Shown here: positions 1 to 64,000 of the stretch, one piece after another
Position numbering within the stretch: the stretch's first letter is position 1
Layout: every line of letters starts with the position of its first letter
From: Duncaniella freteri
Lineage (GTDB): Bacteria > Bacteroidota > Bacteroidia > Bacteroidales > Muribaculaceae
DNA: 64,000 nucleotides
Assembly (NCBI RefSeq): GCF_004766125.1
Contig: NZ_SJSA01000001.1
Location: 2,108,001-2,172,000, forward strand
Reading direction: 5' to 3'
Position numbers and translations under genes: made by a program
Notes under the pieces: generated by a model
The model's input: the letters and a program-made list of their open reading frames with translations, nothing else
Databases searched by the model: none
What the model was told of the DNA's origin: nothing

Positions 1-96
1 TTTCCGCTTGTTGTTGACTCCGCTGATGAGCGACTGAAAATAGGTTTGGGTATTCCTTTAATTGCTCACTATGGACATCTGCCCATTGGGAATTGA
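1..96 (+). CDS. possible C-terminal end of an unidentified gene, cut by the window edge
   Basis: Frame 1 is open from the first base to a TGA at 94-96 and would encode about 31 residues, ending in ...HYGHLPIGN. Composition looks protein-like, but the stretch is too short to assign a family. It could be chance. It is reported only because it runs off the left edge in the same direction as the mobilization genes. Confidence 0.25.
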   Translation, partial: FPLVVDSADERLKIGLGIPLIAHYGHLPIGN

Positions 97-629
97 GGAA
101 TCGTGTACCCGAGGAACTTAGTTATATATAGTTCAATAAATAGATTTATCGGAGGACAAATCAATGTATCAATCTACATTCCGAATTTTCGATTGACCGA
201 TATTTAATTAGATCTAACGATTAAATCTTCTGTTGACTCAACAATAAGCAGTTCCAAAGGTAGATAGTATGAACTGTATGGTAGTCGGCAAAATAATCTA
301 ATTGTTGAACTCTCCGTTTTATATATGATCAGGCGATTGTCGGATAAATTATTCAAAAGATATAACTGACGGTCGAAGAATCGTTCCGAAGATTAGTATA
401 TTGAACGTCTTGGAAGTCGGTCTGTCAATCGAACACGTTGCAAAGTTACTGCCTGAGTTATCGGATTTCCAAATATTTGCATAGCTCGACCGCATAAAGT
501 ACCCTTATTTCCGCTTATTTCCGCCTGTAGGGAAGCCTCGGATTCATCGCATATTTGAAGGATTTGGTTAGGTGGCAACAACTTGATTGATCTCTGTTTT
601 CAAAAAAGTGCTTTCAAGAGGGTCAAAAA
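97..629. other. AT-rich stretch with no recognisable gene
   Basis: No convincing coding region is seen on either strand. The only ORF, of 62 codons on the minus strand near 393-581, lacks recognisable protein features. The stretch separates the left-edge fragment from the mobilization operon and may hold leader or transfer-origin DNA. Confidence 0.5.
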
Positions 630-662
630 TTTGCATTTGGGGGTCTCCATGTCGTATCTTTG
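630..662 (+). promoter_or_regulatory. Bacteroidales-type promoter for the mobilization operon
   Basis: TTTG at 630-633 is followed after 21 nt by TATCTTTG at 655-662. This fits the Bacteroidetes primary sigma consensus (TTTG about -33, TAnnTTTG about -7) and lies upstream of the oriT-like structure and mobA. The assignment rests on motif match only. Confidence 0.5.
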
Positions 663-793
663 TAAGAGCAATAGCGCATGACGCAGCCGAAAATCAGGCA
701 GGAGCGAATGAAAAACACGGATTCTGATATACATCAATCCAAAATCCACTTCCTTATATTATATCGGATGTTCACAAGAACATAGCAAGGTGT

Positions 794-840
794 CTTTTCA
801 GTTACTGAAAAGGTTTTGGGTTACCGGGTACCCACAAAAC
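794..840. other. oriT: candidate origin of transfer (two adjacent inverted repeats)
   Basis: A 19-bp palindrome with 9-bp arms (CTTTTCAGT / ACTGAAAAG) occupies 794-812. It is followed immediately by an imperfect inverted repeat, GTTTTGGGTTAC (813-824) against GTACCCACAAAAC (828-840). Stacked inverted repeats just upstream of a relaxosome accessory gene and relaxase are the usual arrangement of oriT. The nick site cannot be placed from sequence alone. A longer mobA reading frame overlaps this segment, but the inner ATG at 943 is the better start. Confidence 0.45.
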
Positions 841-942
841 GACCTTGCAATGTTGGGTAAATGCTCCGAAGTCGCATTTACCTTGAATAGACCTGCCGTC
901 GGCTACAAAAACGCCATGCGTCACTTTCAATCCCGTTCTGTT

Positions 943-1368
943 ATGGCAGAAAATTTCAACAAAGGAGGGCGTCCAACGGTCGCCAACCGTTGCCACAACT
1001 GCGTAATGCTACGCTTCGATGACCTCGAATTTGACAAACTTATCCGTATGATGGAGCTTGCCGGGGAGAGCGTCAAGGCTACTTTCATCAAGGGTCTGGT
1101 CTTGGGCAAGACTTTTAAGGTGCATAAAATCGACAAGACAATGCTCGATTATCTCACCAAACTTTCAGCCCTATTTGCCGAATACCGCAACATCGGCGTC
1201 AACTACAACATCGTGGTGAAGGAACTCAAAGCCGGATTCTCCGAGAAAAAGGCAATGACGTTGCTCTACCGTCTTGAAAAAGAAACGAAGGATCTGGCGG
1301 CTGTCACCGCCAAAGTCCTTGCACTTACTGAGGATATGCGCAACCAATGGTCGCAAAAATCTCAGTAG
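943..1368 (+). CDS. mobA: MobA-like relaxosome accessory protein
   Basis: This protein probably binds oriT and assists the relaxase in the relaxosome. It resembles the short MobA/BmgB-type proteins that precede relaxases in Bacteroides conjugative elements: a basic GGRP start, then a ribbon-helix-helix-like segment (VMLRFDDLEFDKLIRMMELAG), then a conserved body with NYNIVVKELK and a helical C-terminus. The ATG at 943 (MAENFNKGGRP) is preferred because the upstream 51 codons overlap the oriT-like repeats and do not look like the family's N-terminus. The 3' end overlaps the relaxase start by 22 nt, which suggests translational coupling. Confidence 0.7.
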   Translation: MAENFNKGGRPTVANRCHNCVMLRFDDLEFDKLIRMMELAGESVKATFIKGLVLGKTFKVHKIDKTMLDYLTKLSALFAEYRNIGVNYNIVVKELKAGFSEKKAMTLLYRLEKETKDLAAVTAKVLALTEDMRNQWSQKSQ

Positions 1369-2630
1369 GCAGCAGTCTGTACGGCGCACTCTCATACAAC
1401 GGAGAGAAAATCAACAAGGAGGAGGGTCGAGTCCTTTGTACCAATAAAATTTATGTGCCACCTGACGGAAAAATCGGCATCTCGGAAATGGTGGAGGATT
1501 TCAAAAACTACATGCCGAAGACCGGACGCACAAAGAAGCCGGTTCTCCATATCTCCCTCAATCCACATCCAGATGATGTGTTATCGGATTCTGACCTCGC
1601 CAACATTGCCCGAGAGTATCTTGACAAACTCGGATTCGGTGAGCAACCCTACATAATTTATAAGCACACCGATATAGAACGCCACCATATCCATATAGTG
1701 ACGGTCAATGTCGATGAACAGGGAAAGCGGCTCAACATGGATTTTATCCATCGGCGTAGCAAGAAAGCGACTACCGAGATTGAGGAGAAATACAATCTCC
1801 ATAAGGCCGAGCGTCAACGTCTGGAACCGGATACTCCATTAAAGAAAGTTGACTATAATGCCGGTGATGTAAAGCGTCAGGTTGCCAACACCGTCAAGCT
1901 CATAATGAGCCGTTACTCATTTCAGACAATGGGAGAATACAACGCTGTGTTGTCGCTCTATGGTTTGACCTCAGAAGAGACCAACGGCATGGTCAATGGC
2001 AGGGAGTATCATGGGATAGTTTATTCCGCACTGGATGAAAACGGTAGAAAGGTTGGCAACCCGTTCAAGGCTTCACGCCTCGGTAAGTTCTCAAGCCTTA
2101 ATGCAGTCCACGAGAAAATCAACCGTTCCGAACAGAATATAACTCATGAGGCAGTGGCAAAGACAAGAAGGCGAGTTGCTCAGTCCCTGAATGAATCTCA
2201 CAGTAAGGAAGAATTTATTGCTGCACTGAAAGAGCGCAATATCGACCTTGTATTGAGATATACCGATGAAGGACGAATCTATGGCGCAACCTTCATAGAC
2301 CATGATACGCATACCGTACTGAATGGCTCTCGCCTTGGCAGGGAATATGCCGCCAATGCTCTTAATGAACGATTCTCCGGAGATAATGAGGTTAGCCGGA
2401 CTCCTGTTATTGTTGAACCGACAAATCCGGATAATGAAACAAATCAAGAGCAGCAGACATCAACCAACTCGGCTCCTACTCAACAGCATCAGGATAGCGG
2501 TAATGACTATGATTACTCACTCCCCAGTCTTGATTTGTTTCAGCTTAACCCGACAGTTGACGCTGATGAGGAGGATTTCAAACGCCGCATGAAGCAGAAG
2601 AAGAAGCGCGGTCAACGACCGAAATTCTAA
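1347..2630 (+). CDS. mobB: relaxase / mobilization nuclease (MobB type)
   Basis: This is the relaxase that nicks oriT and pilots the transferred strand. The 427-residue protein carries the relaxase histidine cluster HTDIERHHIHIV (H107, H113, H114, H116). Candidate nucleophilic tyrosines lie near the N-terminus (Y12, Y17 in SSLYGALSYN). The C-terminal third is low complexity and polar, ending in a basic KKKRGQRPKF tail. Length and layout match MobP-type relaxases of Bacteroidetes conjugative elements. Its start lies inside mobA and the coupling protein follows after about 15 nt, so the three form one operon. Confidence 0.85.
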   Translation: MVAKISVGSSLYGALSYNGEKINKEEGRVLCTNKIYVPPDGKIGISEMVEDFKNYMPKTGRTKKPVLHISLNPHPDDVLSDSDLANIAREYLDKLGFGEQPYIIYKHTDIERHHIHIVTVNVDEQGKRLNMDFIHRRSKKATTEIEEKYNLHKAERQRLEPDTPLKKVDYNAGDVKRQVANTVKLIMSRYSFQTMGEYNAVLSLYGLTSEETNGMVNGREYHGIVYSALDENGRKVGNPFKASRLGKFSSLNAVHEKINRSEQNITHEAVAKTRRRVAQSLNESHSKEEFIAALKERNIDLVLRYTDEGRIYGATFIDHDTHTVLNGSRLGREYAANALNERFSGDNEVSRTPVIVEPTNPDNETNQEQQTSTNSAPTQQHQDSGNDYDYSLPSLDLFQLNPTVDADEEDFKRRMKQKKKRGQRPKF

Positions 2631-2645
2631 ATATTGTATATAAAA

Positions 2646-4646
2646 ATGTCTCAGCAAGAGGACGACCTGCGGGCATTGGCTAAAATCATGGATTTAATCC
2701 GTGGTCTTAGCATCCTCGTTGTGGTCACACAAATCTACTGGTACTGCCATAACCTTATCGGCGATTGGGTATTCCATGCCCAGACTATGAAAATCCTTAA
2801 CGGACTTAATGATGCCGGAGGTCTATACAACAACCTATGGAACGCCAAATGGTGGTCCCTTCTATTGTTGGCTCTCTCTTGTTTCGGAACAAAAGGTGTC
2901 AAGAATGAGAAAATCAAGTGGAGGCAGATTTGGATAATCATTGGCATTGGCGGTGTCCTGTTTCTCCTCAACTGGTGGATGATGAGTTTAGGTTGGCAAA
3001 TTACTTACATCGTGACCACAGTTACCGGCTATGTTTGCCTCCTTTTGGGAGGAATATGGATGAGCCGTATGTTGAAAAACAACATGATGGACGACCGTTT
3101 CAACGATGAGAATGAATCATTTCAGCAGGAAACACGCCTGCTTACGAATGACTATTCCATAAACCTTCCCACAAAATTCTACTACAAAAAACGATGGAAC
3201 GAGGGGTGGGTAAACATTGTCAATCCTTTCAGAGCGACAATCGTACTCGGCACTCCCGGTTCCGGTAAGTCATACGCCGTTGTCAACAATTTCATCAAGC
3301 AGATGATTGAGAAAGGGTACTCGCTTTATGTCTATGATTTCAAGAGTCCCGACCTCAGTACCATCGCTTTCAACCACCTGTTGAATCACCTTGACAAATA
3401 CGGAGATGTGGAACCGAAATTCTATATGATAAATTTCGATGATCCGGAGCGCAGCCACCGTTGTAACCCCATTCACCCTGATTTCATGTCAGATATTGCC
3501 GATGCCTATGAGAGCGCATATACCATAATGCTCAACCTTAATAAGTCGTGGGTGCAAAAACAGGGTGACTTTTTTGTCGAATCTCCGATTGTATTGTTCG
3601 CGGCTATCATCTGGTTTCTGCGAATCTATAAAGGCGGACGGTATTGCACATTTCCTCATGCTATTGAGTTTTTGTGCCGCAGATATGAGGATATTTTTCC
3701 GATTCTAACCAGCTATCCGGACTTGGAAAATTACCTGTCGCCATTTATGGATGCTTGGCTCGGAGGGGCAGCGGAGCAGCTTGCAGGTCAGATTGCCTCG
3801 GCAAAAATACCTCTCTCGCGTATGATTTCGCCACAACTCTATTGGGTAATGACCGGCAATGATTTCACTCTTGACATAAACAACCCGAAAGAGCCGAAGA
3901 TTCTATGCGTCGGCAACAATCCTGACCGTCAGAATATCTATGGTGCGGCCCTCGGACTTTACAATTCGAGAATCGTGAAACTAATCAATAAGAAAGGGAT
4001 GTTGAAGTCCGGTGTCATTATAGATGAGCTTCCCACGATATACTTTAAGGGCTTGGATAACCTAATTGCTACGGCCCGAAGCAATAAGGTTGCCGTGTGT
4101 CTCGGTTTTCAGGATTTCTCACAGTTGGAACGTGACTATGGGAAGCCGGAGGCTGCGGTCGTGATGAATACAGTCGGCAATATCTTCTCCGGGCAGGTGG
4201 TAGGTTCGACCGCCAAAACTTTGTCTGAACGCTTTGGTAAGGTGTTGCAGAAGCGGCAGTCAATATCAATCAACCGTCAGGATGTAAGCCACTCATTCAA
4301 CACTCAGATGGACTCGCTTATCCCGCCAAGCAAGATCTCAACGCTCACACAGGGAATATTTGTCGGAGCTGTTTCAGACAACATCGACCAACGCATTGAC
4401 CAGAAGATTTTTCACGCAGAGATTGTCGTGGACAGTAAAAAGGTCAATGCAGAAATGAAAAAATATGTGCCGATTCCAATCCTGACCGATTTCAAAGATA
4501 CCTCGGAGGATAAACACAAGATGAGAGCTGACATTCAGGCAAACTACGACAAAATAAAGCAGGACGTGCGGGATATAGTTGACAATGAGATTGCCCGCAT
4601 AGATGCTGACCCTAAATTGCGACACCTTCTTCAGCAGAAGGGTTGA
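2646..4646 (+). CDS. mobC: type IV coupling protein (VirD4/TraG-like, MobC)
   Basis: This inner-membrane ATPase recruits the relaxase-DNA complex to a secretion channel. The 666-residue protein has N-terminal membrane segments (around residues 20-35, 70-82, 96-113 and 119-138) with the YWYCHNLIGDW motif of the N-terminal domain. The cytoplasmic ATPase carries Walker A GTPGSGKS at 202-209 and a later VIIDELPT Walker B segment. The ATG at 2646 is chosen over an in-frame TTG 12 nt upstream. The stop overlaps the region where the next gene begins. No secretion-channel genes are visible in the window, so the channel must be encoded further left or supplied by another element. Confidence 0.85.
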   Translation: MSQQEDDLRALAKIMDLIRGLSILVVVTQIYWYCHNLIGDWVFHAQTMKILNGLNDAGGLYNNLWNAKWWSLLLLALSCFGTKGVKNEKIKWRQIWIIIGIGGVLFLLNWWMMSLGWQITYIVTTVTGYVCLLLGGIWMSRMLKNNMMDDRFNDENESFQQETRLLTNDYSINLPTKFYYKKRWNEGWVNIVNPFRATIVLGTPGSGKSYAVVNNFIKQMIEKGYSLYVYDFKSPDLSTIAFNHLLNHLDKYGDVEPKFYMINFDDPERSHRCNPIHPDFMSDIADAYESAYTIMLNLNKSWVQKQGDFFVESPIVLFAAIIWFLRIYKGGRYCTFPHAIEFLCRRYEDIFPILTSYPDLENYLSPFMDAWLGGAAEQLAGQIASAKIPLSRMISPQLYWVMTGNDFTLDINNPKEPKILCVGNNPDRQNIYGAALGLYNSRIVKLINKKGMLKSGVIIDELPTIYFKGLDNLIATARSNKVAVCLGFQDFSQLERDYGKPEAAVVMNTVGNIFSGQVVGSTAKTLSERFGKVLQKRQSISINRQDVSHSFNTQMDSLIPPSKISTLTQGIFVGAVSDNIDQRIDQKIFHAEIVVDSKKVNAEMKKYVPIPILTDFKDTSEDKHKMRADIQANYDKIKQDVRDIVDNEIARIDADPKLRHLLQQKG

Positions 4647-4669
4647 AACCATCAATTATAGATATATTG

Positions 4670-5125
4670 ATGACTGATAACAATTTTGACAGCCGGGGTT
4701 ATGACCTCGACTACTATAACCTCTTTCTTCGCCGATACCTTTCGGAGCATAGATTCCCGGAAGCGGAGGATGACCTATTTATCGCCAGCCGTTCTGAACA
4801 CGCATACGATGTTTTCGTTGAATCCCGCCTTGCCGGTGACGAGTGGTATATTTCCAATGAAAAAGCAATGGCTGCACTTTACGCAGGATTTGAAATGTCA
4901 CCTTACGATTTCATCAGCGGCCTGTTGCTTGATGAGTTTCAAGACAATATTTCACTTGAAGATGAATCCATTGAGTTTTGGACTTACACATTTATTGATG
5001 AGTTGAAAGATGAATTCAAAGGAATTACTTTGGGCGAAGAATTTTTCAACACTTCCGACGGGGAAGTATTCCGGCTGACGGTTATTGGCCGTATTACCTT
5101 ATTCTTTGAGGAGTATGGCTTATAA
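4670..5125 (+). CDS. DUF1896 family protein
   Basis: A 151-residue acidic protein whose pattern ([49 protein letters not shown]) matches DUF1896. That family is found almost only in Bacteroidetes conjugative elements, next to the large methylase/helicase gene. Its molecular role is not known. ATG 4670 is preferred over the in-frame TTG at 4643 that overlaps the coupling-protein stop. Its 3' end overlaps the next start codon (ATG 5115) by 11 nt, so the two are probably co-translated. Confidence 0.75.
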
Positions 5126-8100
5126 CAGATTACAAACAATGCGCGATAACATCGAGGCTATAAGACTTGCCCTGCGCCTTGATGTTGAACATCGCAATGC
5201 GGAAAATGCCCTTGAAAGGGAGATACTGCGCAAGTATGCCGGGTTCGGAGGACTGAAATGTATCTTGCAGGACGCCAACGAACTTGCCGACGCCGCAAAG
5301 TGGAGCAAGAGCGACATTGAGCTGTTTGCGCCTACGGTTGAACTTCGCCGCCTTATCCACGACTATTCCAAGAATGACAAGGAGTTTGCCGCTTATATGG
5401 ACTCGCTGAAAGCGTCCGTGCTGACGGCTTTCTATACTCCTGAGCCTGTGATTGATGCCATCGCTGATTCGTTGAAGGCTAATGGTATTGAGGTAAAGAG
5501 TCTCCTTGAACCATCTGCCGGACAGGGAGCCTTTGTAGATTCGTTCCTACAACGCTATCCCGGTGCTGAGACATTGGCATTTGAGAAAGATTTGCTGACA
5601 GGCAAAATATTGGCTGCGCTCCATCCCTCAATCTCAACCGAGATAAAGGGCTTTGAGAAGATTGACCCAGATTTTGAGGGATATTTCGACGTGGCAGCGT
5701 CCAATATACCTTTCGGGGACTTTGCGGTTGCCGACCCCCGATATGCCACAAGCAAGGAGATTGCCTACCGTCAGTCAACAAGGGCTATCCACAATTACTT
5801 CTTCTTGAAGTCGCTCGACACCGTGCATGAGGGTGGAATTGTCGCTTTCATTGCCTCACAAGGTGTGATGAATGCCGCCAGCCCCTTTGTGCGCATGGAG
5901 ATGATGCGCCGTGCTGACCTTGTGGGTGCTTTCCGTCTGCCCAACAACACATTCTCAGACAATGCCGGAACGGATGCCGGGTCTGATCTGATTATTCTTC
6001 AGAAGCACACCAACAAGAAAGCGTTGTCGGCTGATGAGGAATTTTTCATCCAGTCAATTGTTGACCGTGACACCAAGGCTCCGAATAATAAATATTTTGC
6101 GGCATTCCCTCAGAATGTTATATGCACAGAGGCTAAAGTTGGCACTGACCAGTTCGGTAAACCGGCTATCATCTACAAACATGAGGGCGGTGTCGATGGT
6201 ATTGCCAGCGATATGCGCAAGGCACTCCATGAATCGCTGAAAATGCGCCTAAATCTGGACTTCTATAATAATAGGAGTCTAACACCGCCAACACCTGAGT
6301 CTGTTAAGCGTTCTACCGAAAACAAGGTAGAAAAGCCAAAGCGCATAGCGGATACCCCGTTGATGCAGCAATATCGGGAAATGAAGAAGAAACATCCCGA
6401 TGCCATTCTCCTTTTCCGTGTAGGAGATTTCTATGAGTGTATGGGCGTTGATGCCGTCAAAGCGTCGGAGATACTGGAAATAACCCTGACCAGACGTCGC
6501 AACGGCAAAGCCGACAGTATAGAACTGGCAGGTTTTCCGCACCATGCCCTTGACACCTATCTCCCCAAGCTCGTAAGGGCAGGTCAGCGTGTGGCTATCT
6601 GTGAACAGCTTGAAGATCCAAAGCAGAAACAAAAGGAGGAATATAAGCCTACGGAGATTATAACGCCGCCACCGACGGTTGAACCAAAACCGGCTCCCGC
6701 TCCTGTTGAACCAGTAAAGGAGATTGAAACTGACGGTGGACCCGACTTCAACGACAATCCCGACCCGCGTCTGTTTGCCTACAATCTTTTTGGAGAGCTG
6801 GAACCATTGCAAAAACCGAAGCGTCAGCCACGACAGCCAAAGACCGAGGAAGATAAGCCGAGGCCTACTACCAAAATCCAGATTTCCGATGAGCAGGTAA
6901 AGAAATTCCGTCCACTATCTGATAAGGAGCTGGAATTTTATGGTTCTCTTGATTGGGAAACCAATCCGCCAATCAATGGATTCTACGAGACAATGATGTC
7001 GATTGCCCATCGTCAGCTTGCTGAAATGGAGGCGGAACGTCAGGCGATGGAAGCAACCAAGAAGGAAACCATTACCGAAGACGGCACTATTATCGAAATA
7101 TCAAAAGGTGATTTTGTTCCGAAGCCAAGAGTGGCAGCGGAAGCACCCAAACCGGCTGAACGTGATATGTCTCCCCGTCCTTTCTCGGAGGATATTCAGT
7201 TCTTCCACCACAATGGCAGTATGGTCGTGGACAAGGGGCAGGTCGGTTTTCTCTCGGAAGTACGCAAAAATGGCGCGACATTCTCACCGCTCACTCTTAA
7301 ACCGGAACAGGAGAAACGAGCCATGCTCTATATCACGCTGTCGGAAACTTATCAGCAATTATACCATTTTGAGGCTGAGACGCATGAGGAAAATGCAGAT
7401 ATGCGCGAACACCTCAATCAGTATTATGATGAATTTATAGACAGATACGGCAACCTCAACGAGAAACAGAATGTAAAATTCATACTCATGGACGCAAACG
7501 GGCGTGATTCGTTGGCTCTGGAGCGTGGCGAGAATGGTCATTTTGTCAAAGCTGACATCTTTGACCACCCGGTATCATTTGCCGTTGATGAGGTTACATC
7601 AGTTGATACCTCGATGGAGGCATTGACAGCTTCACTCAATAAATTTGGAGAGGTCAACCTCGAATATATGGGCAGTCTTGTTGATATGGAGCAGGAGGCG
7701 ATGATTGACAGCCTTGCCGGACACATATATTATAATCCGCTCGTGTCAAACTTTGAGATTGCCGACCGCTTCATCGCCGGTAATGTAGTGCAGAAAGCCG
7801 AGAAGGTCAAGGAGTGGGTTAACCGCGAGGAAGAACGCATCAAGGATTTTCCCGGCTTTGACGGCGTTGAACCGTTCATTGACTTGTCGAAAGAATCATT
7901 GAAAGCGTTGGAGGAAGCCATTCCCCGAAAGATTACTTTCGATGAACTGGACTTCAATTTCGGTGAACGCTGGATTCCAACCGGAATATACTCCGCTTAT
8001 ATGAGTCACCTATATGGCACTGAAGTTAATATAGCCTATTCTTCATCAATGGACGAGTATTCCTGTGATGCCCGTCACAAGAATATGAAGATTTGGGAGG

Positions 8101-9119
8101 AGTTCTGTGTCAGAGGTTATTATCGTGTATATGACGGCATGAGCCTTCTCAAACACGCCCTGCACAACACAGTGCCGGACATCAAGAAGTCTATTGGCAA
8201 GGATGAGAATGGCCACGACATAAAAGTCCCCGACAGTGAGGCAATCCAACTCGCCAACACCAAGATTGATGAAATCCGTAATGGATTCTCGGACTGGCTG
8301 GAGGCTCAATCGCAGGAGTTCAAGGATAGACTTGTTGATTTGTATAACAGCAAGTTCAACTGCTACGTCAGACCTCATTATGACGGCTCACATCAGAAGT
8401 TTCCCGACCTCAACATGAAACTGTTGGGCGACCGCTACCATATCAATTCCGTATATCAGTCACAGAAGGATTGCGTATGGATGCTGATTCAGAACGGTGG
8501 AGGAATATGCGACCATCAGGTGGGCACGGGCAAGACCCTGATAATGTGCATGGCGGCTCATGAGATGAAACGTCTCGGATTGGTGAATAAACCGATGATT
8601 ATCGGAATGAAAGCCAATGTTGCGGAAATTGCCATGACTTATCAGACAGCCTATCCCAATGCCCGTATCCTCTATGCGGATGCCAAGAGTTTCACAGCAG
8701 CAAACCGCGTGAACTTCTTCAACCAGATCAAGAACAACGACTATGACTGTATCATAATGTCGCACGACCAGTTCGGCAAGATACCGCAGTCTCCGGAGAT
8801 GCAACAGCAAATCCTTCAATCCGAACTTGACACTGTTGAGGAGAATCTTGAAGTCATCAAGCAGCAGGGACACGACATTTCGCGTGGTATGCTCAAAGGT
8901 CTGTTGAAGCGTAAGGAGAACCTCACCGCCAAGATAACCACCATACAGTATCAGATGGAACAGTCCAAGGACAGTGTTGTTGACTTCAAACAGATGGGCA
9001 TCGACCATATTTTCGTTGACGAGAGCCATTATCAGAACTTTTATGAATTTCCTAAATTTCGCATCAAGTTGCTGATTCTTATTTTGTTGCATTTTAATAT
9101 AGTTCGGATTATTTATTGA
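5115..9119 (+). pseudogene. N6-methylase/helicase megaprotein, 5' part, interrupted by a RIT element
   Basis: This is the N-terminal two thirds of a protein of about 2,000 residues. An N6-adenine methylase-like domain comes first (motif [12 protein letters not shown] at 130-140, catalytic-type NIPF at 197-200). A MutS domain I-like insert at about 412-505 retains the FYE mismatch-wedge motif. A long charged linker leads to a SNF2-type helicase core with Walker A (HQVGTGKT near 1136) and Walker B DESH at about 1302-1305. After DESH (about 9029) the reading frame enters the left inverted repeat of the RIT element and ends at 9119 with about 30 foreign residues. The rest of the protein resumes at about 12538. 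Such proteins are conserved cargo of Bacteroidetes conjugative elements, but their function is undefined. The broken form lacks the second helicase lobe. Confidence 0.85.
9027..9054 (+). repeat. left terminal inverted repeat of the RIT element
   Basis: CATTATCAGAACTTTTATGA (9027-9046) followed by ATTTCCTA. The reverse complement is at 12476-12503 with a single mismatch at position 21. It begins directly after the GAGAGC codons of the helicase DESH motif. Confidence 0.9.
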
Positions 9120-9176
9120 GTGAGTTGTTATGAAATGAGGCATTGTACTTATTACAAGCACAATACCCCACATTCG

Positions 9177-10226
9177 TCATTTATGCAAACCCAAGAAAAC
9201 CTCAAGTTCCATTTTACCTTTTGCCGATTTCCATTTCTTACCAACGCACCTCTGGTTTTCATCCTCAAGCGTTTCCAATGCTTTTTCCTCTTGTTCGGTA
9301 GTTATGTCAAGATATACCATTGTCGTTTGGATATTCTCATGCCCAAGCAAATAAGAGATTTGGGCAATGTTCATGCCGTTTTCAAGCCAATGGGATGCTT
9401 TGGCGTGCCTGAACTGATGCGCATGTATGTCCAAAGGAACGTCACTACATTTGCCATGCGCCATCTTTGCGTACCTTTTCAGCATTTTATTAACATTTTC
9501 CGCAGACATGGGTGTGTATATACCTCTGCTTTTTGAACTGAAGAGTAATGCTTCAGCATCGCCAGGATTAGGATGATACTCGGTAAGGTATTTCTTCAAA
9601 TATTGAACAGGCTTTGCCAGAAGAGGTATTGGGCGTCTCTTTCGTCCTTTTCCTATGACAATTATGTGAGGCTTTGCGCAGTCCATGGTAATATTGCAAA
9701 TCTTCAGCGTCAAAAGCTCATTGATGCGCACGGCAGTCGAATACAGAAGAAGCAGAAGCGTGTAATCACGAAAACCAATGGCGGTTCTTTGGTTTGGCAT
9801 GGATAAAAGCGTGTCAACAGCCAACTTGCTGAGCCCGATCACTTTCCTTTTTGGAGTTTTTTCATTCGGCACATTCTCCGCCTGCAGGAACACTGAAACG
9901 AATGATATGTCATTATCTGATAGGTATTTCAGAAAAGCGCGCAAGGCGGACAATCTCACATTGCAGGTTGCCGGGCTACAGTTACGGACTTTTTTCATCC
10001 AAACAATCCACTCCTCAATGTTTTTCTTGCAAAAGCAATCAGCATTCAACGTTTCGGGCGTTATGCCTTTTACCGTTCTGAGGAACTCTGCATAAAGCGT
10101 CATGGAAACATGGTAGTTTCTTAGGGTATGTCGGCTGCACGCCTTGATGGAAGGCACATGGTGTTCAAGCCAGTCATGCAGGCACGCGGCAATCTGCATG
10201 GCCTGTGGGTTAATCTTCTTTTTCAT
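9177..10226 (-). CDS. ritC: tyrosine recombinase RitC
   Basis: Third gene of the trio, 349 residues. An N-terminal SAM-like core-binding domain is followed by a catalytic domain with the full set of residues: R167 (STAVRINELL), K193 (IGKGRKRR), H270 and R273 (HAHQFRHAKA), H296 (LLGHENI) and nucleophile Y305 (TTMVYLDI). Its start overlaps the end of ritB by 17 nt, so the three are probably translated as a coupled unit. The function within the trio is inferred from RIT elements elsewhere, where the three recombinases are thought to act together in transposition. Confidence 0.85.
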   Translation of the reverse strand: MKKKINPQAMQIAACLHDWLEHHVPSIKACSRHTLRNYHVSMTLYAEFLRTVKGITPETLNADCFCKKNIEEWIVWMKKVRNCSPATCNVRLSALRAFLKYLSDNDISFVSVFLQAENVPNEKTPKRKVIGLSKLAVDTLLSMPNQRTAIGFRDYTLLLLLYSTAVRINELLTLKICNITMDCAKPHIIVIGKGRKRRPIPLLAKPVQYLKKYLTEYHPNPGDAEALLFSSKSRGIYTPMSAENVNKMLKRYAKMAHGKCSDVPLDIHAHQFRHAKASHWLENGMNIAQISYLLGHENIQTTMVYLDITTEQEEKALETLEDENQRCVGKKWKSAKGKMELEVFLGLHK

Positions 10227-11166
10227 AATCGTCTTGCGTTAATTGTTGGCTGATTTCATTGTCGGTACACGCCATTATGTCCGAAATCGCCGGAGTCAAA
10301 GAGTAGTAAGCCAATGTACTTTCTATTTGCCTGTGCCCCATACTCTTGCTTAGAGCCAGTAATTTGTCATGTACGGCAAATCCTTGGTGTGTCCAGCTGT
10401 TTATGTTCTCTATGGCGTAGTTGTGCCTTAGTTCGTATGGGATTGCGCGGGATGAATTGCAGCTTTGCCACAGCACCCTGAAGTGGTACGTTACCCATAC
10501 AGGAGGGTGCGGCTTGTCATCCGGTGTCGGGAAAAACACCCTACGGTTCGGAATCAGCCCATCTATTTTTCCGTCATAAGTACGCATCAGGGGCAACATT
10601 GTGTCATGGAGGACTACATAATGCTGGTCATACCCTTTGCCACGTTTGATGGATACCACGCCATTTTCAAGGTTTACGTCATCGCGTTCCAGCAGGATGG
10701 CCTCGGTTGTCCTTATTCCTGAACTGTACAGTAAACGGAAGAACACCGGCAGTGTCATGCGCTGGATGGCCGCGAGTCTGCCACGCCTTGGCTTTATGTT
10801 GTCGCAAGCGTCAAAGAAGCGTTTCAATTCATAGTGTGTAAAAGGATGCGGCGTATAAGTCCTCGGCACAGACCTTGGCACTTGCGGCAAGTCAATTTTC
10901 GTCATTCCACGCTTGTTCATGTACTTGATGAAGTCTAAGACAGGATAGACACGTGACACGCAGGAGTTTGTGCATTCAGTCGGACGTTGCCTGCACCATC
11001 TGTCCACGATTTCTTGGGTAAGCTCAGTTTGTCCCGGATATTCCCTTGCGCAAAAATGATCGAACAGTATTACGTTCTTGACATAGCTATGGCTGTTACG
11101 CCCGGAAGCCTTGCGGTATTTTACATACCCTTCTATAGCGTTGGATAGGAATGAAATAGTTTTCAT
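10210..11166 (-). CDS. ritB: tyrosine recombinase RitB
   Basis: Middle gene, 318 residues. Catalytic-domain residues are R152 (YSSGIRTTEA), K174 (SIKRGKG), R247 (PYELRHNYA), H278 (MGHRQIE) and Y287/Y288 (LAYYSLTP). The first histidine of the usual HxxR box is a tyrosine (Y244 in YELR), a substitution that many active family members tolerate. The ATG overlaps the ritA stop in an ATGA arrangement at 11163-11166. It is the shortest of the three, as in known RIT trios. Confidence 0.85.
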   Translation of the reverse strand: MKTISFLSNAIEGYVKYRKASGRNSHSYVKNVILFDHFCAREYPGQTELTQEIVDRWCRQRPTECTNSCVSRVYPVLDFIKYMNKRGMTKIDLPQVPRSVPRTYTPHPFTHYELKRFFDACDNIKPRRGRLAAIQRMTLPVFFRLLYSSGIRTTEAILLERDDVNLENGVVSIKRGKGYDQHYVVLHDTMLPLMRTYDGKIDGLIPNRRVFFPTPDDKPHPPVWVTYHFRVLWQSCNSSRAIPYELRHNYAIENINSWTHQGFAVHDKLLALSKSMGHRQIESTLAYYSLTPAISDIMACTDNEISQQLTQDDYEKED

Positions 11167-12374
11167 ACGTCAAACACCCCCTTTCCTACGGGAAAGTATT
11201 CTATGCTCAATGAACATTCCTTCAGCCTCTTGAATTCCGCACTAAGGTAGCGGTCGAGAGAATCCGGGGACGCATGACCGAGGGTGGCACTTATGACAGG
11301 TTGCTGCACACCGCCCTGTAACAGGGCCGTTGCCACATTGTGGCGGAACAGATGCAGACTCTTTCTCTCATTTTCACCTTGTCTTATTCCTGCTTTGCAC
11401 ATGACTTTTGAGCATATAGCATCGAGATTGCTTGTATGAAGCCTTCTGTATGGCACCTGTACTGTGAGAAAAACATATGGTTCCGGGCTTCGGGGACGTT
11501 CTTTGAGCAGGTAATCAAATACAGCGTTTCCTACCACGGCACGGAGTGGCAATGTCAGGGGCTGTCCCGTCTTTGCCTGAGTGATTTTTATCAGGTCGTG
11601 TTCCCAATCGAAGCTGTCAAGCGTGAGTGCAGAGATGTCACATCCACGCAATCCCGTGTACATGGCCAAGGTTATGATGGCTTTGTCCTGTAGAGATATT
11701 GTGCTATCGTGTTCTAAAGTATGCCTGATAGCAGTCAGTTCTTGCTCCGTAAGGTATTGAATGTTTTTCCGCATATTGGGTATGGACGGCAGGTATGCGA
11801 TTATACGTTCAACGGATTTGCCATAGTGAGGCAAACAGGCTTTCAGCCCATATTCCACCGAATATTTGAGCGAATGGCCCATTTTCGGTTTTATGTCTTT
11901 GGAAAACACTTCTAATACCGCATCTTCTGTTATTGATTCGAATGAGTACACTCCCATTTCCTGTAGCCGGAAGAAGAACGAAGATAGCGCATACTTCACA
12001 TTTATTGAAAATTTGCAACGTCTGTCTACCATGTTGAAAGCCATGTCCGTTACATCCTTGTATTCTGCGCCGAGCAACTCATAGTGGTGAGGCTTGCTGT
12101 AGTGTTTGCAACCATCGGGTAATAATCCATTCTCAATGTATTGGCAGATTACACGCAACAGGCGTACCTTGTTCCTGTAGGTATACTTGTTGGACCACAA
12201 TTCTTTTAATGTCGGTTCAACGTCGGAGAAACTCTGCCATTTATAATGGTTAGCATTTTCCGATAGCCACTCAGCCATTTTCTTCACATAGCCTATGTAC
12301 ATGGCTGAATAACCGGTTTCTTGTAAATAAGAAACAAGCCCCTCGACTTTTTCATTCAGATTAAATATGTCCAT
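11163..12374 (-). CDS. ritA: tyrosine recombinase RitA
   Basis: First gene of the trio, 403 residues. The N-terminal 200 residues form a long core-binding region. The catalytic domain has R243 (YTGLRGCDIS), K268 (QAKTGQP), H341 and R344 (LHLFRHNVA), H367 (LGHASPD) and Y376 (DRYLSAE), a complete active site. The start is about 100 nt inside the right inverted repeat, and that AT-rich gap must hold the promoter for all three genes. A further partial copy of the repeat core (ATCAGAACTGTTTA, 12421-12434) lies in the gap and may be a recombinase binding or autoregulatory site. Confidence 0.85.
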   Translation of the reverse strand: MDIFNLNEKVEGLVSYLQETGYSAMYIGYVKKMAEWLSENANHYKWQSFSDVEPTLKELWSNKYTYRNKVRLLRVICQYIENGLLPDGCKHYSKPHHYELLGAEYKDVTDMAFNMVDRRCKFSINVKYALSSFFFRLQEMGVYSFESITEDAVLEVFSKDIKPKMGHSLKYSVEYGLKACLPHYGKSVERIIAYLPSIPNMRKNIQYLTEQELTAIRHTLEHDSTISLQDKAIITLAMYTGLRGCDISALTLDSFDWEHDLIKITQAKTGQPLTLPLRAVVGNAVFDYLLKERPRSPEPYVFLTVQVPYRRLHTSNLDAICSKVMCKAGIRQGENERKSLHLFRHNVATALLQGGVQQPVISATLGHASPDSLDRYLSAEFKRLKECSLSIEYFPVGKGVFDV

Positions 12375-12475
12375 AATCGCATCTTGTTTAAAAGTTATTC
12401 TACAATTATGACGGAATATAATCAGAACTGTTTACGGATCAAAACAAATGATTACTAAATAATTGAGTAATTTAA

Positions 12476-12503
12476 TAGGAAACTCATAAAAGTTCTGATA
12501 ATG
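12476..12503 (-). repeat. right terminal inverted repeat of the RIT element
   Basis: TAGGAAAC followed by TCATAAAAGTTCTGATAATG (12484-12503), the reverse complement of 9027-9054 with one mismatch. Confidence 0.9.
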
Positions 12504-12505
12504 TG

Positions 12506-12529
12506 ATAAATCCGGAATTTTGGATTTAT
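12506..12529. repeat. lox-like palindrome at the right boundary of the RIT element
   Basis: Perfect 8-bp arms ATAAATCC and GGATTTAT surround the 8-bp spacer GGAATTTT. This is the architecture of a tyrosine recombinase crossover site. It lies 2 bp outside the right inverted repeat and before helicase coding sequence resumes. No equivalent is seen at the left end. A role as attachment core is inference. Confidence 0.45.
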
Positions 12530-12537
12530 GTCAGTGT

Positions 12538-14676
12538 TTCAAGAATCTGATGTTCAATACCAGACATGACCGTGTGGCTGGACTTGGCAACTCCGAAGGA
12601 AGCCAACGCTCACTGAATCTTCTCTATGCCATCCGTACCATCCAAGAGAGGACCGGGCGCGATTTGGGTGCGACTTTTCTCAGCGGCACCACAATCTCCA
12701 ACTCATTGACGGAGTTGTATCTCCTGTTCAAGTATCTGCGGCCGAAAGAACTTGAAAGGCAGGAGATCCGGTGTTTCGACGCATGGGCGGCAATCTTCGC
12801 CAAGAAGACAACCGACTATGAGTTCAATGTCACCAACAGCATTGTAGCAAAGGAAAGATTCAGATACTTCATAAAGGTTCCGGAGTTGGCGGCTTTTTAT
12901 AATGAGATAACGGATTATAGAACCGCACAGGATGTTGGTGTTGACCGACCGGAGAAGAACGAGATTCTTCACAATATCCCGCCCACGCCTCAACAGGAGG
13001 AGTTTATCCAGAAACTAATGGAGTTTGCCAAAAGCGGTGATGCCACAATATTGGGTCGTGCGCCATTGTCTGACACTGAGGAGAAGGCGAAGATGCTCAT
13101 CGCCACAGATTATGCAAAGAAGATGGCTCTTGACATGAGAATGATTGACCCCAATTATTCTGATGACCCGAACAATAAGGCGAGCCACTGTGCCAAGATG
13201 ATTGCCCAATACTACCATAAGTATGACGCTCAGAAAGGCACACAGTTTGTATTCAGCGATTTAGGAACTTACAAGCCGGGCGAATGGAACATATACTCTG
13301 AGATCAAGCGTAAATTGATTGAGGATTATGGTATTCCTCCGCATGAGATAAGGTTTATCCAAGAGTGCAAGACTGAGCGGTCACGAAAGGCTGTCATTCA
13401 GGCTATGAATGACGGCGATGTGCGGGTGCTTTTCGGCTCAACCTCCATGTTGGGAACTGGCGTAAACGCCCAAAGGAGAGCTGTCGCTGTCCATGAATTG
13501 GAATGCCCGTGGCGTCCGAGCGACCTCGAACAACGCGAGGGTCGCGCTATCCGTGCCGGCAACGAGATTGCCAAACTGTATGCTGATAATAAGGTGGATG
13601 TGATTATCTACGCGGTTGAGAAGTCTTTGGACTCCTACAAGTTCAATCTTCTTCATTGCAAGGCTACGTTCATAAACCAACTTAAAAGTGGTGCATTGGG
13701 AGCGCGAACAATCGACGAGGGTTCTATGGACGAGAAGAATGGCATGAATTTCTCTGAGTACATGGCTATCCTATCCGGCAACACCGACCTGCTCGATAAG
13801 GCAAAACTTGAAAAACGGATAGCGGCGTTGGAGAGTGAACGAAAGTCGTTCAACAAGGGACGTGGCGATTCCGAGTTCCGGCTCCAGACCATAACCCATG
13901 ACATTGCCAACAACGAGGCGGCAATAGAGCGGATGAAAGCCGACTGGGAACGTTACGACAAAGTGGTGCAGCATGACAAGGATGGCAACCCAATCAACAA
14001 TCTCACGATTGACACCTGTAACCTCTCCGATGAGAAGAATATGGGTATCCACCTGCAAGGTCTGGCACAACGTACAGACACCCACGGACAATATCAGCGT
14101 GTGGGCGAGGTCTATGGCTTCCCAATCAGCATTATCTCTGAAAGAGTATTGACTGACGGCGTTGAGAAAGTGCAGAACCGCTTTGTTGTCGAGGGCAACT
14201 ACAAATATAAGTACAACAACGGCCAGTTGGCGATGGCTGACACCCACGCCGCCTGCATGAACTTTGTCAATGCTCTGGAGAAAATCCCCGGCATAATCGC
14301 CCAGTACGAGGAACGTACCGCCAAACTCAAAGCGGATGTTCCCATACTTGAAGGCATTATGGCTAAGACATGGGGCAAGGAGGACGAGTTGAAGCAGTTG
14401 AAATCCGAACTTGCAGCTCTTGACCGCAAAATCGCCGCTGAATTAGCACCTAAGCATGAGAACAAGGAGGACGGCGAGGAGGTAAAGCGAGAGGATTCTC
14501 CTCACACTGTCCAGACAATTGATGCGCCGACACCGGACACAGACAATAAAAAGTCAATGGTCGCGGAGCCAACCACCACATACAAAGAACGGGAACCGTT
14601 AAGTTCCCGCATCATTATCGGTGGTTGTGGCGTAACTCCCCCCGGAGGTTTCCGAGCTGCCGGTCCCAAATTGTAG
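12538..14676 (+). pseudogene. N6-methylase/helicase megaprotein, 3' part
   Basis: Continuation of the interrupted megaprotein, about 712 residues from [15 protein letters not shown] onward. It includes helicase motif III-like [11 protein letters not shown] and the C-terminal RecA-like lobe ([24 protein letters not shown]). The motif VI arginine finger region is [12 protein letters not shown] coiled-coil-rich tail ends in RAAGPKL. An ATG at 12520 lies in the junction DNA, so a separate C-terminal polypeptide could in principle be made, but it would lack the ATP-binding lobe. Joined to the 5' part, without the insertion, the protein would be about 2,018 residues. Confidence 0.85.
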
Positions 14677-14683
14677 ATAAATT

Positions 14684-14721
14684 GAATGGCGACACTCTTG
14701 ATATGTAGAGCGTCGCCATTC
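14684..14721. terminator. hairpin between convergent genes, probable bidirectional terminator
   Basis: GAATGGCGACACTCT (14684-14698) pairs with AGAGCGTCGCCATTC (14707-14721), with one mismatch and an 8-nt loop. It sits in the 51-nt gap between the helicase stop and the stop of the minus-strand regulator. Confidence 0.65.
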
Positions 14722-14727
14722 AAATCC

Positions 14728-16065
14728 TTATCTATAATCCTTTGGAATACCCTCTGCCTTAATCCAAGCATAGAGAGTCGAGCGGTTTATGCCGAGCAAC
14801 ATTGCGGCCTGAGCCTTGTTGCCTTTAGTCTGCCTCAATGCCCGCTGCACACGATAATGACGGGTATGGGATTCTCTGTTCTTGGGAATCTCATTCAGGA
14901 CTATATCATCTTTCCCTAATGTTTCACCACGAAACTCATAACAAGCGCGTGATATTGTGCTGAACAATTCCCGCACATTGCCGGTCCAGATATGGTTGGT
15001 CAATTTGTTGATAGCACCTTTTGTAAGGCGAGGGGATTTGATTCCCGACTCTGCGCAGATCTGCTTAATAAAGCACTCCGCCAAAGGAATAATATCGTCC
15101 TGACAATCTGAAAGAGGTGGAACAATCACAACATTGCTGTGTATGCAATGAAACAAGGCTTCGGAAAAATCACCGTCCCGTACTTTTTCAGCGAGATTTA
15201 CTTTTGTCGATAGGATTATGCGTCCGGTAAACTTGATTTCCTTTGTAAGATTCTGAGGAGTGAACACTCCGCGTTGAATTACAGTGGCAAGCACTTCCTG
15301 AACGTGCAACGGCAGCATACAAACTTCATGAATGTAAAGAGTGCCTCCATTGGCTTGAGCCAACAGTCCTTGCTGGTTGCGATACAAAGGATGTTTCACA
15401 CCTGTTTCCTTGCCACGGAATATATCCATGCTTTCAGTCGCGCTCAGATAATGTGCGCACTCAGCCACAACGAATGGTCCGGAGCGGCGAGGGCTACTGT
15501 CATGAATCACTCGCGCTATCGCACTTTTTCCTACACCTTGGGGCCCTGAAAGGAGAAGCGTAGAATTTGAGTTGCTCTCAATATTTATCCTTCTCGAACA
15601 TCCCTGAAAAGCATTGCTATTCCGTTGAAACCATCTTTGGTCTTCTCTATGGCACTTTTCTATTGCAATTGTAAGTCTGTCAACAACAAGTGAATCAAAA
15701 TAGAAGCAATGGTCAGCACCTAACTTATACACCTTATTATATATATCCGGCGACTCTGTCATGGCCACACCAACTTTTTTAATTCCTAAAATGGTGTCAT
15801 TCGTCCATTCAAGCAGTTTTATACCATCACAGTCTTTACCTGAGACTGCCACTATCAGCATAGTGCAATCACTTCGTTCAAGAATTTTCTTTGCAGTGCT
15901 GATGCTGTTGGTGGTCTGTATTTTTCGTCCCGGTTTGGAAAATACCTCTTCCATTTTTTTACCATCCTCTATCTGGGAACTGTAGATAAGGAGGCTCCGA
16001 TTACTCGGTGGATCATTGTCTATATTCATAAGACTTTCGGGGAGTGTTAAAAATGATTTTGCCAT
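14728..16065 (-). CDS. RteB-like AAA+ regulator with degenerate receiver and ATPase motifs
   Basis: The 445-residue protein has the layout of an NtrC/RteB response regulator: receiver-like domain (about 22-140), AAA+ domain (about 155-390) and a Fis-type helix-turn-helix (AQAAMLLGINRSTLYAWI) at the C-terminus. Walker A GPQGVGKS (174-181) is intact. However, the usual phosphoacceptor segment reads LIVAVSGKD, the GAFTGA loop is replaced by GKETGV (218-223), and Walker B reads GGTLYIHEV with histidine for the expected aspartate. It is therefore unlikely to be a standard phosphorylated sigma-54 activator. In CTnDOT, RteB activates rteC. The divergent rteC-like gene nearby supports a related role. 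ATG 16065 (MAKSF) is chosen over an upstream in-frame ATG. Confidence 0.75.
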   Translation of the reverse strand: MAKSFLTLPESLMNIDNDPPSNRSLLIYSSQIEDGKKMEEVFSKPGRKIQTTNSISTAKKILERSDCTMLIVAVSGKDCDGIKLLEWTNDTILGIKKVGVAMTESPDIYNKVYKLGADHCFYFDSLVVDRLTIAIEKCHREDQRWFQRNSNAFQGCSRRINIESNSNSTLLLSGPQGVGKSAIARVIHDSSPRRSGPFVVAECAHYLSATESMDIFRGKETGVKHPLYRNQQGLLAQANGGTLYIHEVCMLPLHVQEVLATVIQRGVFTPQNLTKEIKFTGRIILSTKVNLAEKVRDGDFSEALFHCIHSNVVIVPPLSDCQDDIIPLAECFIKQICAESGIKSPRLTKGAINKLTNHIWTGNVRELFSTISRACYEFRGETLGKDDIVLNEIPKNRESHTRHYRVQRALRQTKGNKAQAAMLLGINRSTLYAWIKAEGIPKDYR

Positions 16066-16188
16066 TATAACAAATGTGTATAGGGTATTTGTTCGCCAAA
16101 ACTGAGTACAAAGATACAATTTTTATTTTAGAATGACATACTGTTGCACAATTAAATATGGCTGATATTGCGTGAATTTATGTAGCAT

Positions 16189-16218
16189 ACACAACATAGT
16201 GTTGTGTTAATACAACAC
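16189..16218. promoter_or_regulatory. overlapping palindromes in the rteB-rteC intergenic region
   Basis: ACACAACA-TAG-TGTTGTGT (16189-16207) overlaps GTGTTGT...ACAACAC (16199-16218). The 301-bp gap (16066-16366) between the divergent regulator genes has no gene. These nested repeats are candidate operator sites for one of the two products or for another regulator of the element. Confidence 0.45.
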
Positions 16219-16366
16219 TTTTAACACACTCGACAATTCAAATGCACGGAGTTATATTAGATTTATATTACAGGTTGATAGAGTGTTACAAATATTTTAC
16301 ATCGGACATTGAACTTTGTTGAAATTAAATATATTGAGAAGGGCATAACTCAAAAACGATATTGAA

Positions 16367-16963
16367 ATGGAAATATTAACCCTCCTGAACAGCCAGTTCT
16401 TTCACCAGTTGGAAGAAGGCGATGAAAGCAACATCAAGGCGCTCTACGCCGATATGAGAGCCACAATCGTGGAATATGCCCACGGCAACAGCCAATGGCG
16501 AGTGATACACACCGGCCTGTCGATATTTATTTCCGAGGTGACCGAAATCCTCGGTTATGCCGATGGCTTGTTGAGCCGATATGCAAAGCGTATCCTTGAA
16601 ATAGCCAAATGTCTGCTCAATCAGATAGAAATGGCTGTTTCAGCGAAAATCGCACTGGATACAGTGGCTGAGAATAATAAAGTGACTGATACAACATCAG
16701 ATGTGACTTTCACCGGTAATTATGCCGACTTCTGTGAACTCATCCACCTTATAATAGCCTGTAAATTCATAAATGGAGGGAGCAAAGCATACCATCTCCA
16801 TATCAAGAAAGGACTTCATGCACTTTTCGGTCTTGACTTCGACCCGAAGAAATATCAGAACGCAAGAGACGGCATAAAACGCCGCTGTCCTGCTAAGGGG
16901 ATCCGGGTGACATACTTCCTCGACAATATGGTGGATGTCGTAAATGCCGAACTTGCAGCATAA
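16367..16963 (+). CDS. rteC: RteC-like regulator of excision
   Basis: A 198-residue protein whose C-terminal half (FTGNYADFCELIHLI, INGGSKAYHLHIKKGLHALFG, YQNARDGIKRRC) matches the RteC family pattern. In CTnDOT, RteC activates the excision operon. Here it precedes an HTH gene, a DUF4099/DUF3945 gene and an exc-like gene, the same order as in CTnDOT. No RteA sensor kinase gene is seen. The match was judged by eye and is moderate. Confidence 0.65.
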   Translation: MEILTLLNSQFFHQLEEGDESNIKALYADMRATIVEYAHGNSQWRVIHTGLSIFISEVTEILGYADGLLSRYAKRILEIAKCLLNQIEMAVSAKIALDTVAENNKVTDTTSDVTFTGNYADFCELIHLIIACKFINGGSKAYHLHIKKGLHALFGLDFDPKKYQNARDGIKRRCPAKGIRVTYFLDNMVDVVNAELAA

Positions 16964-17107
16964 TAGCATACTCAAATGCTGATACACACTTATGAATCCA
17001 AATGATAGCTAAAGAGTAACTGCCTGAAAATCATCAATCGAAGAATATTTGACACAATAAAACATCAGCACTTATCCGATGCTTACAATGCCCGGAAAAA
17101 GCCGCAG

Positions 17108-17115
17108 TAACTTTG
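17108..17115 (+). promoter_or_regulatory. -7 element of the excision operon promoter
   Basis: TAACTTTG followed by C, 27 nt before the ATG at 17143, fits the Bacteroidetes TAnnTTTG(C) box. No clear TTTG is found at the usual spacing upstream, which would suit a promoter that needs an activator such as RteC. Confidence 0.45.
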
Positions 17116-17142
17116 CATCGTAAAACTTAAACGACACCCGAT

Positions 17143-17511
17143 ATGAATACAAAACCACCAGATCAACCGAGGGACACAACACCTTTATCCAAGTGGATGA
17201 TGGACACCATGACCATTGTGGTCTATTTGTTGAACTCCATTGCCAACTCAATGATAAAGCTCGTAAAAAAATCTGACAAGCCTCAGCTTTCCTACAAAGG
17301 TAGTACTATAATAATGCTTGAGGATCTTGCAATAGGTCTTAACAAAACGACCCGAACAATCAGAAAAATGCGAGCTGAAGGGAAAATGGAATACTATATC
17401 AGCAATGATGGCCGAACCATATTCATGACCCAAGACCAGTTTGACGATTACGTTCTCCAAAACTTCGTCAACGTCACCAGAGATAATTATCGCGCCGCAA
17501 GTCCGGCGTAA
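17143..17511 (+). CDS. small helix-turn-helix protein, Xis2d-like
   Basis: A 122-residue protein. Residues about 55-110 form a MerR/excisionase-type winged helix (MLEDLAIGLNKTTRTIRKMRAEGKM...YYISNDGRTIF...QDQFDDYV), as in the helix-turn-helix domains of Bacteroidetes recombination directionality factors. The N-terminal 45 residues are partly hydrophobic and unassigned. It is the first gene of the excision operon and its last base overlaps the next frame's start region. By position it corresponds to xis2d of CTnDOT, which helps the integrase excise the element. Confidence 0.65.
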   Translation: MNTKPPDQPRDTTPLSKWMMDTMTIVVYLLNSIANSMIKLVKKSDKPQLSYKGSTIIMLEDLAIGLNKTTRTIRKMRAEGKMEYYISNDGRTIFMTQDQFDDYVLQNFVNVTRDNYRAASPA

Positions 17512-17531
17512 TGTTTAACCAAATAATTTTA

Positions 17532-18980
17532 ATGGAACAAAACAAAGAACAGCAACAATCTGAAGTGCTGATTGCCCGCAACAACGAAACAGGGCAGGTC
17601 GGCGTAGTCGTGGGACAGAATCCCGACGGCACCCCGAAAATGGCGGATGTAAAATCCGCGAAGCTCAGTGACCTTGTGAAATTTTCCAAAGGTCAGAATC
17701 CCCTCGAAGCCTTCATGTCGAACTTCATCCGGCAGGCAAAGAACCCATCGCTATTCGGTTTCTTCAAGATTCCTGAAACTGAGTTCGACAAGATCGGTCC
17801 GGCGATGTCCGATATGCTCCAAGACCCTGTGGCTAACGCCGACCTTCTTAAACCCTTTGAGGTTGACGCTAAATCAATGGCAAAGGAACAGACGGTTACT
17901 GAACAGCATGACCAGACTCCGGCAAAGGAGACTTCTACCGCAATCAAGATGGCACCGGTTGACCCCAACAAAGTTGACTGGGACACCATCGAAAAACAAT
18001 GGGGCATCAAGAGAGATGACCTCGAAAAGTCCGGAGCAATGCAGCAGATGGTATATAACCACAAGTCTCCGCAGCTTTTCACCCTGAGACCGGAAATCGG
18101 CGGCGAGAAATTCGAGGCACAGGCCCGGCTCTCGTTCAAGTCCAATCCTGACGGCAGTTTTACCCTCACGCCTCATTTTGTGAAGCACGAGCCTCAACTC
18201 GACAAAACTTATAAAGGCTATACCTTCACGGACGAGGATAAGGCTCAGCTCCGCAAGACAGGAAATCTGGGCAGATCTGTTGACCTTACTGACCCGAAAA
18301 CCGGGGAGGTCAAGAAGTCGCTCGTCAGCATCGACCGTCTCACCAATGAGATTGAAAGTATCCCCGTGGATAAAATCTACATCAAGAACAAGGTCGCCAA
18401 CATCGAACTTGACATGAAGCAGATCGGCATCCTCAAAGACGGAGGCATAATCAGAGAGCAGCATATCGAGCTGCCCAACGGACGGAAGTTTACCGCCGAC
18501 CTTCAGTACAATGCCGACAAGCGCGATGTGGTTTTCGTCAACTCGGAACAATACCGCCAGAAGCGGGAGCAATCTCAGGAACAGGGTGGACAGCAGTACA
18601 ACTCATGGCTCGACAAGGAGGGCAACATCAAGAACCTCACCAAATGGAAAGGTGTGCCGCTCTCCGAAACCGCCCAAGCTGACTATCGTGCCGGCAAACA
18701 GATTATGGTAGGAGAAATCCCTGACCGAAACGGGAATCCCTGCACGGTCTATCTCCAGTTTGACCCTGAGAAGCAGCGTCCGAAGCAGACCTATGTCTAT
18801 CCCGACAAAGAGAAGGTTGTCGGCATAGCCAGCGAGAGCAAGACGCAATATGCTGTCAACAATGAGGGTAAGACCAACGAACCCACAAAAGGGGTTAAGG
18901 AACCGCTCCAAAGGGGGCAGACCGAACCCAAAAACGAAGAGCAGAAGAAACAGCAAAAGCCAAAAGGCCCCAAACTCTGA
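17532..18980 (+). CDS. DUF4099/DUF3945 protein (Orf3 of the excision operon)
   Basis: A 482-residue hydrophilic protein. An N-terminal region is followed by a DUF4099 domain (about 147-230, from VDWDTIEKQWGIKRDDLEKSG). DUF3945 repeats come next (first from about 232, FTDEDKAQLRKTGNLGRSVDL; second at about 375-425, VPLSETAQADYRAGKQI). The C-terminal tail is rich in K, Q and P and ends in KGPKL. These domains are characteristic of Orf3 in CTnDOT-type excision operons. Its biochemical role is unknown. ATG 17532 (MEQNKEQQ) is preferred over the upstream in-frame ATG 17511, which overlaps the previous stop. Confidence 0.8.
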   Translation: MEQNKEQQQSEVLIARNNETGQVGVVVGQNPDGTPKMADVKSAKLSDLVKFSKGQNPLEAFMSNFIRQAKNPSLFGFFKIPETEFDKIGPAMSDMLQDPVANADLLKPFEVDAKSMAKEQTVTEQHDQTPAKETSTAIKMAPVDPNKVDWDTIEKQWGIKRDDLEKSGAMQQMVYNHKSPQLFTLRPEIGGEKFEAQARLSFKSNPDGSFTLTPHFVKHEPQLDKTYKGYTFTDEDKAQLRKTGNLGRSVDLTDPKTGEVKKSLVSIDRLTNEIESIPVDKIYIKNKVANIELDMKQIGILKDGGIIREQHIELPNGRKFTADLQYNADKRDVVFVNSEQYRQKREQSQEQGGQQYNSWLDKEGNIKNLTKWKGVPLSETAQADYRAGKQIMVGEIPDRNGNPCTVYLQFDPEKQRPKQTYVYPDKEKVVGIASESKTQYAVNNEGKTNEPTKGVKEPLQRGQTEPKNEEQKKQQKPKGPKL

Positions 18981-19067
18981 CCTTCAACCACTTTATCCGC
19001 AAGCTCTGAATTGAGCAGACCGCCATTCCCTCGCGTGCGCAAGCGATGATATGGCAATCCTTCCGCC

Positions 19068-19097
19068 GACATGGGGAGGTCGCGAACTCCCCGTGTC
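19068..19097. promoter_or_regulatory. strong hairpin in the orf3-exc intergenic leader
   Basis: GACATGGGGAG (19068-19078) pairs with CTCCCCGTGTC (19087-19097), one G-T wobble, 8-nt loop GTCGCGAA. It lies in the 193-nt gap between orf3 and exc and has no T-tract, so it is more likely an RNA processing or translation-control element than a terminator. Confidence 0.45.
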
Positions 19098-19173
19098 ATT
19101 CTCTCCAAACCTCCCGGCTGAGAGTGTCAGCCTTCAACAAACCCAATTTACAAACTCTAAAAAATTTTCAGAC

Positions 19174-21132
19174 ATGAAAGTCATAATTACCGAGGCCGCT
19201 CCCGTGGCTTCAGCCATCGCCCGCGCCCTTAACGTAACCACCAATGTAGCCGTCCCCGGCGTAATCTACAACAATGACATCGCTGTCATCACCGTCACTC
19301 CTGACTTCATCCGTCCCTTCGGACTCGGAGTGCTTCCCGGCAAGGACGCTCTCCCCATCGTACCGGAACGCTACACCTACGGTATCCGACATACTCCTGA
19401 TGAAAACGGCCGTTACGGAATCTCGACCGAGGACAAGACCTATGCCGACTATATTGGTAAACTTATCCGTGGCGGCGATGAGGTAATCTTCGCGTCCGAC
19501 GGCGGAGCCGACGCTCAGGGACGTTTCGCCAACATCTGCCGTTTCTTCAAAGTCGGCGCACCCACAAGCCGTATGTTCCTGACCCGTCTGGAGCGCAAGG
19601 CAATCAAGTCGGCGTTCAAGATCCGTCAGTGGGGACGTAAGTTCCATAATCTCGCCCAGACAGGACTTGTGGGCATGGCGATGGACGAGGCTTTCAAGTA
19701 CAATGTTTCGGAAGCATACCGTTCACTGTTCAAGGAAATGAAGTCGCCTATCTGCCGTCAGGACGTGCTTGTACTTGCCGCCGTCAGGAACTATCTTGAA
19801 TCCGACGCAGAAGCCCGTGGCCAACACGTTCCCGTCAACACCCATTCCGTAATGGTGAGCGGCGTGGCACTCGGCAAGGATGTCAAATTCTATCCTTGTT
19901 CGACATACTCCACCAAAGAGGAGGCGGCGGAGGCATACAAGAATCTGTGTGTGCCGGCAACAGTCGAGGCTTCCGATGTTATGCTCGACACTGAGATGAG
20001 TCCGTCTCCGGCACTCTTCACTCTCACCACGCTCCAGAGCGAGGCATGGGAAAAACTGAACCTCAATTTCTCCACAACCCGCGACATCGCCGTCAGCCTC
20101 TATGAGCGTGGTTTTATCTCGTCGCCCCTGACATCATGCGCAAAACTGCCCGAATCGTTGCGCGATGAACTCCGCCGCTACAAATGGTGCAGGAAGTATT
20201 CCTTTGTCGCCGACGGTACAATCTCCGGCAATCACGGAATCATAATCTCAGGCAACAAGCCTCTGTTTCTCGACAGTGATGAACAGCGCGTATATGACCT
20301 TATCCGTTCACGCTTCTACGCCAACCTTGCCGGGCCTACCGCAGTTAACGAGCTGGTTATCGAGGTGGAAATCAACGGCGAACCGTTCTATGGAACTATC
20401 CCTTACACCCCCGACATCAAGGTGCCTAAGGCCGTGGAAGTGAAACTCACCGGTAAATCCCAATTCTCCCACACCTCAGTGGCTCCCACAGCGCCCAAAA
20501 TGAACGATCTTCTCTGCGCAATCTCAATGTTGCTCCGTTCACTATCGGACAAATACAATCCCGGTATGCCTTTCACATTGGCACACCATGATGTGGCGGA
20601 CGCATTCGACCGTCTCCGCGACAACCGCCTTCTTCTGGACGTATGCGGTGAACCGGCAATCACCGGCGAGGGAAATCTCCTGCTTGAAACCTTCAACGCA
20701 ACTTATGCCCTCGGTCACCTTATGGCATATCAGGTAGAGGTTGAACGGCTCTACGGCGACCGCAAGAACAGTGTCGGCGGAGCGCAGCTCATGAATGAGT
20801 ATGGTAAATGGATCTATGCCAAGACCGAACAGCTCATCACCGACCACCGTCTGTTCCCGGCTAAGGTAGATACCCATGTCTGCCCGATATGCGGCCGACA
20901 CTCGGTTATCCGCTATCCCCGCGTTGCGAAATGCCATGTCTGCGGATTCACCATGCCTTTGCAGTTCATGGGCCACAAGTTCACCGACAAGGAGGTCGCC
21001 AGCCTTCTGACCCACGGCTACACATCGCAGATAATGTTCACCAACCGCCACGGCCATGAGTTCTACGACATCGTTGTGCGCGGCAAGGGCAAAGGGCTGT
21101 CATTCGCCCCGATTGAAGCCAAATTATACTGA
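19174..21132 (+). CDS. exc: Exc-like topoisomerase III homologue lacking the catalytic tyrosine
   Basis: The 652-residue protein aligns by motif with type IA topoisomerases. It has a toprim start (IITEAAPVASAIARAL with E7), a toprim acidic region now reading FASDGGADAQGR (107-117), a TopB-like core and a C-terminal zinc ribbon (C570, C573, C587, C590). The active-site segment, ITYPRTD in TopB, reads ISSPLTS, so the nucleophilic tyrosine is S317 and the neighbouring Arg and Asp are also lost. Strand cleavage is therefore not expected. In CTnDOT, Exc is required for excision, reportedly without needing its topoisomerase activity, so a structural role is plausible. ATG 19174 gives the correct family N-terminus; an upstream in-frame ATG adds 41 unrelated residues. 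Confidence 0.8.
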   Translation: MKVIITEAAPVASAIARALNVTTNVAVPGVIYNNDIAVITVTPDFIRPFGLGVLPGKDALPIVPERYTYGIRHTPDENGRYGISTEDKTYADYIGKLIRGGDEVIFASDGGADAQGRFANICRFFKVGAPTSRMFLTRLERKAIKSAFKIRQWGRKFHNLAQTGLVGMAMDEAFKYNVSEAYRSLFKEMKSPICRQDVLVLAAVRNYLESDAEARGQHVPVNTHSVMVSGVALGKDVKFYPCSTYSTKEEAAEAYKNLCVPATVEASDVMLDTEMSPSPALFTLTTLQSEAWEKLNLNFSTTRDIAVSLYERGFISSPLTSCAKLPESLRDELRRYKWCRKYSFVADGTISGNHGIIISGNKPLFLDSDEQRVYDLIRSRFYANLAGPTAVNELVIEVEINGEPFYGTIPYTPDIKVPKAVEVKLTGKSQFSHTSVAPTAPKMNDLLCAISMLLRSLSDKYNPGMPFTLAHHDVADAFDRLRDNRLLLDVCGEPAITGEGNLLLETFNATYALGHLMAYQVEVERLYGDRKNSVGGAQLMNEYGKWIYAKTEQLITDHRLFPAKVDTHVCPICGRHSVIRYPRVAKCHVCGFTMPLQFMGHKFTDKEVASLLTHGYTSQIMFTNRHGHEFYDIVVRGKGKGLSFAPIEAKLY

Positions 21133-21157
21133 AAATAACCGCCGTTTGAAAATAATT

Positions 21158-21213
21158 CACTAAATTCGCAATCGAATCGCAGTCTATGTAACATACGACT
21201 TGCGGATTTAGTG
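21158..21213. repeat. long imperfect inverted repeat after exc
   Basis: CACTAAATTCGCAATCG (21158-21174) pairs with CGACTTGCGGATTTAGTG (21196-21213) apart from one mismatch and one bulge. The loop itself contains a near palindrome (GTCTATG-TAA-CATACGAC). It lies just before the exc terminator. It may be an RNA structure or a protein-binding site near the end of the element. Confidence 0.5.
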
Positions 21214-21216
21214 GTT

Positions 21217-21246
21217 GAAGGCGGAGGGGACTCCGCCTTCTTTTTT
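21217..21246 (+). terminator. rho-independent terminator of the excision operon
   Basis: GAAGGCGGA (21217-21225) pairs with TCCGCCTTC (21232-21240) and is followed by a run of six T. Confidence 0.85.
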
Positions 21247-21275
21247 CACTCGGTCACATTTGAAACCGCTAAACA

Positions 21276-21563
21276 TTGGAATACGTAAGAATCGACAAAG
21301 AGGCACTGGATGCAATGTTCGAGATAATGGAGTATCAGTCCCTTTTGATTGCGGCGATGTATGAAAAGTGCCGCTCAATCCAATCCGGCAAATGGATTCC
21401 AACTGAGACCGTCGCGGAACTGCTATGTGTTTCAACCCGGAAAGTGAGAACTATGAAAACGCTCGGACAAATCGGCTATGTAAAACATGGACGGAAATGT
21501 TTTTACAAGTCAGAGGACGTATATTCAAAAATAAACAAAGGCAAGAGTGAAAGAAATATATGA
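21276..21563 (+). CDS. small helix-turn-helix protein, Xis-like (first of pair)
   Basis: A 95-residue protein. After a helical N-terminus it carries an excisionase-type winged helix (WIPTETVAELLCVSTRKVRTMKTLGQIGYVKHGRKCFYKSEDVYSKI), typical of the paired small HTH proteins encoded next to integrases in Bacteroidetes conjugative elements. The only suitable start is TTG at 21276. It overlaps the next gene by 17 nt. It follows the exc terminator, so it is probably transcribed separately. A role in excision directionality is inferred from position and fold. Confidence 0.65.
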   Translation: MEYVRIDKEALDAMFEIMEYQSLLIAAMYEKCRSIQSGKWIPTETVAELLCVSTRKVRTMKTLGQIGYVKHGRKCFYKSEDVYSKINKGKSERNI

Positions 21564-21837
21564 CAAAGAACATGACGTTATAAGAAAATTCCTCTCGATG
21601 GGAAGGCGAAATATTGAGATGCTGGAGGAAATAGCGTTGGAATATAAACCTTTCCTGATGGGCAAACGCTTTATGACCGATGCCCAGTTATCTGAAAGAC
21701 TCGGCATTTCGCGCCGAACATTGCAGGACTTCCGCGACAGAGGTATTATTCCGTTCTATCGTCTTGACGGAAAGATACTTTATGAAGAAAAGGATATAGA
21801 GGAATATCTGTCCTCAATCTACATACCCAAATATTAA
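21547..21837 (+). CDS. small helix-turn-helix protein, Xis-like (second of pair)
   Basis: A 96-residue protein starting with GTG inside the end of its neighbour. It carries a clear HTH_17-type domain (FMTDAQLSERLGISRRTLQDFRDRGIIPFYRLDGKILYEEKDIEEYL) in its C-terminal half. Paralogous in layout to the preceding gene, as xis2c and xis2d are in CTnDOT. It is convergent with the integrase and ends in the shared terminator hairpin. Confidence 0.65.
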   Translation: MKEIYDKEHDVIRKFLSMGRRNIEMLEEIALEYKPFLMGKRFMTDAQLSERLGISRRTLQDFRDRGIIPFYRLDGKILYEEKDIEEYLSSIYIPKY

Positions 21838-21877
21838 AAGGGAGAGTTACCGAATCGACCGGTAGCTCTCCCTTTTT
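21836..21877. terminator. bidirectional terminator between the HTH pair and integrase
   Basis: AAAAGGGAGAGTTACCG (21836-21852) pairs with CGGTAGCTCTCCCTTTT, one mismatch, loop of about 7 nt, with A and T tracts on opposite sides so that it can act in both directions. Confidence 0.85.
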
Positions 21878-21896
21878 CAGTTGTCTGATGTTGATG

Positions 21897-23135
21897 TCAT
21901 CTGTTGATGCTCAGTCTGTCAAATCGGTTGCGCATGGTCTGCATATCCTCATAGACGGTCTGGTCTTGAATCTTCGCGTAGATCTGCGTTGTCTTGATGT
22001 CGCTGTGTCCGAGCATCTTCTGGATTGATTCGAGAGGGACATGGTTGTTGAGCGACAGAGACGCGAAAGTGTGTCGCGCGATGTGGGTGGTAAGAGGCTT
22101 GGTTATCTTTGCGAGATCCGCAATCTCTTTGAGATAAGCGTTCATTTTCTGATTGGAGCATACGGGAAGCACTACTCCGGTAGATACTGCAACGGGGTGG
22201 TTGACATATTTGTCGGCTATCTGACGCGGCACCTCCAACATCGGTATGATACTCAACTCGCCGGTTTTCTCACGGGACTTGCGTATCCACATATTGCCGT
22301 CGCGGTCTTTCTCTATGTCGCTCCATTGAAGCGATTTTATATCGCAGAATGCAAGTCCGGTGAAGCAGCAGAACACGAATGTGTCCCTGACAAGTTCCAG
22401 ACGCGGCATGATGGAGAAGTCGAGTTTGAGAATCTCCATAATTTCAGCCTCAGTCAGAAATTGTCGTTTCGCCTGAGTGCGGTGGAACTTCCTGCCGATG
22501 AACGGGTCTTCTGTTATCCATTTATGCGCGATGGCATACTGGATAGTGTTCTTGAGATAGCGGAGGTACTTCACAGCCGTGTTGTTGGCGCAGTTCTTGC
22601 TGACACGCAGGAAATGCTCGAAATCATCTATCATTCCTGCCGTGACATCCCTTACCGGAATATCATCGACATTCATAGTCAGACGCATGAACTCGCCGAG
22701 GTAGGTCACGCAACGTTCCCAACGCAGGTAGGTCGCATTGACCATATCGCCACGTTCCATTTCCTCTTTTCTCTTGGCGTTGGATTCAGTGAAAATCTCA
22801 CAGAGCATTTTGGGTTTCTCAACCTTGCCGAGAAACAGATCGCGCATAACAATAGGGTTGACGAGTTTCTTCTCACGGACGAGATTGGTATGAATCTCGC
22901 AGAATCTGGCCCGTATCTCATCGAGGTACTTGTTCAGCTCCAGATCGCGCCGGGAGCGACCTTTTGATAGTTTGCGTTTCTGGTCCCAGTTCTCAGGATT
23001 GACCGAGCGGCCTATGGCGAGGTCAGTCTGCTGACCTGCCACTGAAATTCTGACATACACCTTGTGGTCGGTGTAGCCTTCCGACCTTGGCTTCCTTGTG
23101 AAGAAGGTCAGGGTGAAATAAGGGTTGTTTGTCAT
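21897..23135 (-). CDS. int: tyrosine recombinase / integrase of the conjugative element
   Basis: This 412-residue integrase inserts and excises the element. It has an arm-binding N-terminal domain (about 1-100), a SAM-like core-binding domain (about 110-210) and a catalytic domain with K290, H351 and R354 (THIARHTFA), H377 (MLGHSDIKTTQ) and Y386 (IYAKI). The position of the first catalytic arginine is alanine (A262 in FTGLAFCDI). This substitution is common in Bacteroidetes integrases of this class and parallels the IntDOT family. The gene is read away from the tRNA, and repeated TGTACAC motifs lie between the two. Confidence 0.9.
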   Translation of the reverse strand: MTNNPYFTLTFFTRKPRSEGYTDHKVYVRISVAGQQTDLAIGRSVNPENWDQKRKLSKGRSRRDLELNKYLDEIRARFCEIHTNLVREKKLVNPIVMRDLFLGKVEKPKMLCEIFTESNAKRKEEMERGDMVNATYLRWERCVTYLGEFMRLTMNVDDIPVRDVTAGMIDDFEHFLRVSKNCANNTAVKYLRYLKNTIQYAIAHKWITEDPFIGRKFHRTQAKRQFLTEAEIMEILKLDFSIMPRLELVRDTFVFCCFTGLAFCDIKSLQWSDIEKDRDGNMWIRKSREKTGELSIIPMLEVPRQIADKYVNHPVAVSTGVVLPVCSNQKMNAYLKEIADLAKITKPLTTHIARHTFASLSLNNHVPLESIQKMLGHSDIKTTQIYAKIQDQTVYEDMQTMRNRFDRLSINR

Positions 23136-23230
23136 GTTACTTACGGGTTTAATGGTTACTTAAAGATACTCATTTTTAACCCGGATTCCAAATGCGCTTC
23201 GGAACATGATACTCCGGCGGTGGCGTAACC

Positions 23231-23531
23231 GTGTACATCCGGCCGATTTTTCGGCGAGATTTAACATTGTACACGAATTTCACACGGCAGAATGGGGAAG
23301 ACCACAGCAGGGACGACAGACAAAATCATCGGACAAGACTAAATCTTAAATAAAGTTAAAATTCGCCATGCCACACCCGAATTGTGGGTCGAGGGTCGCG
23401 TTCCCGCCCGCAGAACCCCACTTTTTCAAAGTTGAATTTCTGCAAATCCGCAGTCATCAGCCTGTTGCGGGCCTTTCCGTGTAACCGTGTACATTTTTGT
23501 ACACGAAACACGATGTACACGTTTTGTACAC
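23231..23531. repeat. cluster of GTGTACA/TGTACAC motifs, candidate integrase arm sites
   Basis: Six copies of the heptamer occur: GTGTACA at 23231 and 23487, TGTACAC at 23268, 23498, 23514 and 23525. The context TAACCGTGTACAT is repeated at 23226 and 23482. They fill the 500-bp non-coding stretch between the integrase start and the tRNA gene. This is where arm-type integrase and excisionase sites are expected. No gene is seen in 23136-23635. Confidence 0.6.
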
Positions 23532-23635
23532 GCCTGTAGGTAATATTCTGCGTTATCCTGCAATTTCACCAAAAAGAAAAAGCACTGAAAATCAACTGAT
23601 TTCAGTGCTTTGCGGTGTTCTTCCGAACCCTTTCG

Positions 23636-23708
23636 TGATCCGCCTGGGGCTCGAACCCAGGACCCCAACATTAAAAGTGTTGTGCTCTACCAGCTGAGCT
23701 AGCGAATC
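23636..23708 (-). tRNA. tRNA-Lys (UUU anticodon)
   Basis: Acceptor stem GATTCGC/GCGGATC with discriminator A, D arm GCTCAGCTGGTAGAGC, anticodon stem CAACA/TGTTG with loop CTTTTAA (anticodon TTT), and T arm CTGGG/CCCAG with TTCGAGC. CCA is not encoded. The 3' end faces the integrase, the usual geometry for an attachment site in a tRNA gene. Confidence 0.95.
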
Positions 23709-24187
23709 CCATTTTTGGTGGCGAAATTTGATGTTCGCCTTAAAAACGGTGCAAAGTTAGGATTTTTTTTTTTATCTGCCAAATCTTTTGTGAAAAATTT
23801 TAAACTGTCGACTCTCAATCGACTCTCCCTACTCTCAACTGGCAACTTTAGAGTCAACAAGCAAGTGCAAAATTAGCGAATAAGTTTGAAGACCTTGACT
23901 TTGGGTGAAGAAAAGTTGAATTTTTTGCGAGGTGTAGAGTCAACCGTGCAGATTCAAATGGCAAGTGGTGTAGGTTGCTGAAGAGTATTTACAGTAGGTG
24001 ATACGAATATGTGTTGAGTTCTCTAATAAAGATTTCTTTTGTTTAGATGTAAAATATTATGTGGATGGATATGTGGGGGGGTAGATGTTGCGAGTGTGTG
24101 ATCGGTGGGATGGTGAAAATATTGCGGCGGGGAAATGCTGAGCTCTTTCTCAAATGATGGTGTGTCATAATGCACAATTATAAAGAT
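23709..24187. other. AT-rich intergenic stretch, no gene seen
   Basis: No coding region on either strand. It holds a poly-T run just upstream of the tRNA gene and several scattered GACTCT/AGAGTC repeats (for example near 23813, 23826 and 23930). It may include the tRNA promoter. Nothing else is supported. Confidence 0.5.
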
Positions 24188-24221
24188 TTACCCCTGCTAC
24201 AGCTACCTGTGGCAAGGGTAA
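24188..24221 (-). terminator. hairpin downstream of the catalase gene
   Basis: TTACCCCTGCTACAG (24188-24202) pairs with CTGTGGCAAGGGTAA (24207-24221) with two G-T type wobbles and a 4-nt loop. It is about 70 nt past the catalase stop on the minus strand. Confidence 0.6.
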
Positions 24222-24291
24222 TTTATTCAAAAAGGGAGTTTTGACACAGCCTAATTTTTTTGTCACTTCAGATTGCTCCGCCGTGTTTCGT

Positions 24292-25818
24292 TTATATGTC
24301 AGATATCTTATTTTTTGATGAGAGATTTCGTTTGTCCCATTTTGGATGGGCGGGGTCCTCTGCTACGAGGGCTTCTTCGAGGCTGATGCCGAGTGCGTCA
24401 GCCAGTTTTGAGCCGTAGCTGGGATCGGCATTGTGGCATGCTCTGACATGACGTTGCTTTATGAACAGCGGCACGCCTTCCATTGCTCTGGCTGTATTCT
24501 CGCAAGTGGCTTTCTGTTCCTCAGGAGGCATCAGACGCCACAGTCTGCCGGGCTGGGTGTAGTAGTCATCATCATATTCCCGCTCATCGTAGTTGAATGC
24601 TGCTCCATGCAGTTCGAGTGGCGGTTCTTTCAGGTGGGGGTTGTCCTGCCATTCTCCGAAGCTGTTAGGCTCGTAGGAGAGGGTGCGGCCGTAGTTGTCG
24701 TCGGTGCGCATTTTTCCGTCACGGTGGTAGGAATGGAACGGACATTTCGGTTGGTTGACCGGAATCAGGTTGTGGTTTACTCCGAGTCGGTAACGCTGGG
24801 CGTCGCCGTAGGAGAACAGTCTTCCCTGAAGCATTTTGTCGGGGGAGAATCCGATGCCTTCCACGATGTTCATAGGGTTGAATGCCGCCTGTTCGATTTC
24901 GGCAAAGAAATTCTCGGGGTTGCGGTTGAGCTCCAGGATTCCCACATCGCGGAGGGGGAAGTCCTTGTGATACCACACTTTTGTGAGGTCGAAGGGGTTG
25001 ATGTGATATTTCTTTGCTTCATCTTCTGTCATGAGCTGTACCTGCATGAGCCAGCGCGGATAGTCGCCACGTTCGATGGCTTCGAAGAGGTCACGCTGGT
25101 TGGATTCACGGTCCTTCGCAATCACTTTCTCAGCTTCTTCGTCAGTGAGATTCTTGATGCCTTGCAGGGTCCTCAGGTGGAATTTCACCCATATGCGTTT
25201 GTTTTCCTTATTATAGAAGCTGTAAGTGTGGCTTCCGAATCCGTGCATATGGCGGAATGATGCGGGGATTCCTCTTGGCGACATTGTGATTGTCACCTGA
25301 TGGAGAGCTTCGGGGAGCAGTGTCCAGAAATCCCAGTTGTTTGTGGGGCTGCGCATTCCAGTCCTGGAGTCACGTTTGATAGCATGATTGAGGTCGGGGA
25401 ATTTCAGGGGGTCACGAAGGAAGAACACCGGGGTGTTGTTGCCCACAAGATCCCAGTTGCCTTCATCAGTATAGAATTTCATTGCGAATCCTCGTATGTC
25501 TCTTTCGGCGTCGGCGGCTCCGCGTTCGCCTGCAACTGTTGAGAACCGCACGAGGCACGGTGTCTGTTTTCCGACTTTTGAAAATATTGATGCTCGCGTG
25601 AACTCGGTGATGTCGTCAGTCACGGTGAATGTGCCGAATGCGCCTGACCCTTTTGCATGCATTCGCCTTTCTGGTATCACTTCGCGGTCGAAGTGGGCGA
25701 TCTTTTCCGAATACCATGGGTCCTGGAGCAGCACAGGTCCCCGGGGACCTGCTGTCTGTATGTTTTGATTGTCGGCAATCGGCCTGCCGTTTTCGGCGGT
25801 AAGTCTCTTTTTATCCAT
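24292..25818 (-). CDS. katA: monofunctional haem catalase
   Basis: This enzyme breaks down hydrogen peroxide in the cytoplasm. The protein (508 residues from M at 25818) belongs to the small-subunit haem catalases. The distal histidine is H54 ([13 protein letters not shown]), the catalytic asparagine is in VGNNTPVFF (N127), and the proximal haem tyrosine is Y337 ([14 protein letters not shown]). The start [13 protein letters not shown] matches the family; an ATG three codons upstream is also possible. It is transcribed away from the glycan cluster and towards the tRNA. No regulator gene such as oxyR is adjacent. Confidence 0.95.
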
Positions 25819-25927
25819 ATGTGGCATTTATAAATGGTTCTGTATCTAAAACATCTCTGAAAATGGTTTGTTCAGGATTCTCAAATGTTCGGATTATTAA
25901 GCGGTTTGTTGTATTAACTATTTTTAA

Positions 25928-26118
25928 CTAAGTATAAACTGGCTTGTAACTATTCAGCGAAATCCTTTCTTGATTTTCAGACGCTTACCAATGCGCCAAT
26001 TTCATAAATCACAGAAAACGGATGTTATTTTTGTTGGTCTCAAAAATAACATATTTTATAAGTCATTGATTATTAGTATTATTTGTTTTACTTATTCGCT
26101 GAATAGTTACCTAAGTAT
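25928..26118. mobile_element. candidate MITE between catalase and fecR
   Basis: Perfect 16-bp inverted repeats GTAACTATTCAGCGAA (25946-25961) and TTCGCTGAATAGTTAC (26095-26110) enclose 133 bp without a gene. The 8-bp direct repeat CTAAGTAT occurs at 25928-25935 and 26111-26118. It abuts the right inverted repeat but is 10 nt outside the left one. The GTAA terminus is reminiscent of IS66-type ends, but no transposase is present. The 381-bp gap 25828-26208 otherwise holds only the two gene promoters. Confidence 0.5.
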
Positions 26119-26208
26119 TTATCATTGATTTTGAGAATACATATTTAGAGCGACAAATCATATTTATGGATAATAACCGAAATACATAACACTCGACGAG
26201 TTATAACG

Positions 26209-27199
26209 ATGTTTGCATCCGGCGACTTCACTGCATCAACCAATGATGCGGTGGAGCGATGGCTCGTAGATGATGAGGGGCGTGATGTCAAGGATGCCGC
26301 TCTGGAAGAATTGTGGGAGGAAGCGTCGCTCAGCCACGGCGGCGAAGATGTGAATGACGCGTGGGGCGTATTCTGCCGCAAGAACGGTATACCTTATAAT
26401 AATACATTAAATAATACGCTCGCTAATGATCCAAGGAAGGTGCGTCTGCGCATGCTCCGTATATGGCAGGGTGTTGCGGCTGTGTTCATAATAGGATTCT
26501 TTGTGGCTGTAGGTCTTATCCTCGGGAATGATGACGAAGTCTCATCCGAGATGGTGCAGAGTTACGCGCCTGTAGCCGCCACCACGTCCATTATGTTGCC
26601 TGACGGCACTGAGGTGCAGCTCAACTCCAGGAGCCTCCTTCTTTATCCCGCAAAATTCGAAGGCGGAACACGTTCGGTATTTCTGGTAGGGGAGGCTTGC
26701 TTCAAGGTGAAGCCTGACAAGGAGCATCCCTTTATTGTGAACCAGCGGAGATCTACAGATCACAGCACTCGGCACAGAATTCAATGTAAACGCTTATCCT
26801 GAGAATGAAGAGATCACAGCCACGCTGCTTGAAGGCAAGGTGATGATTGAGAGCGATCATATGACATCGAAGTCAATCCTCAAGCCCGAACAGGAGCTTG
26901 CCTACAATCGTCTGAACCATGAGTGCACTCTGAGGCATCCTGACATGGAGGATGTGACAGCCTGGCAGCGTGGAGAGCTGGTGTTCAGCAAGATGACTGT
27001 CCCCGACATACTGAAAGTGCTGGAACGGAGATATGATTATGAGTTTGTGTATGCTCCCGGTGCATTCCGTAATGACCGGTACACGTTCCGTTTCCGTAAC
27101 GAAGCATCTCTGCATGAAGTGATGGAGGTGGTGAGGGATGTGGCCGGCAACATAGCGTTCTCCATCAATGGGGCTGTGTGCCGCGTGAAAAACAGTTAG
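26209..27199 (+). pseudogene. frameshifted FecR-type anti-sigma factor
   Basis: FecR proteins are single-pass membrane proteins that couple an outer-membrane receptor to an ECF sigma factor. The first frame (26209 to about 26743) gives the cytoplasmic segment, a membrane helix (AAVFIIGFFVAVGLIL) and the start of the FecR domain (SIMLPDGTEVQLNS, EACFKVKPDKEHPF). The match then jumps to frame +2 at about 26744 (SGDLQITALGTEFNVNAYP) and continues through the C-terminal secretin/TonB short domain to 27199. One extra base near AACCAGC explains the shift. No ECF sigma gene lies upstream, and the receptor gene downstream is reduced to a scar. It is either a pseudogene or a sequencing error at one base. 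Confidence 0.8.
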
Positions 27200-27270
27200 A
27201 CAATTAATGTATTATAGAATTAGATATAAAAAATATTAACCTTAATAAATAATAGCCATCTAAAACAAAA

Positions 27271-27672
27271 ATGAAGAAAAGTATCAGCCTCCGGAGGAGT
27301 TATTTCTCCATGCTTGCAGGTATCCGGACTGAGTACAGCAACACCCCCGAGGGACTTCCCGGCAATGAGGACTGCGGGCAGATGTCGGCATGGTATGTGT
27401 TCTCGGCTATGGGTTTCTATCCTGTCAATCCTGTAGGAGGGGTGTATGAGATAGGCACCCCGCTTTTCCCGAGGGTGGAAATCAGTGTAGGTAAGAACAA
27501 GAAATTTACACTTATAGCTAATAATCTGACAAAAGATTGTATCTTTGTCAAGTCGGTTAAAGTTGACGGCAAACCTTACCATAAGAGCCATATCACGCAT
27601 CGTCAGATCCTTGACGGAGCTACCGTAGAACTTGAGATGGCGTCGACTCCGCAATCACCCTGGTACGAATAG
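27271..27672 (+). pseudogene. SusC-like start joined to a GH92 C-terminal tail (deletion scar)
   Basis: A 133-codon ORF. The first 17 residues (MKKSISLRRSYFSMLAG) look like a receptor or signal-peptide start at the place where a SusC gene normally follows fecR. From about residue 18 on (IRTEYSNTPEGLPGNEDCGQMSAWYV...) it is the C-terminal 115 residues of a GH92 alpha-mannosidase, up to a normal family end. A GH92 protein needs about 700 residues, so this piece has no catalytic domain. The simplest reading is one large deletion that removed most of susC, susD and most of a GH92 gene. Confidence 0.7.
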
Positions 27673-27682
27673 AAAAAATCTT

Positions 27683-29986
27683 ATGAAGCAAATCATGAAA
27701 AAACTAATTATAGTCATCACGGCAGCCATATCTGTCACTGGGCTGACTGTGCTTTCGGGCTGCGGTGGAGCGAAGTCTGATGCTGTTGACTATGCATCGT
27801 ATGTAAATCCGTTCATAGGCACCGGAGGCCATGGTCACACCTTCCCAGGTGCAATCATGCCCCACGGCATGATACAGCCGAGCCCTGACACCCGCATTGA
27901 CGGATGGGATGCATGCTCGGGATATTATTATTCGGATTCATTGCTCAACGGATTCACCCAGACTCACCTGAGCGGAACCGGATGTGCCGACTATGGCGAT
28001 TTTCTCATAATACCCACTGTGGGAGAGCAGGTGATCGACGAGCAGGTCGACACTCTGCAGAACCGCCCTTATGCCTCGGGATTCTCCAAGGCAAACGAGA
28101 TGGCTGAGCCCGGCTACTACACCACTTTCCTTGACCGTTACGGAGTGAAGGCCGAGATCACATCCACCCAGCGTGCGGCTCTCTACCGCTTCACTTTTCC
28201 TGAGGCGGAGGATGCCGGATTCATTATCGATCTTGACTACTCGATTCAGAACCAGACCAATCTCGACATGAAGCTTGAGGTGGTGAGCGACACCGAGATA
28301 CGAGGATATAAGATGAGCAAATACTGGGCTTTTGACCAGCAGCTGTCATTCTATGCTAAATTTTCCAAGCCTTTCACTGTAGAGACCGTCACCGACACTA
28401 TAATGAGCACAAAAGGGCAGTCGCTTGCCCGCTGCAAGGCTCTGGTGAAACTTGCTCCTACAGCAAAGGATGAGCAGGTGTATGTGAAGATAGGCATATC
28501 GGCTGTCGATTGGGACGGTGCGCGCAAGAATCTTGAGGCAGAGATTCCCGAATGGGATTTTGACGGCATAAAGGCAGCCTCGCGCAAGGCGTGGAACGAG
28601 TATCTCGGCAAGATAGATGTGTCGAGCGACGATGCCGACGATCTCGCGGTGTTCTACACTGCCATGTATCATACAGGCATAAGCCCCAATCTGTTCACGG
28701 ATGTCGACGGCCGCTATCTCGGCATGGACCGTAAGCCTCATCAGGGTGACCCGGAGCATCCGATATATACCATATTCTCTCTTTGGGACACCTACAGGGC
28801 ATTCCATCCGCTCATGACAATCATTGACACCGACAGAAACAACGATTATATCAATAGCCTCCTCACCAAGTATCAGGAGGGCGGACTCCTGCCGATGTGG
28901 GAGCTTGCCGGAAATTACACTGCCACAATGACCGGGTATCATGCCGTGTCGGTAATGGCTGATGCTCTGTCGAAAGGCATAAGCAATTTTGATCCGGAAC
29001 TCGCCTATAAGGCTGCTGTGCGATCTGCGGTGTGGGACACTACCGGAATAGTGACTCCGGAGCTTGTGAAGAAGGCCCTCATGCCTAAATCAAAGGAGTA
29101 CAAGAACACTCTCGGCTTCATACCCTGGGACAAGGAGCATGAGTCGGTTGCCAAGGGGCTTGAATATGCCTATGATGACTGGTGTATATCACTTCTTGCC
29201 GAGGCTGCCGGCGACAGTGCCGGAGTGGAGGAATACAAGGCTAAGGGGCAGGCTTACCGTCATTATTTCGATCCTGTGACACGCTTTATGCGCGGCAGGG
29301 ACGAGAAGGGCAACTGGCATCTGCCGTTCAATCCGCGTTCGTCCAACCATCGCGAGGATGACTATTGCGAGGGCACTGCATGGCAGTGGACCTGGTATGT
29401 GCCTCATGATGTGGAGGGGCTGATAGGTCTGATGGGTGGAAACGAGAAGTTTGTCGAGAAGCTCGATTCGCTCTTCACAGCCGATTCATCGCTTGAGGGC
29501 GACCTCGTGTCGGCTGACATATCCGGGCTGATAGGTCAGTATGCTCACGGCAATGAGCCTTCCCACCATATACTCCATCTCTATAATTATGCAGGCGAGC
29601 CTTGGAAAACCCAGGAGCTTGTGGACCAGGTGATGAAGGAGCAGTACCGCAACGATGTCGACGGATTGTCGGGCAATGAGGACTGCGGTCAGATGTCGTC
29701 GTGGTATGTGCTCAATTCTCTCGGTTTCTATCAGGTGGCTCCGGGCAAGCCGGTCTATTCTATCGGACGCCCATGGTTCCGTGAAGCGTCGGTCAACATG
29801 CCTAACGGCAAGAACATCGAAATAAGTGTGGAGAATTTCTCAAAGGAGAACAAATATATCGAGTCGGTAACTCTCGACGGAGAGCCGCTTGACAGTCCGT
29901 TCTTTACACACGATCAGATAAGGAACGGTGCGAAATTCCATTATGTGATGAGTGATAAACCGACCCGCTGGGGCGTAAAAAAATAA
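27683..29986 (+). CDS. GH92 alpha-mannosidase, lipoprotein
   Basis: This calcium-dependent exo-alpha-mannosidase trims mannose from N-glycans. The 767-residue protein starts with a lipoprotein signal peptide (TGLTVLSGC lipobox). It has the family N-terminal motif YVNPFIGTGGHGHTFPGA, the central SLWDTYRAFHPLMT segment and the C-terminal GLSGNEDCGQMSSWYV motif that carries the catalytic acidic residues. ATG 27683 is preferred because it places the signal peptide at the start. It begins 10 nt after the deletion-scar ORF and is followed 5 nt later by the chimeric gene, so it is in an operon. Confidence 0.92.
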   Translation: MKQIMKKLIIVITAAISVTGLTVLSGCGGAKSDAVDYASYVNPFIGTGGHGHTFPGAIMPHGMIQPSPDTRIDGWDACSGYYYSDSLLNGFTQTHLSGTGCADYGDFLIIPTVGEQVIDEQVDTLQNRPYASGFSKANEMAEPGYYTTFLDRYGVKAEITSTQRAALYRFTFPEAEDAGFIIDLDYSIQNQTNLDMKLEVVSDTEIRGYKMSKYWAFDQQLSFYAKFSKPFTVETVTDTIMSTKGQSLARCKALVKLAPTAKDEQVYVKIGISAVDWDGARKNLEAEIPEWDFDGIKAASRKAWNEYLGKIDVSSDDADDLAVFYTAMYHTGISPNLFTDVDGRYLGMDRKPHQGDPEHPIYTIFSLWDTYRAFHPLMTIIDTDRNNDYINSLLTKYQEGGLLPMWELAGNYTATMTGYHAVSVMADALSKGISNFDPELAYKAAVRSAVWDTTGIVTPELVKKALMPKSKEYKNTLGFIPWDKEHESVAKGLEYAYDDWCISLLAEAAGDSAGVEEYKAKGQAYRHYFDPVTRFMRGRDEKGNWHLPFNPRSSNHREDDYCEGTAWQWTWYVPHDVEGLIGLMGGNEKFVEKLDSLFTADSSLEGDLVSADISGLIGQYAHGNEPSHHILHLYNYAGEPWKTQELVDQVMKEQYRNDVDGLSGNEDCGQMSSWYVLNSLGFYQVAPGKPVYSIGRPWFREASVNMPNGKNIEISVENFSKENKYIESVTLDGEPLDSPFFTHDQIRNGAKFHYVMSDKPTRWGVKK

Positions 29987-29991
29987 TTGCC

Positions 29992-31893
29992 ATGAAAAAA
30001 ACAGTCATATTTTTAGGTCTCATATCGGCTCTGAATGTTTCAGCCGAGACTGCGGATTACACCCAGTACGTCAATCCGCTCATGGGTACCCAGTCGTCAT
30101 TCGAACTGTCGACCGGCAACACTTATCCTGTGATAGCACGTCCGTGGGGCATGAACTTCTGGACCCCTGTTACCGGAAAAATGGGTGATGGCTGGCAGTA
30201 CACATATGACGCCTACAAGATACGTGGTTTCGAGCAGACCCATCAGCCGAGCCCTTGGATAAATGATTACGGTCAGTTTGCCATAATGCCTGTGACCGGC
30301 AGTGCCAAATTCAATGAGGATGATCGCGCGAGCTGGTTCTCCCACAAGGCAGAGGAGGCTCGTCCCTATTACTATAAAGAATATCTCGCAGATCATGATG
30401 TGGTGGCGGAAATGACACCCACCGACCGTGCTGCAATGTTTCGTTTCACATTCCCTGAGAATGACTCATCGTTCGTTGTGGTCGATGCCTATGACCGCGG
30501 GTCGGCAATCAGGATAATCCCCGAGAAGAACAGGATAGTGGGATACACCACCCGCAACAGTGGGGGAGTCCCTGAAAATTTCAGGAATTATTTTGTGGTG
30601 GAGTTCGACAAGCCGTTCACTTATTGCGCCACATTCTCCAACGACACCGTGCCCTCCAAGCCTGACGGTACTGCCGGCATATCATTGAAGCCCGGGGTGC
30701 TTGAGCAGGAGAATTTCCATACAGGTGCGCTGATAGGGTTCAGGACCGGAAAGGGTGAGAGGGTGCATGCTCGCGTGGCATCGTCGTTCATAAGTCCCGA
30801 ACAGGCTGAACTGAATCTTAAGGAGCTGGCGGACCGTGATTTTGACAAGCTTGTATCCGATAACAGACAGGCGTGGAACGATGTGCTCGGACGTGTTGAG
30901 ATCGAGGATGACTCCAATAACGACCGTCTGCGCAACTTCTATTCATGCCTTTACCGCTCGCTTCTTTTCCCGAGAAAATTCTATGAGATAGATGCCTCCA
31001 GCAAGGTGGTGCACTACAGCCCCTATAACGGCGAGGTGAAACCTGGATACATGTACACTGATACAGGTCTGTGGGATACGTTCCGCAGTGCCACTCACGA
31101 TATCGCCTGTGACGGTGTGTATATGAGTGAACTTTCCAATTCCGAGCAGTCAAAGTACATAGGCTGGCAGGGAGGATTCTACAATATCGCCAAGATTGTC
31201 GGCACAGGGCTTCTGGTGTATCTTGCCGGTGTCATCATCCGCTATGCCGGCGGTGACGCCTCCGGAGCATTGCCTGAGACTGTCCGCAATGCCAACCGTA
31301 TAGGATGGAGCTGGGTCATGGCTCTTGTGGGAGCTATCATGCTTATTATCGGTGTGTACCATATATTTGTGCTACCATCGGGTGGGACGAAGGATTGCCG
31401 CAAGGAGCGTTCGGCAAGCGACGTTGCGCGCGAGCTTACCACTGTGCTTGGCGAGTTCTTCCGAAAGAAACATATATGGTATTGTCTGACATTCAATATA
31501 CCGTTTGTGGTCTATGCTGTACTTGCTTATTTCCAGCCTACCGGCGGAGTAATAATATCGGCGGGCATCATTCTTGAGTATTTCGGATACGGATTCGGAT
31601 TTGTCGGTCTTACCCTGTTCATGATGCAACAGGTGGCTCCCGGAAAGCATCAGATGGCTCACTATGCTTTTGCTTCCGGAATAATGAATTTCGGGGTGAT
31701 GCTTCCCGGTATGCTCAGCGGATGGGTGTGCAATATGCTGGGTGGCTACACGTTGTTCTTTATAGTAGTGACTATACTTACGATAGTCCCGCCTCTTGTC
31801 ACATATTTTGTTCCGTTCAAGTATAATGATGATGGCTCGCTGATCGCTCCGGCGGTGGATGGGGCTCTCACCCAAGGTGAAGGGACAGAGTGA
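29992..31893 (+). CDS. in-frame chimera: GH92 N-terminal domain fused to MFS transporter C-terminal part
   Basis: The 633-residue ORF begins as a secreted GH92 protein (signal peptide; YVNPLMGTQ; reads as GH92 through TGLWDTFR at about residue 365). It then continues without a frame change as the C-terminal two thirds of a sugar MFS permease ([21 protein letters not shown], then eight or so hydrophobic helices, ending at 31893). The GH92 half lacks the catalytic C-terminal domain and the permease half lacks its first helices, so neither function is expected. The junction lies near 31081-31095. A deletion between a GH92 gene and a neighbouring MFS gene, or an assembly join, would explain it. 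Confidence 0.8.
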
Positions 31894-31937
31894 TCTTAAA
31901 AAATAAGAAATTGAAAACAAAAACAGATTTTTTCCAT

Positions 31938-32897
31938 ATGAAAAATTTACCATGGGAAGGACGACCTGAAGGTTGCCGGGATGTCATGTGGAGATTCAGC
32001 CATAACCCTATCATCGACCGTTATCAGATACCTGTATCCAACAGTATATTCAATAGTGCTGTCGTTCCCTTTGGTGACGGTTATGCCGGAGTGTTCCGTT
32101 GCGATAACCGTGCCGTGCAGATGAACATCTTTGCAGGATTCAGCAAGGATGGTGTCAACTGGGAGATAGAGCATGAGCCTATAAGATTCAATGCCGGCAA
32201 CACGGATATGATCGACTCGGACTATAAGTATGATCCGCGTGTCACTTTCATAGGTGACCGTTACTGGATCACATGGTGCAACGGTTACCATGGTCCGACA
32301 ATCGGCATAGGATATACTTTTGATTTCAAAGAGTTCTTCCAGTGTGAGAACGCTTTCCTGCCGTTCAACCGCAACGGTGTACTTTTCCCTGAAAAAATCA
32401 ATGGCAAATATGCGATGCTGAGCCGTCCGAGCGACAATGGTCATACACCTTTCGGTGACATCTGGCTAAGCTATAGCCCCGACATGAAGTACTGGGGTGA
32501 GCACCGCCATGTGATGAGCCCTGCGCCTTTCGACCAAAGCGCGTGGCAGTGCACCAAGGTAGGAGCAGGTTCGGTGCCAATTCTTACCGAGCAGGGCTGG
32601 CTGATGTTTTTCCACGGAGTGATCACCACCTGCAATGGTTTCCGCTACTCAATGGGTGCGGCTCTTCTTGACAGGGAGGACCCTTCGAAGGTGATATACC
32701 GCTCCAAGCCTTATCTGCTCGCACCTGCCGCTCCTTATGAACTGGCAGGAGATGTGCCCAACGTGGTGTTCCCCTGTGCGGCCCTTACTGACGGAGACCG
32801 CGTAGCTGTATATTACGGAGCTGCCGACACATCGGTGTGCATGGCTTTCGGCTATATATCTGAAATAATAGAATTCATAAAGAATAATTCATTATGA
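31938..32897 (+). CDS. GH130 mannoside phosphorylase
   Basis: This enzyme phosphorolyses beta-mannosides such as Man-beta-1,4-GlcNAc, the N-glycan core, to give mannose-1-phosphate. The 319-residue protein has the five-bladed GH130 pattern ([89 protein letters not shown]). There is no signal peptide, so it acts in the cytoplasm. ATG 31938 is preferred to an upstream in-frame ATG that overlaps the chimeric ORF. It overlaps the next GH92 start by 4 nt. The exact substrate is inferred from the GH92 and amino-sugar genes around it. Confidence 0.85.
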
Positions 32898-35119
32898 GAA
32901 AAATGTTGTCGTGGGGCGTTGCCGCAGTGCTGACGGTTTTGTCCATACAAGCGAAGGAACCTGTGGATTGGGTCAATCCGTTCATAGGGACCACTAATTT
33001 CGGCACCACGAATCCGGGGGCTGTCACACCTAACGGACTTATGTCGGTGGCTCCTTTCAATGTGATGGGTTCGGACCTCAATCAATTTGACAAGGACAGC
33101 AGGTGGTGGTCAACGCCCTACGACAACACAAATTCATATTTCACAGGTTTTTCTCACGTCAATCTCAGCGGTGTTGGATGCCCTGAACTGGGATCGCTCC
33201 TTGTGATGGCGACTGCTGGGAAGCTTGATGTTGATTACCGTAACTATGGTTCGTCATATTCCGATGAGCATGCCACTCCGGGGTTGTATGGCTTGACACT
33301 TGACAAGTATGGCATAAAAGCAGAGGCTACGGCCACAACCCGAACAGGAAGAATCCGGTTCACATTCCCGGAAGGCAAGGGTAACATTCTTCTTAATCTT
33401 GGCGAAGGACTGACCAACGAAAGCGGAGCTACCGTAAGGCGCGTGTCAGATACCGAAGTGGTAGGGTGCAAGCTTATGGGCACTTTCTGCTACAATCCTC
33501 AGGCAGTGTTCCCTCTGTATTTTGCAATGAGAGTCGACAGAAAGCCCGCCAAGCAGGGCTTCTGGAAGTTTCAGCGACCCAAAAAAGGAGTTGAGGCCGA
33601 ATGGGATGTCGATGATGCCAAGTACAAGCTTTATCCCGATTTCGGCAAGACGATATCCGGTGACGACATAGGTGTATGGTACACTTACGATACCAAGCCT
33701 GGTGAGATTATCGAAGTGTCGGTAGGCGTATCGTTTGTCAGCGAGGAGAATGCGATGCTGAATCTCAACACCGAGCAGCCTCGTGACATAACTTTTGATA
33801 AAATATATGCCGATGTCCGCAAGCGTTGGAACGACGATCTGAGCCGTATAATTGTTGAGGGCGGGACTGACGATCAGAAGACAGTCTTCTATACAGCTCT
33901 CTACCATACACTCCTGCATCCTAACATTCTTCAGGATGTCGATGGAAGATATCCTGCGATGGAGAGCAATGCGGTGATGAGCACCGACGGCAACCGTTAC
34001 ACCGTATTCTCCCTATGGGACACTTACCGCAACCTCCATCAGCTCATGACTCTTGTGTATCCCGAACGTCAGCTTGACATGGTGCGTTCCATGGTGGATA
34101 TGTCAAAGGAATGGGGCTGGCTCCCTAAATGGGAACTTTTCGGACGTGAGACTTTCACGATGGAGGGCGATCCGGCTATTCCTGTCATCATTGACACCTG
34201 GCGCAAGGGGCTCACCGACTTTGATATGGATGCGGCTTATGCTGCAATGAAGAAATCGGCCACGACACAAGGCAAGGACAATCCCATGCGTCCCGATAAT
34301 GATCCTTATATCGAAAAGGGCTATATCCCTCTCGGATATTTTGCCGGTGACAATTCCGGTGACAACTCCGTAAGTCATGCCCTGGAGTATTATGTGGCTG
34401 ACAATGCTCTCGCATGGCTCGCCGAGGAGCGTGGAGAGAAGGATTTCGCTAAAGAGCTGCGCAAGCGTGCGGCTGGATGGAGGAACTATTATTCCAAGGA
34501 GAGCGGTACACTGCGGCCTATCAATGCCGACGGCAGTTTCCTGACACCGTTCGATCCGCGTCAGGGTGAGAACTTTGAGCCTGTGCCCGGTTTTCACGAG
34601 GGCAGCGCATGGAATTATACATTCTATGTGCCTCACGATATTGACGGACTGTCGAAAGTGATGGGCGGCAAGCGTCAGTTTGTCGATAAGCTGCAAAAAG
34701 TATTTGATGAAGGGCTTTATGACCCCGCCAATGAGCCGGACATAGCTTATCCCTATCTTTTCAGCCGTTTTAAAGGCGAGGAGTGGCGTACATCTAAGCT
34801 TGTCGGAGAGCTACTTGCAAAGCATTTCACAACCAAGCCCGACGGCCTGCCCGGCAATGATGATACCGGCACAATGTCGGCATGGGCTGTATTTTCTATG
34901 ATGGGACTGTATCCCGATGTGCCAGGAGTGCCTGAGTACACACTGACAACACCGGTTTTCGATAAAGTGACCATCAATCTCGGTGATCACCCCCTTGAGA
35001 TATCCAAGGTGAGTGACGGTAAGAACAGTATAATGCTGGATGGAAAACCAGCCAGGCATCGGATAACTCATTCGGAGCTTATGCAATCCGGCAGACTTCA
35101 ATTTCATGTTAACGAATAA
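32894..35119 (+). CDS. GH92 alpha-mannosidase, secreted
   Basis: A 741-residue exo-alpha-mannosidase with a cleavable signal peptide ([20 protein letters not shown]). It carries the family motifs [31 protein letters not shown] and [16 protein letters not shown] near the C-terminus. The last motif has Asp where the other copies have Glu, a common variation. It starts inside the GH130 stop (ATGA) and is followed by nagB after 13 nt. Together with the lipoprotein GH92 it should release mannose in the periplasm. Confidence 0.92.
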
Positions 35120-35132
35120 CTAATACATCAGT

Positions 35133-35918
35133 ATGAGACTTTTAATAAAACCGGATTATGATCGTATGTCGGTATATGCGGCCGACTATGTGATAAACCG
35201 TATCAATGAGCATAACAAAAGATACGATAGGCCGTTTGTTCTCGGGCTTCCTACCGGTTCATCACCTATAGGTATGTACCGTGAGCTTGTAAAAGCTGTG
35301 TCAGAGGGACGTGTGTCATTCAGAAATGTAGTGACATTCAATATGGATGAGTATGTCGGGCTTCCCGAAGAACATTCTGAGAGCTATCATTCTTTCATGC
35401 ACAGGCATCTGTTTGATCATATCGACTGCCCGAAAGAGAATATACACATACTCAACGGCAATGCCGATGACCTCATGAAAGAGTGTGCCGACTATGAAAA
35501 AGCTATCGAGAGCTACGGCGGAATAGATCTGTTTGTCGGAGGCATAGGTCCTGACGGTCATATAGCCTTCAACGAGCCATACTCCTCTTTCTCTTCCAGA
35601 ACGCGTATAAAGACTCTTACCAAGGATACGCGTATAGCCAATTCCCGCTTCTTCGGCGGCAATCCTGACGACGTACCTCAGTGTGCGCTTACTGTAGGTG
35701 TCGCCACAGTGATGGATGCAAGAGAGGTCCTGATTCTGTGCAACGGTCATAACAAGGCAAGAGCGTTGTATGCAGCGGTTGAAGGTCCTATATGCCAGGC
35801 ATGGACAATAAGTGCGTTGCAGAACCATCCACGCGGGGTGATCGTATGTGATGAGAATGCTACTGATGAATTAAAGGTAAGCACTTACCGCTATTTCAAG
35901 GACATTGAAAATCTGTGA
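35133..35918 (+). CDS. nagB: glucosamine-6-phosphate deaminase
   Basis: NagB converts glucosamine-6-phosphate to fructose-6-phosphate and ammonia. The 261-residue protein shows the full active site at the positions known from E. coli NagB: D72 (NMDEY), D141 and H143 (GPDGHIAF), E148 (NEP), plus the phosphate-binding LPTGSSP loop at 39-45. Its place after GH92 and GH130 genes fits use of GlcNAc from the N-glycan core. The stop is 3 nt before the start of the PIG-L gene. Confidence 0.95.
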
Positions 35919-35921
35919 CAT

Positions 35922-37106
35922 ATGCGACTCAATCTTTCTTCACAAATAGACATACAGCCTGTGCATGGTGAAAATGCATGGCTTAAAGGTGACATTGAAT
36001 GGACTCCCAGATTGCTCAGGTCAGCACTTGCCTGGCTTTCGGAAAAGACCGGAAAATCACTTCTGAAACTCACCGACAAGGATTACAGTGAGAACGGACT
36101 CGATCAGCTGCTGAGAATCTATGGTTCGGCGTATGATGTGAACATAAGGGTGTTCAATGATTTGCAGCACACTATCACAGGTTGGCCGGGAGGTAAGCCG
36201 AATGCCGATGATACCGATCGTCCGGAAAGGGCATTTCCTTATCCCAAACGTATCATAGTGTTCTCGCCTCATCCCGATGATGACGTCATCTCTATGGGAG
36301 GAACCATAAGCAGGCTTGTGCGTCAGCATCATGACATCCATATAGCTTATCAGACATCCGGCAATATTGCTGTCAATGATGAGGAAGTCACCCGCTTCAT
36401 GCATTTCATCAATGGGTTCAAGAGTCTTTTTCTTGATGATGCCACCGAAGAGATCTCCCGGAAATACAAGGAAGTGAAAAATTTCCTAAGCAATAAGAAG
36501 GAGGGTGATCTCGACACTCGCGATGTGCTCACAATCAAGGGGCTTATACGTCGTGGAGAGGCACGGACTGCTTGCGCATACAATCATATCCCCAAGGAGC
36601 GTATACACTTCCTTGACCTTCCGTTCTATGAGAGCGGCAAGGTTGAGAAACTGCCTATGGGGGAGGTTGATGTAAATATCGTGTATGACCTGCTTTGTGA
36701 GGTCAAGCCTCACCAGATATATGTGGCTGGCGACCTTGCCGATCCTCACGGCACACACCGTAAATGTACAGATGCGGTGCTCGCCGCAATCGATGTGGCT
36801 AAGTCGCGGGGTGATGAGTGGCTCAACGAATGCCGCATATGGATGTATCGTGGAGCATGGGCCGAATGGGATATAGAGAATATAGAGATGGCTGTGCCTA
36901 TCAGCCCTGAGGAGTTGCGCATGAAACGCAATGCCATATTGAAGCATTCGTCACAGATGGAGTTTGCACCGTTTCTCGGAAATGACAGCCGCTTGTTCTG
37001 GCAGCGTGCCGAGGACCGCAACCGCGCGACCGCAAAACTGTATCATGATCTCGGGTTTGCCGATTATGAGGCGATCGAGGCTTTCGTAGAATATAAACCG
37101 TTATAA
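35922..37106 (+). CDS. PIG-L family deacetylase-like protein
   Basis: The 394-residue protein has a PIG-L/LmbE metal-dependent deacetylase core with SPHPDDDVISMGGT (about 113-126) and the later ADPHGTHRKC motif. The N-terminal 100 residues (WLKGDIEWTPRLLRSALAWLSEKTGKSLLKLTD...) resemble the linker found in about 660-residue Bacteroidetes proteins that fuse a NagB domain to PIG-L. Here the NagB part is the separate upstream gene. The probable task is N-deacetylation of an amino-sugar (phosphate), but the substrate is not shown by sequence. Confidence 0.8.
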   Translation: MRLNLSSQIDIQPVHGENAWLKGDIEWTPRLLRSALAWLSEKTGKSLLKLTDKDYSENGLDQLLRIYGSAYDVNIRVFNDLQHTITGWPGGKPNADDTDRPERAFPYPKRIIVFSPHPDDDVISMGGTISRLVRQHHDIHIAYQTSGNIAVNDEEVTRFMHFINGFKSLFLDDATEEISRKYKEVKNFLSNKKEGDLDTRDVLTIKGLIRRGEARTACAYNHIPKERIHFLDLPFYESGKVEKLPMGEVDVNIVYDLLCEVKPHQIYVAGDLADPHGTHRKCTDAVLAAIDVAKSRGDEWLNECRIWMYRGAWAEWDIENIEMAVPISPEELRMKRNAILKHSSQMEFAPFLGNDSRLFWQRAEDRNRATAKLYHDLGFADYEAIEAFVEYKPL

Positions 37107-37112
37107 TCATAT

Positions 37113-37239
37113 CAACAGTTCGGTAATTTTTGAGCAGGCATAGCTGTATCGCACTGATACACAATAGTTTGCATTGATATTGAATTGTTGTTGCATCTTA
37201 TTGATATTCAATTGAATATGCAAATTTTACCGAACTATT
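37113..37239. repeat. short inverted-repeat element upstream of manA
   Basis: AGTTCGGTAA (37117-37126) and TTACCGAACT (37227-37236) are perfect inverted repeats around about 100 bp without a gene. ATCATAT is repeated directly outside (37106-37112 and 37240-37246). A perfect 16-bp palindrome ATATTCAATTGAATAT lies inside at 37204-37219. It could be a MITE or an operator region that separates the manA-ROK pair from the genes upstream. Confidence 0.4.
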
Positions 37240-37251
37240 ATCATATACAAA

Positions 37252-38229
37252 ATGGCAACATTTCCGATACTAATGTTTGAACCCCGTTTCAAAAGTGTGA
37301 TATGGGGTGGCAAGCGTATAGCCGAGTTCAAAGGTCTGCCATCACAGGGTGACAATATTGGTGAGAGCTGGGAGCTTTCCGGAGTGCCCGGTAACGAGTC
37401 GGTAGTGTCAGAAGGCTTGTTCAAGGGAAAGAATCTTCACGAACTCCTTGTTGAGCATTCACGTGAAATCATGGGAGAGAGGCTTACAGAGCGTTTCGGT
37501 GACGAGTTCCCTCTTCTGGTAAAGCTCATTGATTCCGCCGATGACCTTTCTGTGCAGGTGCATCCCGATGATGAGCTTGCGGGCAAGCGTCACAATTGTC
37601 CCGGAAAGACTGAGATGTGGATAAGTATAGCTCCGGAGGATGGTGCATATCTGTATTCCGGTTTGAACCGTGTGCTCACTCCCGACGAGTATCGCCGACG
37701 CATCGCCGACAATACTATCACCGAGTGCCTTGGCAAATATTATCCCGAAAAGGATGATGTGTTCTTTCTGCCTGCCGGTAGGGTGCACAGCATAGGCAAG
37801 GGAAATTTTGTGCTTGAGATCCAGGAGACATCCGATATCACTTATCGTATATATGACTATGACCGCCGTGATGCTCAGGGTAATCCACGGCAGCTGCATA
37901 TTGAGGAGTCGGTTGATGCTGTGGACTTCAATGATATCGAAGGTGCCGCACCCACCAAGATTCCGCACGGCGAGAATGTTCAGCATATCATAGCTGACTG
38001 CGCTCATTTCACAGTCTCGTCAATTGAAGTCAAGGATCAGTATGTCCTTGATCTTGAGGACAGGGATTCGTTTACCATAATTGTTGCCATTGACGGCTAT
38101 GCTCCATTGATTGATTCTGATGGCACTGTCACAATGCTTCCTGAAGGTAGCACTGCTCTTATTCCGGCTTCGATGCCAGGGGTGACCATACGTGGCAACT
38201 GCAAGGTAATCACAGCCTACATAAAGTAA
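37252..38229 (+). CDS. manA: mannose-6-phosphate isomerase, class I
   Basis: ManA interconverts mannose-6-phosphate and fructose-6-phosphate, feeding released mannose into glycolysis. The 325-residue protein has the metal-binding segments QVHPDDELA (zinc ligands) and KTEMWI, the catalytic-domain AGRVHSIGKGNFVLEIQ motif and the second cupin at the C-terminus. It is the short bacterial type. The upstream gap holds an inverted-repeat element and possibly a promoter. Confidence 0.93.
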   Translation: MATFPILMFEPRFKSVIWGGKRIAEFKGLPSQGDNIGESWELSGVPGNESVVSEGLFKGKNLHELLVEHSREIMGERLTERFGDEFPLLVKLIDSADDLSVQVHPDDELAGKRHNCPGKTEMWISIAPEDGAYLYSGLNRVLTPDEYRRRIADNTITECLGKYYPEKDDVFFLPAGRVHSIGKGNFVLEIQETSDITYRIYDYDRRDAQGNPRQLHIEESVDAVDFNDIEGAAPTKIPHGENVQHIIADCAHFTVSSIEVKDQYVLDLEDRDSFTIIVAIDGYAPLIDSDGTVTMLPEGSTALIPASMPGVTIRGNCKVITAYIK

Positions 38230-38260
38230 AATAATTGTTATAACTAACTTGATCAATACC

Positions 38261-39364
38261 ATGTACAGATCAGATAATCGTATTGTCGCGACCCTTGATG
38301 CAGGTGGCACGAATCTTGTATTCGGTGCTATGCGCGGTTGCGAATATATTACAGAACCTCTCACTCTCCCATCACGTGCAGATGATCTTGAACTATGCCT
38401 GCAAACCATAGTGGATGGATTCACTGAGATATTTTCACGGCTTGGCGATAAGCCTGTGGCAATCAGTTTTGCATTTCCTGGTCCGGCAGATTATCCGTCA
38501 GGAATAATAGGAGGGTATCTTCTTAATTTCCCATCATTCCGCGACGGAGTAGCCCTCGGTCCATTCCTTGAAGAGAAATTCGGAGTACCTGTTTTCATCA
38601 ACAATGATGGTGACCTGTATGCTTTCGGTGAGGCTACAGGAGGTATTCTTCCTGAGATAAATAAACGTGTTGCCGATCTTGGAGGACATAAAGTGTACCG
38701 GAATCTGATCGGATTCACTTTTGGTACAGGTCTTGGCATAGGTCAGGTAATAAACGGTCAACTCAATTTGGGTAACAATTCCTGTGTGGAGGCTTGCTTC
38801 TTGAGAAACAAGTCCAATCCGCGAATCATAGCCGAGGATGGAGTGTCGATCCGTGCGGTGATCCGTGAATACCGCAACCTGTCAGGAAATCATGAAGAGG
38901 ATCTTACCCCTTATGATATCTTTAAGATTGCTGAGGGCACTAAGGATGGGGATCAGGAGGCAGCAAAAGAATCTTTTGCTCGTTTTGGAGAGATTGCCGG
39001 AGATGTGTTCGCTACTGCCGTATTGCTGTCGGATGCTATAGTTGTTGTGGGCGGAGGCGTTACAGGAGCAATGAAGTACATTAAGCCTGCTCTTCTTAAG
39101 GAGATGCGTTCTACAATCGACACTGTATGTGGAGACTCTGTGAACCGTCTGCCTATGCAGGTTCTTGATCTTGATGACGATAATGATGTTGAGGTATTTG
39201 CTGTGGGCGATTCTCGTGAGCTTCGTATCCCGGGGTCCGACAGGACTGTCATATACGACCCAATGAAACGTACAGGTGTCGCAGTCAGCAGAATCGGCGC
39301 GTCAAAGGCAATTTCTATAGGAGCTTACAACTATGCTCTGTCTCAGATAGATAATGCCAAGTGA
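38261..39364 (+). CDS. ROK family sugar kinase
   Basis: The 367-residue protein phosphorylates a hexose, probably mannose, glucose or GlcNAc from glycan breakdown. It has the ROK ATP-binding start TLDAGGTNLVFGA, the substrate loop NNDGDLYAFGEA, the second glycine-rich IGFTFGTGLGIG segment and the late VVVGGGVTG motif. The usual zinc-binding cysteine cluster is absent (CVEACFLRNK). ATG 38261 is chosen over a TTG upstream. A strong terminator follows, closing the cluster. Confidence 0.88.
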   Translation: MYRSDNRIVATLDAGGTNLVFGAMRGCEYITEPLTLPSRADDLELCLQTIVDGFTEIFSRLGDKPVAISFAFPGPADYPSGIIGGYLLNFPSFRDGVALGPFLEEKFGVPVFINNDGDLYAFGEATGGILPEINKRVADLGGHKVYRNLIGFTFGTGLGIGQVINGQLNLGNNSCVEACFLRNKSNPRIIAEDGVSIRAVIREYRNLSGNHEEDLTPYDIFKIAEGTKDGDQEAAKESFARFGEIAGDVFATAVLLSDAIVVVGGGVTGAMKYIKPALLKEMRSTIDTVCGDSVNRLPMQVLDLDDDNDVEVFAVGDSRELRIPGSDRTVIYDPMKRTGVAVSRIGASKAISIGAYNYALSQIDNAK

Positions 39365-39414
39365 AAATTCAGAAAAAGCTCATAGAAATAAATTAGAGAC
39401 CGTATCGTAAAAAC

Positions 39415-39459
39415 TTTAACTGCACCTTGAAAGTCCCTGACTTTTAAGGTGCAGTTAAA
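39415..39459. terminator. terminator after the ROK kinase gene
   Basis: TTTAACTGCACCTT (39415-39428) pairs perfectly with AAGGTGCAGTTAAA (39446-39459), with an inner extension GAAAGT/ACTTTT. The stem is A/T flanked on both sides, so it can also serve the convergent lipoprotein remnant. Confidence 0.85.
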
Positions 39460-39476
39460 TATATTTAGGCTTGTAT

Positions 39477-39566
39477 TTATTCAGGAATTACGATATGTTC
39501 GCCGTCCTTGGAAATATTATAGGTCTTATGGAAACCACCGTCCTTATGTTTTACACTTATGATTAT
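39477..39566 (-). pseudogene. 3' fragment of a lipoprotein gene split by IS21
   Basis: In the frame that continues the lipoprotein gene at 42260-42781, this minus-strand stretch encodes IIISVKHKDGGFHKTYNISK and nine more residues before a stop at 39477-39479. Removing the IS element and one copy of the 6-bp duplication restores a protein of about 203 residues. Confidence 0.8.
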
Positions 39567-39572
39567 CTGTTT
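39567..39572. repeat. target site duplication CTGTTT (left copy)
   Basis: CTGTTT immediately precedes the left TGGA end of the IS21 element and recurs at 42260-42265 after its right end. Confidence 0.8.
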
Positions 39573-39580
39573 TGGAAAAA

Positions 39581-39620
39581 CCGGAGCAGACTGGGACAGT
39601 GCGCCGGAGCAGACTGGGAC
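39581..39620. repeat. IS21 left-end multiple terminal repeats
   Basis: CCGGAGCAGACTGGGAC occurs at 39581-39597 and 39604-39620. These are the transposase binding sites of the left end. Confidence 0.8.
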
Positions 39621-39638
39621 ACTTTTGATGCTGCAAAG

Positions 39639-40361
39639 TTAATGATTTTTTCTGAGACTGTCGCCTTTTAGCTCAAAACGTATCGCTGAGTGCACCATCC
39701 GGTCGAGTATGGCGTCGGCGGCGGTGGTGTTTGTCTCCAGACAGTCGTACCAGTCGGAGACGGGGATTTGCGAGGCTATGATTGTCGCCTTGCGGCCGTG
39801 GCGGTCCTCGATGATCTCCATAAGGTCGAGTATCTGCTCGTTGTTGAGTTTCTTGATTCCGAAGTCGTCGATTATGATCAGGTCGTAAGAGGCTATCTTC
39901 TCGAAGAGCCTCTTGGTCTGACGCTCGACTCTTGCCATGGCGAGGTCTTCCATGAGTTTGAGGATGCTCCAGTAGCGGGTCTTGAAGCCGGATATGCAGG
40001 CATGATGTCCGAGGGCCGATGCGAGCCAGCTTTTGCCCGTGCCGGTGGCTCCGGTTATGATCACAGGAATGCCGCGCCTGATGTATTCGCCGGCACACAT
40101 CTGGGTGATGTATGCTTTGTCAAGACCACGCGCAGAGTCGTATGCGAGTTCGTCGACTGACACCTGATAGCGGAACCGGGCGTTTTTGAGAAGCCGGGCA
40201 TTCCGGTTTGCCCGGCGCATGTCGTGTTCTCCCTGAAGGAGAAGACGGAGTCCGTCCACGATGTTGAGTGAAGTTGCCTGACGTGTTTCCATCAGGCTCT
40301 GCCATGTCTGCGCCATTCCCGGAAGGCGCATCTGTCGGAGTTCAGAAAGGATTCTTTCCAT
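39639..40361 (-). CDS. istB: IS21 helper ATPase IstB
   Basis: This AAA+ protein assists target choice and strand transfer by IstA. The 240-residue protein has the DnaC-like architecture, with Walker A GATGTGKSWLASALG near residue 105 and Walker B LIIIDDFGI near 168. It is downstream of istA with a 33-nt gap and reads in the same direction. No frameshift or internal stop is seen. Confidence 0.93.
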   Translation of the reverse strand: MERILSELRQMRLPGMAQTWQSLMETRQATSLNIVDGLRLLLQGEHDMRRANRNARLLKNARFRYQVSVDELAYDSARGLDKAYITQMCAGEYIRRGIPVIITGATGTGKSWLASALGHHACISGFKTRYWSILKLMEDLAMARVERQTKRLFEKIASYDLIIIDDFGIKKLNNEQILDLMEIIEDRHGRKATIIASQIPVSDWYDCLETNTTAADAILDRMVHSAIRFELKGDSLRKNH

Positions 40362-40394
40362 TGATTGTGTTGTTTTTATGTAAATGGTGGATTA

Positions 40395-41948
40395 TTATGC
40401 GAAAGCCGCTTTTCCGCGGATGTTGGAGTGATTTCCGGGAGGCGTCAGTTCATCGGCGTTCTCACGGAAGCCCTCGCATTGTGTCTTGATGAGAGCCTTG
40501 ACGAACCTGTAGCGCAGATTGCCGTGGCAGACGGCTATGGTACATGCCTGACGGAACAGGGCCGGGTCGCTGTCGCGTTGGAGACTGAAGAAGCCCTGGG
40601 CAGTGCGGAAGTATACCTGTTCGGGCTGTCCTCCGGCGAATATGGCCTCTATTATTGTCTTGAACTCGGGGCTGATGCGTTCGGCTTTGGATATGAAGTA
40701 CTCGGCGCTGTATGCGCGGTATTCCCTTGATTTTGGAGGAAGGTGCTCCTCGACATAGGTGTAGTCGTTGCGGCGGTATGAGCGCATGTGTGTGGCCACG
40801 CATTCTCCCGAGTGATATACGCGTACCTGCGTGGCTGTGAAGGTGACATCCACCTGCTGCCCGATCAGACGGTAAGGCACGGAGTATGAGTTGCGGTTCG
40901 CCCCGAAGGTGATGAAGCTGTTCGGGGCCACCTTCAGTGTGGCGCGGCGTTTGAACTCGAACGGAGCCTGCGGTAGCGGAGCCAGCATCGGTTTCTCGGA
41001 GGCCAGGAAGCACTCACGCCGCGAGTAATCGCAGCCGGTCAGCCGCTTCTGGTTATAGCGGTCGACAAGCTCAGCGACTGCCTCGTTTAGTTCTTCCAGA
41101 GAGTGGAAGATGCGGTTGCGCAGCGGGGCGTAGATATGACGGTAGGCCTTGTTGACGGCATCCTCGACCAGAGCCTTGTCCTTGGGCTTGCGAACTCTCG
41201 CGGGCTGTGCCACACACAGATAGTGGTTGGCAAGGTCGTTCATGCCTGTAGTCAGGTCAGGTTCGTAGGAATCGGCCTTCTTGACCGCCGATTTCAGATT
41301 GTCAGGCACCAGTATCTTCGGGACACCTCCGAAAAACTCCAGAGCCCTGACCGTGGCCATCAGAAACTGCTCTATCCCCTGTGACCGCACGCACATGACA
41401 AAAGTCATGCCCGAGTACGGCATTATGGCCACATACGTCTCCACAAACACCTCCTCCCCTGTGTCAGTGTCAATATACGACAGACGGTCCCCGGCAAAGT
41501 CAATCAGCATCTTCTGTCCCGGCTGATACAGGTCGCGAAGTAACGTCGAGGGAGTGACCGCTTTCATATGCTGGGATATGTGATAGCGGAACTGCGACAG
41601 GCTGTAGCCGTCGGGGTGATCTCTGCGGTATTCCTCCCATAACAGCTGCGATGTGACATGCGGTTTTTTCAGTTCTTTCTCCAAAGCGGGCAGAAGTTCC
41701 TTCAGAACTTCCATCCGCTCATCGCAATACGCCGGGCTGCCCCCGTTGAAACGGTGGTTCAGAACCGTGTCCTCCAGCGCTATAAGTTCGCGTGTCGTAA
41801 GAGGGTCCGCCTCAGCTATCGACTTGTAGCGGCTGACTGTGTTCTTGCTGATATGGAGCGCTGAAGCAATTGAACGGATCGATTCCTTTTGCGACAGGCG
41901 TATCAGCACCTGCTTGATGATATTCATGCTTATCGGTTGTGTTGCCAT
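40395..41948 (-). CDS. istA: IS21 transposase IstA
   Basis: This DDE-type transposase has 517 residues. An N-terminal helix-turn-helix (SIRSIASALHISKNTVSRYKS) is followed by an RNase H-fold rve domain, whose first catalytic aspartate is in MLIDFAGDRLSYID. Later conserved segments include VPDNLKSAVKKAD and a C-terminal beta-barrel region. The start is just inside the right-end repeats. The gene is complete, so the element could be active. Confidence 0.93.
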   Translation of the reverse strand: MATQPISMNIIKQVLIRLSQKESIRSIASALHISKNTVSRYKSIAEADPLTTRELIALEDTVLNHRFNGGSPAYCDERMEVLKELLPALEKELKKPHVTSQLLWEEYRRDHPDGYSLSQFRYHISQHMKAVTPSTLLRDLYQPGQKMLIDFAGDRLSYIDTDTGEEVFVETYVAIMPYSGMTFVMCVRSQGIEQFLMATVRALEFFGGVPKILVPDNLKSAVKKADSYEPDLTTGMNDLANHYLCVAQPARVRKPKDKALVEDAVNKAYRHIYAPLRNRIFHSLEELNEAVAELVDRYNQKRLTGCDYSRRECFLASEKPMLAPLPQAPFEFKRRATLKVAPNSFITFGANRNSYSVPYRLIGQQVDVTFTATQVRVYHSGECVATHMRSYRRNDYTYVEEHLPPKSREYRAYSAEYFISKAERISPEFKTIIEAIFAGGQPEQVYFRTAQGFFSLQRDSDPALFRQACTIAVCHGNLRYRFVKALIKTQCEGFRENADELTPPGNHSNIRGKAAFA

Positions 41949-41995
41949 GGCTATATTCCTTATTTATGGGAATATAGCTGAAAATCATCAAAAGT

Positions 41996-42251
41996 GTCCC
42001 AGCATGCTCCGGTTTTTTGCGCCAGGCGCCCGACAGCCAGAGACTTGCGTCAGAGCGACTGTCCCAGCATGCTCCGGTTTTCTGCGCGGCGCGGCGTGCT
42101 TTCGGCCATTTGTCCCAGCATGCTCCGGTTTTTACGCCTGTCGACCCCGAACTCAGGACGCAATTAGCTGATAATCAATCCTGCCTTCCGGCTCTAAAAT
42201 GCAGATTTCGGCACTGTTTTATGCCTCCCATGCTGTCCCAGCATGCTCCGG
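41996..42251. repeat. IS21 right-end multiple terminal repeats (four copies)
   Basis: GTCCCAGCATGCTCCGG occurs at 41996-42012, 42061-42077, 42112-42128 and 42235-42251, separated by 48, 34 and 106 bp. The intervening DNA is GC-rich and non-coding. Confidence 0.85.
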
Positions 42252-42259
42252 TCTCTCCA

Positions 42260-42781
42260 CTGTTTGTTGGACATGGTGAAATTGTCGATGTATCCATTGT
42301 CCTTGTAGCCTGAGGCTTCAAGTGCTTCCTTGCAATATGTAGGAAGATTATTGAGATATTTTCGGGCATCATCGTAAGTGAACAGCATTTCCTTATATCC
42401 GTCGTAAGAATCGACCACATCATTGTCGAGGAATGTGGAGACTGTCAGATCAAATTTCTCACACATGTTTCTGCGGTCCTTCATGTCACTCCAGCTGTAT
42501 TGTACCATCTTGTTTTTATCATCAGGGGAGATGATCTGCACATGCACATTAGCAGTGTTGTCGCCTGGACTGTAGAGGAATGATGAAGAGATCTCGGCAA
42601 ATTCCACCTTGGTGGAATCCGTGCCTGCTTGATCAAGAAGTTCGTTTATTTTGGCCTGTAGTTCTCCTGGCTGGTCTCCAATTATGTCCTCAGGTACAGG
42701 TCCTGGATTCAGAAAGCTGCAGGATGTCATCAGCATTGAGAGTGTTGACACTGCTAATACGGATCTAAAAAACTTTTTCAT
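42260..42781 (-). pseudogene. 5' part of a lipoprotein gene disrupted by IS21
   Basis: The minus-strand gene encodes a lipoprotein signal peptide (MKKFFRSVLAVSTLSMLMTSC lipobox LMTSC at 17-21) and about 150 residues of an exported domain with no family that I recognise. Native sequence ends at ...FTMSNKQ. The ORF then runs about 20 codons into the IS. The C-terminal 29 residues lie on the other side of the IS. A palindromic operator and a TetR gene lie upstream, which suggests control by that regulator. Confidence 0.8.
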
Positions 42782-42830
42782 ATTGCTTGATTGATTTTTT
42801 CACCGCAAAATTAGTGAAAGAATTTGGAAA

Positions 42831-42850
42831 AACAAACCAATTGGTCTGTT
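42831..42850. promoter_or_regulatory. TetR-type operator palindrome
   Basis: AACAAACCAATTGGTCTGTT is a palindrome with one mismatched pair. It lies about 50 nt upstream of the lipoprotein start and between it and the TetR gene. Such CCAATTGG-centred sites are common TetR operators. Confidence 0.6.
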
Positions 42851-43025
42851 TTTTGCGAAAAAGTCTGCCCAGCTTCGATATCCTGATAAATTTAATTATC
42901 AAATCATTGATAATCAGAGATTGATATTTGCAGTGCTGATATGAAAATAGGTTTTATGGCTTCATAATTAAAAGAGGTCTACTCTTATGTTGCCATAATT
43001 TAGGTCGTATTGGATACCGTAATTT

Positions 43026-43637
43026 TCAGGCTTTCAGTAGAGAATATGCGAAACGTAATTTCTGAGCAAGAAACTTTGTGTCAAGTCCTCCAAGGAATGA
43101 TTGTTCGAATGACAGACCTAAGAATATCTGACGGAACATTAGGGCTGCGCTTTCAATATCTATGTCGCTGCGTATCTCCTTGCGTTCAATAGCTGATTTT
43201 ATTGCCGATTTCCATATCTCATAATCCTGCTCGAATATTTGCATGATCTTCTTGTCAGCATTGGGATAGTAGAGCCTTACTTGCATGAGTATATGAAAAT
43301 AATAGAAATTAAAGCTACATCCTGAAGGATTATTTCCGTCGTCAAGTATTTGTATAAGTCTGCTCATAGTGCGTTCTACACCGGAAATATATTGTTCGAT
43401 AAACTCATGCAGAGTGCAGGACTGGAAATTGAATTTGATGGAGGTTGACTGCATGTGGAACACATATTTATCTATAACAGCGATAAATAGATCCAGCTTA
43501 AGCGGGTAGTAATAGATGAGGCCTGCTTTCGAGAGCCCGCAGGCTTTTGCGATCTCCGTCTGACTTGCTTTTTCATAATTCATCTTGGCAAATACGCGCA
43601 AGGCATTTTCAAGAACTTCTTCCCGATTGGTAATCAT
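43026..43637 (-). CDS. TetR family transcriptional regulator
   Basis: A 203-residue repressor-type protein. The N-terminal TetR helix-turn-helix (ALRVFAKMNYEKASQTEIAKACGLSKAGLIYYYPLKLDLF) is followed by an all-helical ligand domain with no recognised effector. ATG 43637 (MITNREEVLE) gives the normal family start; an upstream in-frame ATG adds nine residues. The gene is upstream of, and in the same orientation as, the split lipoprotein gene, with the operator palindrome in the 244-bp gap. Confidence 0.88.
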   Translation of the reverse strand: MITNREEVLENALRVFAKMNYEKASQTEIAKACGLSKAGLIYYYPLKLDLFIAVIDKYVFHMQSTSIKFNFQSCTLHEFIEQYISGVERTMSRLIQILDDGNNPSGCSFNFYYFHILMQVRLYYPNADKKIMQIFEQDYEIWKSAIKSAIERKEIRSDIDIESAALMFRQIFLGLSFEQSFLGGLDTKFLAQKLRFAYSLLKA

Positions 43638-43848
43638 ATATAAAAAGCTTTTGTTACAGGACACGAAGTTACAAAATATTTTCTAATATGTCATCGGTTT
43701 TTGTAATTTACCCCACACTATAGGTTTCGTCCTCTCTTGAATTTAATAAAACGATTGTGTTGAAAAACATGGCTATGCATAGGATTATTTTGACTGAAAG
43801 GGACTATCTTTGCCTAAGTAATAATTAACGAAATAATACGATTCAAAT

Positions 43849-45324
43849 ATGGGAATGAATGTGTATTCCAATCGGGAGGAGATACTGGAGCGTATCAATG
43901 CTATGACAGCTGACGACCGTGATGCGGAAGTGGTGGATTATCTTATGTCATTTCCAGAAGAGGAGCTTACTGATGAGCTTAAGGGGCTGTTGGCCCGAGC
44001 CTATAACAATACCGGTGAATATGAGAAGGCATTACCGCTGCTTGTTGAGACGGAGAGTTACGGCAGAGAGACTGCCAACTGGAATTTCAGAATGGGATAT
44101 TCCCTCTATTTTCTTGGTGATTATGAGGGGTCGCTTAAATATTTCAGTCAGGCGTTGGAGATCGAGCCTGATGACGAGGACACCAAATGGTTTATTGCTC
44201 AATGCAATATAAATATGCCTTTCAGGCAGCGTGTTGTTGATTTTTGGAAATGGTTCTCCGAAAACAGTGCTGATATAGAAGAAATGCTTGCCGGAAGAAA
44301 TGACGGCAGGGGGAGTCTGTCCGATCTTATGGCTGAAGGCATGTCGATAATAGGTGAGGATGTGTATTATAACATAGGTGGTGACCGAGAGCTTACATTC
44401 TGTGTGGAAGGGAATACCGAGTGCTATTATCTGTATCCTTATCTGGTTGATAATATGCCTCTGGAGCTTAAAGACAGATGGACTGTTCATTCATGTCAGC
44501 ATCCTTCCGACATAAGCGGATTCACATTCCGTATGTATGACAAGGATATACCTATGACGGAGATACTTGTGCGTGCGGATTATGATGCGGAAAGTTCGGC
44601 ATTCGATCTTTGCTACCATCATCCTGCGCTTGCAGAACTTGATGAAGCAAAAAGCATCAATGCTTTTTATGTGATACTTCAGCATGCCATAGGTGAAGGT
44701 GCGGTATACAACTATGTCTATGATGTAAGACAGTCAGACAGTACTGACGGTATGTATCCTATAGGTGAGCTCTCATCCGGGATGAAGAATATGCTTGAAA
44801 ACAACGGAAAAGAGTATCACACCGAGCCGGAACTGAATTGGTGTACCTACAGATGTGAGCCGAAGGAGGATAGTGAGAAGTTGCGAGAGGAGATAATATG
44901 CGGGAACTCACGTTTTATGCTTCTGAACCGCCAATATATGGAGGGAGATATGCAGTGTTATCGTGACCTTGCATTGAAGGGGGCATCTGCAATGTTCCTG
45001 ATGATCACGATCCCTGATGGATGGGGGATAAAAGAATTCATGGATATGCGTTATACCATAGAAGACCGTATCGAGAGTATGTTTGGTAATAGTGATACGC
45101 CAGGATTGCTGCTTGGCGGAGCCATGGGCAATAAAGATATAGCCTATATTGATGTGCTTTTGTTTGACGGGCCAGGATTCCTGAGGCATCTTAATGATCC
45201 TCTTGTCATGGACGATCTTCTCCGGTGCGGGGATGGAAGTGTGATGGATTCCTCGGTATATGCGAAAGGATTTTGCCAGAACGACCCTATGGTGGAGTTA
45301 CGTAAGCGTGACCGTATGGGATGA
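43849..45324 (+). CDS. TPR-containing protein of unknown function
   Basis: A 491-residue cytoplasmic protein. Two or three tetratricopeptide-like repeats occupy about residues 35-125 (LARAYNNTGEYEKALPLL, MGYSLYFLGDYEGSLKYFSQALEIEPDDEDTKWFIAQC). The remaining 360 residues form an acidic, aromatic-rich domain that I do not recognise. A -7 box TATCTTTG lies at 43805-43812. It is a single gene, convergent with the M16-like gene. TPRs suggest a protein-binding role; nothing more can be said. Confidence 0.75.
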   Translation: MGMNVYSNREEILERINAMTADDRDAEVVDYLMSFPEEELTDELKGLLARAYNNTGEYEKALPLLVETESYGRETANWNFRMGYSLYFLGDYEGSLKYFSQALEIEPDDEDTKWFIAQCNINMPFRQRVVDFWKWFSENSADIEEMLAGRNDGRGSLSDLMAEGMSIIGEDVYYNIGGDRELTFCVEGNTECYYLYPYLVDNMPLELKDRWTVHSCQHPSDISGFTFRMYDKDIPMTEILVRADYDAESSAFDLCYHHPALAELDEAKSINAFYVILQHAIGEGAVYNYVYDVRQSDSTDGMYPIGELSSGMKNMLENNGKEYHTEPELNWCTYRCEPKEDSEKLREEIICGNSRFMLLNRQYMEGDMQCYRDLALKGASAMFLMITIPDGWGIKEFMDMRYTIEDRIESMFGNSDTPGLLLGGAMGNKDIAYIDVLLFDGPGFLRHLNDPLVMDDLLRCGDGSVMDSSVYAKGFCQNDPMVELRKRDRMG

Positions 45325-45350
45325 GTCTTGATATTGCCATGCCGGGGCTG

Positions 45351-46637
45351 TTACTTCCCGGCGGTGGCAATAAACAGTCTGTCTGTATCGAAATATTTTT
45401 CTGCCATTGAAGCGAGCATTTCAGACGTGAGTTGACGTGCGGCATTGTCCTGCATGGCAAAGTATCCCGCAGGTGTGCTTGCGGTTACCTGTGTCTGTAG
45501 GAAATCCATTCGTGAGAATGGAGTGTCAAGGACTCCGGCAAGTTCGGAAAGCACAAACCTGCTGATGCGGTTCACTTCATCGGCTGTATATGAGTCGGGA
45601 TTTTTCATCCGTTCTATTTCGGCGATTGTCTCGCTTATAAGAAGATCGGCTGTGGAAGGATCGGTCTGTGACGATATGGATATGAAACCGCTGTGACGGT
45701 AGCCTATGAGTGATGCCGTGATGCCGTAGGTGAGACCTTTCTCTTCACGTATGTTAAGCATCAGACGGCTTCCGAAATATCCTCCAAGGGCTACTGTCGC
45801 TATTCGTAGCGGAACGTAGTCCGGATGATTTCTGCCTATTGCGGGAATCATAAGTTTGACACCGCTTTGTAATGAATCAGGCATGTCGACGTGGGTCTTT
45901 CCGCCGGATGTATGTTCAGGGAATCGGAGTGGTGGCAGAGGGTATGGATTGTGGGAGGGTATGGCAGAGAATATGCCTGCAGCTTCATTGATCATGCTGT
46001 CCGACAGCAGTCCGCTAATGTACACATGCATTCCTGATGGGTCGAGGCGTGCATTGTGGGCTTCGGCGAGCATTTCCGGTGTGATTCCCATGAGTTCTTC
46101 CGGCGATGGGACCGCCGAAAGCGGATGTTCGGGACCGTATATGAGATTTCTCATGGCGCATCCCGCACGGTAGAGCACCTTGTGATGATCTACTTCGAGC
46201 CTTGCTGCTTCATTGCGCACCACATGGGAGGTCGCCTCAGGGTCGAATGCCGGTGACAGCACTATCTCGTTGACCAATGGGAGTAGAGTACGGTATGTGC
46301 TGTTGAGGCAATATACGCTTAAGGCTGAGTGGTGGGTGGATGTCTCGATTCCGGTCCAGGCTCCGTTGTGTTCGATAATGTCGGACAGCTGTTCTCCGGA
46401 ATGATTGACAGTTCCCTCCAGAAGCAGTGAATTGGCGATTTCTAACAGCTTGGGGCGTGGTGATTCAGCGATTCCTCCCGGCAGGAGTATCTTTATGCGG
46501 CTTACGTCGGCATTTCCTCCGCTCAGGAAATGCAGTGTCAGACCATTCGGCAGAGTCATTGTCTCTGCTTCGGGGAATGATAGTCTCCCCATATTATGAA
46601 TGTCGGGGGCAATTGCCCTGTCGATAATTTCTTCCAT
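45351..46637 (-). CDS. M16 family peptidase-like protein lacking the HxxEH motif
   Basis: The 428-residue protein has the two-lobe M16B fold pattern. The C-terminal lobe retains the substrate-binding signature (GGYFGSRLMLNIREEKGLTYGI). In the N-terminal lobe the zinc motif HxxEH is absent; the equivalent segment reads LLEIANSLLLEGTVNHSGEQL. It is therefore probably the non-catalytic partner of an M16 pair, or a pseudo-enzyme. No active M16 partner gene is seen in the window. Its start is 2 nt from the stop of the NlpC/P60 gene, so the two are co-transcribed. Confidence 0.8.
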   Translation of the reverse strand: MEEIIDRAIAPDIHNMGRLSFPEAETMTLPNGLTLHFLSGGNADVSRIKILLPGGIAESPRPKLLEIANSLLLEGTVNHSGEQLSDIIEHNGAWTGIETSTHHSALSVYCLNSTYRTLLPLVNEIVLSPAFDPEATSHVVRNEAARLEVDHHKVLYRAGCAMRNLIYGPEHPLSAVPSPEELMGITPEMLAEAHNARLDPSGMHVYISGLLSDSMINEAAGIFSAIPSHNPYPLPPLRFPEHTSGGKTHVDMPDSLQSGVKLMIPAIGRNHPDYVPLRIATVALGGYFGSRLMLNIREEKGLTYGITASLIGYRHSGFISISSQTDPSTADLLISETIAEIERMKNPDSYTADEVNRISRFVLSELAGVLDTPFSRMDFLQTQVTASTPAGYFAMQDNAARQLTSEMLASMAEKYFDTDRLFIATAGK

Positions 46638-46639
46638 TG

Positions 46640-47569
46640 TCAGAGTTCCTTTTCCTTAAGCGAGCTGAGGACCGATTTACGGGCCTCTTCGGCTGTAGGC
46701 TGTTCGGCTGGTTGAGTGGATATGGTTGCAACCTGTACGGTCTTCTGTTGTGTTGGTTCCGGTTGGGATTGTGGCGTTTTACGATCAGCGTTTTTTTGTG
46801 TTTCCGGTTTTTGTTCTGTTCCGGGCGCTGCGGTTGGTGTCTGTTGTTTGGGCTGGGGTAGCTCTTCTACCGGGGTGAGGGTGAATCCGGCAGGGGATTC
46901 GAGCTGAGATATATGTATCTCTGGAATATCTCGTGAAGATGGCTCCTCGTGTCGGATGTCGTTTTCTTTTTTATGTTTGTCGGGCTTGTTCTTATTATTT
47001 TTATTGTATGCGTCACCTATCATTGCGTGATATTTGTCCACCATTCCGGCTCCGACATAGGTTCGGGAGTAGTAGGATGAGTTTATGTCGCTTATTATCA
47101 CACCTTGCGATGTGGATGCGTGGATCATCTGATTGCCACCGACGAATATGCCTACATGTGATACTTTCCTTTTGTTCTTTCCTGTCGCAAAGAAGATAAG
47201 GTCGCCTGGCACCATGCCTCCTTTTGACACTGATGAGCAGTAGTCGTGCTGTTCGCGTGAGTTGCGTGGAAGCTGTATCCCGAGGGCGTCCTTGTATACC
47301 TGAAGTACGAGCCCCGAACAGTCTATGCCTCTTCGGTCATTCCCTCCGTATCTATAAGGTGTGCCAAGCCAGCTGCGGGCTTTGTTGATGAGAGCAGCTG
47401 ACTGAGGTGCCATATATGTGTCATTATCGTTATTGTCTTTGCTGATGCCCGACCCTTTGTCGGGGGTATAATTGTTTGCCGGGATGCGGGTGGTCCTTGA
47501 TGATCCGCAGGCTGTCAAAATGGCAAGGACTGACACAACGAGTATATGTGATGCTATCCGTTTTAACAT
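46640..47569 (-). CDS. NlpC/P60 family peptidoglycan hydrolase, lipoprotein
   Basis: This cell-wall endopeptidase is anchored by a lipid. The 309-residue protein starts with a lipoprotein signal (ILTAC, Cys21). The C40 domain (about 60-185) has C84 (GIDCSGLVLQ), H138 (KVSHVGIFVGG) and H150. The C-terminal 120 residues are rich in P, Q, K and T and probably disordered. ATG 47569 (MLKRIASH) places the signal peptide at the start. It is first in a two-gene operon with the M16-like gene. Confidence 0.88.
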   Translation of the reverse strand: MLKRIASHILVVSVLAILTACGSSRTTRIPANNYTPDKGSGISKDNNDNDTYMAPQSAALINKARSWLGTPYRYGGNDRRGIDCSGLVLQVYKDALGIQLPRNSREQHDYCSSVSKGGMVPGDLIFFATGKNKRKVSHVGIFVGGNQMIHASTSQGVIISDINSSYYSRTYVGAGMVDKYHAMIGDAYNKNNKNKPDKHKKENDIRHEEPSSRDIPEIHISQLESPAGFTLTPVEELPQPKQQTPTAAPGTEQKPETQKNADRKTPQSQPEPTQQKTVQVATISTQPAEQPTAEEARKSVLSSLKEKEL

Positions 47570-47690
47570 AATAATGCAAAGATACAGCATTATTTTTGGA
47601 TTGTTATAAGTGTTGGCCGGATGATGTCGTAAATATTCCTTAAATTGGGGATGGAGCTATTAAAATTGTTTAAAGTCATGTCATGTGATG

Positions 47691-47698
47691 TAACTTTG
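47691..47698 (+). promoter_or_regulatory. -7 element of the htrA promoter
   Basis: TAACTTTG followed by CA, with ATTG at 47665-47668 about 22 nt upstream, fits the Bacteroidetes consensus. It lies 69 nt before the htrA start. Confidence 0.5.
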
Positions 47699-47766
47699 CA
47701 CGCGTTTTGCCGTCTTAAGGGTGTAAAGCAATTGAAATATTTACCAACCACTATCATAAGAATAAT

Positions 47767-49317
47767 ATGAAATTATCAGGCAAGATTATCCTCCTTGCGG
47801 CAGGTACCGCAATCCTGAGTTCGGCACTGACTGCCGGAGTAATGAAGGAGGCTTTCTCATCTCGTGACGATTTCTCTGTGGCTACTGCTGATGCCGGTGT
47901 TAACGGCAATCAGGGTGGATTCTATACAGTGGGTCTCTCTCCTGCTACAACAACTGATTTCACCCAGGCAGCAGAAAGCTCCATCAACGGAGTTGTCTCA
48001 ATCAAAAGTTATATCACTCCCCGTCAGCGTTCGCAGGGATATGGAGGAGGTTTCTTTATAGATCCGTTCGAGTACTTCTTCGGATCACCGCGAGGGAACC
48101 GTCGACAGCAGCCTCAGCAACCACAGCAGGAGCCAGACCAGGATATGGAGCCCAGTGGACTCGGTTCAGGTGTCATTATAAGTGCCGACGGATACATCGT
48201 GACCAACAATCATGTGATCGATGAGGCCGAAAGATTACAGGTTACACTTAACGACAACCGTTCGTTTGACGCTACCGTCATCGGCTCGGACCCCACCACC
48301 GATATCGCTCTCATAAAGATCGATGCCGAGAATCTCCCTATAATCCCTATGGGGGACAGCGAGACCCTTAAAGTGGGTGAATGGGTGCTTGCAGTTGGCA
48401 ATCCATTCGGCTTCACATCTACAGTCACAGCCGGCATTGTATCGGCAAAAGGGCGTAGCATCGGAGGGTCTACAGGCTCGAAACCTATGGGCATTGAATC
48501 GTATATACAGACAGATGCCGCAGTAAATCCCGGTAATTCAGGCGGTGCCTTGGTCAATCTCAATGGCGACCTTATCGGTATAAATACCGCTATCTATAGC
48601 CAGACCGGTAATTATGCAGGGTATTCTTTTGCAGTGCCGACATCTATTGTAAAGAAGGTCGTGAGCGATCTCCGTCAGTATGGTGCAGTGCAGCGTGCAA
48701 TTCTTGGTATAGTCATTCAGAATCTGACTGGTGATCTTGCCAAGGACAAGGGTATCAAGTCGGTGACCAAGGGTGTGTATGTGCAGTCCTTCAGCGAAGG
48801 CCGTTCATCAGCCAGGGAAGGTGGCATAGAGGCAGGTGATGTGATCATCGCTATTAACGGTGTGCCCACCGACAATGTCGCTCAGCTTCAGGAACAGGTG
48901 GTGAAACATCGTCCCGGTGATAAGATAAATGTGGAACTTATACGCGACAATTCTAAAAAGACTGTCGTTGTGACACTCCTCAACCTGCAGGGTACCACAA
49001 ATGTGACCAAAGCTAACGACTTCACCGATCTCGGCTGTGCATTCAAGAAGGTGGATGCTTCAACCCTCAAGCAGCTCGGCATCTCGGGCGGCGTGCAGGT
49101 GGTTGACCTGAAAGCAGGTATCGTGCGCGAGGCAGGTGTCCGTCAGGGCTTCATCATCACCTCCATCAATGAAATGCGTGTGGCTTCGCCGGCTGATGTC
49201 GAGAAGATATATCACGCACTGATGAAGGCTGAAGTAAACGACCGCATCATGATACTGCGCGGTGTATATCCTACCGGCAAGCGAGGACTCTATGCTCTCG
49301 ATCTCGTTGGTGAATAA
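47767..49317 (+). CDS. Do/HtrA-like periplasmic serine protease
   Basis: This ATP-independent protease and chaperone acts on damaged envelope proteins. The 516-residue protein has an N-terminal signal or membrane segment (IILLAAGTAILSSALTAGV), a trypsin-like domain with H149 (TNNHVI), D179 (TTDIALIKI) and S258 (NPGNSGGAL), and two PDZ domains (about 320-410 and 425-510). A Q/P-rich linker (RRQQPQQPQQEPD) lies in the LA loop. It stands alone with its own promoter and terminator. Confidence 0.95.
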   Translation: MKLSGKIILLAAGTAILSSALTAGVMKEAFSSRDDFSVATADAGVNGNQGGFYTVGLSPATTTDFTQAAESSINGVVSIKSYITPRQRSQGYGGGFFIDPFEYFFGSPRGNRRQQPQQPQQEPDQDMEPSGLGSGVIISADGYIVTNNHVIDEAERLQVTLNDNRSFDATVIGSDPTTDIALIKIDAENLPIIPMGDSETLKVGEWVLAVGNPFGFTSTVTAGIVSAKGRSIGGSTGSKPMGIESYIQTDAAVNPGNSGGALVNLNGDLIGINTAIYSQTGNYAGYSFAVPTSIVKKVVSDLRQYGAVQRAILGIVIQNLTGDLAKDKGIKSVTKGVYVQSFSEGRSSAREGGIEAGDVIIAINGVPTDNVAQLQEQVVKHRPGDKINVELIRDNSKKTVVVTLLNLQGTTNVTKANDFTDLGCAFKKVDASTLKQLGISGGVQVVDLKAGIVREAGVRQGFIITSINEMRVASPADVEKIYHALMKAEVNDRIMILRGVYPTGKRGLYALDLVGE

Positions 49318-49404
49318 TAAATATGGCTATATACCTACTTTAATAAATGATTGATTGATAATGTGATAAATTAAAGAAAAGGTTAAATAATAGATTACAA
49401 AGAG

Positions 49405-49435
49405 TGCAGGGCTGGTCGTGATGACCGGCCCTGCA
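49405..49435 (+). terminator. rho-independent terminator after htrA
   Basis: TGCAGGGCTGGTC (49405-49417) pairs with GACCGGCCCTGCA (49423-49435), one wobble, 5-nt loop, followed by TTGTTATTGT. Confidence 0.8.
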
Positions 49436-49513
49436 TTGTTATTGTCAGAAAAATTCGCGGTTCATTGAAGAATTCTTTGTAAATTTGCATTTGATTTTAT
49501 CCATTGTTTCCAG

Positions 49514-50713
49514 ATGTTTGAAATATACCTTACACCTATTATAATTACACTGCTATCGGTGCTGGTCATATCGGCATTGTATCTGCTATTCGGATTCCGT
49601 CATTATGTGTCGTCAGTGAGTCGTCAGGTTGCCGCTGACAATGAGCGCAGCCTGAATTATGCTGACAGTGGCAGCACTACTGATGCCGCCGGTTATCCGC
49701 CTGTTTCAGTAATTGTGTATTCCGAGGATGATGCTTCCAATCTTGAGATACTGCTTCCTCAGATACTTGAACAGGATTATCCCGCGCCGTTCGAGGTGAT
49801 TGTGGTTAACGATGGTGCCATCAGTTCCACTAAGGATGTGATAGCCAGACTGGAGCAGAGATATTATAACCTGTATATGACTTTTACTCCTCAGGAGTCA
49901 CGTTCGTTGTCGCGCAAGAAGCTTGCTGTCACCCTCGGCATCAAGGCTGCGAAATATAATGTGCTGGTCCATACTACAGGGAATTGTCAGATTCCATCCG
50001 GACAGTGGCTTAAGCGTATGGCAAGCCATTTCAGTCCGTCGACCGATATAGTGCTTGGATACGCGATTCCGGCTGTGAGCGACGGTGTCGATGAGCCTTG
50101 GAAGCGTCTTCATTCATTTGACCGTGTGAGGAGTGATGTCGAATGGCTTTCGTGGGCGATAGCAGGAAGGCCTTACCGTGGCGACGGGTGTAATATTGCC
50201 TATCGTCGCGAGATGTTTTTCCGAAACAAAGGCTTCTCCAGGTCGCTTGACCTCAAGTATGGTGATGACGATGTGTTCGTGAGTGAGGTAGCTCGCAAAG
50301 GAAACACGGCGGTGGAGCTGTCGGATGATTCGATGCTCCTGGTTGTGCAGAATTCCCCTCAGTCAATTCACCGGACAGAGAAGATACGTCGCGACTATAC
50401 CGCATCACGTCTGTGTGGCCATGCGCGTATGTTTTTCAGTACCTGTTCCTGGGCATGGTGGGCGCTTTTGGGCTCTGCCGTTGCCTTGGGAGTTGTAGGG
50501 CTTCCATCATTTGTGCCTATGATAGTGGCTGGAGTCATAATGCTTTCGGTATGGATTGTGCTTATGGCTGCTTGGCGCAAGGTGTCGCGTTCGCTCGGTT
50601 CCCGCTCTATAATGCTCACATTCCCATGGTTTATGACATATCATCCTGTGTATACACTGTATTATTGGATGAGGGGCAGGTTCAGGCGAGGTTCTAATCT
50701 CACGTGGGGTTGA
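49514..50713 (+). CDS. membrane-bound family 2 glycosyltransferase
   Basis: The 399-residue protein has an N-terminal membrane helix (IIITLLSVLVISALYLLFGF), a GT-A domain (VSVIVYSEDDASNLEILLPQIL, VIVVNDGA, a late GDDDVFVSEVA segment) and two C-terminal membrane helices (about 315-360). It should add a sugar to an envelope glycan or lipid at the inner membrane; donor and acceptor are unknown. A TAAATTTG box at 49480-49487 may be its promoter. folB follows after 18 nt. Confidence 0.85.
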   Translation: MFEIYLTPIIITLLSVLVISALYLLFGFRHYVSSVSRQVAADNERSLNYADSGSTTDAAGYPPVSVIVYSEDDASNLEILLPQILEQDYPAPFEVIVVNDGAISSTKDVIARLEQRYYNLYMTFTPQESRSLSRKKLAVTLGIKAAKYNVLVHTTGNCQIPSGQWLKRMASHFSPSTDIVLGYAIPAVSDGVDEPWKRLHSFDRVRSDVEWLSWAIAGRPYRGDGCNIAYRREMFFRNKGFSRSLDLKYGDDDVFVSEVARKGNTAVELSDDSMLLVVQNSPQSIHRTEKIRRDYTASRLCGHARMFFSTCSWAWWALLGSAVALGVVGLPSFVPMIVAGVIMLSVWIVLMAAWRKVSRSLGSRSIMLTFPWFMTYHPVYTLYYWMRGRFRRGSNLTWG

Positions 50714-50731
50714 TTCTTAAAAGCATAAGTG

Positions 50732-51085
50732 ATGAAAGGGACCATAGAGGTTAACGGTCTGCGACTTTTTGCACGCCACGGTGTGTACGAAGAGGAGCGT
50801 GTGAACGGCAATACGTTTGAACTGTCAGTCCATCTCGTGTATCCTATAGAGAAAGGGATGATGAATGATGACCTTGATGGTACGCTCAATTATGCTGAGG
50901 TCGTTGAGGTGGCGCGCGAAGTGATGGCCTATCCGTCACAGTTGCTTGAGCATGTGGTGTGGCGTCTTCACAGTGCCTTGACTGATCGTTTCCCGGATAT
51001 AGAGGGTGGCATGATAAGACTCACCAAGCTCAATCCGCCTATCCCTGCGGAGATGGACGGTGTGGCGGTGAGGATTGAATGGTGA
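50732..51085 (+). CDS. folB: dihydroneopterin aldolase
   Basis: FolB cleaves dihydroneopterin in folate synthesis. The 117-residue protein has the T-fold pattern: GTIEVNGLRLFARHGVYEEER, TLNYAEVVEVAREVM, LLEHVVWRLHSAL and a C-terminal KLNPPIPAEMDGVAVRIEW. Length is normal. ATG 50732 is preferred over the adjacent GTG. It is probably co-transcribed with the glycosyltransferase and close to the G3E GTPase gene. Confidence 0.93.
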   Translation: MKGTIEVNGLRLFARHGVYEEERVNGNTFELSVHLVYPIEKGMMNDDLDGTLNYAEVVEVAREVMAYPSQLLEHVVWRLHSALTDRFPDIEGGMIRLTKLNPPIPAEMDGVAVRIEW

Positions 51086-51135
51086 TCATATAATAAATCC
51101 TGAATACATACGGATTTGATAATATATTGAATGTG

Positions 51136-52401
51136 ATGAAAAAGACAACTTCCATACTGCTTCTCACCGGATATCTCGGTAGCGGTAAGACTACACTTGT
51201 TAATCATATACTTTCAAATGAGCGCGGCATAAAGTTTGCTGTGATAGTCAATGATATAGGAGAGGTAAACATTGATGCCAGCCTCATAGAGAGAGGCGGA
51301 GTGGTTGACAGCAAGGATGACAGCCTTGTGGCTCTTTCGAACGGTTGCATATGCTGTACTCTCAAAATGGATCTCATCAAGCAGATAGAGGATATTATGG
51401 CTATGAACCGTTTCGATTACATTGTAATCGAGGCGAGCGGTATATGCGAACCCGCACCTATAGCCCAGACTATCTGCTCTATATCCCAGCTCGGAGCCCA
51501 GGCCACTGTGTTCGGTACTCCTAAGCTCGATTGTATAGTGACTGTTGTGGATGCCTTGAGGCTTAAAGATGAGTTTGGTTGCGGTGACTCCTTGAAAAAG
51601 GATAATCTTGAAGAGGAGGATATAGAGAATCTTATAATTCAGCAGATAGAGTTCTGTAACATCATCCTGCTCAACAAGGTGTCGGAAGTCACAGCCGAGG
51701 AACTGTCTCATATCCGAGCTATTGTGCGGGCTCTGCAGCCAACGGCTGAGATCATAGAATGTGATTATGCTGATGTGGATATTGCACGTATCATCAACAC
51801 TGGTATGTTCAGTTTCGATGATGTGGCTACTTCTGCTGCCTGGGTGCAGCATATCGAACGTGACAACCATGAGATAGAAGAGGAGGAGCGAGAGCATAGC
51901 CATCACCACCATAATCACCACCATCATGATCATGATGAACACGGAAATCATAGCCATGAACACGACGGACATCCTGAGGGGTGTTCATGCGGTCATTGCC
52001 ACCACCACCATCATGGAGAGGGTGAGGCTGAGGAGTATGGCATAGGGACATTCGTATATTATCGTCGTCCGGCCCTGGACCTTAACCGGTTTGATCATTT
52101 TGTGGCTGCACAATGGCCCAGGGAGGTGATACGTTGTAAGGGGGTATGCTATTTCTCATGCAATACCGATATGTCGTATCTCTTTGAATCGGCAGGAAAG
52201 CAGAAATCACTGAAAGAGGCAGGCCTATGGTTTGCGACAGCTCCCGAGGAAGAGTTCAGGGAACTGGTAGTCCAGGACCCCAATATACTAAAGGACTGGG
52301 ATGAGGAGTACGGTGACCGTATGGTAAAACTCGTGTTCATAGGCCGCAATATGGACCGTGAGGCTATAATCAAGGCTCTGGATGCCTGTCTGGATAAATA
52401 A
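51136..52401 (+). CDS. CobW/G3E GTPase, zinc metallochaperone type
   Basis: The 421-residue protein belongs to the G3E family, which loads metal into client enzymes using GTP. P-loop GYLGSGKTT is at 12-20, the metal-binding CICCTL motif at about 70-75, and LNKVSE is the NKxD-like segment. A His-rich stretch of about 50 residues (about 251-300, more than 20 histidines plus CSCGHC) lies before the C-terminal CobW_C domain. The His-rich loop suggests zinc or nickel storage or sensing. ATG 51136 (MKKTTSILLLTG) is the best start. Confidence 0.9.
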   Translation: MKKTTSILLLTGYLGSGKTTLVNHILSNERGIKFAVIVNDIGEVNIDASLIERGGVVDSKDDSLVALSNGCICCTLKMDLIKQIEDIMAMNRFDYIVIEASGICEPAPIAQTICSISQLGAQATVFGTPKLDCIVTVVDALRLKDEFGCGDSLKKDNLEEEDIENLIIQQIEFCNIILLNKVSEVTAEELSHIRAIVRALQPTAEIIECDYADVDIARIINTGMFSFDDVATSAAWVQHIERDNHEIEEEEREHSHHHHNHHHHDHDEHGNHSHEHDGHPEGCSCGHCHHHHHGEGEAEEYGIGTFVYYRRPALDLNRFDHFVAAQWPREVIRCKGVCYFSCNTDMSYLFESAGKQKSLKEAGLWFATAPEEEFRELVVQDPNILKDWDEEYGDRMVKLVFIGRNMDREAIIKALDACLDK

Positions 52402-52429
52402 TCATTAAAATTCCTATCAAAACAATTCA

Positions 52430-54223
52430 ATGAAACCTTATCTGCAAGTCGAAGATCTGACCAAGAGCTATGGTGACCGTATGCTCTTCGATTCTATCAC
52501 CTTTGGTGTGAACGAAGGGGATAAGATAGGAGTGATTGCCAAGAACGGTACCGGGAAGTCGACACTTCTGCGCCTTTTGTCGGGTCATGAGTCTCCTGAC
52601 AGCGGGGCAATCACATTTCGCAACGACTTGCGTGTAGGTTTCCTTGACCAGTCTCCTATATTTGAGCCAGGAACCACTCTGATGAGCAATCTCCTGCCTG
52701 CCATTCATGAGAATGATCATGAGGAGTGGAACCGTGAGGACCGCGTGAGGCAGATGTTATCGCAGCTTGGCATTGATGATGCCGAATTGATTGTCGATCA
52801 TCTGTCGGGAGGTCAGATTAAGCGTGCTGCCCTTGCCCGGGTGCTTCTCGGTGCTCCTGATCTTCTCATTCTCGATGAGCCGACCAACCATCTTGACATC
52901 TCGACTGTGGAATGGCTTGAGAACTATCTCTCACGTCAGAGGATCACACTTCTTATGGTCACCCACGACCGTTATTTTCTTGATCGGGTGTGCAATAAGA
53001 TCATAGAGATCGACATGAAGCAGATATTCACCTATGATGGCAACTTTGATTATTATCTGCGTCGCCGTGAGGAACGCCTGGAGGCACTCACCGGCGAGCT
53101 TGCCAAGGTGAAAAACACTCTGCGCAGAGAGCAGGAATGGATGAGGCGTCAGCCTCAGGCCCGGGCAGGCAAGGCTCGTTTCCGCATCAATGCATTCTAT
53201 GACCTCAAGGAGCGTGCCTCGGTGCGCTACGATGAGCGTAACATCGATCCGTCCGAGGTGAAGTCATCCTATATAGGATCAAAGATATTTGAGGCAAAGG
53301 GTGTGTCGAAACGTTTTGGCGAAAAAGTGATACTCGATGATTTCACTTACACTTTTGCCCGTTATGAGAAGGTAGGTATCGTAGGTGAGAACGGAGTGGG
53401 TAAATCCACATTCATCAAGATGCTCCAGGGCATTGTAAGTCAGGATGCCGGAGAGTGGAACGTGGGTGAGACTGTGCGCTTCGGATATTATTCGCAGGAT
53501 GGGTTGAATCTTCCGGCGGGGAAGCGTGTGATAGATGCGATAACCGATATCACAGAGGATGTCGTGGTCAATGGCACGTCACATTATACCCCTATGCAGT
53601 TTCTCAACAGGTTCCTGTTTTCTCCCGCTGACCAGCAGAAATATATTTCCACTCTCAGCGGAGGGGAGATGCGTAGGCTCAATCTTGCGGCAGTGCTTAT
53701 CACTCAGCCCAATTTCCTCATACTTGATGAGCCGACCAATGACCTTGACATAATGACTCTCGGGATACTTGAGGAGTATCTGCGTAATTTCAAGGGGTGT
53801 GTGATAGTCATATCCCATGACAGGTTCTTCCTTGATTCTATTGTAGACCATCTCTTTGTAATGGAAGGGAACGGTGTGATAAAGGATTTCCCCGGCAACT
53901 ATACCGATTATCGGAATTATCTGAAAGAACTTAAGGCAGCACAGGCTCAGGAGACAGCAAAGTCGCAACAGTCCGCTGCGCCTTCGTCAAACCGTGAAGC
54001 CAAGCAGCGTCCGCGCCGGATGTCATTCAAGGAACGTAAGGAGTATGAGGCTCTTACTGCCGAGATAGATGCTCTCACTCAGGAGAAGAATGATCTTGAA
54101 GCCATGTTCAATTCCGGTGAGAATATACCTGATATAGCCGAAAAGGCTGCTCGTTACAGTTCTGTCAAGGATATTCTTGACGAAAAGGAACTGCGTTGGC
54201 TCGAACTTTCGGAGCTTGAGTGA
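52430..54223 (+). CDS. ABC-F family ATPase
   Basis: Soluble twin-ATPase protein without membrane domains, a family that acts on ribosomes. The 597-residue protein has two ABC domains (Walker A GKNGTGKST and GENGVGKST; signatures HLSGGQIKRAAL and TLSGGEMRRLNL; DEPTNHLDI and DEPTNDLDI), the ABC-F linker between them and a C-terminal coiled coil (about 530-597). It resembles Uup/YbiT-like housekeeping members rather than an obvious resistance type. Its last 70 nt overlap an opposing ORF. Confidence 0.93.
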   Translation: MKPYLQVEDLTKSYGDRMLFDSITFGVNEGDKIGVIAKNGTGKSTLLRLLSGHESPDSGAITFRNDLRVGFLDQSPIFEPGTTLMSNLLPAIHENDHEEWNREDRVRQMLSQLGIDDAELIVDHLSGGQIKRAALARVLLGAPDLLILDEPTNHLDISTVEWLENYLSRQRITLLMVTHDRYFLDRVCNKIIEIDMKQIFTYDGNFDYYLRRREERLEALTGELAKVKNTLRREQEWMRRQPQARAGKARFRINAFYDLKERASVRYDERNIDPSEVKSSYIGSKIFEAKGVSKRFGEKVILDDFTYTFARYEKVGIVGENGVGKSTFIKMLQGIVSQDAGEWNVGETVRFGYYSQDGLNLPAGKRVIDAITDITEDVVVNGTSHYTPMQFLNRFLFSPADQQKYISTLSGGEMRRLNLAAVLITQPNFLILDEPTNDLDIMTLGILEEYLRNFKGCVIVISHDRFFLDSIVDHLFVMEGNGVIKDFPGNYTDYRNYLKELKAAQAQETAKSQQSAAPSSNREAKQRPRRMSFKERKEYEALTAEIDALTQEKNDLEAMFNSGENIPDIAEKAARYSSVKDILDEKELRWLELSELE

Positions 54224-54786
54224 CAGCTGGTTAAAGGTAGGTTCGACGGACTTGTTTGAGGTTCTGACTCAGATAACCCCAAATGATATGATGCAAAGCG
54301 CATAAGCATATCCGAGACAATGACACTTTTGTTGTTCTCTGTAGGTGCCATGTCAAAACGGTTGAATCCGTTATGATCGGATTTACTATACATGAGTAAT
54401 CCGTCGGAGTCGAAATAGGCTTCCATGACAAGTGGGATATCAGGGTGGATTTCCACTAATCCTATTGAGAGCCGCCTGTCAGTGTCAACGTAAATTCCTA
54501 TCAGGGATGTTTGTGTCTCCAATGGAACCTGGCACGTAAAAGTGTTATTATCTTTTTTAGTGAAATGGATGATGTCTTCTTCAAATGGATCATTGAAGAT
54601 TGACGAAGTTATGGCTGTGACATCTATACTGTCTGTAGCAATGGATTTATCGAAACTTATTGAGATTGTTCCTGTGCTGTAATGCAGGCAGTTGTCCATG
54701 GCTGACGTATATTGCATTTTACCAAAGAGGCAGAAACATATGGCGACGAGTGTAAGCCTTGTGTGATTGTAGAGATTTAAGGGCAT
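54154..54786 (-). CDS. hypothetical exported protein, possibly truncated
   Basis: A 210-codon ORF with a signal-peptide-like start (LTLVAICFCLFGKMQYTSA) and a beta-rich middle (YSTGTISISFDKSIATDSIDV, TQTSLIGIYVDTDRRLS). No family is recognised. The last 30 or so residues are Ser-rich and are simply the antisense of the ABC-F gene. The true end may therefore be nearer 54230, or the gene is a truncated remnant. It is confidently coding only in the N-terminal two thirds. Confidence 0.5.
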   Translation of the reverse strand: MPLNLYNHTRLTLVAICFCLFGKMQYTSAMDNCLHYSTGTISISFDKSIATDSIDVTAITSSIFNDPFEEDIIHFTKKDNNTFTCQVPLETQTSLIGIYVDTDRRLSIGLVEIHPDIPLVMEAYFDSDGLLMYSKSDHNGFNRFDMAPTENNKSVIVSDMLMRFASYHLGLSESEPQTSPSNLPLTSCHSSSESSSQRSSFSSRISLTEL

Positions 54787-54898
54787 AATGTTCTTTTGGT
54801 ATGGAGAGTAATATCAGGAGCAAAGATAGCAGTTATGATTTAATATTACACTATGGTTATTCCTGTTCAAGTGTAGGAAAAATAAAATTCAGGTGAAT

Positions 54899-54931
54899 TT
54901 TGTACTGCCTCATCGGAATTTTGTACCTTTG
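54899..54931 (+). promoter_or_regulatory. mutS promoter
   Basis: TTTG at 54899-54902, 21 nt, then TACCTTTG at 54924-54931, 22 nt before the mutS ATG. Good match to the Bacteroidetes sigma consensus. Confidence 0.65.
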
Positions 54932-54952
54932 TAATAAAAAATCCGGAAAATT

Positions 54953-57571
54953 ATGGCGAAGTCAATCGTGGAAACTCCTCTTATGAAACAGTATATTGCG
55001 ATGAAGGGCAAGCATCCTGACGCGATATTGCTATTTAGGGTGGGGGACTTTTACGAGACTTTTTCAGAGGATGCGATAACTTCTTCTGAGATTCTTGGCA
55101 TCACTCTTACCAAGAGGGCTAACGGTTCGGCTCAGTATGTTGAGCTTGCCGGATTTCCTTATCATGCTCTCGACACGTATCTTCCGAAGCTCGTCCGGGC
55201 CGGCAAGCGTGTAGCCATATGCGAACAGCTCGAAGATCCAAAGGCAACCAAGAAACTTGTAAAGCGCGGTATCACAGAGCTTGTGACTCCGGGTGTTGCC
55301 ATAAATGACAATGTGCTTGACCATCGCGAGAATAATTTTCTTGCGGCAATTCACTTTGGCAAGCAAAAGACCGGGGTGGCTTTTCTTGATATATCTACCG
55401 GAGAGTTTCTTACAGCAGAGGGCTCGGTTGATTATATCGAGAAACTTATGAACGGTTTTGCTCCGAAGGAGGTGCTTGTCGAAAGAGGCAAAAAACGTAT
55501 GGTCGAGGAGTCGTTTGCAGAGCATTATTATACATTTGAGCTTGATGACTGGGTTTTTACCGATTCATCGGCGATGGATAGGCTGCTAAAGCAGTTTGAG
55601 ACATCATCGCTCAAAGGATTCGGTGTGGATAAGATGCCGGCAGCTATAATCGCTTCCGGCGCGGTTCTGTATTACCTTGATATAACCCAGCATACCCATA
55701 CCCAGCATATCACATCCTTGTCGCGTATCGAGGAGGAAATGGCTGTTAGGCTTGACCGCTTCACGGTGCGTAATCTCGAATTGGTGCGCGCTATGAGCGA
55801 GGACGGAAAGAGCCTGCTTGATGTAATTGACCGTACTGTCAGCCCTATGGGTGCCCGTCTGCTTCACCGCTGGCTTCTATTTCCATTGAAGGACCACAAA
55901 GAGATAAACAAGCGTCTTGACATTGTGGAGCATTTCTTCAGGGCATCGGACGATCGCGACTCTCTGCGCGAGGCTCTTGAACAGATAGGGGATATGGAGC
56001 GTCTGATAGGCAAGGTGTCGGCTCTTAGGGTAAGCCCTCGCGAGATGGTGCAGTTGAGAAATGCATTGAGGGTCATTCCTGAGATAAAGAGGGTGTGTGC
56101 TTCGGCTGATCTTCCTGTTCTTAACTCCATAGGGGAACAATTGAATCCTTGCAGCACTATTGTCGATAAAATAAGCAGGGAGATAGTCGATGATGCGCCT
56201 GCCGCACTCAATCGCGGCGAGGTGATCAGGGCAGGCGTGGATGCTGAGCTTGACGAGCTGCGCGAGATTGCTTACAGAGGGAAGGATTATCTGTCGTCGC
56301 TCCAGCAGCGGGAGAGCCAGCGCACCGGAATCCCATCGCTAAAGGTGGGATATAACAATGTGTTCGGATACTATATAGAGGTGACCAACACTCATCGTGA
56401 CAAGGTGCCTCAGGAATGGATACGCAAGCAGACACTTGTCAATGCCGAGCGTTACATCACTCAGGAGCTAAAGGATTATGAAGAGAAGATACTTGGAGCT
56501 CAGGACAGGATTGCTGTCATCGAGCAGCGTATATACACCGACCTTGTGACGCAGCTTTCGGATTATATTCCGGCGATTCTTCTTGATGCCCAGCTCATAG
56601 CCCAGCTCGATGTGTTGGGGTCGTTTACACGCGTGGCGATTGAGAACAGGTATAACCGTCCGGTGGTGGATGATTCTTTGGAGATTTCTATAGTGGAAGG
56701 CCGCCATCCTGTGATAGAGAGAGAATTGCCTCCCGGAGAACCGTATATATCCAATACCGTGAACCTGTCCAATTCCGGGACACAGGTGATGATGATAACC
56801 GGGCCCAACATGTCGGGTAAGTCGGCTCTTCTGCGACAGACTGCCCTCAATGTGCTGCTTGCGCAGATTGGCTCGTTTGTGGCAGCCGAGAGCGCGCATA
56901 TAGGTGTGGTAGATAAGATTTTTACCCGAGTGGGGGCTTCCGACAATATCTCGCTTGGCGAATCGACATTCATGGTGGAGATGAATGAGGCTGCGTCCAT
57001 ACTCAACAATATGAGCGAACGCTCACTGATTCTCTTTGACGAACTTGGGCGCGGCACCTCTACATATGATGGTATCTCCATAGCCTGGGCTATTGTGGAG
57101 TACATACATGAACATGGCAAGATGCATCCCAAGACTCTATTTGCCACACATTACCATGAGCTCAACGAGATGGAGAAAACGTTCTCGCGTGTGGTGAATT
57201 ATAATGTGTCGGTGCGAGAGATCGATGGCAAGGTGGTGTTCCTCCGAAAACTCTCACGTGGCGGCAGCGAGCATAGCTTCGGCATACATGTCGCCAAGCT
57301 TGCCGGTATGCCTCAGGTGATAGTCAAGAGGGCCGATGAGGTGCTCAGGCATCTTGAATCGGTGAATCGTGAAAGTGATAAGGCTACTGCTGAAAGGTTG
57401 GCTTCTCCGTCAAATGTTCATGAGGGCATGCAGCTGTCGTTCTTCCAGCTTGATGATCCTGTGCTTGCCCAGCTTCGTGATCAGATTCTTGGTCTTGATA
57501 TCAATAATCTGACTCCGATGGCGGCACTGAATAAGCTCCATGATATAAGGACTATCCTCACAGGTAAATGA
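54953..57571 (+). CDS. mutS: DNA mismatch repair protein MutS
   Basis: MutS recognises mismatches and starts repair. The 872-residue protein has domain I with the mismatch-wedge motif (RVGDFYETF) at about 28-36, the connector, lever and clamp domains, and the ATPase domain with Walker A GPNMSGKS near 617-624, the [15 protein letters not shown]alker B and ATHYHEL. A C-terminal helix-turn-helix follows. Length is normal. Its domain I is strikingly similar to the insert in the conjugative element's methylase/helicase. The stop overlaps the alkyltransferase start by 4 nt, forming a DNA-repair operon. Confidence 0.97.
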
Positions 57572-58089
57572 TTGTTGGGAAGTCAGTCATATTGCAGCGG
57601 TACCGTTCGCCGTGCGGAGAGATGATGCTCGGAGCGATTGGCGACAGTATATGCCTATGCGGTTGGATAGGGCGCAGCGGATATGAAAGGGACCTGGCGA
57701 GAGTTACGAAGCACTTTGGAGCCTGTGTCGTGCATGGGACATGTCCGGTTATCGATATAGCGGCAGAGCAGCTTGATGAGTATTTTGCAGGCGAGCGAAA
57801 AGTGTTTGACCTTCCGCTTGTATTTTCCGGGACCGAATTTCAGAACATGGTATGGAACGGACTGCTGCGTATACCTTATGGTGTTACAATATCGTATGGT
57901 GAAGAGGCTTCTCGTCTCGGTTGTCCTAAGTCGGTTAGGGCAGTGGCTTCTGCAAACGGTGCGAATCCTATAGGTGTAATTGTGCCGTGCCATCGTGTGA
58001 TAGGTGCTGATGGTTCCCTGACAGGCTACAGTGCGGGCACTGATATAAAAGCATTCTTGTTGAGATTGGAAGGTATAGACCTTTTTTAG
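57568..58089 (+). CDS. ogt: methylated-DNA-protein cysteine methyltransferase
   Basis: This suicide enzyme repairs O6-alkylguanine. The 173-residue protein has the C-terminal DNA-binding domain ([53 protein letters not shown]) with acceptor cysteine C141. The N-terminal domain is short and divergent. It starts inside the mutS stop (ATGA), so mismatch repair and alkyl repair are co-expressed. A perfect hairpin terminator follows. Confidence 0.92.
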
Positions 58090-58100
58090 ATTGCAGGAAA

Positions 58101-58144
58101 ATCATAAATGCCACGGAACATTGACGCTCCGTGGCATTTATGAT
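58101..58144. terminator. bidirectional terminator between ogt and the barrel protein gene
   Basis: ATCATAAATGCCACGGA (58101-58117) and TCCGTGGCATTTATGAT (58128-58144) form a perfect 17-bp stem with a 10-nt loop, followed by TTTTATTT. Confidence 0.9.
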
Positions 58145-58176
58145 TTTATTTACGATCTGTTTTGTGACTGACGGAT

Positions 58177-60969
58177 TTAGAATCTGCGACCGCCGGGGCG
58201 ACCACCTCCCCATCCGCCGTGACGTCCGCCACGGAATTCATCGCTCCCTTTGGGTTCATTCCCCTTTCCGAATGTGTTGAAACGGTAGGAGACTGAGAAC
58301 ATGAAATAGCGGGTAAGCACATTGCTTTCGGAGTCATCGATGTAATTGGCATTGATGCTGCGACGTACGCTGTTTACCTGGTTGAGCAGGTCATAGACAC
58401 GTACCGATACTGTGAGCGCTTTGTCCTTGAGGAACTGCTGTGACAGTGAGGCGTTCCACATTATTGACCTCTGGTCATATCCGGCAGAATAGCCTTTGGT
58501 GTCGGAGTAGTTCACATCGCTTTGGACTGTGAGTCCCCACGGAGTGTAGTAAGTGGCGTCGAAACGGCCTCCGTAACGGTGGATTGTGCGGTTGGACTGC
58601 TTCTGAACGGTGTTGTGGGAGAACTGTACGCTATATTGCGGACGCAGTTCAAATTCGAAATTATCGGGGCGGAACGCAATTCCGGGGCTTTCGAAGATGT
58701 TGAAGTCAAGGGCGCGGTTTCTCACTCCGTTGTTGTAACCGATGTTCTGTGAAGCGTTTCCGAAAATATGGTTTGAGATGGTCCATTTTTTGTTTTTTAG
58801 AGGCATTGACATCATATTCATGAGTCGGGAGCTCCATACGCCGTTGACGTTTTTGTAGGTGGTCTCTCGTCCTGATGTCTCAGGATTGAACGTTGTCATT
58901 GATATGATGGAGTTCTGTGTGTAGCTGAAGTCTCCGTTGATCATTATCGAACGCTGGGAGTCCATGTTGAAGTCCTGGAATCGAATATTGATGTTGTGGG
59001 CGAATGACGGATCAAGGTTGGGATTACCTATCTTGATGTTCATAGGATCGGAGATGTCAGGTACGGGCTGCATCTGGCTCATAGAAGGCTGTGACGAGCG
59101 TCCGCGGTAATTAGCCTGGAGCGAGCGACGCTTGTTGAACTTGTAGCGCATACGCAGGAAGGGGGCGTAGTTCCATACCCAACGGTCCATATTGTTTTCG
59201 GACTTTATGTAGTCGATCGATTTGGTCATCTGAGGTACGAGTGCGAGTCCTACCTCATAATTTAGGTCTTTGCCTACTTTCTTGTAGCTTACTCGGATGT
59301 CCTGATTGAAATAGTTGTTACGGAACTGGTTGGAATAGTCAGGATTAGGTTCCACACCTACAGGGGGAAGAATGTCAAGGTCATAGTCGTTGGGTATATC
59401 GTAGGTAAGACGGTCGGCGTTGTTCCAACGATAGTTCATACGATAGCTGAAAGCAAGAGAGTGACCTTTTGCCGGATTGCCGAGAGGTTCGGTCCAGGTG
59501 GCTTGTGCCATGATCTGGTTGCTCCAGGTGTGATTGTCGGCATATTGGTCGAGCACATCGTCTGTTTCAAGCAGATGGTACATTATCTCTGATAGGGAGT
59601 TTTCATATTCACGAACATTCGAGAGCTGATAGCGAGAGCTGATAGAGAATGAGCGTCCGCGATGGTTCTTGAAGTTGTGGGAGTATATGAGTCGTCCGGC
59701 CAGTTCGTAGGATGTCCCTCGGTTGTGAGTGAGGTTATAGTCGGTGCTGACTTTCTCCATCAGTCCGCTGATGTTGACAGTAGAGTCGTTGGTGAATCCC
59801 CAGTGATGGTTGATGGAGAAGTTGGGGCGGAATTCGAGGGTGTTGAACGAGTCTGGCTTCCATAGTAGTCGCAGGGAGCCGTTGACGTTGTTGGAACGGT
59901 CGCGTGACAGGTTGCGTATATGTGAATATGCTGTCGAGTCAGTGAATATGTACTGACGGTCCTGTCGTGAACGAGAGCTGACATCTGTATTGGAGTACAT
60001 TATGTCACCTCCTATGCGGAACACCTCTTCCTTGCCTATATTGAAGTTTATGCCTACGTTGCGTGAGGTGGTTATGCCTCCGCGTCCGAACATGCCTCCG
60101 CGGAAACGTCCGCCGTTGCCATCGGTGAAACCGGTGCGGTTGATGTTGTTGAGATTTCCGAGAAATGTTATCTGGTTGCCGTTCCAGAAGCGGTTGATAT
60201 TGAACGATGCCGAATATCGGTCGTCGGTTCCGTAGCCAGCTTCGGCATTTCCGAACCAACCGTTGTCCATACCTTTTCTTACAGTGAGGTTTATCACGGT
60301 CTCGTCCTCGCCGTCGTCAACCCCTGTGAGTCGTGCCATGTCGCTTTTGCGGTCGACTACCTGAAGCTTGTCAATCATGTTGGCAGGTAGATTCTTGGAT
60401 GCTACCTGAGGGTCGTCGCTGAAGAATTCTTTGCCGTTCACAAGAATCTTGCTAATGGATTTGCCATGGGCGGTAATCTTTCCGTCGCTGTCGACTTCCA
60501 CACCCGGGAGACGTTTGAGCAGGTCCTCGACCACAGCATTGGGCTGGGTGTGGTAGGAGTCTGCATTATATTCCACTGTGTCCTCCATCACCTTGATCGG
60601 CGTCTTTGTGGCTACTACACTTACTTCCCCTAACAGATGTGATGCCTCTTTCATGTTGATGACACCGAGGCGAACGTTGGAGTTTTCAACTGTCACATTC
60701 TGGTGGTGTTCGCTGTAGCCTATGTAGGAGACGGATAGGATATATTTGCCTCGTTTGACACCTTCGAGTTTGAAGGTGCCTTCGAGTGAGGTTGTTACTC
60801 CTTTTACGAATGCGCTATCCTTGGCAGCAAGGAGTCGCACTGTAGCCTCCATAAGAGGATCGAGTGTGGCTGCATCCTTCACCGTCCCGGTGATTTTGGC
60901 AGCCATAGCTGATGTGGAGAATAAGAAGATTAGTGAAATCGCTGTGAGTGCGCGGTGAAGACGTGTCAT
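58177..60969 (-). CDS. outer-membrane beta-barrel protein (TonB-receptor-like, OMP_b-brl_3)
   Basis: The 930-residue protein has a signal peptide (to about A23), a carboxypeptidase-like regulatory domain (ITGTVKDAATLDPLMEATVRLL, about 25-110), a plug-like region (TPNAVVEDLLKRLPGVEVDSDGKITAHGKSISKILVNGKEFFSDDP; that is, DLLKRLPGVEV and KILVNGKEFF boxes) and a large barrel. The C-terminus is rich in Gly and Arg (GGRHGGWGGGRPGGRRF), which is unusual for a barrel end. No SusD partner is adjacent. Substrate unknown. Confidence 0.88.
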   Translation of the reverse strand: MTRLHRALTAISLIFLFSTSAMAAKITGTVKDAATLDPLMEATVRLLAAKDSAFVKGVTTSLEGTFKLEGVKRGKYILSVSYIGYSEHHQNVTVENSNVRLGVINMKEASHLLGEVSVVATKTPIKVMEDTVEYNADSYHTQPNAVVEDLLKRLPGVEVDSDGKITAHGKSISKILVNGKEFFSDDPQVASKNLPANMIDKLQVVDRKSDMARLTGVDDGEDETVINLTVRKGMDNGWFGNAEAGYGTDDRYSASFNINRFWNGNQITFLGNLNNINRTGFTDGNGGRFRGGMFGRGGITTSRNVGINFNIGKEEVFRIGGDIMYSNTDVSSRSRQDRQYIFTDSTAYSHIRNLSRDRSNNVNGSLRLLWKPDSFNTLEFRPNFSINHHWGFTNDSTVNISGLMEKVSTDYNLTHNRGTSYELAGRLIYSHNFKNHRGRSFSISSRYQLSNVREYENSLSEIMYHLLETDDVLDQYADNHTWSNQIMAQATWTEPLGNPAKGHSLAFSYRMNYRWNNADRLTYDIPNDYDLDILPPVGVEPNPDYSNQFRNNYFNQDIRVSYKKVGKDLNYEVGLALVPQMTKSIDYIKSENNMDRWVWNYAPFLRMRYKFNKRRSLQANYRGRSSQPSMSQMQPVPDISDPMNIKIGNPNLDPSFAHNINIRFQDFNMDSQRSIMINGDFSYTQNSIISMTTFNPETSGRETTYKNVNGVWSSRLMNMMSMPLKNKKWTISNHIFGNASQNIGYNNGVRNRALDFNIFESPGIAFRPDNFEFELRPQYSVQFSHNTVQKQSNRTIHRYGGRFDATYYTPWGLTVQSDVNYSDTKGYSAGYDQRSIMWNASLSQQFLKDKALTVSVRVYDLLNQVNSVRRSINANYIDDSESNVLTRYFMFSVSYRFNTFGKGNEPKGSDEFRGGRHGGWGGGRPGGRRF

Positions 60970-61107
60970 AACTGGGTGATACGTGGGGTCAAGTTGTGTT
61001 AACGTAATGATAAATAAATTTCCTTGTACGTTTATTTTGACTCCGGTATCATTATAAAGTTTAATCCAATATTGACACTTTTTGTGTTAAAATACGCAAA
61101 ATGTCTT

Positions 61108-62022
61108 TTAGAATATCTTTATGCTCGGGATATATCGTTTGGGCTGTTTCTTAAGGTCGATAAGAATGCTGTCGACATGTGCCGCCGAGTTGTTGAGATT
61201 GTGATATAACCCCGGGTCGTTGAGCAGAAGACCGAGTGAGGAGTTAGTTGAATTGAGTTTTGAGGTAGCCTCATCAAGATTGGCTGTGATGCTGTTGATG
61301 TTGCGTAGAGTCGAGTCAAGCGGCATGCGTTTCAGATCATCCGAAAGAACTGCGAGCGCGCTTGATACTTGCGAGATGTTTGCGGAAATATCGCTTACGT
61401 TCGCCATAGTGGAATTGGCGTTTTTCAGGAGAGCAGGCACAGTACGGTTGAGCTGTGTAGTGGTTGCTTCAAGGTTTGCCATTATTGCATCGAGACGTCT
61501 CACAGAGTTCACGAGAGCCGGATCGGCAGCGACAGCAGTCAGTGCCACTACAAGAGAGTCGATGTGTGGAGCGATCTGAATTATTGATGGCATGAGTTCG
61601 GTGGATACTTTATCCATAAGTCCGGACCCTACTACGCCTGATATTTTTGAGCCTACTTCTAGTAGGTTGGGGGAGGTGCCCATCCTGAGTTCGATGGTTG
61701 ATGTCCCGAGCATGTCTGTCACAATTACTGCGCTTGTCCCTTCGGGGAGCAGTAGCTGGCGGTCGAGACTTATTTCGACCTTTACGTGTCCAGGGTTGTC
61801 ATATTCATATGCTATGTCACGCACCAGACCTACTTTATAGCCGTTAAGTGTTACCGGGGCGGATTGTGCAAGTCCTGCAACATTGGTGTATGAGGCATAA
61901 TAATAATTTGCAGCCTTGAATATGTTGACCCCTTTGAGGTAGTTTATGCCAAACACGAGTGCGAGCAGGGCGATGAGCACTGAGGCTCCTATTATGATTT
62001 CACGAGAGAATAGCTTATTCAT
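61108..62022 (-). CDS. MCE/MlaD family lipid-transport protein
   Basis: The 304-residue protein has an N-terminal membrane helix (IIIGASVLIALLALVFGINYL), an MCE domain (about 38-115, NVAGLAQSAPVTLNGYKVGLVRDI) and a long helical C-terminus with repeated N/S/L-rich heptads (about 165-290). MCE proteins carry phospholipids across the periplasm. The cognate ATPase and permease genes are not adjacent here. It follows the amidase gene on the minus strand after 45 nt and may be co-transcribed with it. Confidence 0.9.
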   Translation of the reverse strand: MNKLFSREIIIGASVLIALLALVFGINYLKGVNIFKAANYYYASYTNVAGLAQSAPVTLNGYKVGLVRDIAYEYDNPGHVKVEISLDRQLLLPEGTSAVIVTDMLGTSTIELRMGTSPNLLEVGSKISGVVGSGLMDKVSTELMPSIIQIAPHIDSLVVALTAVAADPALVNSVRRLDAIMANLEATTTQLNRTVPALLKNANSTMANVSDISANISQVSSALAVLSDDLKRMPLDSTLRNINSITANLDEATSKLNSTNSSLGLLLNDPGLYHNLNNSAAHVDSILIDLKKQPKRYIPSIKIF

Positions 62023-62067
62023 AATTGTTATATTGTAGCGTTATTTTATTTTGGATTATGACTTTTA

Positions 62068-63198
62068 TTATTTGATGCGTTTGCCGTTACATGTTTTGAT
62101 GACAAATGCATCAGGGAATTTCTTTTTTACTGTTTTAAGTTGGGCGTTTGCTTCCGACATGGACTGATATGAACCGTAGGTGTATTTTACGGTACCTCTG
62201 TCGTTGTAGTGTTCTACCGGTTTAAGCCCTTTAAGACGTTTGTCGCCTGACCGGAGGACACGGGGTGATGTGAGGAATTGTATTTTATATATAATTTTCC
62301 CATCAGTGTCTTTGGTTTTGGTGTCAGGCGTATCGAGGATCTGTTCTTCCAGGCTGTCAGTTATTTCGGGTTTCTCTTCGGCAGTTCTTTTTTTCTCATT
62401 TCGAGGGGTGTCTGAAGAGGGGTGTGAGGAATAGCTATGATAACGTTTTACGCCGTTGCATATGGCTTTAGCGAGTTTGGTGCTTCCGTTTTCCGATGCC
62501 ATGAATGATTCCATGGCAGGATTGCATATGAAGTCGAGTTCGACAAGGATGGATGGCATGCTTGTGCGCACAAGTACCCAAAAAGGGGCTTGCCGCACGC
62601 CGTTGTTTTTTCGTCCGGCAGTCCTGACAAGCTGGTTCTGCACGGCTTCGGCAAGGGCGATGCTCTGGTCCATATTTTTGTGCTGCATCATCTCGAAGGC
62701 TATGTAGCTTTCAGTGGATGACGGATCAAAGCCTTCATAGGTGGTTGAATAGTCGGACTCAAGCTTCATAACTTCGTTCTCTCGCATGGCGACGCTAAGA
62801 TTGGTGTCGCTGCGGTCAAGACCGAGGGTATAGACTGCGGCACCGTTGATGCGTCGATGTGCAGGTGATTTCGAGGAAATGGAGTTAGCGTGGATGGATA
62901 TGAATATGTCGGCATGCTTGCGGTTGGCAAAGTCGGCTCTTTTCTGGAGCGGTATGAACCGGTCGCTGTCGCGGGTCATAAGCACTTTGACATCGTCCAT
63001 GTCTCTTTCAAGCATTCGCTTGAGTTTAAGTGCCACATTGAGGTTGATGCTCTTTTCATTTGTGCGCATTCCCAATGCTCCGGCATCTTTGCCTCCGTGT
63101 CCGGGGTCTATGACTATTACAAAGTCTTTAGCCTCTGCTATCGGAGCGATGCTGAGCAGGAGGAGTATGTATACTATTGTATTTAAAATGCGATGCAT
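62068..63198 (-). CDS. N-acetylmuramoyl-L-alanine amidase with SPOR-like domain
   Basis: This periplasmic amidase cleaves peptide stems from peptidoglycan, usually during cell separation. The 376-residue protein has a signal peptide (NTIVYILLLLSIAPIAEA), an Amidase_3 domain with zinc ligands in VIDPGHGGKDAG, ISIHANS and the late SILVELDFI segment, a polar linker (about 260-305) and a C-terminal SPOR-like domain (IIYKIQFLTSPRVL to the end). ATG 63198 (MHRILN) is chosen over upstream in-frame ATG 63237. Confidence 0.92.
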   Translation of the reverse strand: MHRILNTIVYILLLLSIAPIAEAKDFVIVIDPGHGGKDAGALGMRTNEKSINLNVALKLKRMLERDMDDVKVLMTRDSDRFIPLQKRADFANRKHADIFISIHANSISSKSPAHRRINGAAVYTLGLDRSDTNLSVAMRENEVMKLESDYSTTYEGFDPSSTESYIAFEMMQHKNMDQSIALAEAVQNQLVRTAGRKNNGVRQAPFWVLVRTSMPSILVELDFICNPAMESFMASENGSTKLAKAICNGVKRYHSYSSHPSSDTPRNEKKRTAEEKPEITDSLEEQILDTPDTKTKDTDGKIIYKIQFLTSPRVLRSGDKRLKGLKPVEHYNDRGTVKYTYGSYQSMSEANAQLKTVKKKFPDAFVIKTCNGKRIK

Positions 63199-63358
63199 TA
63201 TGGATTGAGACTGATATTCAATTTGCAAAATTAGCAAAAGAAAACCAAAACGAAGCCTGTAACACTAATTTTTTGGCATATCTGCGAAATTTTGTCTACT
63301 TTTGGAGAAGCAAATGATGATGGTTCATCACATGAAAACTGTTTAATGCTAATGATGT

Positions 63359-64000
63359 ATGAATAATATATACAGCAAATTGCTTTTCACGCTGGTTGTG
63401 TGGATGGCGGTGCTCTCGTGCGGCAGGCATGGAGAGGAAGTTGATATTCACCGTCTTGACCTGGAGATTTCTCATGGTGTTGTGCCGGAGGATTCGGTTA
63501 TGTATAAGGCAGCTGAAAAGCTGTTTGAGATATGTGGCTATGGCCCGGTGTATTTCCTGAGTGTGTGTGATTATGCCGACAAGTCTTCAATAAGGGAGCA
63601 TCGCGATGCTGTAGAGAGGGAATTTGCCGATATGAGCCGTGAGCGTAAGTCGCTCGGGGAGCTTTTCGGCAGGATGCGCCGTGACCTGCCTGGAGCGGAA
63701 ATACCACGCGTGTTCACGGTTATATCTCCTTATACACAGTCGGTTTTCGTTGCCGATTCAGCAGTTTATTTAGGTCTTAACCACTATCTTGGCACGGCGT
63801 ATCCTCCGTATGAGCCTTTCCCGGAATATGTGAGGAGGCTTAAGGTGCGTGATCGCATCCCTGTTGATATTGCAGAGGCTATAATCAGGACATCCTATCC
63901 GTTCAAGTCCGGTGGAGATTATCCTCAGGTTTTGGCAAGGATGGCTTATGAGGGTGCGGTTGCCGAGGCTGTGATGCGGATGGCGGATGTTGATGAGCAG
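63359..64000 (+). CDS. GldB-like lipoprotein, cut by the right window edge
   Basis: The frame from ATG 63359 is open to the last base (214 codons seen). It starts with a lipoprotein signal (LLFTLVVWMAVLSCG). The body matches the GldB pattern (DIHRLDLEI, VISPYTQSVFVADSAVYLGLNHYLG, YPPYEPFPEYVRR, ARMAYEGAVAEAVM), a family related to zinc-dependent peptidases and named for gliding motility but widespread in non-gliding Bacteroidetes. It is divergent from the amidase; the 160-bp gap should hold both promoters. Confidence 0.8.
   Translation, partial: MNNIYSKLLFTLVVWMAVLSCGRHGEEVDIHRLDLEISHGVVPEDSVMYKAAEKLFEICGYGPVYFLSVCDYADKSSIREHRDAVEREFADMSRERKSLGELFGRMRRDLPGAEIPRVFTVISPYTQSVFVADSAVYLGLNHYLGTAYPPYEPFPEYVRRLKVRDRIPVDIAEAIIRTSYPFKSGGDYPQVLARMAYEGAVAEAVMRMADVDEQ

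Follow-up and report, generated by a model that had tools for sequence, protein, structure and literature searches.

The window, a stretch of 64,000 nucleotides from contig NZ_SJSA01000001.1 of Duncaniella freteri, carries a conjugative element (ICE) whose methylase/helicase gene is interrupted at the codons for D-E-S (motif II) by a RIT (recombinase-in-trio) element of 3,477 bp. Genes for a relaxase, a T4SS coupling protein, a topoisomerase and an integrase lie around the RIT. The features of the locus are as follows, with the basis of each in brackets.

5085..9028, + strand: N-terminal part of the helicase, with MutS domain I, motif I and motif II up to D-E-S (open reading frames, domain search, insert-free homologue L026)
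9023..9026, + strand: left 4-bp tag GAGC, the third base of the Glu codon plus the Ser codon of the host gene (the same in the empty site of L026)
9027..9054, + strand: ritC-side terminal inverted repeat, whose outer CA is common to the target (repeat search)
9177..10226, - strand: ritC-like tyrosine recombinase, 349 aa (open reading frames, domain search)
10210..11166, - strand: ritB-like tyrosine recombinase, 318 aa, overlapping ritC by 17 bp (open reading frames, domain search)
11163..12374, - strand: ritA-like tyrosine recombinase, 403 aa, overlapping ritB by 4 bp (open reading frames, domain search)
12476..12503, + strand: ritA-side terminal inverted repeat (repeat search)
12504..12507, + strand: inner tag TGAT, read outward from the palindrome as ATCA (junction comparison of copies)
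12508..12527, + strand: 20-bp palindromic module AAATCC-GGAATTTT-GGATTT (junctions, palindrome searches)
12528..12533, + strand: outer tag ATGT, then CA; the tag is foreign to the host (empty site of L026, GAGC-CA)
12534..14676, + strand: C-terminal part of the helicase, comprising motif III with the remainder of lobe 1, then lobe 2 (open reading frames, domain search)

The inverted repeats at 9027-9054 and 12476-12503 are 28 nt long and complementary at 27/28 positions (96%), and the 4-bp tag, the 20-bp palindrome and the second 4-bp tag to the right of the latter repeat all belong to the insertion. Because L026 could be aligned across the site, the net insertion was determined to be 3,505 bp (window 9029-12533). 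A preliminary description of this DNA had placed a RIT between such repeats inside a gene of a conjugative element, with the helicase frame split at motif II; the insertion is real and lies where it was said to lie. Complete or near-complete active sites had likewise been attributed to the three overlapping recombinases. All of them have a Phage_integrase match, and the R..HxxR..H..Y motif, judged by eye, is complete in the first (403 aa) and the third (349 aa), and the middle one (318 aa) has Y in place of the first His. The three adjacent minus-strand genes run in one direction with slight overlaps, and the 3,477-bp length, the repeats and the 20-bp palindrome correspond to the RIT hallmark of about 3.5 kb, inverted repeats of 28-29 bp and an end palindrome. 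By these sequence features it is a plain RIT element, in which the names RitA, RitB and RitC are assigned solely from the order and length of the genes. The three recombinase genes alone occupy the DNA between the repeats, and the four-gene set of SE elements and GInts (Tfp/GinC, Srap/GinD) is absent.

The left helicase frame (5085-9119) reads ...HIFVDESH, enters the repeat and stops at 9119; the right part (to 14676) resumes the protein beyond the insert. The left part had been described as ending in IFVDESH, and the frame does read so, but the H is supplied by the repeat, and the native motif at this site was most likely DESQ, as in L026. The insertion had also been said to separate the two helicase lobes; it lies instead within lobe 1, because motifs II and III (SGTT) both belong to that lobe. 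Pfam SNF2-rel_dom matches the right piece over positions 159-259 of 290, weakly (23.1 bits, against a cut-off of 24.9). The RIT splits the ICE helicase gene, and inactivation of the helicase is predicted.

The source genome (G000) contains three copies of the element, which match exactly over the 3,477-bp core. Each interrupts its own helicase paralogue, always at the same codons, and one of them has the opposite orientation. The right halves of these helicases are only 84-86% identical in protein. In either orientation of the RIT, the 20-bp palindrome lies between the RIT and the C-terminal half of the helicase. Tags of 4 bp stand at each junction of every copy; they differ from copy to copy, and the host flanks keep their own sequence up to the tag. 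Intact helicases with empty sites were found in two other genomes (L026 and L028, 92-98% identical DNA), and these sites match the flanks of the window copy and of the copy L9 exactly around the tag. Across the site, L026 (a frame of 2056 aa) reads GTTGACGA-GAGC-CA-GTGTTTCAAG, with 1411/1494 identical bases to the window flank on the left and 3567/3642 on the right. Intact homologues that naturally hold the recombinase trio, or homologues that end at DESH, would have contradicted the preliminary description; neither applies: nine loci without the insert read straight through the site, seven as DESHQFKNL and two as DESQ[CN]FKNL, and L049 also reads through it, as DECHIFKNL. All helicase copies without the insert were in other genomes. 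Identical copies at three sites, together with the empty sites in relatives, imply that the RIT has moved, and on these comparisons the motif II site is a recurrent target, entered three times in G000 and by related elements elsewhere.

We consider it likely, with a probability of roughly 0.8, that the RIT moves as a circle and integrates site-specifically at the DNA encoding helicase motif II (D-E-[S/C]-[H/Q]), thereby splitting the gene. The target probably works because the catalytic-motif codons are the stretch that is kept alike among diverged ICEs. Every junction would join one left-type and one right-type half-site across an NNNN-CA overlap, the left-type half-site being the left flank of the host or either arm of the palindrome, and the right-type half-site being the right flank of the host or either inverted repeat. 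The predicted circle would consist of repeat, tag, palindrome, tag and repeat, that is, two oppositely directed attachment sites. The choice of attachment site would set the orientation of the RIT, and the palindrome would end on the same side of the host either way. At the repeat that is used, the host's own 4 bases would take the place of the neighbouring tag, and this older tag would stay at the far junction. A donor tag left at the far junction was reported for Tn554 and SE elements in the passages on these elements in PMC10214605.

All 20 passenger tags that were read (7 distinct) spell Glu (third base) plus Ser or Cys, i.e., [A/G] followed by a Ser or Cys codon, a pattern with a chance level of 16/256 four-mers and found in 30/528 four-mers before CA within the element. 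Because every passenger tag reads in this way, earlier hosts of the RIT were probably also DE[S/C] helicases. The 4 bases of the inner tag TGAT of the window copy recur in the left flank of the second contig-1 copy. A tag pedigree from an L086-like copy to the second contig-1 copy and on to the window copy is only suggestive; as many matches arose in 763/20,000 tag-pair shuffles and in 1,450/20,000 single-tag shuffles. An inversion of the chromosome through homologous recombination between the pair of copies on contig 1 was also considered for the common tags and was dropped, because like halves would then be joined and each copy in fact pairs a left half with a right half.

Related elements were sought among 80 RIT loci. 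With a limit of at least 49% RitA identity, which was set after looking, and with L090 left out for want of a flank, 5/5 flanked loci (L086, L087, L088, L089 and L091) occupy the same helicase codons. A RIT in the same helicase was also found in L170 (viral_contigs), which together with the three copies in G000 brings the insertion sites at the same codons of one gene family to nine. The elements of L086 and L087 are identical to the window element at 3458/3477 positions, despite a helicase in L086 that is only 37-49% identical in the aligned pieces. In L091, the outer junction is CT, not CA. L088 has the right half of the host on both sides, which may reflect an extra recombination step or a misassembly of this draft. 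L088 and L089 carry defence-like cargo. For the next locus, L092 (RitA 48%), 6.6 kb upstream showed no helicase match; the boundary of the element there was not found, the contig breaks off at the other end, and the element could not be placed in a helicase. The signature repeat-tag-palindrome-tag-CA occurred in 2/393 genomes of the order, only at RITs, and its reversed control gave no match in the same 393 genomes. In 197 other related genomes, no close DNA copy of the RIT was found, short matches of 68-90% being present in 3 only. A RitA search of 397 genomes of the family, including G000, gave matches in 380, mostly weak recombinase matches and at best 37-38% identical outside the copies in G000, and was left out of the counts; in a plasmid collection, 565 records matched, none of them at 60% identity or more.

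Circle-borne integration at motif II has to be weighed against other explanations. A reversible switch, in which precise excision restores the helicase in part of the population, would fit recombinase active sites that look complete or nearly so, and any tag of helicase origin that stayed behind would still code for Glu-Ser or Glu-Cys, so that excision would preserve both frame and motif; empty sites restored in some strains are reported for GInt elements in the relevant passages of PMC5385486. We nevertheless regard a switch as unlikely, given that each of the three long helicase right halves in G000 follows a RIT, all three sites being occupied, and that the pattern searched for solo palindromes as excision scars matched only at the three RITs of that genome. 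Neither an excised allele nor a circle was seen, and SE elements and some GInts are described in passages of PMC10214605 and PMC5385486 as leaving no empty site.

Alternatively, related ICEs might have exchanged the three copies through gene conversion or homologous recombination. The helicase genes are similar enough for recombination across the flanks, and L088 and L103 resemble products of recombination between copies or sites, but one copy is opposite in orientation, the tags differ, the host flanks are distinct up to the tag, and near-identical elements occur in helicases that are only 37-49% alike, so that this explanation appears quite improbable. Less probable still is a general hot spot or a coincidence involving a RIT of little target specificity. 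RITs as a family do occupy several different genes, and L092 lacks a helicase placement; against this stand the nine insertion sites of this RIT and its close relatives at the same codons and, among distant RITs, the interrupted tyrosine recombinases: of their pieces with a Pfam match, 10/10 end at profile positions 123-133 of 172.

The boundary survey covered 36 of the 80 loci. In 25/36 of these variously distant RITs, the flank translation places the element in a catalytic motif, mostly the HxxR box of tyrosine recombinases, and for 5/36 no target was assigned. Of the 44 loci left out, L106 and L107 share their flanks with L102, and L088 was treated apart; the 41 others were scanned and mostly had a contig end at or near the element or no recognisable end. 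Candidate ends in L101, L108, L112, L113, L143, L148, L151 and L152 were inspected and left uncounted: the flank of L101 resembles a recombinase after the box, that of L112 its LGH box and that of L108 PcfK, and no target was assigned from the flanks of L113, L143, L148, L151 and L152. In Salegentibacter, a distant RIT (RitA 40%) has entered one target in both orientations with the palindrome on one fixed side and with tags exchanged as the circle model predicts, and no solo palindrome was found in that genome beyond the four occupied sites. L103 and L109 have the left half of the host on both sides and lack the palindrome, an arrangement that would call for one more recombination event; a search for the reciprocal product of L103 did not find it.

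Because the copies in G000 and many relatives in other bacteria sit in catalytic-motif codons of mobile-element enzymes, it is likely that RITs home to stretches of DNA that are hard for their targets to alter. In a broader proposal, which we hold tentatively at slightly less than even odds, RITs would form a bacterial class of parasites that home to the catalytic codons of other mobile elements, with one invariant active-site motif per lineage, two-way entry by the palindrome, and tags that serve as a travel log and keep the motif coding. The motifs proposed are DExH (ICE helicases), HxxR (tyrosine recombinases), HExxH with a downstream Glu (ArdC zincins) and the HUH region (Y1 transposases). 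Since the target motif stays coding, a host could not escape by mutation without losing the enzyme. Inteins and homing introns are likewise located in the codons for the best-conserved active-site motifs of host enzymes, but they splice out and the host protein keeps working, whereas the RIT is predicted to break the protein. The host frame is not kept through the insert as in an intein: it runs into a stop at 9119, and the genes of the element are encoded on the other strand.

The element resembles known RITs, e.g., that of Cupriavidus metallidurans (about 3.5 kb, a 28-29-bp inverted repeat and an end palindrome), for which the RIT passages of PMC3414803 also describe identical copies per genome and locations within other mobile elements, namely in a transposase gene and in radC of a Tn4371-like ICE, and report no convincing recombinase site. 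The archetype outlined in PMC10214605, in which three tyrosine-recombinase genes (315 to 410 aa) lie side by side and overlap, has the layout seen here; Table 1 of that article lists RIT target specificity as not formally tested, and in the papers covered here RIT mobility is likewise listed as untested. The defence-like cargo of two relatives differs from known RITs. SE elements and GInts, in the passages on them in PMC10214605 and PMC5385486, are also target-specific tyrosine-recombinase elements, with a 6-bp overlap (in SEs, the bases on the donor's left are copied to the right of the new insertion), but they have four-gene sets, one product without the catalytic motif, and other targets, and a palindromic module with two attachment sites is not described in those passages. 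Tn554 similarly combines several tyrosine recombinases, a specific target and left-flank bases carried to the new site (same passages of PMC10214605), and differs in its TnpABC gene set, its target and its ends. The target codons, tags and orientation rule found here have no description in the RIT passages of PMC3414803 and PMC10214605, and nothing on RIT target codons was found among the literature matches listed, a scope that excludes the main RIT account (Ricker 2013, Plasmid); within these limits, the target rule and the tag grammar appear to be undescribed.

G000 and its relatives provide empty sites and a concrete site of attachment, together with a predicted circle and a rule for the exchange of tags. 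Should the rule prove widespread, a whole class of nested elements, some of which have defence-like cargo, would use the conserved catalytic codons of mobile-element enzymes as landing pads, and the history of an element's hops could be read from the RIT tags in sequence.

The conjugative element in the window (G000:C1:2108001-2172000 in the source genome, G000) encodes a relaxase, a T4SS coupling protein, a DUF1896 protein, a sigma-54 type regulator, a topoisomerase and an integrase, as well as a large MutS-I/helicase protein with a methylase region recognised by eye. The following features of the window were annotated.

5085-9028: N-terminal half of the ICE helicase, containing MutS domain I (residues 414-518, piece starting at 5115)
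9027: break in the helicase frame, where a 3,477-bp element is inserted that has inverted repeats of 28 bp and, on the minus strand, a trio of overlapping tyrosine-recombinase genes
29992-31893: ORF that by eye starts glycosidase-like (GH92) and ends sugar transporter-like; may be a deletion fusion
39639-41948, minus strand: IstB/IstA-like insertion sequence pair (by eye)

By every testable feature, the 3,477-bp element is a recombinase-in-trio (RIT) element; its gene order and lengths agree with those reported for RITs in the parts of PMC10214605 and PMC3414803 available, and the subfamily labels RitA, RitB and RitC were given from gene order and length, without a tree. The preliminary description had read the break as an insertion into the helicase frame, a reading that would fall if intact homologues naturally carried the trio at this point or ended at DESH. 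Neither is the case, because uninterrupted homologues run through the site. A 2056-aa frame from another genome of the genus (L026) reads GTTGACGA-GAGC-CA-GTGTTTCAAG, namely the two flanks of the window copy without the insert, and was identical to the window at 1411/1494 bases on the left and 3567/3642 on the right. DESHQFKNL is likewise uninterrupted in seven further loci (L027, L029, L030, L031, L047, L048 and L050), as is DECHIFKNL in L049. Loss of helicase function is predicted from the sequence, since motif II becomes separated from motif III and lobe 2.

The 3,477 bp were present three times in G000 with zero differences, each time inside a helicase: in the window (W), on contig 2 (L9, locus L009) and elsewhere on contig 1 (L10, locus L010). 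At the protein level, the right half of the window's helicase shares 86% identity with that of L9 and 84% with that of L10, and no further right half of comparable length was found in G000; the other matches were a fragment in a 306-aa frame (74%) and two weak ones (31%). The 306-aa frame, at G000:C1:1779311-1780147, is a remnant of a fourth helicase copy. In all three insertions, the four-base tag at the junction consists of the last Glu-codon base and the complete Ser codon of D-E-S.

Junctions of the three G000 copies, in helicase orientation
W: GTTGACGA-GAGC-CATTATC[..]GATAATG-TGAT-AAATCCGGAATTTTGGATTT-ATGT-CAGTGTTTC
L9: GTTGATGA-GTCG-CATTATC[..]GATAATG-CGAC-AAATCCGGAATTTTGGATTT-GTCG-CAGAACTTC
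L10 (RIT reversed): GTGGACGA-ATCA-CATTATC[..]GATAATG-ACAT-AAATCCAAAATTCCGGATTT-GAGC-CACCAGTTC

The flanks of L9 were also recovered without an insert, as GATGA-GTCG-CA-GAACTTCAAG in a 2059-aa frame from a genome of the same family (L028; 1382/1494 identical bases left, 1966/2038 right), and no empty site for L10 was found among the helicase loci compared. Full occupation of helicase sites is a trait of G000 and no general rule, because the genomes of the RIT loci L089 and L091 each hold a second long helicase frame (1957 and 1940 aa), longer than the interrupted left half.

A RitA alignment scan of the species-genome collection retained 80 loci. RitA identity of at least 49%, a limit set after inspection of the data, was found in L086-L091; the contig of L090 stops at the repeats, and the other five all lie inside the same helicase, in Bacteroidaceae IMSAGC_004 (L086), a Bacteroidales MAG, isolate Lapin-011 (L087), Mediterranea An20 (L088), B. 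xylanisolvens XB1A (L089) and Parabacteroides bouchesdurhonensis (L091, a decayed element in which neither ritB nor ritC is matched in full). Both the L086 element and the L087 element matched that of the window at 3458/3477 bases, even though the L086 helicase was only 37-49% identical over its aligned pieces. Below this limit, L092 (RitA 48%) had no helicase in 6.6 kb upstream and no element end was found on that side, with the contig breaking directly after GATAATG-CGAT at the other, and L094 (44%) was located in a coupling-protein gene. The pattern GATAATG-N4-AAATCC-N8-GGATTT-N4-CA matched 2 of 393 order genomes (three copies in G000, one in G659) and its reversed control none of the 393; in viral_contigs it matched one record, L170 (RitA 69%), again in this helicase. 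At L170:7678-9681, a short ritB (157 aa) stands beside another recombinase-like ORF (443 aa), possibly a further nested insertion. In both L089 (10307-13416) and L088 (10307-13459), the stretch from ritC to the far repeat contains three genes. Those of L089 match TIR_2, ThsB_TIR, and TIR with SLOG (LD_cluster2), and by sequence are Thoeris-like defence genes, carried by a RIT that itself sits in an ICE helicase; those of L088 resemble them by eye.

A palindrome lies between the RIT and the helicase right half in W, L9, L10, L086, L087, L089, L091 and L170, with the RIT pointing one way in L10 and L089 and the opposite way in the remaining six. In the circle model that we propose, each junction would comprise a left-type half-site (host left or palindrome arm), NNNN-CA and a right-type half-site (host right or inverted repeat). 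The circle would hold two opposed attachment sites, the choice of which would set RIT orientation, and use of either would leave the palindrome on the host's right. All 20 passenger tags (ten junction sets, of which L088 contributes two) can be read as [A/G] followed by a codon for Ser or Cys; tag-bearing copies are not independent, so the fairer count is that of distinct tags, 7/7 (AAGC, ATCA, ATCG, ATGT, GAGC, GAGT and GTCG), against a random expectation of 16/256 and 30/528 for 4-mers preceding CA inside the element. L091 is exceptional in having CT in place of CA at a junction. The tags support the suggestion that the element travels from helicase to helicase. A predicted L10-derived circle would bear exactly the two passenger tags of W, each at the matching end, and a circle of L086-like type would bear those of L10; the pedigree L086-like to L10 to W is a lead only, because 763 (tag pairs) and 1,450 (single tags) of 20,000 shuffles gave as many matches. 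According to parts of PMC10214605 and PMC5385486, in SE elements 6 bp on the left of the donor are copied to the right side of the new insertion and no empty site remains, whereas GInts cut with a 6-nt stagger and undergo heteroduplex repair, some without a detectable empty site. The RIT tags are compatible with this chemistry, and NNNNCA is a plausible 6-bp overlap.

A more distant RIT, in Salegentibacter sp. oa5 (RitA 40%), occurs in the 80-locus set as five copies that are identical between the repeats. Four (L102, L105, L106 and L107, with L105 reversed) share one target, P-R-I-H-D-L|R-H-T-F-A-V, the HxxR box of a tyrosine recombinase, and the L105 flank matches Phage_integrase. Their palindrome, AAAATCCAAACGTTTGGATTTT, differs from that of the window and keeps to a constant side of the target; between L102 and L105 the inner and outer tags are swapped, as the circle model demands. 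The inner tag ACCT has no obvious Leu-Arg coding, and hence the tag-coding rule is shown for the helicase group only. L103 has a left half of this target type on both sides without a palindrome, and its reciprocal product was searched for and not found. Left halves also flank L109 on both sides, and right halves flank L088; in these three loci the two like halves belong to separate target genes, a layout that resembles the outcome of RIT-mediated rearrangement. In L151 (6246-6845 and 10698-10829), a palindrome-like repeat lies on both sides with two different truncated frames, one of which by eye resembles the window's IstB-like ORF (39639-40361).

PMC8138268 deals with RIT proteins, and RIT target specificity has not been formally tested according to PMC10214605. 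The portions of PMC3414803 available report the inverted repeat, the palindrome and the occurrence of identical copies, along with insertions nested in a transposase gene and in the radC of an ICE, and describe no RIT target; no paper among the literature matches listed concerned RIT target codons (Ricker 2013 was outside the scope). We typed targets by flank translation in 36 of the 80 loci, those with placeable ends.

Targets in the 36 loci
ICE helicase DE[S/C]: 4 (L086, L087, L089, L091)
Tyrosine-recombinase HxxR box: 15 (L097, L098, L099, L102, L103, L105, L109, L119, L122, L125, L128, L129, L134, L137, L142)
Tyrosine-recombinase LGH box: 1 (L116)
ArdC-type zincin: 5 (L133, L135 at HE|xxH; L136, L138, L146 before EEL[VI]AE)
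PcfK: 1 (L123)
Mutator-type transposase: 1 (L110)
Coupling protein: 1 (L094)
Y1 transposase: 1 (L145)
TnpV-like, by eye: 2 (L127, L131)
Without assignment: 5 (L104, L117, L132, L144, L155)

Pfam was applied to 20 flank pieces. Phage_integrase was matched by 10 pieces from nine loci, and every one of these matches stopped within positions 123-133 of the 172-position profile. Among the 15 HxxR assignments, six were by eye (L097, L102, L119, L128, L137 and L142, the L137 flank matching HTH_38 and not Phage_integrase), and three loci, L102, L103 and L105, belong to a single genome and are non-independent. ArdcN and MPTase-PolyVal were matched by 4/4 ArdC pieces, with breaks at 51, 51, 75 and 77 of 126, and L136 was assigned by eye. 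The Y1_Tnp match was under threshold (20.7 vs 23 bits), and the L104 flank matches methyltransferases, although the insertion may be outside that gene. The palindrome is at the N-terminal side in the TnpV-like cases, and therefore its side is, on these translations, set per target type and not by coding direction. By our reading of the flanks, the target would be a mobile-element-type gene in 31 of the 36 loci and a recognisable catalytic motif in 25.
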